In this document: positions 1 through 35,826 of the stretch, piece after piece
Position numbering within the stretch: the first letter of the stretch is position 1
Layout of the letters: each line of letters starts with the position of its first letter
Assembly: GCA_900314605.1 (NCBI GenBank)
Contig: OMVX01000018.1
Coordinates: 1-35,826, forward strand
Source of the DNA: an uncultured Methanobrevibacter sp.
GTDB taxonomy: Archaea; Methanobacteriota; Methanobacteria; Methanobacteriales; Methanobacteriaceae
Direction of reading: 5' to 3'
Length of the DNA: 35,826 nt
Notes under the pieces: generated by a model
Seen by the model: the letters and a program-made list of their open reading frames with translations, nothing else
What the model was told of the DNA's origin: nothing
The model's database searches: none
Translations under genes and position numbers: made by a program

Positions 1-2256
1 AAAATAACTGCAAGTAATATGGTTATGGTTTATTCAAATAAGACTAAATATGTAATTAGATTATTAGATGCTAAGAAAAACCCTATAGCTAATAAAAGAA
101 TTTTATTTAAAATAAACGGGCTTTTATATAAACTTGTTACTAATAATAATGGTTATGCTCACAGAGTAATTAATCTACCAATTGGTAATTATAAAGTTCA
201 AATGAGTTTTTCAGGTGATAGTTTTTATAATGAATCTCGTAAGAATACTAAAATTACTGTAAAAAAAATCTCAACTATAATTACAGCAAAAGATTTTAGA
301 GAAAATTATGGAGATGGAAATTATTTTATTACTAAATTAAGTAGTAATTTAGCAAATAAACTTGCTAAACAGAAAGTTTATTTTACAATTAATGGTCAAA
401 CTATAACTAGAACTACTAATAACAATGGTAATATATATTTAAAACTCAATTTAAAACCTAAAACTTATAAAATGAAAATTAGTTTTAAGGGTAATTCTAA
501 ATATACTTCTAAATCTATTACTCGGAAAATTGTAATTTATAAAAATAACACAAAACTTTCTGTACAAAGATCTAATGCTACATTCCTTAAAGGTGAATCA
601 TTTGGTGTTTATCTTAAGGATAGGAACAATCAACCAGTTTCAGATAAGAAAATTAAAATCACTATTAATGGTAAAACTTATACTAAAACTACTAATGATA
701 AAGGTTTAGCTCGTTTAGCATTAGATATCAAAGAGGGAACTTATAAAGTGGATATCTTATATAAAAATTCTACTAATTCATTTATGTCTTCTTCTTTATC
801 TACTAAAGTTAAAGTTATCAAAAATGTAACTTATATTCAAGCCTATGATAAGCATGTTATTAATGGTACACAAAATCATTTTGGAATAATATTATATGAT
901 GTATGGAAAAATCCAATGGTTGGTGAAAATATTACTTTCACATTAAATGGAGTAAGTACTGTTAGAACTACTAGTTCAACAGGTTATGCTTATATTCCTT
1001 ACCAATTAACTACAGGAACATATAAAATTTCATATGCATACATTAATGAAAATCCAGATTTAAGTAATAAAGGTACTAAGACAATCTATGTCTATGATAA
1101 TAAAACATATATCGAGGGTTCAAATATGCAGATGTATGTTAATATTTCTAAAACATATTCTGTAACTTTAAAAGATCAATTTGGTAACCCATTACAAGGT
1201 AAAGTTGTTACTTTCACTTTAGAGGATAAAAATTACACTGAAACTACGAATAATAAGGGTGTTGCAAGTAAATCTTTCACTTTAAACACTGTGGGAAACT
1301 ATACAATTCATTATTCTTTTAAAGATGATGGGGACCATCCTTCTGTTAGCGGTAATTCTATACTAATAGTATCTAAAGATCCTAATGCATTTAGTATTGA
1401 CCAAATTGTTGAAGCTTCAAGAACCCTTGCAACTTATTATAAAGCTAATGGAACAATTCCAGATCATATTAAAATTTTAAATAAGAAGGTTACAATGGCT
1501 CAATTCTTGTATTATGCAAGTCGTGCTATTTCACAAATTCAAGCAGGTAAATTTAATGATATTTCTATAATTAAATCTTTAAGTGAACCTGGAAACCCTA
1601 CTGGAGATACTATTAATGATAAATTAGCTTTAAAAGATTATGTTGATTCTGCTACTAGAACATATAAGTGGATATTAGAAAATGGTCAAGGTCCAAACTA
1701 TTCAACTACTACACTTGGTAAAATCCCTTATGAGGATTTAATTGACACATTTGCTCGTGTTTTAGTTTCTTATGGGGATAATAAAAAATTACCAGCAAGT
1801 ATTATTGTAGAAACCAGTTCCTCTGGTGGACATGCACATATTACTCCAGCTATAAGGTCTTTAGCTCATGAATTAACAGATAGTTTAACTTCAGAGTATT
1901 CAAAAGCAGTGGCTTTATTTAATTGGGTTAGAGATAAAATCTCATATGATTATTATGCTAACTCACTTCAAGGTGCTGCAAAAACTCTTCAAGTTAGATC
2001 AGGTAATTGTTGTGATCAATCTAACCTTTATGTTGCTTTATGTAGGTCTATAGGTCTTGAAATAAGATATGTACATGGATACTGTTATTTCCCTCTTGAT
2101 GGTTGTTGGTATGGTCATGTATGGACTGAAGTTAAAATTAATGGTAAATGGTATAGTGCAGATTGTGTTTCTCCTAGAAACTCATTTGGTAAAATTGTAA
2201 ACTGGGATACTTCAACTGCAACTATTTATAATAGATATAAAGATTTACCATTTTAG
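1..2256 (+). CDS. Secreted Ig-like-repeat protein with pseudomurein-binding repeats and transglutaminase-like domain (5' partial)
   Basis: The reading frame is open from base 1, so the N-terminus and any signal peptide lie outside the window; the ATG at 19 is internal. Five Ig-like beta-sandwich repeats of about 90 residues fill nt 1-1380, each with an N-G-x-x-Y/T strand, a T-T-N-N-x-G turn and a G-x-Y-K strand. Next come two or more helical segments of pseudomurein-binding-repeat type (about nt 1390-1810; for example the stretch ending NGTIPDHI and the one ending KLPASIIV). The C-terminal domain (about nt 1850-2256) is transglutaminase-like: Cys in SGNCCDQ (nt 2008-2013), His in YGHVWTEV and Asp in YSADCV give the Cys-His-Asp triad. 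Pseudomurein endoisopeptidases use this fold and triad, so it may cleave or remodel the cell's own wall peptide bridges; a structural adhesin role is the alternative. A stem-loop terminator follows. Confidence 0.85.
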   Translation, partial: KITASNMVMVYSNKTKYVIRLLDAKKNPIANKRILFKINGLLYKLVTNNNGYAHRVINLPIGNYKVQMSFSGDSFYNESRKNTKITVKKISTIITAKDFRENYGDGNYFITKLSSNLANKLAKQKVYFTINGQTITRTTNNNGNIYLKLNLKPKTYKMKISFKGNSKYTSKSITRKIVIYKNNTKLSVQRSNATFLKGESFGVYLKDRNNQPVSDKKIKITINGKTYTKTTNDKGLARLALDIKEGTYKVDILYKNSTNSFMSSSLSTKVKVIKNVTYIQAYDKHVINGTQNHFGIILYDVWKNPMVGENITFTLNGVSTVRTTSSTGYAYIPYQLTTGTYKISYAYINENPDLSNKGTKTIYVYDNKTYIEGSNMQMYVNISKTYSVTLKDQFGNPLQGKVVTFTLEDKNYTETTNNKGVASKSFTLNTVGNYTIHYSFKDDGDHPSVSGNSILIVSKDPNAFSIDQIVEASRTLATYYKANGTIPDHIKILNKKVTMAQFLYYASRAISQIQAGKFNDISIIKSLSEPGNPTGDTINDKLALKDYVDSATRTYKWILENGQGPNYSTTTLGKIPYEDLIDTFARVLVSYGDNKKLPASIIVETSSSGGHAHITPAIRSLAHELTDSLTSEYSKAVALFNWVRDKISYDYYANSLQGAAKTLQVRSGNCCDQSNLYVALCRSIGLEIRYVHGYCYFPLDGCWYGHVWTEVKINGKWYSADCVSPRNSFGKIVNWDTSTATIYNRYKDLPF

Positions 2257-2274
2257 ATTAAACAAAATTTCTTT

Positions 2275-2306
2275 AAGAGGTTTTCTCCTCTTACTTTTTA
2301 TTTTTT
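2275..2306 (+). terminator. Stem-loop plus T-rich terminator
   Basis: AAGAGG (2275-2280) pairs with CCTCTT (2287-2292) across a six-base loop and is followed by a T-rich run. It starts about 20 bases after the stop codon of the first surface-protein gene. Confidence 0.55.
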
Positions 2307-3280
2307 AATATATTGTCTTATCTTATTTTTTTAGATTTTTTTTGGTGTTTTTTTATTTTTAATTGTCTGATTTTTTTATTTATATTGTTTTATTGTTTTT
2401 TAAAATTTTAATTTTTTTTATAATATAATTTTAAAAATAACAATATTTTATCAAATTGATATATATCTTCTTTTTAATTTTTAAGAAGAAAAATAGTTTT
2501 ATTAATTAAATTGATTTTTCTATTAATTATTTTAAAATTATTTTTTTTACTTTAAGATAATTTTACCATTTTTTTATTAAAATTATATTTTTAGGCCCTA
2601 TTTTTTCTATTTTCAAAGTATTTAGATTTTTATTAGTTTTTTTTTTTTTAAAATTTGTTATTTTTATTTTTGATTTTATTAAAAATGGGATAACTATTTT
2701 AATAGACATTTTTTTTCTGTATGTTTATTCATAAATCAAATTTTGTTAATATTTATTTTGTTTTGTTTCTAAATCATTCATTTTCGGTATTTTTTTTACA
2801 AATGGTGTTTAGATTTTACCATACATTTCCTATTTTTATTAATTTTTTATAAGATATATTTTTTAATAATCTCTTAAAAAAGAATTAAAATGATTATTGT
2901 TATTAGTTTTTTTATTCTTTAATTTAAATCTAGTTAAACTGACCATTTTATTAATTATTTTATTTTTATTTTTTATAAATAAGAATTTTAATATTAATTT
3001 TATTATTCTAAATTTTCTCTTAATCATATTTTTTTTATTTGTTGAATAAATTATCTTATTTATTTTTATTATTTTTAAACGAAATTTCAATTTATTAATA
3101 GTTTTTAAGCTATTTATAATTAAAAATAAATTAAACCCTACTATTTTTTATTAATAATATTTTAACAATCTTTAAATAAGAAGTTAATTATAAATAGATT
3201 ATATTTTAAAAATTATCTTAGTTTTTTTAATATTATTTATTGAAAAAATTAGTATATTTTTAAAATATATAATTCAATTT
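2307..3280. other. About 1 kb AT-rich intergenic region
   Basis: This stretch between two surface-protein genes is almost entirely A and T with long T runs. The only short open frame in it (2863-3090, - strand) is Lys/Ile/Asn-rich, low in complexity and has no convincing ribosome binding site. I see no RNA gene or repeat. It should hold the promoter of the gene starting near 3294, but no single TATA box stands out. Confidence 0.5.
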
Positions 3281-3293
3281 TGAGGTGAAGAAA

Positions 3294-5750
3294 ATTTCAT
3301 TGAGAAGAAAGTCGATTTTATCATTACTATTATTAGTTTCTCTAATTTTATGTATCTCTGCAGTTTCTGCAAGTGAGTTTAGTGACTCTAATAATACAGT
3401 AAGTTCAGTTAATACTTTATCAACAGATTCTAATCTATTGAATACTAATTCTGATCCTACAGATAGTGGAGTATCAGAAGTTTGTAATGAGGAATCCTCA
3501 TCAGATGATAATTTGGGTACTGGTTCTTCTAATATTGTTGAATCCACTAATCCTACAATTTCATCTGGTCAATGTTCAGTTGATGAAAATAATATATATA
3601 CTGCAGAAGAACCTGCGGTTGTTAAAGTTTCACAAGCTAACAAATTTTCCTCAGAAGATTCAACTGTTGTTAAAAGTCAATCATTAACTAAAACTTATTT
3701 TAAAGCAACCAATAAAAAAATGTTTAATGGTCAAACATATTCTGTTGGTTTGTTAGATTCAAAAAATAATATCCTTTCTAATCAAAAAATAACATTTAAA
3801 GTTAATGGAAATGTTTTTACTTCAACAACAGACAAAAACGGTTATGCAGGTTTTTTAGTTAATTTAAAGCCTGGTACCTATAACATTGCTTATTCCTTTG
3901 CAGGGTCTAATGCTTATATGGCTACTAGTGGTTCTAGTATTATAACTGTTGCAAAGAAAGCAACTTACTTTAGAGTTTATAGTACTACTACAACTTATGA
4001 TGCTAAGAATAAGGCTCAAATTAAATTGAGAGATCAAGATGGTAATAATCTTGCAGGTCAAAATATTAAGGTAATTGTTAACGGTAAAACTTATAAGTTT
4101 ACTACTAATTCCAATGGAAATGCTTACCTTAATGCTGTTTTAAAACCTGGTTCTTATAAGACAACTGTTAAATTTGATGGTTCAAGCTCATATGAAGCTT
4201 CAAATAAAACCATTACTATTAATGTCAATAAAGCTGTTTCTAATATTGCTGCAGCAAATGTTAAATATTACTATTCTGATACTGGTAAAAAGTTCAATGT
4301 AACTTTAAAAAATAGCAATGGCGATCCATTAAAAAATCAAAAGATCTATATTGTTACCAGTAAAAAGACTTTTACAGTTAAAACCAATTCAAATGGTATT
4401 GCATCAAAAAGTATAAGTATGCCCGTTGGAAAGTATAGTATAAACTATTATTATGAAGGTAGCTCATGTTACCTTGGTTCTAGACCGGCTAAAAAGGCTA
4501 CTATTACCATTTTAAAAGATGCTATTAGATTCCAAGCAAGTAACTACAGAATGAATTATCATAATGGTAATTACACTGTTAAGTTACTTAGTGCAAAAGG
4601 TAAACCAATGTCTAAAGAAAAAGTTACTTTTAGACTAGCAGGTAAAGATTATGTAGTTTTAACAAATAAAACTGGTGATGCTACTTTACCTATTGATAAA
4701 AGTGTAGGTACCTATAAAATTAAATTTTCATATGTTAACCCTAAAGACAAAAGTCAATCAGCTTCTGATACTAAAACTATTGTTATTAAAGGTATTAAAA
4801 CCATTTTAAATGGAACTAATATTTATTATAACTATGGTCAAAATAAGCCATTAAAAGTTACTTATCAAACTGCTAGTGGTAAAGTTTTACCAGGAGTTGA
4901 AGTTAATTTTGTTGTAGATGGTGAAAATTATACCAATACAACTGATTCAAATGGTATCGCATATTTATATTTAAATAAAGGTGTTGGTGCTTATATGGTT
5001 CAGTATTCAGTTGGTAATCATACAGCATATCAAGAATCCTCTAACACCAGTAAAGTAGTTGTTAAAGGTTCTGTTTTTATTGCAAAATCAATGACTTGGT
5101 ATACTAAATCGTATGGAAATTATACTGTTAGATTAGTAGACCACTATGGTCATCCTATTGCAAATGCTATAGTCACATTCAGTGCTGTTAATAGGACTTT
5201 TAAAAGGGTTACCGATGCGAATGGTTATGCTAATTTAGCTTTTAAACTTGCTAAAGGTAAGTATAAAATTGGTTTTACCTATGACGGTAATTCTACTTTA
5301 CCAGGTACCAGTGGTGCTAAATATCTCACTATTAAAGATAAATCTGTAGACCCTTCAAGTATTAAATCACTAGCAAGGACCCTTACAGAGGGACTTACTT
5401 CTGATTATGAAAAGGGTAAAGTTTTATTTAATTGGGTTAGAGATAACATAGATTATAGTTACTATGCTAACTCTCAACAAGGAGCTGCAAAAACTCTTAA
5501 AATCAGATCTGGTAACTGTTGTGATCAATCTAATTTACTTGTGGCTTTATGTAGAGAAGTTGGTGTTACCATCAGGTATGTTCATGGTAGAGCTCAATTT
5601 TTAGATGGTACCTTTGACCATGTTTGGACTGAAGTAAAAGCTAATGGTAAATGGTATGAAGCTGACCCTGTAACTGTCAGAGATACATTTGGTCATAATG
5701 CATGGGTTCTTATTTGTATCTATGCAAGATACTGGGATTTACCATTTTAG
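3294..5750 (+). CDS. Secreted Ig-like-repeat protein with transglutaminase-like domain
   Basis: About 818 residues. The start is ambiguous: GTG at 3285 overlaps the Shine-Dalgarno GAGGTGA, ATT at 3294 is seven bases after its GGT, and TTG at 3300 is also in frame. I chose 3294 by analogy with two other genes here; all three give a signal peptide (RRKS, a Leu/Val/Ile core, then AVSAS). A Ser/Asn/Thr-rich segment of about 95 residues follows, then six Ig-like repeats of about 90 residues, then a transglutaminase-like domain with Cys in SGNCCDQ, His in FDHVWTEV and Asp in YEADPV. The catalytic domain is close to that of the protein upstream, but no pseudomurein-binding repeats separate it from the Ig-like repeats. 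Likely a surface-anchored or released wall-acting or adhesin-like protein. The substrate is unknown. Confidence 0.85.
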   Translation: MSLRRKSILSLLLLVSLILCISAVSASEFSDSNNTVSSVNTLSTDSNLLNTNSDPTDSGVSEVCNEESSSDDNLGTGSSNIVESTNPTISSGQCSVDENNIYTAEEPAVVKVSQANKFSSEDSTVVKSQSLTKTYFKATNKKMFNGQTYSVGLLDSKNNILSNQKITFKVNGNVFTSTTDKNGYAGFLVNLKPGTYNIAYSFAGSNAYMATSGSSIITVAKKATYFRVYSTTTTYDAKNKAQIKLRDQDGNNLAGQNIKVIVNGKTYKFTTNSNGNAYLNAVLKPGSYKTTVKFDGSSSYEASNKTITINVNKAVSNIAAANVKYYYSDTGKKFNVTLKNSNGDPLKNQKIYIVTSKKTFTVKTNSNGIASKSISMPVGKYSINYYYEGSSCYLGSRPAKKATITILKDAIRFQASNYRMNYHNGNYTVKLLSAKGKPMSKEKVTFRLAGKDYVVLTNKTGDATLPIDKSVGTYKIKFSYVNPKDKSQSASDTKTIVIKGIKTILNGTNIYYNYGQNKPLKVTYQTASGKVLPGVEVNFVVDGENYTNTTDSNGIAYLYLNKGVGAYMVQYSVGNHTAYQESSNTSKVVVKGSVFIAKSMTWYTKSYGNYTVRLVDHYGHPIANAIVTFSAVNRTFKRVTDANGYANLAFKLAKGKYKIGFTYDGNSTLPGTSGAKYLTIKDKSVDPSSIKSLARTLTEGLTSDYEKGKVLFNWVRDNIDYSYYANSQQGAAKTLKIRSGNCCDQSNLLVALCREVGVTIRYVHGRAQFLDGTFDHVWTEVKANGKWYEADPVTVRDTFGHNAWVLICIYARYWDLPF

Positions 5751-5777
5751 ATAAAATTGTTTTGAAAAAATAACTTT

Positions 5778-5812
5778 TTTAAGAGGTCTTTCTCTTAAAT
5801 CAATTTTTTTAT
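5778..5812 (+). terminator. Stem-loop plus T-run terminator
   Basis: TTTAAGAG (5778-5785) pairs perfectly with CTCTTAAA (5792-5799) over a six-base loop, then a run of seven T. It resembles the terminator after the first surface-protein gene (shared AAGAGG core). Confidence 0.6.
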
Positions 5813-6105
5813 TTTTTTTATTTTTTATTTTTCTAATAATATGATTTTAGCTTTAATGTGAATTTCTCGCTGAATTTTGTTTTATTACTATTTTTTATTT
5901 CTTTTATATTTCTTCTGAAGATTCTATTTTTTAATAAACTACTATTTTAAAACTATTAATTATTTCAATATTCCTATTTTTTTTAAGAAAAGTTTAATAA
6001 TCTTTTAATTCTAATATTTAATTAATAATTATATAATAAATTAATAAAAAAAAATATTTAATTTTTTATTTAATATAATTTAAAATTTTCAATTTCAAAA
6101 TCTTT
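5813..6105. other. AT-rich upstream region
   Basis: Intergenic, mostly A and T. The motif AAAAGTTTAATAATCTTT near 5990 resembles a stretch upstream of the DtxR-family gene (near 8008) and may be part of a promoter. I see nothing else. Confidence 0.35.
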
Positions 6106-6117
6106 AGAGGTGTAATA

Positions 6118-7703
6118 ATTATTTCAAGTAAGAAATTTATAATTCCAATAATTTTATTAATTTTCTTTTTAAGTTTAGGTTTTATTGCAGCAAGCGATAA
6201 TTCAAATTTTGATAATAGGGAATTAGCTAATGAGTTATATGTAGATGATGTGGATATCCCTGCTTTAAATGGAGAAGATTCTAATAATCATACTCCTTCA
6301 GAAATGTCTAAATCTAATGAAATTATATCAAATAATAATCAAAAGTCTAATTCTTATTCATCTACCCTATCTAGTTCTAATAAAAATGGAAAAAAAGATT
6401 TGGTTATTAAAGCTTATAATTTAAATTATAATTACGGAACAAATAAAAATTATAAAGTAAAATTAATCAATGAAAAAGGTAATCCATGTAAAAACTTTAA
6501 AGTTAGAATATACTTTAAATCAAAATATTATACTCTTACAACAAATAATAATGGAAATGCCTTTTTAAAACTTAAATTAAATCCTGGAATTTATCAAATA
6601 AATATTAAATTTTTGGGTGACAAGAATTATAATCCTTGTAATATTACAAGAACCATTACTACAAATGGAACATATGTTTATGCTACTTGTCCTAGATTAA
6701 CTCCTAAAAAGTATTAAATTATCAGGTTAAAATCAAGGATTTAAATAAATTACCAATTGTTGGAGAATATGTTTCTATAACACTTGGTTCAAAAAAAGTT
6801 AAGGTTAAGACTAATAATCAGGGACTTGCTACTTTTAAAATTAAAGTTCCAAAAAAGTCAATGAAATTTTATCTTACTTATTCTGGAAAAACTTCACCTT
6901 TAACCACCATTAAAAGATATATTTATACTTTTAAAAATATGCCAAATCAAAATAGTATATGGGTTAGAGGGGAAGATATGTATAATATTAATCTTAATAC
7001 TCTTAAAAAATCTAATGTTAAAAATATTTTCCTTCATACATATGCTCTAGATGTTTTTGGTAAAAATAAAGTTAAGAACTTTATTGAAAAATCTAATAAG
7101 TATGGAATTAAAGTTCATTTATGGATGCAGTGTTTCTATAATGGTGACTGGATTAATCCATTAACTTGTGGTCAAAAGTACCTAAATAAGATTATTTCAA
7201 GAGCTAAATCTTATGCAAAAATTCCTGGTCTTGCAGGTATACATTTTGATTATTTAAGATTTGGTGGAAATGCATATGAATATAAAGGTGCTACTGAGAA
7301 AATTAGTTCTTTTACCAGAGATATTACCAATGCAATTGTTGAAGTAAATGGTGGTTTAATTTTATCAGCAGCTATTATGCCTGAGAAAGAAGATATTTAT
7401 TATTATGGTCAGGATCCTAATACATTAGGTAAGTATTTAGATGTTCTTGTACCAATGGTATATATTGGTAATTACCACCAAACCTATAAATGGATAGGAA
7501 CAATGACTAAATATTTTAAGGCTAATAGTGATACTGCAAAAGTATGGATTGGTCTTCAAACCTATAAATCAGATAGTAATCCTGTTCCAGTATCTGTTAC
7601 AAAATTAGCTAAACAAGTTAATGCTGCATATGATAATGGTGGTGATGGTATAGCTTTATTTAGATTAGGTCTTACAAATTTCTACAAAATAAGAACTAAA
7701 TAA
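6118..7703 (+). pseudogene. Secreted Ig-like-repeat protein with glycoside-hydrolase-like domain, broken by a one-base frameshift
   Basis: Two frames together make one protein. The first runs from about 6118 to the TAA at 6715-6717 and encodes a signal peptide (SSKKFIIPIILLIFFLSLGF then IAAS), a Ser/Asn-rich linker and one Ig-like repeat. The second continues from about 6708 to 7703 in another frame with a second Ig-like repeat (QVKIKDLNKLPIVGEYVSI) and a TIM-barrel-type domain. That domain has GIHFDYLRFGG, typical of the DUF4015 putative glycoside-hydrolase family, plus VHLWMQ and LVPMVYIG. The break is at a run of five A (6706-6710); six A would restore one frame. Possible explanations are a recent mutation, phase variation, programmed -1 slippage or a sequencing error. 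No ATG, GTG or TTG precedes the signal peptide in frame after the TAA at 6076, and ATT 6118 is the best-placed start (GAGGTG at 6107-6112). The first ATG, 6250, would lose the signal peptide. Confidence 0.75.
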
Positions 7704-7745
7704 GTCTTAATCTTTTTATATATTTTTTTTTTTTTTAAATAATGT

Positions 7746-7812
7746 TAAACCATTTAACTAATAATATAAGCTAATTAATTGTATAAAGTTAATTGGTTTA
7801 TTTTTTTTATTT
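7746..7812 (+). terminator. Long stem-loop followed by T-run
   Basis: TAAACCATTTAACT (7746-7759) and AGTTAATTGGTTTA (7787-7800) pair with one mismatch around a 27-base loop, and a run of eight T follows. It sits about 40 bases after the stop of the glycoside-hydrolase-like gene. Confidence 0.5.
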
Positions 7813-8050
7813 AATTATATTTTTTTATTTTTATTTTTCTATATTTTATATTATATTTTTAATTTGTTCATTTAAATTTTTTCTATTTTTATCCTATTAA
7901 TGTTTAATGCTTTTATTTTTATCTTTATATATTTTAACAAATTTAATTATAAATTTATTTTCTATTAGGTATTTTTATTTAAAATATTATTATTTTTTTT
8001 TTTACAAAAAGTTTAATAATTTATAAAATAATAGTAATATTAATTATTAT
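7813..8050. other. AT-rich region with likely promoter of the DtxR-family gene
   Basis: AAAAAGTTTAATAATTTATA near 8007-8026 looks like a BRE/TATA region about 40-60 bases before the start at 8066. No clear metal-regulator palindrome could be picked out from the AT background. The rest holds nothing I recognise. Confidence 0.35.
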
Positions 8051-8065
8051 TTGTGGAGTTTTCAT

Positions 8066-8782
8066 ATGGCAAATAAAGATATTAGTGAAAATATTGAAGA
8101 ATATTTAGAAACATTATACAGGGAAAATTGTGTAAGTGATTATGTTTCTACTACTACTTTATCAAAACAATTGAATATTGCACCGGGTAGTGTAACACAA
8201 ATGCTTAAGAAATTAGAATCATTAAATTATATTACATATGTTCCTTATAAGGGGGCTTATTTATCTAAATCTGGTGTCAAAATTGCACAGAAAATTATTA
8301 GAAAACATAGAATTTTAGAAATTTTCCTAGAGGATGTTTTAAACATTAAACACGAAAATGTTCATCTTCAAGCTTGTGAGATGGAACATTCTTTATCTGA
8401 TGAAGCTGAAAGAGCATTATGTCATATGTTATTTCAACCGGATACCTGTCCTAGTGGTAGTATAGTACCTGCATGCGATTTTAAATTTAATAGTTGTGAA
8501 GAGTGTATGCATAGTAATTTTGATATTGATAGTGTAGAAAGACGTGAATATCCCCTACTTTCTGTTACTCAACTTAAAGATGGTAAACATGGTAAGATAG
8601 CTTTTATTCGTGGTGATGAATCTCATAGAAAAATTGTAGAAGATCAAGGACTTAAAATTGGTGATGAGGTTAATATTATTGAAAAGGATTTATCTCATGA
8701 GAATTTCACAATTAGAGTTAATGGTAAAGAATCTTCTATTAAAAGATCTATATTAAATAAAGTATTTTTAGACACTCATTAA
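8066..8782 (+). CDS. DtxR/MntR-family metal-dependent transcriptional regulator
   Basis: 238 residues from ATG 8066, which follows GGAG (8055-8058); the in-frame TTG at 8051 lies upstream of that site and is unlikely to be the start. Residues about 5-65 form a winged helix-turn-helix (TTTLSKQLNIAPGSVTQMLKKL) as in DtxR/IdeR/MntR. The dimerisation and metal-binding region follows with the family pattern KHRILEIFL, CEMEHSLSDEAE and a Cys/His-rich segment (PDTCPSGSIVPAC, then CEEC). The last 75 residues form a FeoA/SH3-like domain (KIAFIRGDE, GLKIGDEVNI). Family members bind Fe(II) or Mn(II) and repress uptake genes in the cytoplasm. The metal and targets are not shown here; no iron or manganese transporter lies next to it. 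Confidence 0.9.
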   Translation: MANKDISENIEEYLETLYRENCVSDYVSTTTLSKQLNIAPGSVTQMLKKLESLNYITYVPYKGAYLSKSGVKIAQKIIRKHRILEIFLEDVLNIKHENVHLQACEMEHSLSDEAERALCHMLFQPDTCPSGSIVPACDFKFNSCEECMHSNFDIDSVERREYPLLSVTQLKDGKHGKIAFIRGDESHRKIVEDQGLKIGDEVNIIEKDLSHENFTIRVNGKESSIKRSILNKVFLDTH

Positions 8783-9054
8783 GTTATTTATAATTATTCC
8801 TTACATGTACTTACTTTTTATATGGAGAATTTATTTTTTTTTCTTTAATTTTTAATCATTTAAAATCAACTTTTTTTTCTTTGATTAAATTAATTATTTT
8901 ATTTTTAGATTATCATTAAGGTGGTTCATTGAATTTTAAATTTTATATAGGTTAATAAACAATATATGTTTAAAGTTTATTTTAATTAATTAATTTCATT
9001 ACTTTAATTTTTTTATAGATTATTTATTTAAATTTTTAAATTATTGGTGTTTAG

Positions 9055-9570
9055 ATGCGTGGAGATTTATTTGATGAAATTGTAACTATTCCAATTGATG
9101 AAAACTCTAGAAGGCCAATTGCTTTACATGAAAAAAGTCATTTTGGTAATTTAAAAGAAGACCGATTAGAGTTATCTTTAATTGAAGCTGGTTATTTAAT
9201 GGAAAATAATCGTTTAGATATTTATAAAGACGATGAAAAATGTGAAAAATCTTATATTATTGGATTAATTAAACAAAAAGATCTTTTCGGTAAATTCCTT
9301 GTATACTCTGATTTAAAAAATCGTGGTTATGTTATTAAAACTGGATTTAAATATGGTTCAGAATTCAGATTATATGATAGGGGATTAGCACCAGGTAAAG
9401 GACATTCTAATTATCTTGTAAAAGTAGTATATGAAAAATATAATATTGATGCACTAGACTTTGCAAGTTATGTTAGAGTATCACATGGTGTAAATAAAAA
9501 TCTTCTACTTGCAGTTGTAGATGATGATTTAGATATAACATACTACAATGTAGAGTGGACCAGACCATAA
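9055..9570 (+). CDS. endA: tRNA-splicing endonuclease EndA
   Basis: 171 residues, the usual length of the short homotetrameric archaeal enzyme. It cuts bulge-helix-bulge motifs at both ends of introns in precursor tRNA, leaving a 2',3'-cyclic phosphate. The catalytic triad is visible: Tyr107 in EFRLYDRG, His117 in GKGHSNYLV and Lys148 in VNKNLLLAVVDDD. The N-terminal half matches the family's alpha/beta domain (EDRLELSLIEAGYLME). The start ATG is six bases after a GGT (TTGGTGTTTAG), a normal spacing in this genome. The next gene on the same strand is trpS, so both neighbours serve tRNA maturation or charging, but more than 300 bases with a separate promoter lie between them. Confidence 0.95.
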   Translation: MRGDLFDEIVTIPIDENSRRPIALHEKSHFGNLKEDRLELSLIEAGYLMENNRLDIYKDDEKCEKSYIIGLIKQKDLFGKFLVYSDLKNRGYVIKTGFKYGSEFRLYDRGLAPGKGHSNYLVKVVYEKYNIDALDFASYVRVSHGVNKNLLLAVVDDDLDITYYNVEWTRP

Positions 9571-9852
9571 TATATTTATTATTTATCAATTTAATTTAAC
9601 GTATTTTTAATTTATTTAATTGGTTTACACATCTAATAATATTTTATTAAATACATGTATATATCCATATCTATAAAATAATTAATCATTAATATCAATA
9701 ATTGATATATAAGCAATAGTTATAGATTAATTCACATTAATATAATAATTCCTTACTAATCATATTCATTAATTATATAAAAAAGATTAAAAATTAAAAT
9801 TAATTAATTTAATAATAAAATTTAATTTCAAAATATTTTTACAGTGTCAAAG
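9571..9852. other. Intergenic region between endA and trpS
   Basis: AT-rich. It contains a perfect palindrome ATATCAATAATTGATAT (9692-9708; 8-base arms around one A). I see no RNA gene and no short coding sequence. Confidence 0.4.
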
Positions 9853-9864
9853 TATATATTTATA
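9853..9864 (+). promoter_or_regulatory. Probable TATA box of trpS
   Basis: TATATATTTATA lies about 25 bases upstream of the TTG start at 9890, which would give a very short leader beginning near the Shine-Dalgarno. Position and composition fit an archaeal box A; no transcript data are available. Confidence 0.45.
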
Positions 9865-9889
9865 AGTTTAATAATTTCAGGTGATTAAT

Positions 9890-10978
9890 TTGCTTGACCC
9901 ATGGACGGCAGATGCTTTTGATTATGATAAAATAGTAAAAAAGTTTGGTATAAAAAATTTTCAAGAAGAACTATTAAAAATTAAAAATCCCAATAGGCTT
10001 ATGAGAAGAGGAGTAATATTGGGGCATCGTGATTTTAATAAAATTACAAATTTAATAAATAAAAATGAACCATTTGCAGTTGTTACTGGTATGATGCCTT
10101 CTGGTCAAATGCATATTGGTCATAAAATGGTTGTAGATCAGCTCATTTGGTATCAAGAAAATGGTGGAAGATTGTCTCTTCCTATTGCAGATTTGGAAGC
10201 TTATGCTGCAAGAGGAATATCCTTTGAGAAGGGAAAAGAATTAGCAATTAATGAATATTTAACAAATTATATTGCACTAGGATTAAATATTGACCATGAT
10301 GTAAATATTTATTTACAGTCACAAAATCAAATTTTACAAGACTTGAGCTTTAGAGCATCTATGAAAACTAATTTCAGTGAAATGAAAGCTATTTATGGTT
10401 TTACACCATCTACAAATTTGGCTCATCTAACTGCTCCTATTTCTCAGGTTGCAGATATTTTAATTCCACAGGTTGAAGAATATGGCGGACCAATAAATAC
10501 CGTTGTACCTGTTGGAATAGATCAAGACCCCCATCTTAGACTGACACGTGATATTACAAATAAACTCCATGAGGAATTAGGTTTTTTAACTCCATCAAGT
10601 ACATATCATAGATTTATAACTGGTTTAACTGGTGGTAAAATGTCTTCCAGTAAACCTAAAACAGCTATTTATTTAAATGAAGAAACTAAAAATGCTGTTA
10701 AAAAACTTAAATCTGCTAAAACAGGTGGAAGGGAATCACTACAAGAACAGAAAGAATTAGGTGGAAAACCCGATGAATGTGTTATATTTGAAACATTAGT
10801 ATATCATTTAATGGATGATGATGAAAAATTAAAAGAGATAAAAGAAGAATGTTTAAATGGTACTCTTTTATGTGGTGATTGTAAAAACAGAACATGTCAA
10901 TTACTTGAAGAATTTTTAGATGATTTACACGAAAAACAAATAGAATCAAGAGAAATAGCACAAACCATATTTGATTAG
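9890..10978 (+). CDS. trpS: Tryptophan--tRNA ligase
   Basis: About 362 residues. I chose TTG at 9890, seven bases after the GGT of CAGGTGA; the in-frame GTG at 9881 overlaps that site. It is a class I aminoacyl-tRNA synthetase that joins tryptophan to tRNA-Trp with ATP. The HIGH motif is in GQMHIGHKMV (residues about 75-78) and the KMSKS loop is GGKMSSSKPK (about 250). The N-terminal DPWTADAFDYDKIVKKFG is typical of the archaeal/eukaryal TrpRS type rather than the shorter bacterial type. The C-terminal part includes CGDCKNRTC, which may bind a metal. Cytoplasmic. Confidence 0.93.
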   Translation: MLDPWTADAFDYDKIVKKFGIKNFQEELLKIKNPNRLMRRGVILGHRDFNKITNLINKNEPFAVVTGMMPSGQMHIGHKMVVDQLIWYQENGGRLSLPIADLEAYAARGISFEKGKELAINEYLTNYIALGLNIDHDVNIYLQSQNQILQDLSFRASMKTNFSEMKAIYGFTPSTNLAHLTAPISQVADILIPQVEEYGGPINTVVPVGIDQDPHLRLTRDITNKLHEELGFLTPSSTYHRFITGLTGGKMSSSKPKTAIYLNEETKNAVKKLKSAKTGGRESLQEQKELGGKPDECVIFETLVYHLMDDDEKLKEIKEECLNGTLLCGDCKNRTCQLLEEFLDDLHEKQIESREIAQTIFD

Positions 10979-11049
10979 TAATGGTTTTATAAATAATATT
11001 TAAATTCAAATTATATCAAGGACTAGATTATTTTTTCAAAAGTGATAAC

Positions 11050-11757
11050 ATGACAGATTCAAAAATAAAGGATTGTAAAGCATTAATTAAAAGGAGTTTT
11101 ATTAATAATAAATACTTATTAATATTATCTATTATTTTATGTTTTATTTCTATGTTTCTTGCAATTATATTTACAAGTAATCTCCAACCTATTATCGACC
11201 CTATAATTAACACACTTAAAAAACAGATTATTGCAGGTCAAGTTAGTTTAACATATAACTCAATATTTTTAAATAATATAAGCACGGTTTTTAAGACATA
11301 TATTGGTGGACTGTTTTTAGGTCTTATTCCACTGTTTACTTTAGTTTTAAATGGTTTAATCGTAGGATACTTTGTTGGAAAAGGTCCTGCAATTGTTGTC
11401 TTATTGTATATTGTTCCTCATGGTATATTTGAAATTCCAGGTCTAATTATTGCTTCTACTGCAGGATTCACCTTACTTAAATCTGTTTTAAAATTTATCT
11501 CTAATCTTTTTAAACCTGATTGGGATTATATTAACAATAATAACTTAAAATCCTCTGATGGGATTCTTATTGATAAGGATAATATTAAATTTAAAAATAA
11601 ATTTACTATTTCATTAGTTAAGAATAAGGATATTTTAATTGAGTCATTGGTACTTCTTGCTATAAGCGGGATACTATTTATAATTGCAGCTTTTATTGAA
11701 GTTTACATTACAAAAACTATTGCCCAATATTTTATACACAGTTTTCATCTAATTTAG
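11050..11757 (+). CDS. SpoIIM-family (DUF95) integral membrane protein
   Basis: 235 residues with about five hydrophobic membrane segments. The family signature region is present: GLFLGLIPLFTLVLNGLIVG followed by VPHGIFEIPGLIIA, where the H-G-x-x-E-x-P motif is diagnostic of the stage II sporulation protein M family. In sporulating bacteria SpoIIM helps septal wall remodelling; archaea do not sporulate and the role of archaeal members is unknown. It starts at ATG 11050 after AGTGATAAC, 71 bases downstream of trpS, so it could share the trpS transcript. Confidence 0.85.
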   Translation: MTDSKIKDCKALIKRSFINNKYLLILSIILCFISMFLAIIFTSNLQPIIDPIINTLKKQIIAGQVSLTYNSIFLNNISTVFKTYIGGLFLGLIPLFTLVLNGLIVGYFVGKGPAIVVLLYIVPHGIFEIPGLIIASTAGFTLLKSVLKFISNLFKPDWDYINNNNLKSSDGILIDKDNIKFKNKFTISLVKNKDILIESLVLLAISGILFIIAAFIEVYITKTIAQYFIHSFHLI

Positions 11758-11790
11758 TATTATTTAAATATTTATTTATCAATAAATGGA

Positions 11791-11830
11791 TAGTAGGGTA
11801 TAATTTAACACTCTACTACAACATTTTTTA
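11791..11830. terminator. Possible bidirectional terminator between converging genes
   Basis: TAGTAGGGT (11791-11799) pairs with ACTCTACTA (11810-11818) with one G-T wobble over a 10-base loop; a T-run follows on the + strand. It lies between the SpoIIM-family gene (+) and the DUF389 remnant (-). Confidence 0.5.
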
Positions 11831-11848
11831 ATAAAAAAAAGCATTGTT

Positions 11849-12695
11849 TTATTGTATCATGAAAAAAACAGCAATGATACTAGGTATGATAATGATTAAA
11901 GTGTTTCTTATCATTCTCAAACGACGTTTTTTCCATTCTTTTTCAGTAAATTCTTTTATAGTTGTTTACCAAATTTTTCTTCTAAATCAGTTATAAACAA
12001 GTATAATAAAAGTTTAGTAATTTACTATATTTTAGGTATTTTTAAAACACTTAATATAAGACTTGCTGAGAGGAATATGAAATATGAGTTGAGGATAAAT
12101 AGATATCCTGCACCTATCAACATGTCTAATCTTCCATTAGCAATAGAATATCCACAAGTACATAGGGGAGGCATTAGTGCTGTAGCAATTGCAACACCTG
12201 GAACAACAGTACCGAATTTTTATTCTCTGGTTTGTCCGATGATTCCTGTTAATCTTCCAAAGAAAGCAATGAGTACATCAAAAAAACTTGGAGATGTTCT
12301 AGCTATTAATTCTGATGTTGGGTCTTTAATAGGTGTGAGATAAAAATAAATCATAGGACAGTAATACTTATTGCTACCTGTAATCCAAAACCCAGAACAT
12401 ATTTTCGAAGTAAGGAATAATCTGCAGATACACTTGCATATGCTGAAGCAAGAATACTTCCCATTATATGTGAAATCAGCATTGCACCAATAATAACTGC
12501 TGTAGAACTCATATTAAGACCAACAGAAGCTATTATCATTGCACATATTAGTACACCCATATTTGTTCCAGTGACTTTTCCTCCATCTAAAAGTCGCATA
12601 TGAATCTCTTCATGGGATGCTGAATCTTCTTTTAATGAAAACCCTTTTTTAATTGTTTCTATCACTGTTTCTTTTTTTCTTTTTTTCAAGTCCAT
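11849..12695 (-). pseudogene. Decayed DUF389-family membrane protein gene
   Basis: Read on the - strand from ATG 12695 (preceded by AAGGAATGAT), the first 114 residues are an intact DUF389 N-terminus: a basic stretch, then GTNMGVLICAMIIASVGLNM and STAVIIGAMLISHIMGSILA. A TGA at 12353-12351 stops it. The rest of the family sequence continues after a frameshift at about 12334-12337 (ISPIKDPTSELIARTSPSFF, then DVLIAFFG) and past an in-frame TAA at 12222-12220 (FGTVVPGVAIATALMPPLC). After another stop near 12031 and a further shift near 11950 comes the C-terminal KEWKKRRLRMIRN and a hydrophobic helix ending in TAA at 11851-11849. At least four lesions make a functional product unlikely. DUF389 proteins are presumed membrane proteins of unknown role. 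Confidence 0.85.
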
Positions 12696-13030
12696 ATTAT
12701 CATTCCTTATCTAACAATCTACATTTCCAATTATATTCTCTTATAATATATAAAAATTAATTTAATTTATTTCTTAAAATATATAATCTTTTAATAATTT
12801 TTTATTTTATTTTATATTTTTATTTTTAGATATCTACTTAAAATAATTCAATTATTTAATATATTAATAAGTTTTTCTTAATAATTAAATGATTTTCCTA
12901 TTTTTTAGTTTTTAAAAATATAATATTTATATAATTTCTACTATTTTTTTTTAAAATCTTCTTAAAATATATCCCTCTTATATAAATTAGAATAAGAATT
13001 ATATAATCTAAAATAATATATTTAATATAA
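12696..13030. other. AT-rich intergenic region upstream of thrC
   Basis: It separates the start of the DUF389 remnant (-) from thrC (+). CTTATATAAATT near 12977-12988 could be a TATA box for thrC with a leader of about 100 bases. I see nothing else. Confidence 0.35.
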
Positions 13031-13055
13031 TAAATTAAATTAAATTAAATTAAAT
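13031..13055. repeat. Short tandem repeat (TAAAT)5
   Basis: Five perfect copies of TAAAT at 13031-13055, in the leader region about 55 bases before the thrC start. Copy number may vary by slippage. Confidence 0.7.
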
Positions 13056-13109
13056 TTTTATGTTTTAATTAATTTATCAATTAAACTAAAATTATTATTT
13101 AGTGATACT

Positions 13110-14315
13110 ATGATAAGATGTGTAAGTTGTAAAGAAGAATATGATGATGATCAGATTATATATACCTGTCCAAAATGTGGTAATATTCTTGAAGCTGTAC
13201 CTGATTTTGATGTAGATAAAAGTATATTTGATGGTCGTCGCCAAACTGTATGGAAATATAAAGAGTGTATACCTGTTGATGAAAGTAAAATTGTTTCATT
13301 AGATGAAGGTGGAACTCCTTTTATCCATTGTGATAAATTAGGTGATGAACTTGGTATAGACTTATATGTTAAGGTTGAAGGTTCAAATCCTACTGGTAGT
13401 TTTAAAGATAGAGGTATGACTGTGGGTATGACTAAAGCTATGGAACTTGGAGTTAGTACTGTAGGTTGTGCTTCAACTGGTAATACATCTGCATCACTTG
13501 CTGCATATGCTGCTCGTGGTGGACTTAGATGTGTAGTATTTTTACCGTCAGGTAAAGTTGCTCTTGGAAAACTAGCTCAAGCTATGTTCCATGGTGCAGA
13601 AGTATTTTCTGTAGATGGTAATTTTGATGAGGCTCTTGAAGCTATGACTCAACTTGCACTTGAAAAACATTTATACTTATTAAATTCTATTAATCCCTTT
13701 AGATTAGAAGGTCAAAAAACTATTGGATATGAGATAGTTCATGATTTAGGATGGCAATCTCCAGATAGAATAATGCTTCCAGTAGGTAATGCAGGTAATA
13801 TTTCAGCTATTTGGAAGGGTGTTACAGAATTTAAAGAAGCAGGATTTATTGATGATTTACCTATGATGACTGGTATTCAGGCTGAAGGTGCTTCACCTAT
13901 TTATAATTCATTTAAGAAAAAATCTATGGATATGACTCCTGTTGAAAATCCTGAAACTGTTGCAACAGCTATACGTATTGGTGCACCAGTTTCAAGTATT
14001 AAAGCACTTCATGCTATATATGATTCAGATGGTTATTGTGAAACAGTTAGTGATGATGAGATTCTTGATGCTCAAAAATATTTAGCAAGAACTGAGGGTA
14101 TTGGTGTAGAACCAGCTTCTGCTGCATCTATTGCAGGTTTAAGAAAACTTGTTGATGAAGGTGTAGTTGACAAAGGTGAAAAGATTGTTTGTGTTGTAAC
14201 AGGTCATGTACTTAAAGATCCAGACACAGCTATTAAAGCATGTGTTGAACCAACTCAGATTGCTGCTGATGTTGATAAATTAAGGGACATTATCGTTAAT
14301 GGTAAAAAAGAATAA
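13110..14315 (+). CDS. thrC: Threonine synthase
   Basis: 401 residues. It converts O-phosphohomoserine to threonine with pyridoxal phosphate, the last step of threonine synthesis. A zinc-ribbon-like N-terminus (Cys4, Cys7, Cys20, Cys23) is followed by the fold-type II core: the PLP lysine is Lys99 in SNPTGSFKDRG, the substrate-binding loop is CASTGNTSASLAAYAARGG, and the phosphate-binding glycine loop is LPVGNAGNISAIWKG. This matches the class of threonine synthase common in archaea and many bacteria. The ATG at 13110 follows AGTGATACT. It stands alone, with T-rich sequence downstream and an oppositely oriented gene next. Confidence 0.93.
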   Translation: MIRCVSCKEEYDDDQIIYTCPKCGNILEAVPDFDVDKSIFDGRRQTVWKYKECIPVDESKIVSLDEGGTPFIHCDKLGDELGIDLYVKVEGSNPTGSFKDRGMTVGMTKAMELGVSTVGCASTGNTSASLAAYAARGGLRCVVFLPSGKVALGKLAQAMFHGAEVFSVDGNFDEALEAMTQLALEKHLYLLNSINPFRLEGQKTIGYEIVHDLGWQSPDRIMLPVGNAGNISAIWKGVTEFKEAGFIDDLPMMTGIQAEGASPIYNSFKKKSMDMTPVENPETVATAIRIGAPVSSIKALHAIYDSDGYCETVSDDEILDAQKYLARTEGIGVEPASAASIAGLRKLVDEGVVDKGEKIVCVVTGHVLKDPDTAIKACVEPTQIAADVDKLRDIIVNGKKE

Positions 14316-14530
14316 TTTTTACCTTTTTTTCTTTTTTTTCATTGTTTTACAATTATTTTAATATAAATGCAAATTTTTTATAAATATTTTTTTTAAGAAG
14401 TTCATTATAATAAAATTAGTAAGTTATTTCGATGTTTAACAAAAACAATATTACAATCCATCGATTATAATTAATAAAAAAATTAAAAAAATTATTAAAA
14501 TTAAAAAATAGTTAAATTTTTGATTTTTAC

Positions 14531-14767
14531 CTATTTATTCATGTAATAAAAATTTAGTTTACTTCTTTTGAATATTTTAGCATCTAAATCATCATCACGA
14601 GAATTTTGATGAGCAAACATTGGGCATGTATCATCTGGGGCAGTATGTCCCTGTCCTTGTATACAAAGCACATTCATAGATGCATTCATATCCCACCATT
14701 TACAATTAAGACAAACTTTGTCATAACATAAATCTGAAATTTCTATTCCATCAAGTATATTTACCAT
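14531..14767 (-). CDS. Small Cys-rich protein of unknown function
   Basis: 78 residues with a good start: GAGGTGAATAT precedes the ATG, six bases after its GGT. Cysteines occur as DLCYDKVCLNCKWWD, later LCIQGQGHTAPDDTC; together with the His they could form a zinc or Fe-S site. The C-terminus is basic and Tyr-rich. I do not recognise a named family. The strong ribosome binding site and cysteine pattern argue that it is real and expressed. Its upstream region faces the small secreted-protein gene, which is transcribed in the same direction. Confidence 0.7.
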   Translation of the reverse strand: MVNILDGIEISDLCYDKVCLNCKWWDMNASMNVLCIQGQGHTAPDDTCPMFAHQNSRDDDLDAKIFKRSKLNFYYMNK

Positions 14768-14969
14768 ATATTCACCTCAATAATAATATTTTTAATATAA
14801 TTGAAAATAAATTTCAATTAATACTATATATAGACATTATATTATAAAAATATTATCTATCTTAAATTTGATATCATTTATAATTTAGATGGAAAATTAG
14901 AAATAAATTAATTATTTTCTAAATTATTAAATTGAAATCTTCATTATAGATTAATCCGTAAATCTAAAT

Positions 14970-15392
14970 TTATTGTGGAATAGCTTTTAAATTATTAAGA
15001 GAATTTATTTCTTCTAAATATTCATCTAGTTTATTTTTATTTTTTACAAAATGATTGTACTTATCATATATAACAATTATGTACTCTTGATTATCGATTT
15101 TTACTATTTCAAAACATCCATATTCATTTATAGTTATATCTCTATAATCATAACTACCCTTGTTATTAGCATAATAATTATATCTTTTAGTATTGTTTTC
15201 AAAATATGATTTGTCTTTACCTTTTATAATTTTTAATTCTATATTTTCTACAGGGGAAGTGTACCAGTTATCGCTTTGTTTAACCCATCCTTTTGGACAT
15301 TTAATATTACTCATATCCGTTGCTGCAGTTACTGTTCCTATTAATAAGAAAGAAATTACACAAATTATTAATATTTTGCTTATTTTTTTCAT
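14970..15392 (-). CDS. Small secreted protein of unknown function
   Basis: 140 residues. An N-terminal signal peptide (MKKISKILIICVISFLLIG followed by TVTAA) is clear, and GGTGAAAAAAG precedes the ATG. The mature part is polar, rich in Lys, Asn and Tyr, with a short conserved-looking start (KCPKGWVKQSDNWYTS) and no lipobox. This general form (Cys-Pro-x-Gly-Trp start, then beta-rich sequence) resembles small secreted proteins often found in Methanobacteriales, but I cannot name a family. Probably exported and either free or wall-associated. Confidence 0.65.
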   Translation of the reverse strand: MKKISKILIICVISFLLIGTVTAATDMSNIKCPKGWVKQSDNWYTSPVENIELKIIKGKDKSYFENNTKRYNYYANNKGSYDYRDITINEYGCFEIVKIDNQEYIIVIYDKYNHFVKNKNKLDEYLEEINSLNNLKAIPQ

Positions 15393-15562
15393 CTTTTTTC
15401 ACCATTTGATGTTTTTAAAAATTTTGTATATAATAAATATTCAATATAAAATAAATTTAATTTTATTATTTTTTAAAATAATATTTGTATTGAGTATGGT
15501 TAATTGTATCTATAAAAAAGTTAATTTGTTTCGTAAAAATATTACGAAACACCTTATTATAT

Positions 15563-16219
15563 TTAATTTTCTTGGTTAATTTGTCCTTTAAGTTCTCCAT
15601 CATCTAATTTTCTTATTGAAAGAACTACTTTTCTAGTTAAAGGATAACTTATAAATTCATATAAGATATTAAATAATGTAAGACAAATTATCATATTTAT
15701 CATTAAGTCAAGTGATAAAACACCATAAAATCCAACAGTAATAAATATTACTGTATCTACTGTTTGACCAACTGCTGTTGAGAGCATACAACGTACAAAT
15801 AATAGATGATAATATTTTTCTTTTAATTTAACTAATACTTTTGAATTAACGATGTTACTGGATATATAGGAACATAATCCTGCAAATAAAAGTCTAGGGG
15901 TAGTTCCTAGAATTGCTGCGAATGCATCTGAGTTAGGACTGTTTGATGGTAATATCATTGCAATGGTATAACATATAACTGCAAATAGGTTTAGGATAAA
16001 ACCTAAATATATAACCATTTTTGCCATTTTAAATCCATAAATTTCAGACAATAGATCATTTACTATAAATAAAGCTGGAAATGTTATTATAGAACAAGGT
16101 AATATTATAAAACTATAATTTATGGTTTTTGCAGCTAAAATATTAGACATCATTATTAATGCACAAAATGTACCTGCTAATATAGCATATGCTTTAGTTT
16201 TTGTAAAATTTTCAAACAT
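15563..16219 (-). CDS. YhhQ/VUT-family transporter, probable queuosine-precursor (preQ0-type) uptake, copy 1
   Basis: 218 residues, about six membrane segments. It matches the YhhQ (queuosine precursor transporter) family: SNILAAKTI at the first helix, PALFIVNDLLSEIYGFKMAK, and the family motif FVRCMLSTAVGQTVDTVIF. Bacterial YhhQ imports preQ0/preQ1. In archaea the logical use would be preQ0 supply for archaeosine in tRNA, but the substrate is inferred. The start follows GAGAG. It lies 30 bases downstream of a close paralogue, and the two are probably co-transcribed. Confidence 0.85.
   Translation of the reverse strand: MFENFTKTKAYAILAGTFCALIMMSNILAAKTINYSFIILPCSIITFPALFIVNDLLSEIYGFKMAKMVIYLGFILNLFAVICYTIAMILPSNSPNSDAFAAILGTTPRLLFAGLCSYISSNIVNSKVLVKLKEKYYHLLFVRCMLSTAVGQTVDTVIFITVGFYGVLSLDLMINMIICLTLFNILYEFISYPLTRKVVLSIRKLDDGELKGQINQEN
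15813..15915. repeat. Near-identical block shared by the two YhhQ-family genes (copy A; copy B at 16488-16590)
   Basis: 103 bases align without gaps at an offset of 675 with one difference (TTACTGGA versus TTACCGGA). The sequence on the 3' coding side is clearly less alike. This indicates recent duplication, or gene conversion that kept only this part uniform. Confidence 0.8.
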
Positions 16220-16249
16220 TAGAATCTCTCGTTTTTTTTCATATTAACT

Positions 16250-16894
16250 TTATATTTGACCTTTTAGTTCCCCATCATCTACTTTTCTTAAAGCAAAAAC
16301 TACTTTTCTTGTTATAGGATAACTAATAAATTCATATAAAATTTTAAAACCTACTTGACAACAAATCATTGTTATTATTATATTTACTGGAAATTCACCT
16401 ATAAATGCAATGGTAATAAATATACATGAATCTAAAAATTCACCTACTGCTGTACTGAGCATACAGCGTACAAATAGTAAGTTATAGTATTTTTCTTTTA
16501 ATTTAACTAATACTTTTGAATTAACGATGTTACCGGATATATAGGAACATAATCCTGCAAATAAAAGTCTAGGGGTAGTTCCTAGAATTGTTGTAAATGC
16601 ATCAGAATTAGGACTAGTAGAAGGTAGTATTATTGCAATGGTATAACATATAACTCCAAATAGGTTTAGGATAAAACCTAAATAGATAACCATTTTAGTC
16701 AATTCAAATCCATATATTTCAGATAAAATATCATTTATTATAAATAAGGCTGGAAATGTGAGTATAGAACAAGGAAGTACGATAAAACTTATACTCAATG
16801 TTTTACTACCTAAAATATTAGACATCATTATTAATGCACAAAAACAACCTACTAAAATAGCAAATATTTTTGTTTTTGTTATATTTTCAAACAT
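16250..16894 (-). CDS. YhhQ/VUT-family transporter, copy 2
   Basis: 214 residues. The N-terminal two thirds are nearly the same as copy 1 (SNILGSKTL, PALFIINDILSEIYGFELTK, TTPRLLFAGLCSYIS), including a DNA block of 103 bases with a single difference. The last third has diverged: where copy 1 has STAVGQTVDTVIF this one has STAVGEFLDSCIF, and the helices after it differ. Replacement of the polar Gln-Thr pair in the family motif suggests changed substrate preference or reduced function. The start follows TTGGAGAATATAA. It is the promoter-proximal gene of the pair and diverges from the ABC importer genes. Confidence 0.83.
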   Translation of the reverse strand: MFENITKTKIFAILVGCFCALIMMSNILGSKTLSISFIVLPCSILTFPALFIINDILSEIYGFELTKMVIYLGFILNLFGVICYTIAIILPSTSPNSDAFTTILGTTPRLLFAGLCSYISGNIVNSKVLVKLKEKYYNLLFVRCMLSTAVGEFLDSCIFITIAFIGEFPVNIIITMICCQVGFKILYEFISYPITRKVVFALRKVDDGELKGQI

Positions 16895-17562
16895 TTATAT
16901 TCTCCAAATTATATAATACTTTTCATATTTAATGATTTTACAATTCACTTTATATTATAATATCAATAATCCAGTTATTTTTAATATAAATTTTTTAAAT
17001 AACTATATAACAATATATTTTAATATTATATAAATTATTATTATGTTTCTTTTTGGCTCTTACAAAAACTTGTGTGATAACTTTTATTTCCATTTTTTTT
17101 ACATTAGAAAAATTAGGTTTAAAAAGTTCAAACATAAATATAGATCTTTTATATTTATATTACACAATTAATATATAATTTCAACTTAATATATTAAGTT
17201 ATAAATTTTTAAATTAAAAATAACTCATAAATCGATGGATAATTTTTGGGTTGTGTAACTTGTAAAAATTAAAATAACATAAGTTTTTGAAAGTTCCTTC
17301 TTTTTATCTTTAAAAATCTAGAATCATATTTCTTATCTTATTTTTATTATAATGTGAAATTACTTTTTTTTTAAAATTTTGATGTTTAGATTAAATCTTT
17401 TTTTTAGGTGTTTTAAATAATTTTTATTGTTTTTCCTATTTTTTCTATCAATAAGTTTATAATATTTAACTTATAATATTCTAATGATTAATATAATTCA
17501 TTTAATATATTTTTCAAAATTTTTTTATAAATATTTTATTTAGTTTGATTTTTAAAATTTAA
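16895..17562. other. Divergent intergenic region with an 18-base palindrome
   Basis: About 670 bases between the YhhQ-family pair (-) and the ABC importer (+). It is AT-rich and contains AACTTAATATATTAAGTT, a perfect 18-base palindrome at 17183-17200. A less AT-biased stretch lies near 17225-17260 (ATCGATGG, GGGTTGTGTAACTTG). I see no coding sequence or recognisable RNA. Confidence 0.45.
17183..17200. promoter_or_regulatory. Perfect 18-base palindrome, possible operator
   Basis: AACTTAATATATTAAGTT equals its own reverse complement. It sits near the middle of a divergent intergenic region, about 290 bases from the upstream - strand gene and 370 from the + strand gene. The AT background makes chance palindromes more likely, so this is tentative. 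Confidence 0.35.
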
Positions 17563-17571
17563 GTGATTTTT

Positions 17572-18531
17572 ATGGATAAGAAATTTATTGCAATTTTTGC
17601 TATAATTATTATAGCTTTTTTAGCAGTAACTATGAATTTGGTAAATAGTGATCCTTCTAATCATCCTGTTGAAGATAATGTTGTTAGAATTGGTCATTTG
17701 CCATCTGATCATGATACTGCACTTTTCGTTGCTAAAGAAAAGAAAATGTTTGAAAAAGAAGGACTTACTGTCGAACTTACTCAATTTAGTAATGGAGGAG
17801 ATTTAATTACTGCTATGGCAAGTGGTGATATTGATGTAGGTTATGCGGGTATTGCTCCTGCAATGTCTTCTATTTCTCAAAAAGTACCAATCAAAATTGT
17901 ATCTGGTGCTCAATTAGAGGGAAGTTCAATTATTGCAAGCAAAAAGAGTAAAATTAATACTGTTGCAGACTTAAAAGGTAAAAATGTAGCAACTCCTGGT
18001 GAAGCTACAATTCAAAATATTCTTTTAATATATGCTTTAAACCAGTCAGGTGTTTCACCTAATAAAGTTGAATTTACTACTATGAAAGCTGCTCAAATGA
18101 CTGATGCTTTAAGAGCAGGTAAAATTGATGCTATGATTATATGGGAACCTTATGCTTCGATTGCTGTTAAGAGAGGAGCAGGTAAATTAGTTGAAACTAG
18201 TGGTGAAATTATGCCTAAACACCCTTGTTGTTGTGTTGTTGCAAGAGAAGACTTTATAAAACATCATAAAGATAGTTTGAAAAAAGTTTTAAAAGCTCAT
18301 AAAGAAGCTACTGAGTTTATTTCTGAAAACCCTTCAGAAGCTGCTAAATGTTTACCTGATGATGTAGTTCCTGATCCTGCATTACAAAAAGATGTTATTG
18401 CTAACACTACTTTTATTTATGGTTTGGATGACAATTACAGACAAGAAGTAATGAATTTTATGAATGTGGAAGTACATTTTGGTATTTTAGATAAACCTCT
18501 AACAGAAAATCAATTATTTGCAGATATTTAG
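17572..18531 (+). CDS. ABC importer substrate-binding protein, SsuA/TauA/NMT1 type
   Basis: About 319 residues from ATG 17572 (AAGTGATTTTT before it; the in-frame GTG at 17563 overlaps that site). An N-terminal hydrophobic segment (KKFIAIFAIIIIAFLAVTM) exports or anchors it; there is no lipobox Cys. The rest is the periplasmic-binding-protein type II fold of nitrate/sulfonate/taurine binders: VRIGHLPSDHDTALFVAKE, MASGDIDVGYAGIAPAMS, DLKGKNVATPGEATI, ALRAGKIDAMIIWEPYA. The substrate cannot be read from sequence. MPKHPCCCVVARED carries three adjacent cysteines in the domain-2 region. Permease and ATPase genes follow on the same strand. Acts outside the membrane. Confidence 0.9.
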   Translation: MDKKFIAIFAIIIIAFLAVTMNLVNSDPSNHPVEDNVVRIGHLPSDHDTALFVAKEKKMFEKEGLTVELTQFSNGGDLITAMASGDIDVGYAGIAPAMSSISQKVPIKIVSGAQLEGSSIIASKKSKINTVADLKGKNVATPGEATIQNILLIYALNQSGVSPNKVEFTTMKAAQMTDALRAGKIDAMIIWEPYASIAVKRGAGKLVETSGEIMPKHPCCCVVAREDFIKHHKDSLKKVLKAHKEATEFISENPSEAAKCLPDDVVPDPALQKDVIANTTFIYGLDDNYRQEVMNFMNVEVHFGILDKPLTENQLFADI

Positions 18532-18640
18532 TTTTTAATATTTAAACTCATATATATTGGTTTTTTATTAATTTTCAAAATTTTTTTCTTTTTTTTTGGT
18601 GTTTTTTTCCAATAAGTTTAAGTTAATATTTTAATTAAAC

Positions 18641-18698
18641 AATATTACTATATGTAATATTTAAATAAAATAATATTATTATATATTATAATAATATT
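18641..18698 (+). other. Two stem-loops between binding protein and permease genes
   Basis: AATATTAC/GTAATATT (18641-18648 and 18654-18661) and AATATTATTAT/ATAATAATATT (18672-18682 and 18688-18698) are perfect inverted repeats with five-base loops. They could stabilise or process the message so that the binding protein is made in excess. No T-run follows directly, so full termination is less likely. Confidence 0.45.
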
Positions 18699-18780
18699 TT
18701 AAAAAAATTATATTGTTATTATAAAAGTTTTATTTAATTAAATAAAACATTTGTATATTTAATTTGTAGATGTGGTTTAT

Positions 18781-19524
18781 GTGGATTTAAAGAAAACTTT
18801 GCTGCCTTTTATTTTACCTTCAGTTTTAATTATAATTTGGTTTATACTTACAGATGCTTTACATTTAATTCCTCCCTATATCTTACCTAGTCCATTAAAT
18901 GTAGTTTCTGCTATTTGGAAGTTGATTATTGATGGTAAATTACTTATGCATACTATCAGTACAATAATTAAAGTATTTTCAGGTATTATCCTTGCTTCTG
19001 TTGTTGCTATTCCATTAGGTATTCTTCTCGGTTGGTCTCATACTTTAGACGAGTTAACTTCTATAGTTATCAGTATACTTAGACCAATTCCTCCTATTTC
19101 TTGGATTCCATTTTCTATTTTATGGTTTGGTATAGGTTTATCCTCAGCAGTATTTGTTATATTTATTGGTTGTGTATTCTCTGTACTAGTATACACTATT
19201 GATGGTGTTAAAAGAACTGATAAGGTATTAATTGAAGCAGCTCAAACATTAGGTGCAAATAAATGGGATATATTATCTAAAATTATACTACCTTCTGCAG
19301 CGCCTTATATAGTTTCAGGACTTAAAGTTGGTGTAAGTATAGCTTTAATGTGTACTGTATCTGCAGAAATGATTGCTTCTAGTAACGGTTTAGGTTATAT
19401 GATTTTAACAGCAAGTCAATTATTCCAGCCTGGAATTGTAGTAGTAGGTATGATAATTATTGGTATAATAGGTATTTTATTTGATTATCTATTTAGAAGA
19501 GCACAGAATAAAATATTCTGGTGA
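18781..19524 (+). CDS. ABC importer permease, SsuC/TauC type
   Basis: About 247 residues with six membrane segments. It forms the membrane channel for the binding protein encoded upstream. The cytoplasmic EAA loop that docks the ATPase is EAAQTLGANKWDILSKIILP. The inner core RPIPPISWIPFSILWFG and PSAAPYIVSGLKVGVSIAL are typical of the nitrate/sulfonate/taurine permease family. GTG at 18781 or GTG at 18772 are both possible; neither has a strong Shine-Dalgarno. The ATPase gene begins about 65 bases later. Confidence 0.9.
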   Translation: MDLKKTLLPFILPSVLIIIWFILTDALHLIPPYILPSPLNVVSAIWKLIIDGKLLMHTISTIIKVFSGIILASVVAIPLGILLGWSHTLDELTSIVISILRPIPPISWIPFSILWFGIGLSSAVFVIFIGCVFSVLVYTIDGVKRTDKVLIEAAQTLGANKWDILSKIILPSAAPYIVSGLKVGVSIALMCTVSAEMIASSNGLGYMILTASQLFQPGIVVVGMIIIGIIGILFDYLFRRAQNKIFW

Positions 19525-19590
19525 TTTAATCAATTTTATGCATTAGGAATTTATTATTTTTAGAATTTAATTTTATTAAAGGTGTTTATA

Positions 19591-20343
19591 TTGGCAATTA
19601 ATGTAAAAAATGTTTCTAAATCATATGTTAGTACGAATAAAGATTTTACAGCATTAAAAAATGTAGATTTACATGTTAATGATGGAGAATTTATTTGTTT
19701 TTTAGGACCTTCTGGTTGTGGAAAAACTACTCTTTTAAGAATTATTAGTGGTTTGGAAAAGGCTGATGAAGGAGAAGTATATGATGGTGAAAACCTAGTA
19801 ACAGGTCCTTCAATTGATAGAGGATTTATTTTCCAACAATATTCATTATTTCCATGGTATACTGTTTTAGAAAATGTAATGTTTGGATTGAATTTGAATA
19901 ATGATTTAAGTAAAAAAGAGAATTTGAAATTAGCTGAAGAATATTTGGAAAGTGTGGGCTTAGTTGAATTTAAAAATAGTTATCCTCATGAGTTATCTGG
20001 AGGTATGAAACAGAGAGTAGCTATAATTCGTTCTTTAATACTTAATGCTCCTATTTTAATTATGGATGAACCATTCTCTGCAATTGATATGCTTAATAGA
20101 CATAATTTACAAGATCAATTAATTGATATTTGGAAAGAAGGTAATTCTACAATTCTTTTTGTAACTCATGATGTAGATGAAGCAGTTTATTTAGCAGATA
20201 AAATTGTTATTATGGATAAGAATCCGGGACGTATAAAAACTATTCTTGAAGTTCCTTTAGAAAGACCTCGTCATAGAGAATCAAAAGAATTTTTTGATTT
20301 TCAGGATGAAGTCGAAAGAAATCTAGGAGTTTGGGAGTCTTAA
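19591..20343 (+). CDS. ABC importer ATP-binding protein, SsuB/TauB type
   Basis: About 250 residues. TTG at 19591 is seven bases after the GGT of AAAGGTGTTTATA; the in-frame ORF that begins upstream at 19582 overlaps this site. Walker A is GPSGCGKTT (about residues 39-47), the Q-loop is FQQYSLFPWYTVLENV, the signature is LSGGMKQRVAIIRSL, Walker B is PILIMDEPFSAID and the switch His is in VTHDVDEA. The sequence is closest to the nitrate/sulfonate/taurine ATPase group (DRGFIFQQ, then LFPW). It powers the importer from the cytoplasmic side. Confidence 0.93.
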   Translation: MAINVKNVSKSYVSTNKDFTALKNVDLHVNDGEFICFLGPSGCGKTTLLRIISGLEKADEGEVYDGENLVTGPSIDRGFIFQQYSLFPWYTVLENVMFGLNLNNDLSKKENLKLAEEYLESVGLVEFKNSYPHELSGGMKQRVAIIRSLILNAPILIMDEPFSAIDMLNRHNLQDQLIDIWKEGNSTILFVTHDVDEAVYLADKIVIMDKNPGRIKTILEVPLERPRHRESKEFFDFQDEVERNLGVWES

Positions 20344-20413
20344 TTTTCTATTTTTTTTATTAATCTATATTTTTTTTTAATTATTTTATTTCATTTTTGA
20401 ATGAGGAAAATTT

Positions 20414-21655
20414 ATGATAACTTTTGTAAAAAAATGGACAGAATCTAGCCTTATTTTAAAAATTATCATTGGTTTGATAATAGGTGCTATTTTAGGCCTT
20501 TTTTTTCCTAATTTTACTTTTATAGGGTTTTTAGGTAAATTATTTGTAAGTATTCTTAAGGCTATTTCTCCAATATTAGTATTTATTTTAGTAGTTCATG
20601 CTATTTCTAAAGCAGGTGAAGGTATAGGTTCAAGATTTAAAACAGTCCTTATATTATTTTTCTTAACAACAATTTTAGCTTCGATAGTTGCTATTATAGG
20701 GAGTATTTTGTTTCCAGTAACTATTCATTTGTCAGGGTCAAATACTGCAAATGCCCCTGGAAATATAGCTGACTTAATGTCTAATATGATTTTAACATCT
20801 GTTTCTAATCCAATTCAATTATTGTCAGAAGGTCAATATTTAGGAATATTATTTTGGGCTATAGTATTTGGAATGTCTATGAAAATTGTTGCAAGTAAAT
20901 CTACATTAGATGTTATTGAAGGTTGTTCTGATGCAGTATCACTTGTAGTTCATGGGATTATTCAATTAGCTCCTATTGGTATAATGGGTTTAGTATTTAC
21001 TTCAGTTTCTGAAAGTGGTATTGGAATATTTGCTCATTATGGCCAATTAATTTTATTAATCGTGGGATGTATGGCCTTTGTTGCATTTATTTTAGACCCT
21101 ATTGTTTCATGGATTCTCACCAGACAGAATCCTTATCCATTAGTCTTCATTTGTTTAAGAGAAAGTGGAATTACAGGATTTTTTTCAAGAAGTTCAGCAG
21201 CTAATATTCCTGTTAATTTACGATTATGTGAACGATTAGGATTAGATAAAAATTTCTTTTCAATAACTATTCCATTAGGTTCAACTATACATATGGAAGG
21301 ATCTGCTATATCTATTATTATAATTACACTTGCATTATGCCATACTTTAGGAGTATCTCTTTCATTACCTATTGCTATTGGATTATGTCTTATTTCATCA
21401 TTAGCTGCTTGTGCATCTGCAGGTGTGGCAGGAGGTTCATTACTACTTATTCCTATGGCATCTTCTTTATTTGGTATTAGTTCAGATCTTTCAATGCAGG
21501 CTGTAGCTGTTGGGTTTATTATAGGGGTTATTTATGATTCATGTGAAACTGCTCTTAACTCTGCAGGAGATGTATTTTTCACAGCTACTGCAGAATATTA
21601 TAATAGAAGAAAAAATCGAGAGCCTGTTAACTATTTAGGGGAATTTGCAAAATAG
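20414..21655 (+). CDS. sstT: Serine/threonine:sodium symporter SstT
   Basis: 413 residues, the same length as bacterial SstT, in the dicarboxylate/amino acid:cation symporter (DAACS) family. Membrane helices alternate with two re-entrant loops. Family features include a serine-rich stretch [14 protein letters not shown], the SIPLG-type loop [14 protein letters not shown] and the C-terminal [19 protein letters not shown]; the last is very like the end of bacterial SstT and separates it from glutamate carriers. It would import L-serine and L-threonine with Na+. ATG 20414 follows GAGGAAAATTT. It follows the ABC operon by 70 bases and dtd by only eight, so all five genes may be one transcript. 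This is a mainly bacterial family. Confidence 0.9.
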
Positions 21656-21663
21656 GGATTATT

Positions 21664-22104
21664 ATGAAATTAGTAGTTCAAAGAGTTACAAATGCTAGTG
21701 TTGAAGTTAATAATTCAATCGTTGGTAAAATAAATGAGGGATTAATGGTTTTAGTAGGTTTTGGCCTAAATGATTCAGTTAAAGAAGCGGATTATTTAGC
21801 CAATAAACTTATTAAATTAAGAATTTTTACAGATGAAAATGGAAAAATGAATAAGTCTATTCAGGATATAGATGGAAACTTGTTGTTAGTTCCTCAATTT
21901 ACTTTATATGCTAATACTAAAAAGAATAGACCTTCATTTCATAAAGCTTTGTCTTCAGATAAAGCTACTAAACTATTTGATTATTTTACTTTAAAATGTA
22001 GTGAAAGTGTTAATGTTGAAACTGGTCAATTTGGTGCTATGATGAATGTTAATTTAATTAACAGCGGTCCAGTTACAATATTACTAGAAAAAGAATTTGA
22101 ATAA
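21664..22104 (+). CDS. dtd: D-aminoacyl-tRNA deacylase, DTD1 type
   Basis: 146 residues, normal for bacterial/eukaryotic DTD. It removes D-amino acids (and glycine) mischarged on tRNA. The diagnostic elements are [15 protein letters not shown] at the N-terminus, PQFTLYA (residues 77-82; the usual Ser before QFTL is Pro here), KNRPSF, and NSGPVT (133-138) with the cross-subunit Gly-cisPro. Most archaea use the unrelated DTD2, so a DTD1 here suggests acquisition from bacteria. It starts eight bases after sstT, with AGGGATT before the ATG, so the two are almost certainly co-transcribed. Confidence 0.92.
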
Positions 22105-22203
22105 TATCTCATTTATATTATTCATTTAGAAAGCTAATTTTTTAAAAGTAGTAAATATATTCATTTTATTTATTTTAGTTTTATTAAATAATATAAATAA
22201 TAA

Positions 22204-22231
22204 AAAAATAGGGTATTTAATCCCTATTTTA
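22204..22231. terminator. Bidirectional terminator between dtd and acyltransferase gene
   Basis: AAAATAGGG (22205-22213) pairs perfectly with CCCTATTTT (22222-22230) over an eight-base loop, with A/T-rich tracts on both sides. It lies at the junction of two converging genes and overlaps the last codon of the - strand gene. Confidence 0.65.
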
Positions 22232-23309
22232 AATAAAAGATTTTTTTTACATATTTGATTTTAGAAACTATTAATACTGTAATATAAGACAATACAAATA
22301 CAGTTGTTAATATTATTATATGATAAAGTACAGGTATTTGTAGAGCGAATTTTGAATATGGATATATTACTTGTAAGAATAATTCTAAAAAGAGTACATG
22401 CATTATAAATATTCCAAATACGAAAGAGGATAATTCTTTAATTTTTGGATGATTATTTTCTTTATCTTTACATATTGCTAAAATAAAAACATAAACAGCA
22501 ATACAATATAATGTATTAGTAATATCAGCACCACTACAGACATATGCTCTAATTGATGGCATAACTCCAATATATGTTTGAACAGACCATACCATAATTA
22601 ATGCACTAATTATTCCTAAAATATATATTATTATTCTTTTATTTTTAGCTATTTTAAAGTTACTTATATACCATCCTAAGAAGAAATAAATAATCATTTT
22701 AGTTAATGGATATAAATAAAATTGACCTACAAAATCTTTTACAGTAAATTCAGCATCAACAGTTAAAAATCCGAGAGTTTGTGGAATACATTGAATTATA
22801 AAACAACCAATTATCAACCAAAATATGTATTTTTTATTTTCTCTTTTGACAAATAGTCTTAAAATTGGAATTAATAAATACATTCCTACTATCATATATA
22901 AATACCACATATGCGGATAATCTGAACCTTTAAAACAAATCAAATAGTTTAAAAATCCATTAAATGAAGCTGGTTGATGGGTTAAAGCTGGAAGTCCGTA
23001 ACCATAAAACAATCCATAAAATACTGTCCAAAATATAGTTAATAAAGCTAATGGAAGCCATCTTTTATAAATAAATTTTTTATCATCAAAAGGTTTATCT
23101 TCATTAAGTAGCAATGCACCAGTTATCATTAAAAAAATGGGAACTGCATAATCACCTAATCCATTGAATATATTTTCTGTAAAAAACTCTATAGTATTTG
23201 GTTTATAGTTTATTACAAAAAAAGTACTTAAATGTACACTTATTACTCCTAAAATGGCAACAATTCTTAAGACATCATAACTTAAGTACCATTTATTTTG
23301 AGTACTCAT
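22224..23309 (-). CDS. Acyltransferase-3 family membrane protein
   Basis: About 361 residues with ten or so membrane helices. ATG 23309 is seven bases after the GGT of GGTGATATAT; the in-frame GTG upstream overlaps that site. The family's first-helix signature is YDVLRIVAILGVISVHLSTFF, with the conserved His needed for acyl transfer, and the second is DYAVPIFLMITGALLL. Relatives (OafA, NodX, WecH) transfer acetyl or succinyl groups to sugars at the membrane. It is more distant from the two other members in this window than they are from each other. Location downstream of the ugd gene fits decoration of a surface glycan, which is inference. Confidence 0.85.
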   Translation of the reverse strand: MSTQNKWYLSYDVLRIVAILGVISVHLSTFFVINYKPNTIEFFTENIFNGLGDYAVPIFLMITGALLLNEDKPFDDKKFIYKRWLPLALLTIFWTVFYGLFYGYGLPALTHQPASFNGFLNYLICFKGSDYPHMWYLYMIVGMYLLIPILRLFVKRENKKYIFWLIIGCFIIQCIPQTLGFLTVDAEFTVKDFVGQFYLYPLTKMIIYFFLGWYISNFKIAKNKRIIIYILGIISALIMVWSVQTYIGVMPSIRAYVCSGADITNTLYCIAVYVFILAICKDKENNHPKIKELSSFVFGIFIMHVLFLELFLQVIYPYSKFALQIPVLYHIIILTTVFVLSYITVLIVSKIKYVKKIFYLK

Positions 23310-23721
23310 ATATATCACCTATAATATTAGAAATACTTGGATTTGGAAAAACAAATATTACTTTATATCTTTTTTTCTTTTGTTATAAAATTTATGTTTT
23401 AAACATCAAATATTTAAGTTTTATATTTATATTATTTTTCTCAATCTCTTAAAACTATTTTTGATCAATATTTAATATGAAGTTATAATATTTCTAAAAT
23501 GAGATAGTGTTATAAGTATATACTAAGTTTTTCTATGTGTTTATTTTTTTTCGATATGAATTTTATTTATTTAGGTTTTAAATAGTGGTATATACCAGCA
23601 CATAGTAAGTTAATTACATTTATTTTTTTTACTTGTACAATTTTCTATTAAAACCTTTCAATTAAATTATATTTCTTGTGTTTTATTTAATATTATTAAT
23701 CAATAATTTTATAATATGAAA
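23310..23721. other. AT-rich region between the ugd gene and the acyltransferase gene
   Basis: Both flanking genes are on the - strand, so this is the upstream region of the acyltransferase gene. A perfect 12-base palindrome TGGTATATACCA occurs at 23586-23597. I see no coding sequence or RNA gene. Confidence 0.4.
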
Positions 23722-24945
23722 TTAATCTCTTCTAAAGATATCTCTTGTATAAACTTTATCTTTTACATCATTAAGAATATCTTCATCAAAACGATTTGCA
23801 AGAATAATATCACTTTCACTTTTAAAAAGGTCAATATTATTTACTACTTTAGAATTAAAAAATTCACTACCATCTTCCAAGGTTGGTTCATAAATAATTA
23901 TTGGCACTCCTTTTGCTTTTATATGTTCCATTACACCTTGTATAGCTGATGCACGGAAATTATCACTATTACTCTTCATAGTAAGTCTAAATACTCCTAC
24001 TGTTTTAGGATTTTTAGAAAGTATTTGGTCAGCAATAAATTCTTTACGTACTGAATTAGAATTAACCACTGCTTTTATCATTGTTTGCGGTACTTCTTGA
24101 TAATTTGCTAATAATTGTTTTGTATCTTTAGGTAAACAGTATCCTCCATATCCGAAGGAAGGATTATTATAATGTTCTCCTATACGAGGGTCCATACATA
24201 CTCCATCTATAATCATTTGAGTATCAAGACCTTTAGTTTGAGCATATGTATCAAGTTCATTGAAATAACTTACTCTTACTGCTAAATAAGTGTTAGCAAA
24301 AAGTTTAATAGCCTCTGATTCTGTTAAATGAGTTAATAACATAGGAATATCTTGTTCAGGCAAATTTTTTCTTTTTTCTTCTGTCCTTGCTCCTTCAATA
24401 AGAAGGTCAATAAACATTTGTCCTTCTTTTTTCTGCTCATCATCACATCCAACCACGATACGGCTAGGATGTAGGTTGTCATAAAGTGCTTTAGATTCAC
24501 GAAGGAATTCTGGACTGAATATAATATTTTTAATTCCATATTTTTCCCGGACAGATTCAGTATACCCAACAGGTATTGTTGATTTAATAACCATAAGAAC
24601 ATCAGGATTAACTTTAAGAGTACATTCTATAGCATCTTCAACAGCGCTTGTATCAAAGAAATGATTAACATCATCATAATTAGTTGGTGTAGCTATAATA
24701 ACAAGATCAGCATTCTTATATGCAGCTTCTTTATCAGTAGTTGTATAAAGATTAAGTTCTCTTTGACCTTCTCGAGCCTCTTTAAAGAATCTTTCTATCT
24801 CATCATCTTGAATGGGACTATAATATTGATTTAATTTTTCAGCTTTGGATTCTGTTGTAGTTATGGCAGTAACTTCATGGTTTTGAGCTAGTAGAACAGC
24901 AAGGGATAGACCTACATATCCTACACCTGCAACTGTAATTTTCAT
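23722..24945 (-). CDS. ugd: UDP-glucose 6-dehydrogenase
   Basis: 407 residues. It oxidises UDP-glucose twice with NAD+ to UDP-glucuronate, a precursor of acidic surface sugars. N-terminal NAD-binding motif is [16 protein letters not shown]; substrate and catalytic residues lie in [10 protein letters not shown] (Thr123 region), [11 protein letters not shown] (Glu146), [16 protein letters not shown], and the catalytic Cys270 in [14 protein letters not shown]. The overall form, with [12 protein letters not shown] near the N-terminus and [12 protein letters not shown], is that of the short bacterial UDPGDH such as streptococcal HasB, rather than the longer or ManNAc-type enzymes. The start follows AAAGGAGATAATTAAAT. 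UDP-ManNAc dehydrogenase is a less likely alternative. Confidence 0.88.
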
Positions 24946-25288
24946 ATTTAATTATCTCCTTTAATATCATTATATTATAATAAATTATATCATTTTATTT
25001 TATAATCTTTTTTATAATTTCTAGTTAATGATGTAAATTATTTTTTTTAATTATATCTTATACATAATTTACCTAAAATATTAAAATTTAAACTATATTT
25101 TTGTTATAGAATAAATTAATAATTTATATTTATATTAAAAAATTTATTTATATAAGAATTAAATATTAAAAAATATTTTATATTAATTCTTATTATATAT
25201 CTATTTTGAATGTATGAATTTAATTATATAACTCAACAGGTTTCATTATAAATGTTTTGTTAAATAATTTTATTAAAAAAGGGGATTA
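24946..25288. other. Divergent intergenic region with an AT hairpin
   Basis: It separates ugd (-) from the M48 protease gene (+). ATAAGAATTAA (25152-25162) and TTAATTCTTAT (25183-25193) form an 11-base inverted repeat with a 20-base loop. Apart from that and promoter-like A/T tracts I see nothing. Confidence 0.4.
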
Positions 25289-25308
25289 GCAAAAAAAGTT
25301 TATATATT
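25289..25308 (+). promoter_or_regulatory. Strong archaeal promoter (BRE plus TATA box)
   Basis: A purine-rich BRE-like AAAAAAAG (25291-25298) adjoins TTTATATATT (25299-25308). This is the best promoter match in the window. Transcription would begin near 25330, giving a leader of about 150 bases before the M48 protease start at 25481. Confidence 0.5.
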
Positions 25309-25480
25309 ATCTATTGGTAAAACTGTAAGAAAATTAATTAATAATTATTATTAATATTGAATTCTTATAATATTTCTTAGAATTACTTTTTAATTCATTT
25401 TGTATCTATGATATCTTAAAGATTATTTAATTTAATATTCATATTTTAAAAATAATACTATTTAAATAGGGGGTATTTTA

Positions 25481-26656
25481 ATTTCAAAGGATGATCGAAG
25501 CCCATTAAATCCATTTACAGGTAAAAAGCATTATGATGCTGTAAATGATGATAATTTTTTAAAGGAATGTTTTAATGCTTACAATCAGGAACTTCAAAAA
25601 TCAGAGATTATTGACAATACACCTGAAGGAGAATTAATGGTCCAGGTAGTATCAAAATTAGTTAAAACTGTAGAAGACTTTTTAATTAAAATTGGTCGTT
25701 ATGATTATGTAGATGGATATTATGAATGGGAAGTACATTTAACTAGAAATAATCAAGTTAACGCATGTTGTTTTCCAGGAGGTAAAATAATAGTTTATGA
25801 AGGATTATTTTCCATGGCTAATACTGAAGAAAGATTAGCATTTGTTTTAGCCCATGAAATGGCTCATGCATTACTTGATCATGGAAGAACAAAGATAAGT
25901 GCTCAAAATACTAAGAATGGTATTGCAGGTGTAGCTATGATTGGTAGTTTAGCTTTTGACCTTTTAGGTTTAGGTGAAATAGGAGTTATGACCAGAGCTG
26001 CTACTAATATAATTGATTTAAGTTCTCATTTCTTTTTAATGCAACCTTGGGGTAGAGACCAGGAGGTTGAGGCAGATAAGTTAGGTATGTTTATAATTCA
26101 CCTTGCGGGTTATGATGTTTTAGAAGTTCCAAGATTCTGGAGAGAACATGTTGGAGAAAATGCAGGAAATTTTGATTTCTTTTCAACCCATCCTGCAGAT
26201 GAGAAAAGAATTTCAGAAATGATACAATCTGCCAATGAAATTCTAAATACAAATGATTTTTACTCTCAGCCACTTTTATCTATCACTCAACATTCAAGTA
26301 TTGAACAAAACAATATTAACCCTAATATTTCTATTGAAACTCAAAATCACTCACTAACTAGAAATGAAAGTCATTTAATCCCTAGTACTACAAATAATGA
26401 TGAGGTTAGAGTATGTCCTAGTTGTGGTGAGATAACTTTAAATAAAAATTACTGTATGAACTGTGGTCGTAAGCTTGAAGATGAATTTAATGACAATAAT
26501 TTAAGATGTCATAGATGTGGTGCAATAATAAATAAGGATGATATCTTCTGTACTAACTGTGGAGTTAAATTAAAGATTGATTTTTACTGTGAGTCATGTG
26601 GAAATAAAGTCAATAGGGATGATAAATTTTGCACAGAATGCGGTAAAAAATTATAA
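25481..26656 (+). CDS. M48-family metalloprotease with three C-terminal zinc ribbons
   Basis: About 391 residues if started at ATT 25481. No ATG, GTG or TTG exists in frame between the TAA at 25463 and ATG 25637, yet the sequence before that ATG (SPLNPFTGKKHYDAVNDD, then FNAYNQEL) matches the conserved N-terminus of Oma1/LoiP-like M48 proteases, so it must be translated. GGGGGT lies six bases before the ATT. The protease domain has NACCFPGGKIIVYEGLF, the zinc motif HEMAH (about residues 125-129) and the third ligand in QEVEADKLGM (Glu197). Residues after about 310 form three zinc ribbons (CPSCG/CMNCG, CHRCG/CTNCG, CESCG/CTECG). No signal peptide is seen, so it is probably cytoplasmic. Proteolytic quality control is likely; the substrate is unknown. 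Confidence 0.85.
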   Translation: MSKDDRSPLNPFTGKKHYDAVNDDNFLKECFNAYNQELQKSEIIDNTPEGELMVQVVSKLVKTVEDFLIKIGRYDYVDGYYEWEVHLTRNNQVNACCFPGGKIIVYEGLFSMANTEERLAFVLAHEMAHALLDHGRTKISAQNTKNGIAGVAMIGSLAFDLLGLGEIGVMTRAATNIIDLSSHFFLMQPWGRDQEVEADKLGMFIIHLAGYDVLEVPRFWREHVGENAGNFDFFSTHPADEKRISEMIQSANEILNTNDFYSQPLLSITQHSSIEQNNINPNISIETQNHSLTRNESHLIPSTTNNDEVRVCPSCGEITLNKNYCMNCGRKLEDEFNDNNLRCHRCGAIINKDDIFCTNCGVKLKIDFYCESCGNKVNRDDKFCTECGKKL

Positions 26657-26788
26657 TTTTAAATTATTTTTAAAATATTACACAATAATCATACACTTTT
26701 ACAAAATCATATAAATATATATAATAATATTATAATAATATATATATTCTTTATTAATTTTTTATAAAATTTATTAAATAGGGATAAA

Positions 26789-27829
26789 ATGACGGAAAAT
26801 ATTGTAGAAAATAAGATTAAAAAAAGATTTGACTATATAGATACATTAAAATTTTTAGCTATTTTAGCAATAATTTTTTTACATGCTTATAAAATCAATA
26901 CACATATAATAATTATGCATCATAATTTTTATAATCTTAGAGCATTTACAGATTTTGGAGTACCACTTTTTTTAATGGTAACTGGTGCATTAGCTTTAAA
27001 TAAAAATATTGATTTGGATACATTTTTAAAAAAGAAATTTACTCGAATTATGTTGCCTTTAATATTTTATTTAATCGTATCATTTTTCATTGGTTTGTTT
27101 ACCAATTTTTTAACTTTTTATTGGTATTCTTGGATGATTTTGGGTGCATATTTAGCTATTCCATTAGTTAATAAAATTATCCAAAATTCTTCTATGAAAG
27201 AACTTGAATATTTTGTGGGATTGATTATTTTTACTTCAATCTTTTATTGTTGTAGTAAATTTTTAAATTTTAAATTTGCATTTGATTTGAATTATTTCAT
27301 AAACCCTATTTCATATATTGTTTTAGGTTATTACATATTTAAAAAAGATTTTACTAAATATTTATCTGCTAATAAAATGATATTACTTTCAACAATTGCA
27401 TTTTTTATTATTTCTGTAATTAAAATGAAGGTTGGTCTTTTAAATAGTATTTATCCTCATTATCATTTATTTTCTGGAATAGATTTAGGTATTATTGCAA
27501 TGTTGCAGGCAGCATGTGTCTTTTTAATTGTTAGATATGTATATGATGAACATGCAGATAAATTTAGAGCTTTTAGAAATTTCTTACAAAAGAATACACT
27601 TAAAAAATTCTTTTTATCTGTTAGTAGGTCAACTTATGGAATTTTCTTTGTTCATGTTATAATATTTAGAGCATATATATATCCAGTATGGGGATTGATG
27701 GGTTTTAAAGGAATATCTTCATTTTTATTAATTTTTGTATCCGTTTTTATTAGTTTTATACTATCTTGGATTATTACTTATATTTTAGGACGTATTCCTT
27801 ATATTAAATATTTCTCAGGATATTATTAA
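26789..27829 (+). CDS. Acyltransferase-3 family membrane protein
   Basis: 346 residues, about ten membrane helices. The first helix FDYIDTLKFLAILAIIFLHA carries the conserved His of the family, and FTDFGVPLFLMVTGALAL is the second signature. The C-terminal end (LGRIPYIKYFSGYY) is almost the same as that of the acyltransferase at 34404-35414 (LGQIPYVKLVSGYY), so these two are paralogues. Presumed to move an acyl group onto a cell-surface sugar; donor and acceptor are unknown. ATG 26789 follows TAGGGATAAA. A hairpin terminator follows. Confidence 0.85.
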   Translation: MTENIVENKIKKRFDYIDTLKFLAILAIIFLHAYKINTHIIIMHHNFYNLRAFTDFGVPLFLMVTGALALNKNIDLDTFLKKKFTRIMLPLIFYLIVSFFIGLFTNFLTFYWYSWMILGAYLAIPLVNKIIQNSSMKELEYFVGLIIFTSIFYCCSKFLNFKFAFDLNYFINPISYIVLGYYIFKKDFTKYLSANKMILLSTIAFFIISVIKMKVGLLNSIYPHYHLFSGIDLGIIAMLQAACVFLIVRYVYDEHADKFRAFRNFLQKNTLKKFFLSVSRSTYGIFFVHVIIFRAYIYPVWGLMGFKGISSFLLIFVSVFISFILSWIITYILGRIPYIKYFSGYY

Positions 27830-27846
27830 CTTTTAAAATCTATAAT

Positions 27847-27876
27847 AAGATAATATTAAATATATTATCTTTTTTA
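27847..27876 (+). terminator. Intrinsic-type terminator
   Basis: AAGATAATAT (27847-27856) pairs perfectly with ATATTATCTT (27862-27871) over a five-base loop, followed by six T. It begins 18 bases after the acyltransferase stop codon. Confidence 0.7.
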
Positions 27877-28134
27877 CTTTTTTTTATTAAAATTTGATTT
27901 TTATAAATTTAAAATAATTTTTTTGTTATTAATTCAATTTAAGGTATAAATTTTGTACAATAAATAATTAAATACTAAATTATTTATATTAACAATGAAC
28001 ATAATTAAATTTTTAATTATTCAACTATACATTTTTTTTATAAATTTGATAAAAATAATATTCACTATTAAAAATTCCTTTTAATTAAAATAAATTTAAA
28101 ATATTTTAAATAATTATTAATATGAGGCATTAAA

Positions 28135-28983
28135 ATGAGTGAAACTTTAAAGATTTTAACTATTCAAGATTTATCATGTTATGGGCAGTGTTCAATAACT
28201 GTTGCACTACCTATTATATCAGCTTTTGAAATTGAAACTGCGGTTATTCCTTCCTCAGTATTATCTACTCATACTTCTGGTTTTTCAGATTATACTGTTA
28301 GAGATTTAACACATGATCTTCCAGGTATTAGAGAGCACTGGGAAAAAGAGGGTATATATTTTGATGCTATTTATACAGGATATATTGGTTCTGTAGAGCA
28401 ATTTAAGTATATTAAAGAAATCATTGATTCAAGACTTAAAAAGGAGGGTAAAGTTTTTGTTGACCCTGCAATGGCAGATAATGGTGAATTTTACTTTGGA
28501 TTTGATCAAGACTTTGCTGATAAAATGGGGGAACATTGTAAATTAGGAGATTATATTCTTCCTAATACAACTGAAGCTTGTTATATTTTACATAAAACCT
28601 GGAAACCTAATTTTTCACATGAAGAAATGTTAGATATGGCTAATGAACTTTCTGACTTTACTAAAAAATATGTTATTTTAAAAGGAGATAATCATAAAAA
28701 AGATGAATTAGGAATGATAGTTTTAGATAAAGATAAACCATCAGATGTAGAAACCATATATAATAAAAAAATAGATTATGTTTCCCATGGAACAGGTGAT
28801 GTTTTTGCTTCAAGTTTCGTTGGTTCTATTTTAAATGGTAAATCTCCGTCCAGTGCTTCAAAAATTGCTGGTGAATTTACTAAAAAAGCTATTGAAGAAA
28901 CTATTGGTGATTCAAATCATACTTATGGTGTAAAATTTGAAAAAGTAATTCCATATATTCAGGATTTATTAAAATCTAATTAA
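28135..28983 (+). CDS. Pyridoxal/pyridoxamine kinase, PdxY-like
   Basis: 282 residues, ribokinase fold. It would phosphorylate pyridoxal or pyridoxamine (or a related alcohol) with ATP to salvage vitamin B6. Seen: the N-terminal ILTIQDLSCYGQCSITVALP, the substrate loop SSVLSTHTSGFSD, YTGYIGS, VFVDPAMADNGEFY, PNTTEACYIL and the anion-hole/catalytic GTGD (219-222, base Asp222) in SHGTGDVFASSFVG. These match PdxY-type kinases common in Firmicutes. ATG 28135 follows GAGGCATTAAA. It stands alone between terminator-like sequences. Confidence 0.85.
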   Translation: MSETLKILTIQDLSCYGQCSITVALPIISAFEIETAVIPSSVLSTHTSGFSDYTVRDLTHDLPGIREHWEKEGIYFDAIYTGYIGSVEQFKYIKEIIDSRLKKEGKVFVDPAMADNGEFYFGFDQDFADKMGEHCKLGDYILPNTTEACYILHKTWKPNFSHEEMLDMANELSDFTKKYVILKGDNHKKDELGMIVLDKDKPSDVETIYNKKIDYVSHGTGDVFASSFVGSILNGKSPSSASKIAGEFTKKAIEETIGDSNHTYGVKFEKVIPYIQDLLKSN

Positions 28984-29191
28984 ACTTTTTTTTTAATTTT
29001 TTTTATATTTAATCAATTATTCATTTTCTACTTTATTAAGCTAATATTTACTTTAACAATAAAAGAAATAAACAAAATAAAAAAATCAAAAAAAAAACAA
29101 TCAAAAGATGATTAATATATTAATTAAAAATAGTTCTATAAATTTTTTTCTAATCATCTATTGTTATAAAAATTATATTTTAAAAGAAAAT
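28984..29191. other. Convergent intergenic region
   Basis: Between the PdxY-like gene (+) and a small secreted-protein gene (-). GATGATTA (29107-29114) and TAATCATC (29151-29158) are inverted with a 36-base gap and may form part of a shared terminator. T-runs occur on both sides. Confidence 0.35.
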
Positions 29192-29794
29192 TTACCAGTT
29201 ATAATTATAATAAGCTCCATCATCAAAGGAATCATCAAAACTATCATCATATGCATCTGATTCATAATCTAAATTATCATCAAAGTCATACTCATCATGT
29301 GTTTTGGAAATATAATCTTTTTGAGTAATTCCAGATATGACATAAGAGATATCTACTCCTTTTGTTTGTAAATATATCACATCATTTCCAGATGCAAAAA
29401 CAAAAGTTTTAACTCCATTTTGTTCATTATAAAAACCACTGACTCCGGAAATTGTTGTTTTATATAAAGATTGACCATTCCATGTAAAATAAGTATATCC
29501 ATCCATAATTTTTTTATTATATTGGTTAGAATATTTGTCTATATTAACCTTTACATAATCATCTCCTTTTTTAAAATTCATATAATTTAGTTGACTAGAA
29601 CTATCAAATCCTTTTCCAGTTGATTTATATGATGAAGGTACATTAAAGGTATATTCTTTAAAATAATAACTTGATTGACCATTAGATCCATATAATCCTG
29701 CAGAAACAGTTTCAGAAATAACAATTGTTGATAAAAACATTGTTAAAATTATAAAAACTATTAAAATACCTTTTTTATAATTATCTTTTTTAAT
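29192..29794 (-). CDS. Small secreted protein with acidic C-terminal tail
   Basis: About 200 residues if started at ATT 29794 (- strand). The first in-frame ATG (29740) lies in the middle of the signal peptide; the full signal is KKDNYKKG, then ILIVFIILTMFLSTIVIS, then ETVSA. Upstream in frame there is a TAA, then GGT-GTT-ATT-ATT with no ATG, GTG or TTG. The Shine-Dalgarno GGGGTG lies just before, with GGT six bases from the ATT. The mature part has a beta-rich look (YYFKEYTFNVPSSYKST, FYNEQNGVKTFVFASGNDVI), and ends in an Asp/Tyr-rich tail with DDSFDDSFDD. I cannot name a family. It is probably exported; the acidic tail may bind cations. Confidence 0.7.
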   Translation of the reverse strand: MKKDNYKKGILIVFIILTMFLSTIVISETVSAGLYGSNGQSSYYFKEYTFNVPSSYKSTGKGFDSSSQLNYMNFKKGDDYVKVNIDKYSNQYNKKIMDGYTYFTWNGQSLYKTTISGVSGFYNEQNGVKTFVFASGNDVIYLQTKGVDISYVISGITQKDYISKTHDEYDFDDNLDYESDAYDDSFDDSFDDGAYYNYNW

Positions 29795-30080
29795 AATAAC
29801 ACCCCATTATAGTATTATATAATAAATGATTTTTTTTAAATATAAATCTTTCTAAAATTAATAGTGTTCGTATTTGAAATTATACATAAATATTAAGGTG
29901 CTTATTTATAATATAATCTAAAAAAATTAATTTTCCTACATATTATTATATTAGTTTATTTTAATTTTTTAATATATACCATTTTTTTTAAAAAAATTTA
30001 AATTATTTATATTATAATAATAATTAATAGATTTAATTCATATTTTTATTAAGTATATTTTTTCACTTATTTTTATGGGG
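29795..30080. other. Divergent intergenic region
   Basis: Between the small secreted-protein gene (-) and the helicase gene (+). It holds the Shine-Dalgarno of the former (GGGGTG, - strand, 29800-29805) and of the latter (GGGGGG near 30077-30082). A/T-rich promoter-like tracts occur, with nothing else recognisable. Confidence 0.4.
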
Positions 30081-30088
30081 GGTTTTTA

Positions 30089-33000
30089 ATGGTTGACTTA
30101 AATAAAAATCAGGCTAATGCAGCTTATTATGATGGGAATAAGTATTTAGTTATTGAAGCTGGGCCTGGATCAGGTAAAACACGTGTTCTTATTGAAAGAA
30201 TAAAATTTTTGATTAATGAAAAAGATGTAGACCCTTCAACTCTTTTAGTAATTACTTTTACTCGTAAAGCAGCTGATGAACTTAAAGAACGTTTATCAAA
30301 TGATATTGATGAATCTGATTTAAATTTAATGCAGATTTCAACTATTCATGCTTTTTGTAGAGTTATGCTATCTAATATTGGAGAATATAATACACGGATA
30401 TTAAGTGATAGTTTTAATGAAAGAATTAAAATGTTTTTATATAAATATAGGAAGGATTTAGGATTTGATAAAGAATGCACTATTCGACCAACTGAAATTT
30501 ATAATTTAATAAAAAAATATAATGAATATGCTACTTTTAAAGTAAATACCGATGAATTAGTCAATTATATTAGTGAAAATTATAAGGTTCAATCAGATTA
30601 TATTGATTTTGTTAATAAATATATGGATCATCATAATGGAGAATTTCCTTTCAATGAGGTTAAAGCGAGCAATTCATTTAAAGAATCTAGAAAAAATGCC
30701 TTATATTTACAAATAGCTAAATCTTATCCTAAATATCTAGAACTTTTAGATGAGAAGCGATTTTCTGATTTCAATCAGATGCAAATAAAAACTTTGGATT
30801 ATTTAAAAGAAAATCCTAAGACCCAGTATACAAATATTTTAGTTGATGAGTTTCAAGATACTGATCCTGTTCAGATGAAGATTTTTGAAATTTTAATGAA
30901 AGAAGCAGTATCTTTTACTGTGGTTGGAGATATAGATCAGAGCATATATGGTTTTAGAGGTGCTAATAAGAATTATTTTGAATATTTATACAATAATTAT
31001 GATGATAAGGTATATAAAGTAAATTTAAATGTTAATTATCGTTCAGCTAATCAGATTATCCATATTAGTGAAGATTTTATTAAATCACAAAGAACTACCG
31101 GTGCTAAACAGGATGCTGCTATAGGGGCTCGTAATTTAGATAGAGATTCTTACTTTTTTGTAAGTGAGGGTAGTGAAAATGAATCTAAATCAATTTTTAA
31201 TATGATATCATATTTGCATGATAGTGGTAAAATTGAAAATTATAATGAGATTTCTATTTTATCTCGTTCAATTAAACATAATAAAACAGCTAAAGCATTG
31301 ATTCAGTTATTTGATAATAATAAGATACCTTATCATATTAGGGGTATTCCTGATTTATTTGATAAACCTGAAATAAGATCTATTTTAACATTAATTTTTC
31401 ACCTTATACAGGATGAAAATCCTCAGAATCATAAGTTTTATAAATGGGAATTAGAATGGTTAAATCTTAAAGCTTTTACTGGAGAAAACTTTAATCAGGT
31501 TTTATTTAATTTATCTGATGAAACTAAAAATATTTTAAACAATCTTCAAGAAAATTTCGAAAAAGAACTTTTTGATAAAGAAAAGGATGTTTATTTGAAG
31601 ATAAAAGGTGAAAAAAGTCATATAAAGGGGTTTCGTGGAGTTTTTAATAGAGAGAATGATGTTTTAGTGGAATTATTTAAGAATGTAGAAAGACCTATAT
31701 TAACAGATGATAATTTAATTAAATTCGGTGTTACTAACAAAGAGGATTTAGATTTCTTTAGAAAATTAAACAAGTTAAAAAATTATATTTCCACTAAAGA
31801 TTATCAAGATTCAGATGATACAATATTAGATATTTTAATAATTTTATTAACTGATGTTTGCAATTATTTAACAGAAGACCGTATTAATGATTTTGATTAT
31901 CGTGAGGAATTAGAAAATTTAGCAATAATTAGTAATACCTTTTACAATTATGAGTTAATTGTTGATAAAAAAAATCTTAAAGGTGTTTTTCATTTTTTAA
32001 GATATAATATTCATAATTATTATACGAATGCTGATGAAAATGAAGGAATTCAATTAATGACAATACATAAATCTAAAGGATTAGAATTTCCTATAGTTAT
32101 ACTTTTATCATTAGATGAAAAAAGATTCCCTCGTGAATTTAAAGAAAAAAAAGAATCGTATCATACTCCTATTTCCTTCTTAGAATATAAAAATTTTACA
32201 TCTAAAGAAGAAGAAATAATTGAATATGATCAGGAAGAGGAAAGAATTGTTTATGTAGCTATGACAAGAGCACAAGATACTTTAATTCTATCTAATTTAA
32301 TCAAAAAATCTAGTGAATTCAATAAATTAAATGAAGAACTTAAAGAAGAATTATCTGAAATAGAAAAAAAAGATATCATACAAGAAATACCAAAAGGACA
32401 TTTTAAAATTCAAAATCTAATAAATAATAATTTAAATGAATTTAAATATCTTCAAGATGATTTTAGTATTATTCCTAAAACTGTTTGTGAAAAGCCACCT
32501 ATAAAAAATGAGAAGATAATTAATTTAAGTTTCAAATCTCTTGAAGACTATATTTATTGTCCTTTTAAATATAAATTAGTTCATGATATTAATTTTTCAG
32601 AGTCTACACTTGAATCTAATAAGTTAATGGGGTTATTCTTACATAATATATTAGAAACAATAAATAAAAAAATAGGTTCAAATAATAATCAATATATTGG
32701 GGATGATGAAGTTTTACAAGTAATTGATAACTTCATATCTTCTTTTAAATTTCAAAATTTAAAATTATCTAACTCTGATATTAATATAATAAAAAATAAT
32801 GTACTTTATTATTATAATACTTTTGGAAGAGATTTCTTAGTTAAAAATACAGAACAATCTTTTAATATTAAAAATCAACTATATCAACTATCTGGAATAA
32901 TAGATTTAATATATGAAACAAAAAACGGAAAAATTGGCCTGTTAGATTATAAAAATACAGATTTAATTTCTAAAAATTATATTAAAAAGTATATTAAACA

Positions 33001-34198
33001 ACTTTATATTTATCTTATCGGATTAAATGACCGTTTAAAAATTGATGAATTAAAAATTTATGCTATAAAATCACGAAAAATGATTAATATTAATTTAAAA
33101 GAAGAATTATTAGAAATTCTTTTAGAAGAGCTTGATTTAGTTTCACTAAATATTCAAAAAGAAATTTTTAAATGTAATATGGATGATGATTGTTATAAAT
33201 GTAGCTTTTCTAAAATATGTTTTAAATCAAATAATAATGGTTCTGTTAATTATCTTGATAAAGATTTAATTTTAACTTTTCACGATAAGTTTTATGAAAA
33301 TTTACCAGATTATGAGATTATAGATTTAAAAGATGAATATTGGACAGATATTGAATTTAATAATTCAACTCATTTTAAATCTAATACCTTACCTCATAGT
33401 AATAGTAATAGTAATAGTAATAGTAATAGTAATAGTAATAGTAATAGTAATAGTAATAGTAATAGTAATAGTAGTAATAATAATTCAGCATTAAAATTAT
33501 CTAATTTTAATATTAAGGAGGATAACTGTCATATAGATGAGATTATAGAGTATTTTAAAGCCAATAAAAATGAATCAAATATAAAAGAGATGGATAGGTT
33601 AAAGATATATTCTAATAAAAAATATGGTATTAAAAATCAGGATTTAGCCAAATTAGCTAAAAAAATTGGAAATAATCATGAACTCGCATTAGAATTATGG
33701 CAATATGACTGTCATGAATCTAAATTTTTAGCTATACTAATTGAAGACCCTTTACTAACATCTAATGATCAATTAAACCAATGGGTAAATGACTTAGATA
33801 ATTATCATATTGTAGACCATGCATGTAAAAAACTATTAGTTAATATCCCTTTTGCTATAAATAAAATACCAATATGGGCAAAATCAGATAAAGAATTGAT
33901 AAAAAGAACTGCTTTTAGTTTTATTGCAGTACTTGCATCACAGAATAATAAGGTAGATAATATAAACTTTGAAGAGTTTTTTCCGATTATTATTGAAGCC
34001 TCTTCTGATGATAGAAAATATGTTATAAAATCAGTAAAATGGGCTTTAGTATCTATTGGAAGATTAAACGAATATTTTAATATGCGAGCTATTGCAGTTT
34101 CTAACGAAATTAACCAATTAGATTTTAAATCAGCTAAATGGATAGCAAAAAAATCATTAAAAGAATTAAAAAGCAATAAAGTTCAAAATTCTTTTTAA
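30089..34198 (+). CDS. UvrD/PcrA-type helicase fused to a Cas4/AddB-like nuclease and an AlkD-type DNA glycosylase domain
   Basis: 1369 residues. Part one is an SF1A helicase: Q motif near residue 7, Walker A GPGSGKT (25-31), ITFTRKAADEL, DEFQDTDPVQ (about 252-261), GDIDQSIYGFRGAN (about 280), MTIHKSKGLEFP (about 655) and YVAMTRAQDTL (about 720). Part two (about 815-1050) looks like a PD-(D/E)XK nuclease: GLFLHNILE (His), GIIDLIYE (Asp), LLDYKN (Asp-x-Lys) and KQLYIYLIG (Gln). Cys in YIYCPFKYKL plus CYKCSFSKIC (C-x2-C-x5-C) match the four-cysteine iron-sulfur staple of Cas4/AddB. After a linker of twelve Ser-Asn pairs, part three (about 1148-1369) matches AlkD HEAT-repeat glycosylases: KKYGIKNQDLAKLAKKI, ELWQYDCHESKFLAILI, Asp1243 (AlkD Asp113) and Trp1318 (AlkD Trp187), with Tyr1239 at the Trp109 position. 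It probably unwinds, cuts and repairs alkylated DNA. ATG 30089 follows GGGGGGTTTTTA. Confidence 0.85.
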   Translation: MVDLNKNQANAAYYDGNKYLVIEAGPGSGKTRVLIERIKFLINEKDVDPSTLLVITFTRKAADELKERLSNDIDESDLNLMQISTIHAFCRVMLSNIGEYNTRILSDSFNERIKMFLYKYRKDLGFDKECTIRPTEIYNLIKKYNEYATFKVNTDELVNYISENYKVQSDYIDFVNKYMDHHNGEFPFNEVKASNSFKESRKNALYLQIAKSYPKYLELLDEKRFSDFNQMQIKTLDYLKENPKTQYTNILVDEFQDTDPVQMKIFEILMKEAVSFTVVGDIDQSIYGFRGANKNYFEYLYNNYDDKVYKVNLNVNYRSANQIIHISEDFIKSQRTTGAKQDAAIGARNLDRDSYFFVSEGSENESKSIFNMISYLHDSGKIENYNEISILSRSIKHNKTAKALIQLFDNNKIPYHIRGIPDLFDKPEIRSILTLIFHLIQDENPQNHKFYKWELEWLNLKAFTGENFNQVLFNLSDETKNILNNLQENFEKELFDKEKDVYLKIKGEKSHIKGFRGVFNRENDVLVELFKNVERPILTDDNLIKFGVTNKEDLDFFRKLNKLKNYISTKDYQDSDDTILDILIILLTDVCNYLTEDRINDFDYREELENLAIISNTFYNYELIVDKKNLKGVFHFLRYNIHNYYTNADENEGIQLMTIHKSKGLEFPIVILLSLDEKRFPREFKEKKESYHTPISFLEYKNFTSKEEEIIEYDQEEERIVYVAMTRAQDTLILSNLIKKSSEFNKLNEELKEELSEIEKKDIIQEIPKGHFKIQNLINNNLNEFKYLQDDFSIIPKTVCEKPPIKNEKIINLSFKSLEDYIYCPFKYKLVHDINFSESTLESNKLMGLFLHNILETINKKIGSNNNQYIGDDEVLQVIDNFISSFKFQNLKLSNSDINIIKNNVLYYYNTFGRDFLVKNTEQSFNIKNQLYQLSGIIDLIYETKNGKIGLLDYKNTDLISKNYIKKYIKQLYIYLIGLNDRLKIDELKIYAIKSRKMININLKEELLEILLEELDLVSLNIQKEIFKCNMDDDCYKCSFSKICFKSNNNGSVNYLDKDLILTFHDKFYENLPDYEIIDLKDEYWTDIEFNNSTHFKSNTLPHSNSNSNSNSNSNSNSNSNSNSNSNSSNNNSALKLSNFNIKEDNCHIDEIIEYFKANKNESNIKEMDRLKIYSNKKYGIKNQDLAKLAKKIGNNHELALELWQYDCHESKFLAILIEDPLLTSNDQLNQWVNDLDNYHIVDHACKKLLVNIPFAINKIPIWAKSDKELIKRTAFSFIAVLASQNNKVDNINFEEFFPIIIEASSDDRKYVIKSVKWALVSIGRLNEYFNMRAIAVSNEINQLDFKSAKWIAKKSLKELKSNKVQNSF
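33398..33469 (+). repeat. In-frame (AGTAAT)12 hexanucleotide repeat
   Basis: Twelve perfect copies of AGTAAT encode (Ser-Asn)12 between the nuclease and AlkD parts of the helicase protein, then AGT AGT AAT AAT AAT. The absence of any synonymous change indicates recent slippage growth. Six-base units keep the frame, so linker length can vary without breaking the gene. Confidence 0.95.
33515..33523 (+). promoter_or_regulatory. Internal Shine-Dalgarno-like sequence before the AlkD domain
   Basis: AAGGAGGAT lies inside the coding sequence just upstream of the first AlkD-domain residues (HIDEIIEYF, from 33530). No ATG, GTG or TTG is suitably placed in frame. It may be the relic of a once separate alkD gene or a chance Lys-Glu-Asp codon run. 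Confidence 0.4.
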
Positions 34199-34305
34199 TA
34201 TATTTTTAATAAATTAATATAACAAAGAAATAACTTTATTTTTAAAACTATATATATAAAATAAGTATTTAAATTATTTTTTTTTTTAAAAAAAAATTAA
34301 AATAT

Positions 34306-34365
34306 AAAACCCTAAATTAATTTGTAAATCTATAATTATTACAAATGAATTTAATTTGGGTTTTT
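34306..34365. terminator. Bidirectional stem-loop between converging genes
   Basis: AAACCC plus AAATTAATTTGTAA (34307-34327) pairs imperfectly with TTACAAATGAATTTAATTT plus GGGTTT (34339-34363); T- or A-runs lie on both sides. It sits between the helicase gene (+) and an acyltransferase gene (-). Confidence 0.55.
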
Positions 34366-34403
34366 ATCTATTTCATTAATATTTACATATTTTTTAAAAT
34401 TAT

Positions 34404-35414
34404 TTAATAATATCCAGAGACCAGTTTAACATATGGTATTTGTCCTAAAATCAGAACTATTAACCATGACCCTATCATTAAAAGAGTTGATATACCTAAT
34501 ATTACCAACGCTGTCATAGTACCAGAATAATGTACTCCTTTAAAGTATGCTTCTAAAAATCCTCTGACTATTATTAGATGAACCATATACATACCATAAC
34601 TTGCTCTTGCAATTGATACAATAAATTTATTAATTATATCTATTTCTAAAAATCTTCTGATTCCTCCAAATATACCTGTTTTAGCTTCGTAAGTATATTT
34701 AACAACTAAAAATAGTGATGCTGCTTGTATTACTTGAGGGAAACTTAAACTTAATTTTGAAGTTAACATTAGATTATCATATAAATAAAATGTTTCATAA
34801 TTCATGATTTTATATACACTTACTATAATAAATACAATTAAACTTATTAAAATTATTTTATTTGCAGATAAATTGAATTCTTTTTTAGATAAATAATATC
34901 CTAAAATAACGTAAGACATAGCTCCTAAAAAGAAATTTAAATCTAATGCAATCTGAATATTAAACTTATATGCTAAAGGGTAAATAATAGAAGCAATTAA
35001 AAACATTACAATAAAGTAATCTAATTCTTTAGATTTAGCATGTTGTATAAATACATTTACTACAGGAATAGCTAAAGCTATTCCTAATGCCATCCAACAA
35101 TACCAAAATTTTGATAATGGTTGGCTAGGAGAGTATACAGATAATAGTATTGCAACTATTGTAAAAAATATTACAGGAAGTAAAATTCTTACAAATTTTT
35201 TATTTAAATATTTTGATAGTTCTATTTCTTTATTAAATGCTAAACAACCAGTTACCATTATAAACATATATATAGAAAATCTGAATATTTCTTTAAGATT
35301 ATGAATTTTATAATTTAATATTTCAGTATTGGACCAAATTCCGCTTACATGTACTATTATAATAGCAAATATAGCAACAAACTTTAATGTATCAAGATAT
35401 TTTATTCTATTCAT
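34404..35414 (-). CDS. Acyltransferase-3 family membrane protein
   Basis: 336 residues with about ten membrane helices. RIKYLDTLKFVAIFAIIIVH holds the family His in helix one, and FRFSIYMFIMVTGCLAF is the second signature. IARASYGMYMVHLIIVRGF and the closing LGQIPYVKLVSGYY mark it as a paralogue of the protein at 26789-27829. Presumed O-acylation of surface sugars; substrate unknown. The ATG follows CGAGGATATGT on the - strand. Confidence 0.85.
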   Translation of the reverse strand: MNRIKYLDTLKFVAIFAIIIVHVSGIWSNTEILNYKIHNLKEIFRFSIYMFIMVTGCLAFNKEIELSKYLNKKFVRILLPVIFFTIVAILLSVYSPSQPLSKFWYCWMALGIALAIPVVNVFIQHAKSKELDYFIVMFLIASIIYPLAYKFNIQIALDLNFFLGAMSYVILGYYLSKKEFNLSANKIILISLIVFIIVSVYKIMNYETFYLYDNLMLTSKLSLSFPQVIQAASLFLVVKYTYEAKTGIFGGIRRFLEIDIINKFIVSIARASYGMYMVHLIIVRGFLEAYFKGVHYSGTMTALVILGISTLLMIGSWLIVLILGQIPYVKLVSGYY

Positions 35415-35826
35415 ACATATCCTCGATCTTTTTTTTATTAGGGTTTGTAAAAATCTATTTTCTATTTTATCATGTTTGGTTTATAGTATTAGAATTATTT
35501 TTTTCTTTGAGATTTTTCCAAACATAATAATATTTCTTATTAAAAATTATTCCCTATTTTTTATTTTATTATTTTTTTTTATTAAAAAATTTTTTGATAA
35601 TTTTTTTATTTTATTAATTTCACTTTTCTTATAATTATAAATCTTATTATTTTTCTACTTTTATGATTATGAAGTTAATTTTTGGTTTTATATTATTTAA
35701 GTAAGTATTATTCTATTTTTTTTAATAATTTTGAGAGTGGGACGCAAATTTTTTTATAAATTTTTGTCAACTCTAAAAAAAATAATTAAAATTTTTAATT
35801 TTTTATATAGTTTTTATATTTTAAGT
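35415..35826. other. AT-rich region at the window's right edge with one hairpin
   Basis: Upstream of the last acyltransferase gene. An imperfect inverted repeat at 35734-35774 pairs AGAGT, GAC and AAATTT with AAATTT, GTC and ACTCT; its left arm includes GGGACGC, unusually GC-rich for this window. It could be a terminator for a gene beyond the edge or the end of a small element. I see no coding sequence. Confidence 0.4.

Follow-up and report, generated by a model that had tools for sequence, protein, structure and literature searches.

The window, meaning the whole 35,826-nt stretch of DNA analyzed here, is contig C34 of the 2.37-Mb draft genome of an uncultured Methanobrevibacter species (G000), which is AT-rich (25.6% GC) and assembled in 103 contigs. 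The genus was represented by four species in the genome collection, and the second of these (G002, record "Uncultured Methanobrevibacter sp. isolate Reindeer_1_mag_112") supplied most of the orthologs described below. The locus of interest is a surface-protein gene whose reading frame opens at a putative AUU start codon behind a strong Shine-Dalgarno (SD) motif. Its features are collected in Table 1 with the other candidate starts of the window and four metabolic genes which appear to use similar codons.

Table 1. Coordinates or loci of the features discussed in the text.
Feature	Position or locus	Strand	Start or spacing	Basis and remarks
Shine-Dalgarno GAGGTG	6107..6112	+		Matches AGGAGGTGAT, the motif upstream of ATG starts in G000; identical in G002
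Putative AUU start codon	6118..6120	+	Spacing 5 from GGTG	No canonical in-frame start until 6250; ATT kept in G002
First canonical in-frame codon, GTG	6250..6252	+		44 codons downstream of 6118; whole signal peptide lost if used
N-terminal part of secreted surface protein: signal peptide and weak Ig-like/macroglobulin-type domain	6118..6714	+	Putative ATT	Translation; ortholog L002 in G002
C-terminal remainder of the gene: DUF4015-like domain (putative glycosyl hydrolase)	6708..7703	+		-1 frame; homology to G002 and PF13200
Shine-Dalgarno GGGGTG, second ATT case	29800..29805	-		Sequence
Second ATT-start candidate, ATT AAA AAA GAT followed by signal peptide	29192..29794	-	Candidate ATT at 29794	GGGGTG-TTATT-ATT
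Ambiguous case: GAGGTGA, in-frame GTG 3285, ATT 3294	3282..3296	+	ATT at spacing 6	GTG overlaps the SD
Polyphosphate kinase (PPK1)	L116		Putative ATT	NCBIfam
Prephenate dehydratase (pheA)	L151		Putative ATT	NCBIfam
Damage-control phosphatase	L119		Putative ATT	NCBIfam
Aspartate carbamoyltransferase (PyrB)	L070		Putative ATA	NCBIfam

The initial annotation had proposed, from the sequence of the window, that GAGGTG is followed six bases after its GGT by an ATT start codon, and the positions confirmed this arrangement (spacer TAATA; five bases counted from the end of GGTG). The codons which follow ATT 6118 read ATT TCA AGT AAG AAA and lead into a hydrophobic signal peptide, IISSKKFIIPIILLIFFLSLGFIAASD, so that the N-terminal signal peptide claimed for this reading was indeed present in the translation. 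The frame is bounded upstream by an in-frame stop just before 6079, and no ATG, GTG or TTG was found in frame between this stop and GTG 6250, in agreement with the earlier claim that no standard start precedes that codon. No SD was found at a proper distance upstream of GTG 6250. When the distance from SD (at least 5 nt, measured from GGTG) to ATG was determined across G000, the mode was five bases (120 of 233 ATG genes), and ATT 6118 therefore occupies the position expected of a start codon. The adjacent ATT at 6121, with a spacing of eight, is a less likely alternative.

The gene start in G002 reads TTTTAAGAGGTGTAATAATTATTTCAAATAAGAAATTT and its counterpart in the window TCTTTAGAGGTGTAATAATTATTTCAAGTAAGAAATTT. 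A block of 22 consecutive nucleotides, AGAGGTGTAATAATTATTTCAA, comprising the SD, spacer and first codons (ATT-ATT-TCA), was identical in the two species although the DNA upstream had diverged, and the G002 ortholog contained no canonical start. This identity, together with the lack of a canonical start in G002, argues against a decayed ATG in the window copy.

Of the Pfam matches to the two parts of the encoded protein, the Ig-like domain (Big_3_5) scored 26.6 bits, under the cut-off of 35.5, and PF13200 (DUF4015) scored 27.9 bits against a cut-off of 27. The frame opened at 6118 closes at 6717, and the homologous continuation lies in the -1 frame. As the G002 ortholog is a single uninterrupted frame of 772 codons (71% identity over the C-terminal part), the window copy has a one-base frameshift near 6711-6717 (within 6705-6720) in the G000 assembly, on which the initial annotation was silent. 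This may be either a real pseudogene mutation or an assembly error, and the full protein may not be made from the frameshifted copy.

The window has a second ATT case on its minus strand, where the first canonical codon is an ATG 18 codons in, within the signal peptide. The G002 copy of this small secreted protein (L014, G002:C66, 1000-1600) is decayed, with its SD now reading GAGATG and stops near the start, while the remainder is about 80% identical. The ATT TCA at 3294, offered earlier as a possible further case, is present at the expected place, but the in-frame GTG 3285 overlapping the SD leaves this start ambiguous, and either codon could initiate the transglutaminase-type surface protein that ends at 5750. 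Two other frames of the window, at 9881 (TrpS-like) and 19582 (ABC ATPase), look like GTG starts by ORF rules but have a TTG in frame at a spacing of six from GGTG; they are probably ordinary TTG starts, to which naive calling of the GTG within GGTG adds three residues. Sites where ATT immediately precedes ATG were left out. The window additionally encodes a helicase/nuclease-like protein of 1369 amino acids (30089-34198) with an alternating Ser-Asn run (SNSNSN...).

The frameshift raises the alternative that the gene at 6118 is an untranslated pseudogene, its ATG decayed to ATT and its frame broken at about 6711, and the clearly decayed G002 copy of the second window case points in the same direction. 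We regard this explanation as improbable, given that the G002 ortholog carries the same ATT ahead of an intact long frame, that SD, spacer and start were retained across species in otherwise divergent upstream DNA, and that comparable starts were found in intact housekeeping genes.

These housekeeping genes appear to use ATT or ATA, which with ATC make up the third-position mismatch starts AUU, AUA and AUC (here AUH). The NCBIfam models of PPK1, prephenate dehydratase, the damage-control phosphatase and PyrB all aligned with the N-terminus, no more than a few residues from position 1, and for the phosphatase and prephenate dehydratase residue 1 or 3 fell on profile position 1 or 3. Support for the starts of pheA, pyrB and the phosphatase comes from protein alignments reaching residues 1-4. 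In the PyrB leader the ATA follows AAGGTGATTTAA, and in AAGGTGATTTAAATA an in-frame TAA separates the GTG from the ATA, so that GTG cannot be the start. Apart from the metabolic genes, those with AUH starts encode mostly secreted proteins, ranging from 120 to 1984 amino acids.

A further group of genes has a spacing of six. In the Rrp41 region (L186-L227) of termite and ruminant Methanobacteriaceae the arrangement GAGGTG-N6-ATC/ATT is kept, with ATT or ATC after the SD in M. cuticularis, M. curvatus, M. filiformis, Methanovirga, Methanobinarius and M. olleyae-type records, whereas the M. millerae-type clade has ATG. The ATT/ATC is constant across many species while the spacer is variable, and L211 carries AGT with ATG as the next codon. 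A Cas10-like gene (L063 13760, G000:C44), with an HD motif near its N-terminus, reads AGGAGGTG-N6-ATT and likewise has GTG in frame. Because of the in-frame GTG inside the SD, we did not take Rrp41, MfnE or Cas10 as proof of AUH starts, and for these genes, as for 3294, GTG and AUH are both candidate starts.

Such cases lend some weight to the view that translation starts elsewhere, at the downstream GTG 6250 or, for spacing-six genes, at the GTG inside the SD, as a spacing of six always places the GTG of GGTG in frame (3285, Rrp41, MfnE, Cas10). For the gene at 6118 and for most cases in the strict set described below, the spacing is five with no canonical start in frame; GTG 6250 has no SD and its use would delete the signal peptide, the PyrB GTG is followed by an in-frame stop, and in Rrp41 the ATT/ATC persists while the spacer varies, with L211 having AGT and then ATG. 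Taken together this makes initiation at another codon very unlikely.

Genome-wide counts covered 1.67 Mb of G000, approximately 70% of the genome. When intergenic SD motifs of at least 6 nt preceding a long frame were considered, the codon at the right distance was ATG at 157 sites, TTG at 23 and GTG at 7. Among SD sites with no canonical start, ATT was found in frame at 12 of 33, compared with 0 of 66 out-of-frame triplets (p = 3.8e-7). A strict set of 20 sites was left after removal of any site with a canonical in-frame codon upstream, and AUH occupied 13 of these in frame (ATT 8, ATA 3, ATC 2) versus 1 of 40 out-of-frame positions (p = 1.8e-7), with ATT at 0 of the 40. Across 40 shuffled decoy motifs AUH was present at 137 of 895 sites, with a maximum of 11 in one decoy and never 13, although only the proportions are a fair comparison, and not the counts, since several decoys yield more sites than the real SD. 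The excess of ATT at this spacing, which had been put forward together with shuffled controls as the way to check the claim, was thus found. When the SD length was relaxed to 5 nt or more, the strict set contained 17 AUH and 296 canonical starts, or about 5% AUH. Signal-peptide-like N-termini, as called by a simple hydrophobicity rule rather than SignalP, followed 9 of the 17 AUH starts and 22 of the 296 canonical starts (p = 4e-6). At archaeal loci beyond the family there was no excess: 150 sites had canonical starts, and of the 42 unexplained sites 3 had AUH.

Chance has also to be considered, as ATT is among the commonest triplets in DNA of 26% GC and SD-like hexamers arise at random. A loose test using all SD-like 5-mers, with ATT within the first 50 codons, gave almost no excess (36 observed, 32 expected), because coding-region noise dominates; restriction to intergenic SD motifs with no canonical start resolved the signal. 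The strong frame-specific excess under that restriction, and the canonical starts found at the same position in orthologs, make coincidence highly unlikely.

These orthologs were compared by aligning the starts and reading the codons directly. PPK1 begins ATT AAA AAA AGA in G000 and ATG AAA AAA AGA in G002. One zinc-ribbon protein has TTG in G000 and ATT in G002 (GGGGTGATAAT-ATT), another has ATG in G000 and ATA in G002, and a 292-aa protein has ATG in G000 and ATC in G003 (AAGGTGTTAAT-ATC). In a small membrane protein, G000 and G002 share ATT. Exchange of ATT with ATG or TTG, and of ATA or ATC with ATG, would be expected of AUH codons that serve as starts, and few other explanations would account for it. 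A sequencing or assembly error turning ATG into ATT in this metagenome-assembled genome, to which the 103 contigs and the possibly erroneous frameshift might point, is the least credible explanation in view of the same ATT in the independent G002 assembly, the occurrence of T, A or C as third base across many genes, and exchange partners that include TTG in addition to ATG.

We therefore consider it likely that the surface-protein gene initiates at AUU 6118 with its signal peptide kept, and that the genus uses AUU, AUA and AUC at approximately 5% of clearly SD-led genes. The SD, its spacing, the lack of canonical starts, the genome-wide excess, the conservation and the exchange with AUG and UUG in orthologs are all directly visible in the sequences, and AUH starts in the genus are well supported on this basis. 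The lineage-wide tolerance of AUU initiation that had been suggested is supported by the excess and the orthologs, and appears to extend to AUA and AUC. From these data we infer initiation by the ribosome at AUU 6118, insertion of methionine and lowered expression from such starts. In this mechanism the SD GAGGUG would pair with the 3' end of 16S rRNA and bring AUU into the P site with the spacing normal for AUG; the initiator Met-tRNA (anticodon CAU) would then pair with A1 and U2, the mismatch at the third position being tolerated. The protein would begin with methionine and retain its signal peptide. The same would apply to other AUH-started genes, which include housekeeping enzymes and an excess of secreted proteins.

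The initial annotation had pointed to the initiation factor aIF1 and the 3' end of 16S rRNA as places to look for a cause. The first of these was not fruitful, as the aIF1 of G000 looked ordinary when compared with its relatives and showed nothing which would explain a relaxed start choice, and 16S rRNA was not found in the 103 contigs of the assembly. aIF1A was present. KsgA/Dim1 was also present, each of the four genomes of the genus giving a strong match to RrnaAD, and no explanation for relaxed start choice was found in KsgA. Two tRNA genes with a CAT anticodon were identified in the sampled G000 contigs. The likeliest cause would be mutation pressure in AT-rich DNA, converting some AUG codons to AUH where a good SD sustains initiation. 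A broader proposal, which we offer only tentatively and consider doubtful, is that start-codon choice has relaxed in a lineage of the Methanobacteriaceae, where any AUN after a good SD may serve as a start, preferred for secreted surface proteins as a brake on expression and having spread, among the methanogens of termites and ruminants, into core genes such as pyrB, pheA, ppk and perhaps rrp41.

The suggestion that gene finders would miss N-termini and signal peptides also holds, as Prodigal by design ignores ATA, ATT and CTG starts (PMC2848648). With programs of this kind, surface proteins of methanogens would have their N-termini and signal peptides truncated or lost, and these proteins are a class put forward as targets of vaccines for methane mitigation (PMC2812497). 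The passages of that paper dealing with adhesin-like proteins of Methanobrevibacter describe them as secreted, with Ig-like repeats, and as a large family in gut methanogens, and make no mention of non-canonical starts. By these features the 6118 protein has a clear hydrophobic signal sequence and an Ig-like match under the Pfam cut-off, and it differs in having a DUF4015-like domain. Third-base-mismatch starts are usually seen as curiosities, and here they would account for several percent of SD-led genes. The genus may offer a natural system in which to study how the stringency of start-codon choice is set by the archaeal initiation apparatus (aIF1, aIF2, SD strength).

Initiation at AUU is itself already known, with E. 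coli infC and pcnB the textbook cases and infC autoregulated by IF3. The gene at 6118 resembles these in having an AUU start after an SD, at which methionine is presumably inserted. The differences are that E. coli has a couple of AUU genes, compared with about 5% of SD-led genes in G000, where AUA and AUC appear to be used too, and that G000 is an archaeon with aIF1 and aIF2 in place of the IF3 of the E. coli system. What appears to be new is the frequency in an archaeon, and we found no report in the openly accessible literature of AUH starts in Methanobrevibacter or of a frequency near 5% in any archaeon. GTPS gene annotation allows AUA, AUU and AUC starts across prokaryotes, but as an annotation filter it gives no evidence of AUH use in the Methanobrevibacter lineage (PMC5397173). 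For the Asgard tubulin gene atubA a putative rare ATT start was proposed from the conserved N-terminus and a ribosome-binding site (PMC13394414). That start concerns a single gene and was inferred during cloning, with no genome-wide use shown (PMC13394414), whereas in G000 the excess of such starts is genome-wide.

What the first reader, a model, noticed from the sequence alone, without database searches (positions are those of the whole stretch)
30089..34198. Three-part helicase, iron-sulfur nuclease and AlkD glycosylase fusion
One unbroken frame encodes a UvrD/PcrA-like helicase, a PD-(D/E)XK nuclease with the C...CxxCx5C cysteine pattern of Cas4/AddB, and a full-length AlkD-type domain keeping the catalytic Asp and one of the two key Trp, the other being Tyr. 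Helicase-nuclease fusions of the AddA/AddB kind are known, and AlkD is known as a free glycosylase for 3-methyladenine, 7-methylguanine and bulky adducts. I do not know of a described fusion of all three. It suggests one machine that opens DNA at an alkylated base, removes the base and processes the strand, perhaps against alkylating natural products in the gut.
Basis: partly seen in the sequence, partly recalled or inferred. Interest (0 to 1): 0.85.

Follow-up and report, generated by a model that had tools for sequence, protein, structure and literature searches.

The report
Helicase-nuclease with fused AlkD-like tail
A gut-type methanogen has welded a DNA-repair-like AlkD domain onto a known kind of DNA-unwinding and DNA-cutting protein that is usually found among virus-defence genes; the weld looks genuine and is so far seen in one genome, and the AlkD part has lost residues its enzyme relatives never lose, so it more likely recognises DNA than removes damaged bases.

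Summary
Window 30089-34198 is one 1369-aa frame: UvrD helicase (4-735), PD-(D/E)XK nuclease with C...CxxCx5C (813-1044), a (Ser-Asn)n linker coded by a hexanucleotide array, and an AlkD-family domain (1153-1337, Pfam E=1e-20). The interpretation needs changing. The helicase-nuclease core has the architecture of the published UvrD-Cas4 fusion, predicted to serve in defence. Its closest relative (69%, sister in the tree) lies beside a type III-A CRISPR operon and carries a repeat linker and TPR-like tail instead of AlkD. The AlkD tail is the only fused one among about 120 AlkD relatives sampled. It keeps Asp113 and Trp187 but has Tyr for Trp109 and Val for Arg190, both invariant in 109 free relatives, and its branch is the longest in the family tree. 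The gene sits in a 5.4-kb insertion absent from a congener, at a locus where other congeners carry type I restriction or McrBC genes. A Shine-Dalgarno-like GGAGG stands just before the lost AlkD start, a likely fossil of a separate gene. Most likely the tail is a DNA-recognition module on a defence helicase-nuclease, not an alkyl-base glycosylase. New variant of a known kind; function untested.

The parts
30089..34198 (+). single ORF, 1369 aa: UvrD helicase + Cas4-like nuclease + (Ser-Asn)n linker + AlkD-family domain
30098..31000 (+). UvrD/REP helicase N-terminal domain (aa 4-304), Walker A GPGSGKT, DEFQDTDP
   Evidence: Pfam PF00580 3e-56; motifs invariant in 44 sequences
31019..32293 (+). 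UvrD helicase C-terminal domain (aa 311-735)
   Evidence: Pfam PF13361 7e-35
32525..33220 (+). PD-(D/E)XK nuclease, pfam12705/Cas4-like (aa 813-1044), C824 + C1035xxC1038x5C1044
   Evidence: Pfam PF12705 8e-16, TIGR00372 cas4 9e-9; residues conserved
33221..33379 (+). post-nuclease segment (about aa 1045-1097), shared only with the closest core relative L008
   Evidence: 69% identity over query 2-1097 to G018; most other relatives stop near 1045
33396..33482 (+). (ATAGTA)14.5 hexanucleotide array = (Ser-Asn)n linker
   Evidence: Tandem Repeats Finder score 160, 96% matches
33517..33529 (+). GGAGG + 5-nt spacer + TGT at the place of the start codon of free-standing alkD genes: likely fossil ribosome-binding site of a once separate gene
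   Evidence: one of 13 GGAGG sites on both strands of the 35.8-kb window; TGT aligns with the start codons of free-standing relatives
33545..34099 (+). AlkD-family (PF08713) HEAT-like repeat domain (aa 1153-1337; homology extends to about 1369); W109->Y1239, R190->V1321, D113/R148/W187 kept
28981..34406 (.). segment between the pdxK-like gene and the acyltransferase gene that is only 172 bp in congener G007: inserted cargo (182-aa ORF plus the fusion gene)
29192..29740 (-). 182-aa ORF of unknown function lying in the same inserted segment (no Pfam match)

Best explanation
A UvrD-Cas4-type helicase-nuclease of the kind found among anti-virus genes entered this Methanobrevibacter-type genome as part of a 5.4-kb insertion beside a pdxK-like gene. 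A once separate alkD-family gene became joined in frame to its end through a (Ser-Asn)n repeat linker. Shown here: the open frame, the domain order, the intact helicase and nuclease motifs, the altered AlkD active site and the insertion. Inferred: the AlkD part folds as a HEAT-like DNA clamp that no longer works as a standard 3-methyladenine/7-methylguanine glycosylase. It acts as a tethered recognition arm that docks on distorted, branched or chemically modified DNA, most likely foreign DNA. The helicase then loads and unwinds 3'-5', and the iron-sulfur nuclease cuts the strand.
For: Core identity: UvrD + PDDEXK_1 + Cas4 matches and the published UvrD-Cas4 fusion with predicted defence role (PMC5704561). 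Defence setting of relatives: Cas10/Csm1 and Csm3 directly beside the closest core (L082), Csm6 beside L091, LlaJI restriction enzymes, type I HsdR. Neighbours of 13 core genes matched 111 PADLOC families, including type I REase, Cas10, Cas1, Csm3 and DRT, against 30 mostly generic families for a similar number of proteins from control regions of the same genomes. Locus: type I RM in G008 and McrBC in G006 beside the same pdxK-like gene. Insertion relative to G007. Different extra domains on the same core: TPR-like, caspase-like (from its motif), DUF4145-like, coiled coil. Tail: W109Y, N186K, R190V; 9 of 37 conserved columns changed against at most 4 in any of 109 relatives. Longest branch in the AlkD tree, 0.97 against 0.12-0.25 for its closest relatives, while the core branch is only 0.21. 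Nearest solved structure by sequence and by fold is AlkF, which binds branched DNA and shows no glycosylase activity (PMC4433238).
Against: No defence gene is recognisable among the genes directly beside it in the window itself. Asp113 and Trp187 are kept and Tyr might partly replace Trp, so glycosylase activity is not excluded. AlkF's DNA-binding beta-hairpin is absent from the model, so branched-DNA binding is an analogy only. The fusion is known from one genome, so conservation of the arrangement by selection cannot be tested. The scan that gathered 80 of the 109 relatives used patterns next to some of the compared columns; only the 29 found without patterns are free of that bias, and they show the same W109 and R190 conservation.
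Confidence: 0.5

Rival explanations
1. Defence machine with a live glycosylase of altered specificity: the tail excises a modified base of viral DNA (as Brig1 does for T4), and the helicase-nuclease degrades DNA from the abasic site.
For: Defence-type core and locus; catalytic Asp113 and Trp187 kept, Tyr in place of Trp109; DNA glycosylases are proven antiviral effectors (PMC11078745).
Against: Arg190 and Asn186, invariant in relatives, are lost; no modified-base virus of this host is known from the data used; Brig1 is not described as an AlkD relative in what was read.
Confidence: 0.17
2. Repair machine: the helicase opens DNA at an alkylated base, AlkD removes it, the nuclease processes the strand.
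For: AlkD family assignment is firm; the genome has no other AlkD relative, and the native alkD place between fprA and thermosome is empty; a helicase-glycosylase fusion exists in E. coli Lhr (PMC10953399).
Against: One of the three catalytic residues and Arg190 changed; accelerated evolution; congener G007 has no AlkD relative at all, and the core is of the defence type.
Confidence: 0.13
3. Recent accidental fusion: read-through joined an alkD gene to the helicase-nuclease gene, and the tail is a drifting passenger without a role.
For: Single occurrence; fossil GGAGG before the lost start; many conserved residues lost, long branch.
Against: The tail is still fully open over 229 codons, keeps 28 of 37 conserved columns and gives a confident fold. 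The sister gene also carries a long linker and a different tail, so tails seem to be tolerated or selected.
Confidence: 0.15
4. Assembly artefact: two loci wrongly joined at the (AGTAAT)n repeat.
For: The junction is an 87-bp low-complexity array in a draft genome of 103 contigs; similar (SN)n stretches occur in other proteins of the family, such as L067.
Against: Left flank (pdxK-like) and right flank (acyltransferase) are direct neighbours in congener G007, so both sides of the repeat belong to one locus. Only a local collapse would remain, and a hexamer collapse keeps the frame.
Confidence: 0.05

Closest known systems
UvrD-Cas4-like (pfam12705) helicase-nuclease fusions (Hudaiberdiev et al. 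2017, PMC5704561)
   Same: UvrD SF1 helicase with a Cas4-like PD-(D/E)XK nuclease in one chain; occurs in mesophilic archaea; variable, defence-rich neighbourhoods.
   Different: The passages read describe no AlkD tail or (SN)n linker; here the relatives' neighbours include type III-A CRISPR, type I and LlaJI-type restriction, as well as unrelated genes.
AlkD (B. cereus), AlkD-family DNA glycosylases
   Same: HEAT-like repeat fold; Asp113, Arg148 and Trp187 equivalents kept.
   Different: Fused; Trp109 is Tyr and Arg190 is Val; 19% identity in the structural alignment; activity unknown.
AlkF/AlkG (B. cereus), non-catalytic HEAT-like proteins that bind branched DNA
   Same: Best solved match by sequence profile and by fold (TM 0.73); Tyr at the Trp109 place in the alignment.
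   Different: AlkF's beta-hairpin is absent; Trp187 and Arg148 are kept here but not at the aligned places of AlkF.
Lhr helicase with AlkZ-like C-terminal domain (E. coli; PMC10953399)
   Same: A helicase and a DNA glycosylase-like domain in one chain.
   Different: A different helicase type, unrelated glycosylase fold (HTH_42), no nuclease; a repair role is reported.
Brig1 antiviral DNA glycosylase (PMC11078745)
   Same: Precedent for glycosylase chemistry in defence.
   Different: Separate gene; excises glucosylated hydroxymethylcytosine; relationship to AlkD not tested here.
AddAB / RecBCD / AdnAB
   Same: UvrD-type motor with a RecB-family nuclease.
   Different: Scores far below the curated AddA and RecB cut-offs; a single chain with one motor; no partner subunit beside it in the window.

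Membership tests
UvrD-Cas4 (pfam12705) fusion | UvrD N- and C-terminal helicase domains followed by a PF12705 nuclease in one chain | tested here: met
   PF00580, PF13361, PF12705 all above cut-off
UvrD-Cas4 (pfam12705) fusion | Cas4-like four-cysteine iron-sulfur pattern | tested here: met
   C824, C1035, C1038, C1044; conserved in 42-43 of 44
UvrD-Cas4 (pfam12705) fusion | Helicase domain falls in the monophyletic clade of the published family | not tested
   The published tree was not rebuilt; only Methanobacteriaceae relatives were placed
UvrD-Cas4 (pfam12705) fusion | Defence gene neighbourhood | tested here: inconclusive
   Relatives yes; congeners carry RM/McrBC at the same locus; none directly beside the gene in the window
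AlkD DNA glycosylase | HEAT-like repeat fold / PF08713 | tested here: met
   Pfam 1.1e-20; model TM 0.64 to AlkD 5uuf
AlkD DNA glycosylase | Catalytic Trp109, Asp113, Trp187 | tested here: not met
   Y1239, D1243, W1318
AlkD DNA glycosylase | Excision of 3mA/7mG | not testable with these tools
   needs biochemistry
AlkF/AlkG | Beta-hairpin for branched-DNA binding | tested here: not met
   model is all helical
AlkD2 | Lack of the N-terminal B-helix | tested here: inconclusive
   a helix is predicted at domain residues 22-30, but helix correspondence was not superposed
AddA / RecB equivalogs | Score above curated equivalog cut-off | tested here: not met
   AddA 151 against 708 bits; RecB 132 against 696
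AdnAB | Heterodimer of two helicase-nuclease subunits | not tested
   only a 51-residue match to 1095-aa UvrD/REP helicase chains; partner not sought genome-wide
Gabija (GajB) | Adjacent GajA (OLD-family nuclease) | tested here: not met
   GajB HMMs match only the UvrD part; genes beside it are a pdxK-like kinase, a 182-aa unknown and an acyltransferase

The most novel reading that the evidence does not exclude
In gut methanogens the UvrD-Cas4 helicase-nuclease is a common chassis that takes on interchangeable sensor or effector domains (AlkD, TPR-like, caspase-like, DUF4145-like). The AlkD version is a new class of antiviral machine that senses or excises modified viral bases and then unwinds and degrades the DNA.
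Probability: 0.2. Interest if true: 0.8.

Novelty: new variant of a known kind. Interest (0 to 1): 0.5.

Why it matters
If the tail is a recognition arm or an altered glycosylase, this would be a case of AlkD-type binding or chemistry physically tied to a defence-type helicase-nuclease, and would suggest how methanogens recognise modified virus DNA. More broadly, the comparison shows one helicase-nuclease core carrying different extra domains in host-associated methanogens, which makes its role in immunity testable. If the tail is a passenger, it is a clear snapshot of gene fusion, with a fossil ribosome-binding site.

Tried and rejected
A pattern scan of genome contigs and viral contigs with the full protein found no relative, and viral contigs gave no AlkD-tail relative by this method. 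Plasmids: no record with a place covering most of the protein; the AlkD part matches only distant Sinorhizobium and Bacteroidales records. An attempt to sample PF08713 in Bacteroidota failed because the centre must be a G handle. Contamination of the contig was rejected: the pdxK-like gene is 80-85% identical to congeners against 72-75% outside the genus. Terminal repeats at the insertion ends were sought and none stood out; the repeats listed are AT-rich noise. Independent translation of the tail was rejected: the first in-frame start codon after the linker is ATG at residue 1168, inside the domain and without a ribosome-binding site. A general tie of the core to Cas10 was rejected: Cas10 is on the same contig and near the core only in G018 and G098. 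A second AlphaFold job (nuclease domain) was not run because Pfam and residue conservation were sufficient.
Full report
OBSERVATION. The ORF at window 30089-34198 is open for 1369 codons. Pfam gives UvrD-helicase 4-304, UvrD_C 311-735, PDDEXK_1 813-1044 and DNA_alkylation 1153-1337, all above their cut-offs; NCBIfam adds a Cas4 match below its cut-off. Between nuclease and AlkD lies a (ATAGTA)14.5 array at 33396-33482, read as (Ser-Asn)n. Active-site and iron-sulfur residues of the core are intact and mostly conserved in relatives.

WHOSE GENOME. The window is contig C34 of a 2.37-Mb draft genome. Its genus includes G006, whose AlkD contig has the length of, and an identical protein to, Methanobrevibacter sp. 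87.7. The pdxK-like gene next door is 80-85% identical to three congeners and 72-75% to others, so the contig belongs to this genus.

THE CORE. In 139 Methanobacteriaceae genomes the helicase-nuclease core (residues 1-1045) is common, and no match other than the window's own spans both core and AlkD. The closest relative is in G018, a 2,937,203-bp closed genome (the size of M. ruminantium M1; my inference), 69% identical over residues 2-1097. The two are sisters with full support and branches of 0.21 and 0.19. That protein has about 470 further residues, a repeat-rich linker and a TPR-like tail (by eye; Pfam gave no TPR match), not AlkD. Other members carry a TPR tail (L034, Pfam), coiled-coil tails (L036, L067, L069; by eye), a DUF4145-like N-terminus (L070, Pfam match just below cut-off; L012 and L071 by eye), or a caspase-like N-terminus with GHG and DACHSG motifs followed by an (SN)n stretch (L067; motif only, Pfam gave no match). 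Many have no extra domain.

The core has the architecture of the UvrD-Cas4 fusion described in PMC5704561, where genomic context led the authors to predict a role in several defence systems. The contexts here agree. Cas10/Csm1 and Csm3 lie directly beside the G018 gene, Csm6 lies 3 bp from the G040 gene, and LlaJI and type I restriction genes occur near others. The neighbours (three ORFs each side) of 13 core genes, 73 proteins, matched 111 PADLOC families at 1e-15, many of them unmistakable. Seventy-five proteins from control regions of the same genomes matched 30, mostly generic models. The tool gives family counts, not a per-locus test, so this is support and not a statistic.

THE LOCUS. 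In congener G007, the pdxK-like gene and an acyltransferase gene 73% identical to the window's lie 172 bp apart. In the window they are separated by 5.4 kb holding a 182-aa ORF and the fusion gene. In G008 the same pdxK-like gene is flanked by a complete type I restriction system, and in G006 by McrB- and McrC-like genes. This looks like a site where defence genes come and go. It also argues strongly against a false join at the repeat, since both flanks belong to one locus.

THE TAIL. In the family, 47 of 139 genomes have an AlkD relative, and all but the window's are separate short frames. Eighty more named loci from archaea and bacteria are also separate, with frames of at most 309 aa. Against 109 such proteins the tail keeps Asp113, Arg148 and Trp187 but has Tyr for Trp109, Val for Arg190 and Lys for Asn186, each invariant in the rest. 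It departs at 9 of 37 columns conserved at 95% or more; the next worst sequence departs at 4 and the median is 0. Trp109, Asp113 and Trp187 are the three catalytic residues of B. cereus AlkD (PMC8626424). In the tree the tail has the longest branch, 0.97, next to free-standing relatives with 0.12-0.25. Caveat: 80 of the 109 were gathered with patterns covering neighbouring columns, but the 29 gathered without patterns agree. The model is confident (pLDDT 95.3); the nearest solved fold is AlkF (TM 0.73), and AlkD is matched with TM 0.64. AlkF and AlkG lack base excision activity and bind branched DNA (PMC4433238), but AlkF's hairpin is absent here.

HOW IT AROSE. A GGAGG motif (13 in both strands of the window) stands 5 nt before a TGT codon that aligns with the start codon of free-standing alkD genes. 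The first in-frame start codon after the linker is at residue 1168, inside the domain. This is what one expects if a separate alkD gene with its own ribosome-binding site was fused to the upstream frame. The tail's nearest relatives are free-standing genes of other genera (52-53% identity) and not those of its own genus (47%). The genus' own alkD place, between fprA and thermosome genes in G006 and G008, holds no alkD in this genome or in G007.

MECHANISM. Shown: architecture, intact core motifs, altered tail, insertion. Inferred: the tail serves as a tethered DNA-recognition arm for a defence helicase-nuclease. The rivals are an altered glycosylase acting on modified virus DNA, a passenger tail, ordinary alkylation repair, and an artefact, in falling order of likelihood.

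NOVELTY. The core kind is known; a helicase-glycosylase fusion is known (Lhr, PMC10953399); antiviral glycosylases are known (Brig1, PMC11078745). A UvrD-Cas4 protein with an AlkD-family tail was not found in the papers or collections searched. It is a new variant of a known kind, seen once.

Noticed in passing
L067:1783-7746:- (G103:C202): A 1988-aa UvrD-Cas4 protein with a caspase-like N-terminus (GHG ... DACHSG), an (SN)n-rich stretch and a coiled-coil tail; no Pfam match for the N-terminus.
   Followed up: partly
L082:84-11249 (G018): A type III-A CRISPR operon (Cas10/Csm1, Csm3, further Csm-size ORFs) directly beside the closest core gene, which carries a TPR-like tail; a paralogue of the core lies about 60 kb away (L068) with a long insertion before its nuclease.
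   Followed up: partly
L091:14021-15265 (G040): A Csm6-type CARF-HEPN gene lies 3 bp from the core gene.
   Followed up: no
window 28135-28980 and L180, L181, L182: The pdxK-like gene marks a variable locus in this genus: type I restriction in G008, McrBC in G006, the fusion gene here, and a direct junction to the acyltransferase gene in G007.
   Followed up: partly
window 29192-29740 (-): A 182-aa ORF with an Asp/Tyr-rich C-terminus and no Pfam match shares the inserted segment with the fusion gene; its role is unknown.
   Followed up: partly
G000:C44:15347-15925: The window's own genome has a Cas10 gene (type III CRISPR) on another contig.
   Followed up: no
L072, L073, L074, L075, L077, L078: A distinct subfamily of the core (about 1230 aa) with a shared N-terminal extension of about 220 aa; the one scanned (L072) matches no Pfam family.
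   Followed up: no
L176, L177 against L042, L097: The alkD gene between fprA and thermosome genes of G006 and G008 is absent in the window's genome and in G007.
   Followed up: yes
window 19-6714: Three ORFs of one related cluster (745, 821, 155 aa), also related to a 1789-aa ORF near a core gene in G037; possibly adhesin-like surface proteins, not examined.
   Followed up: no
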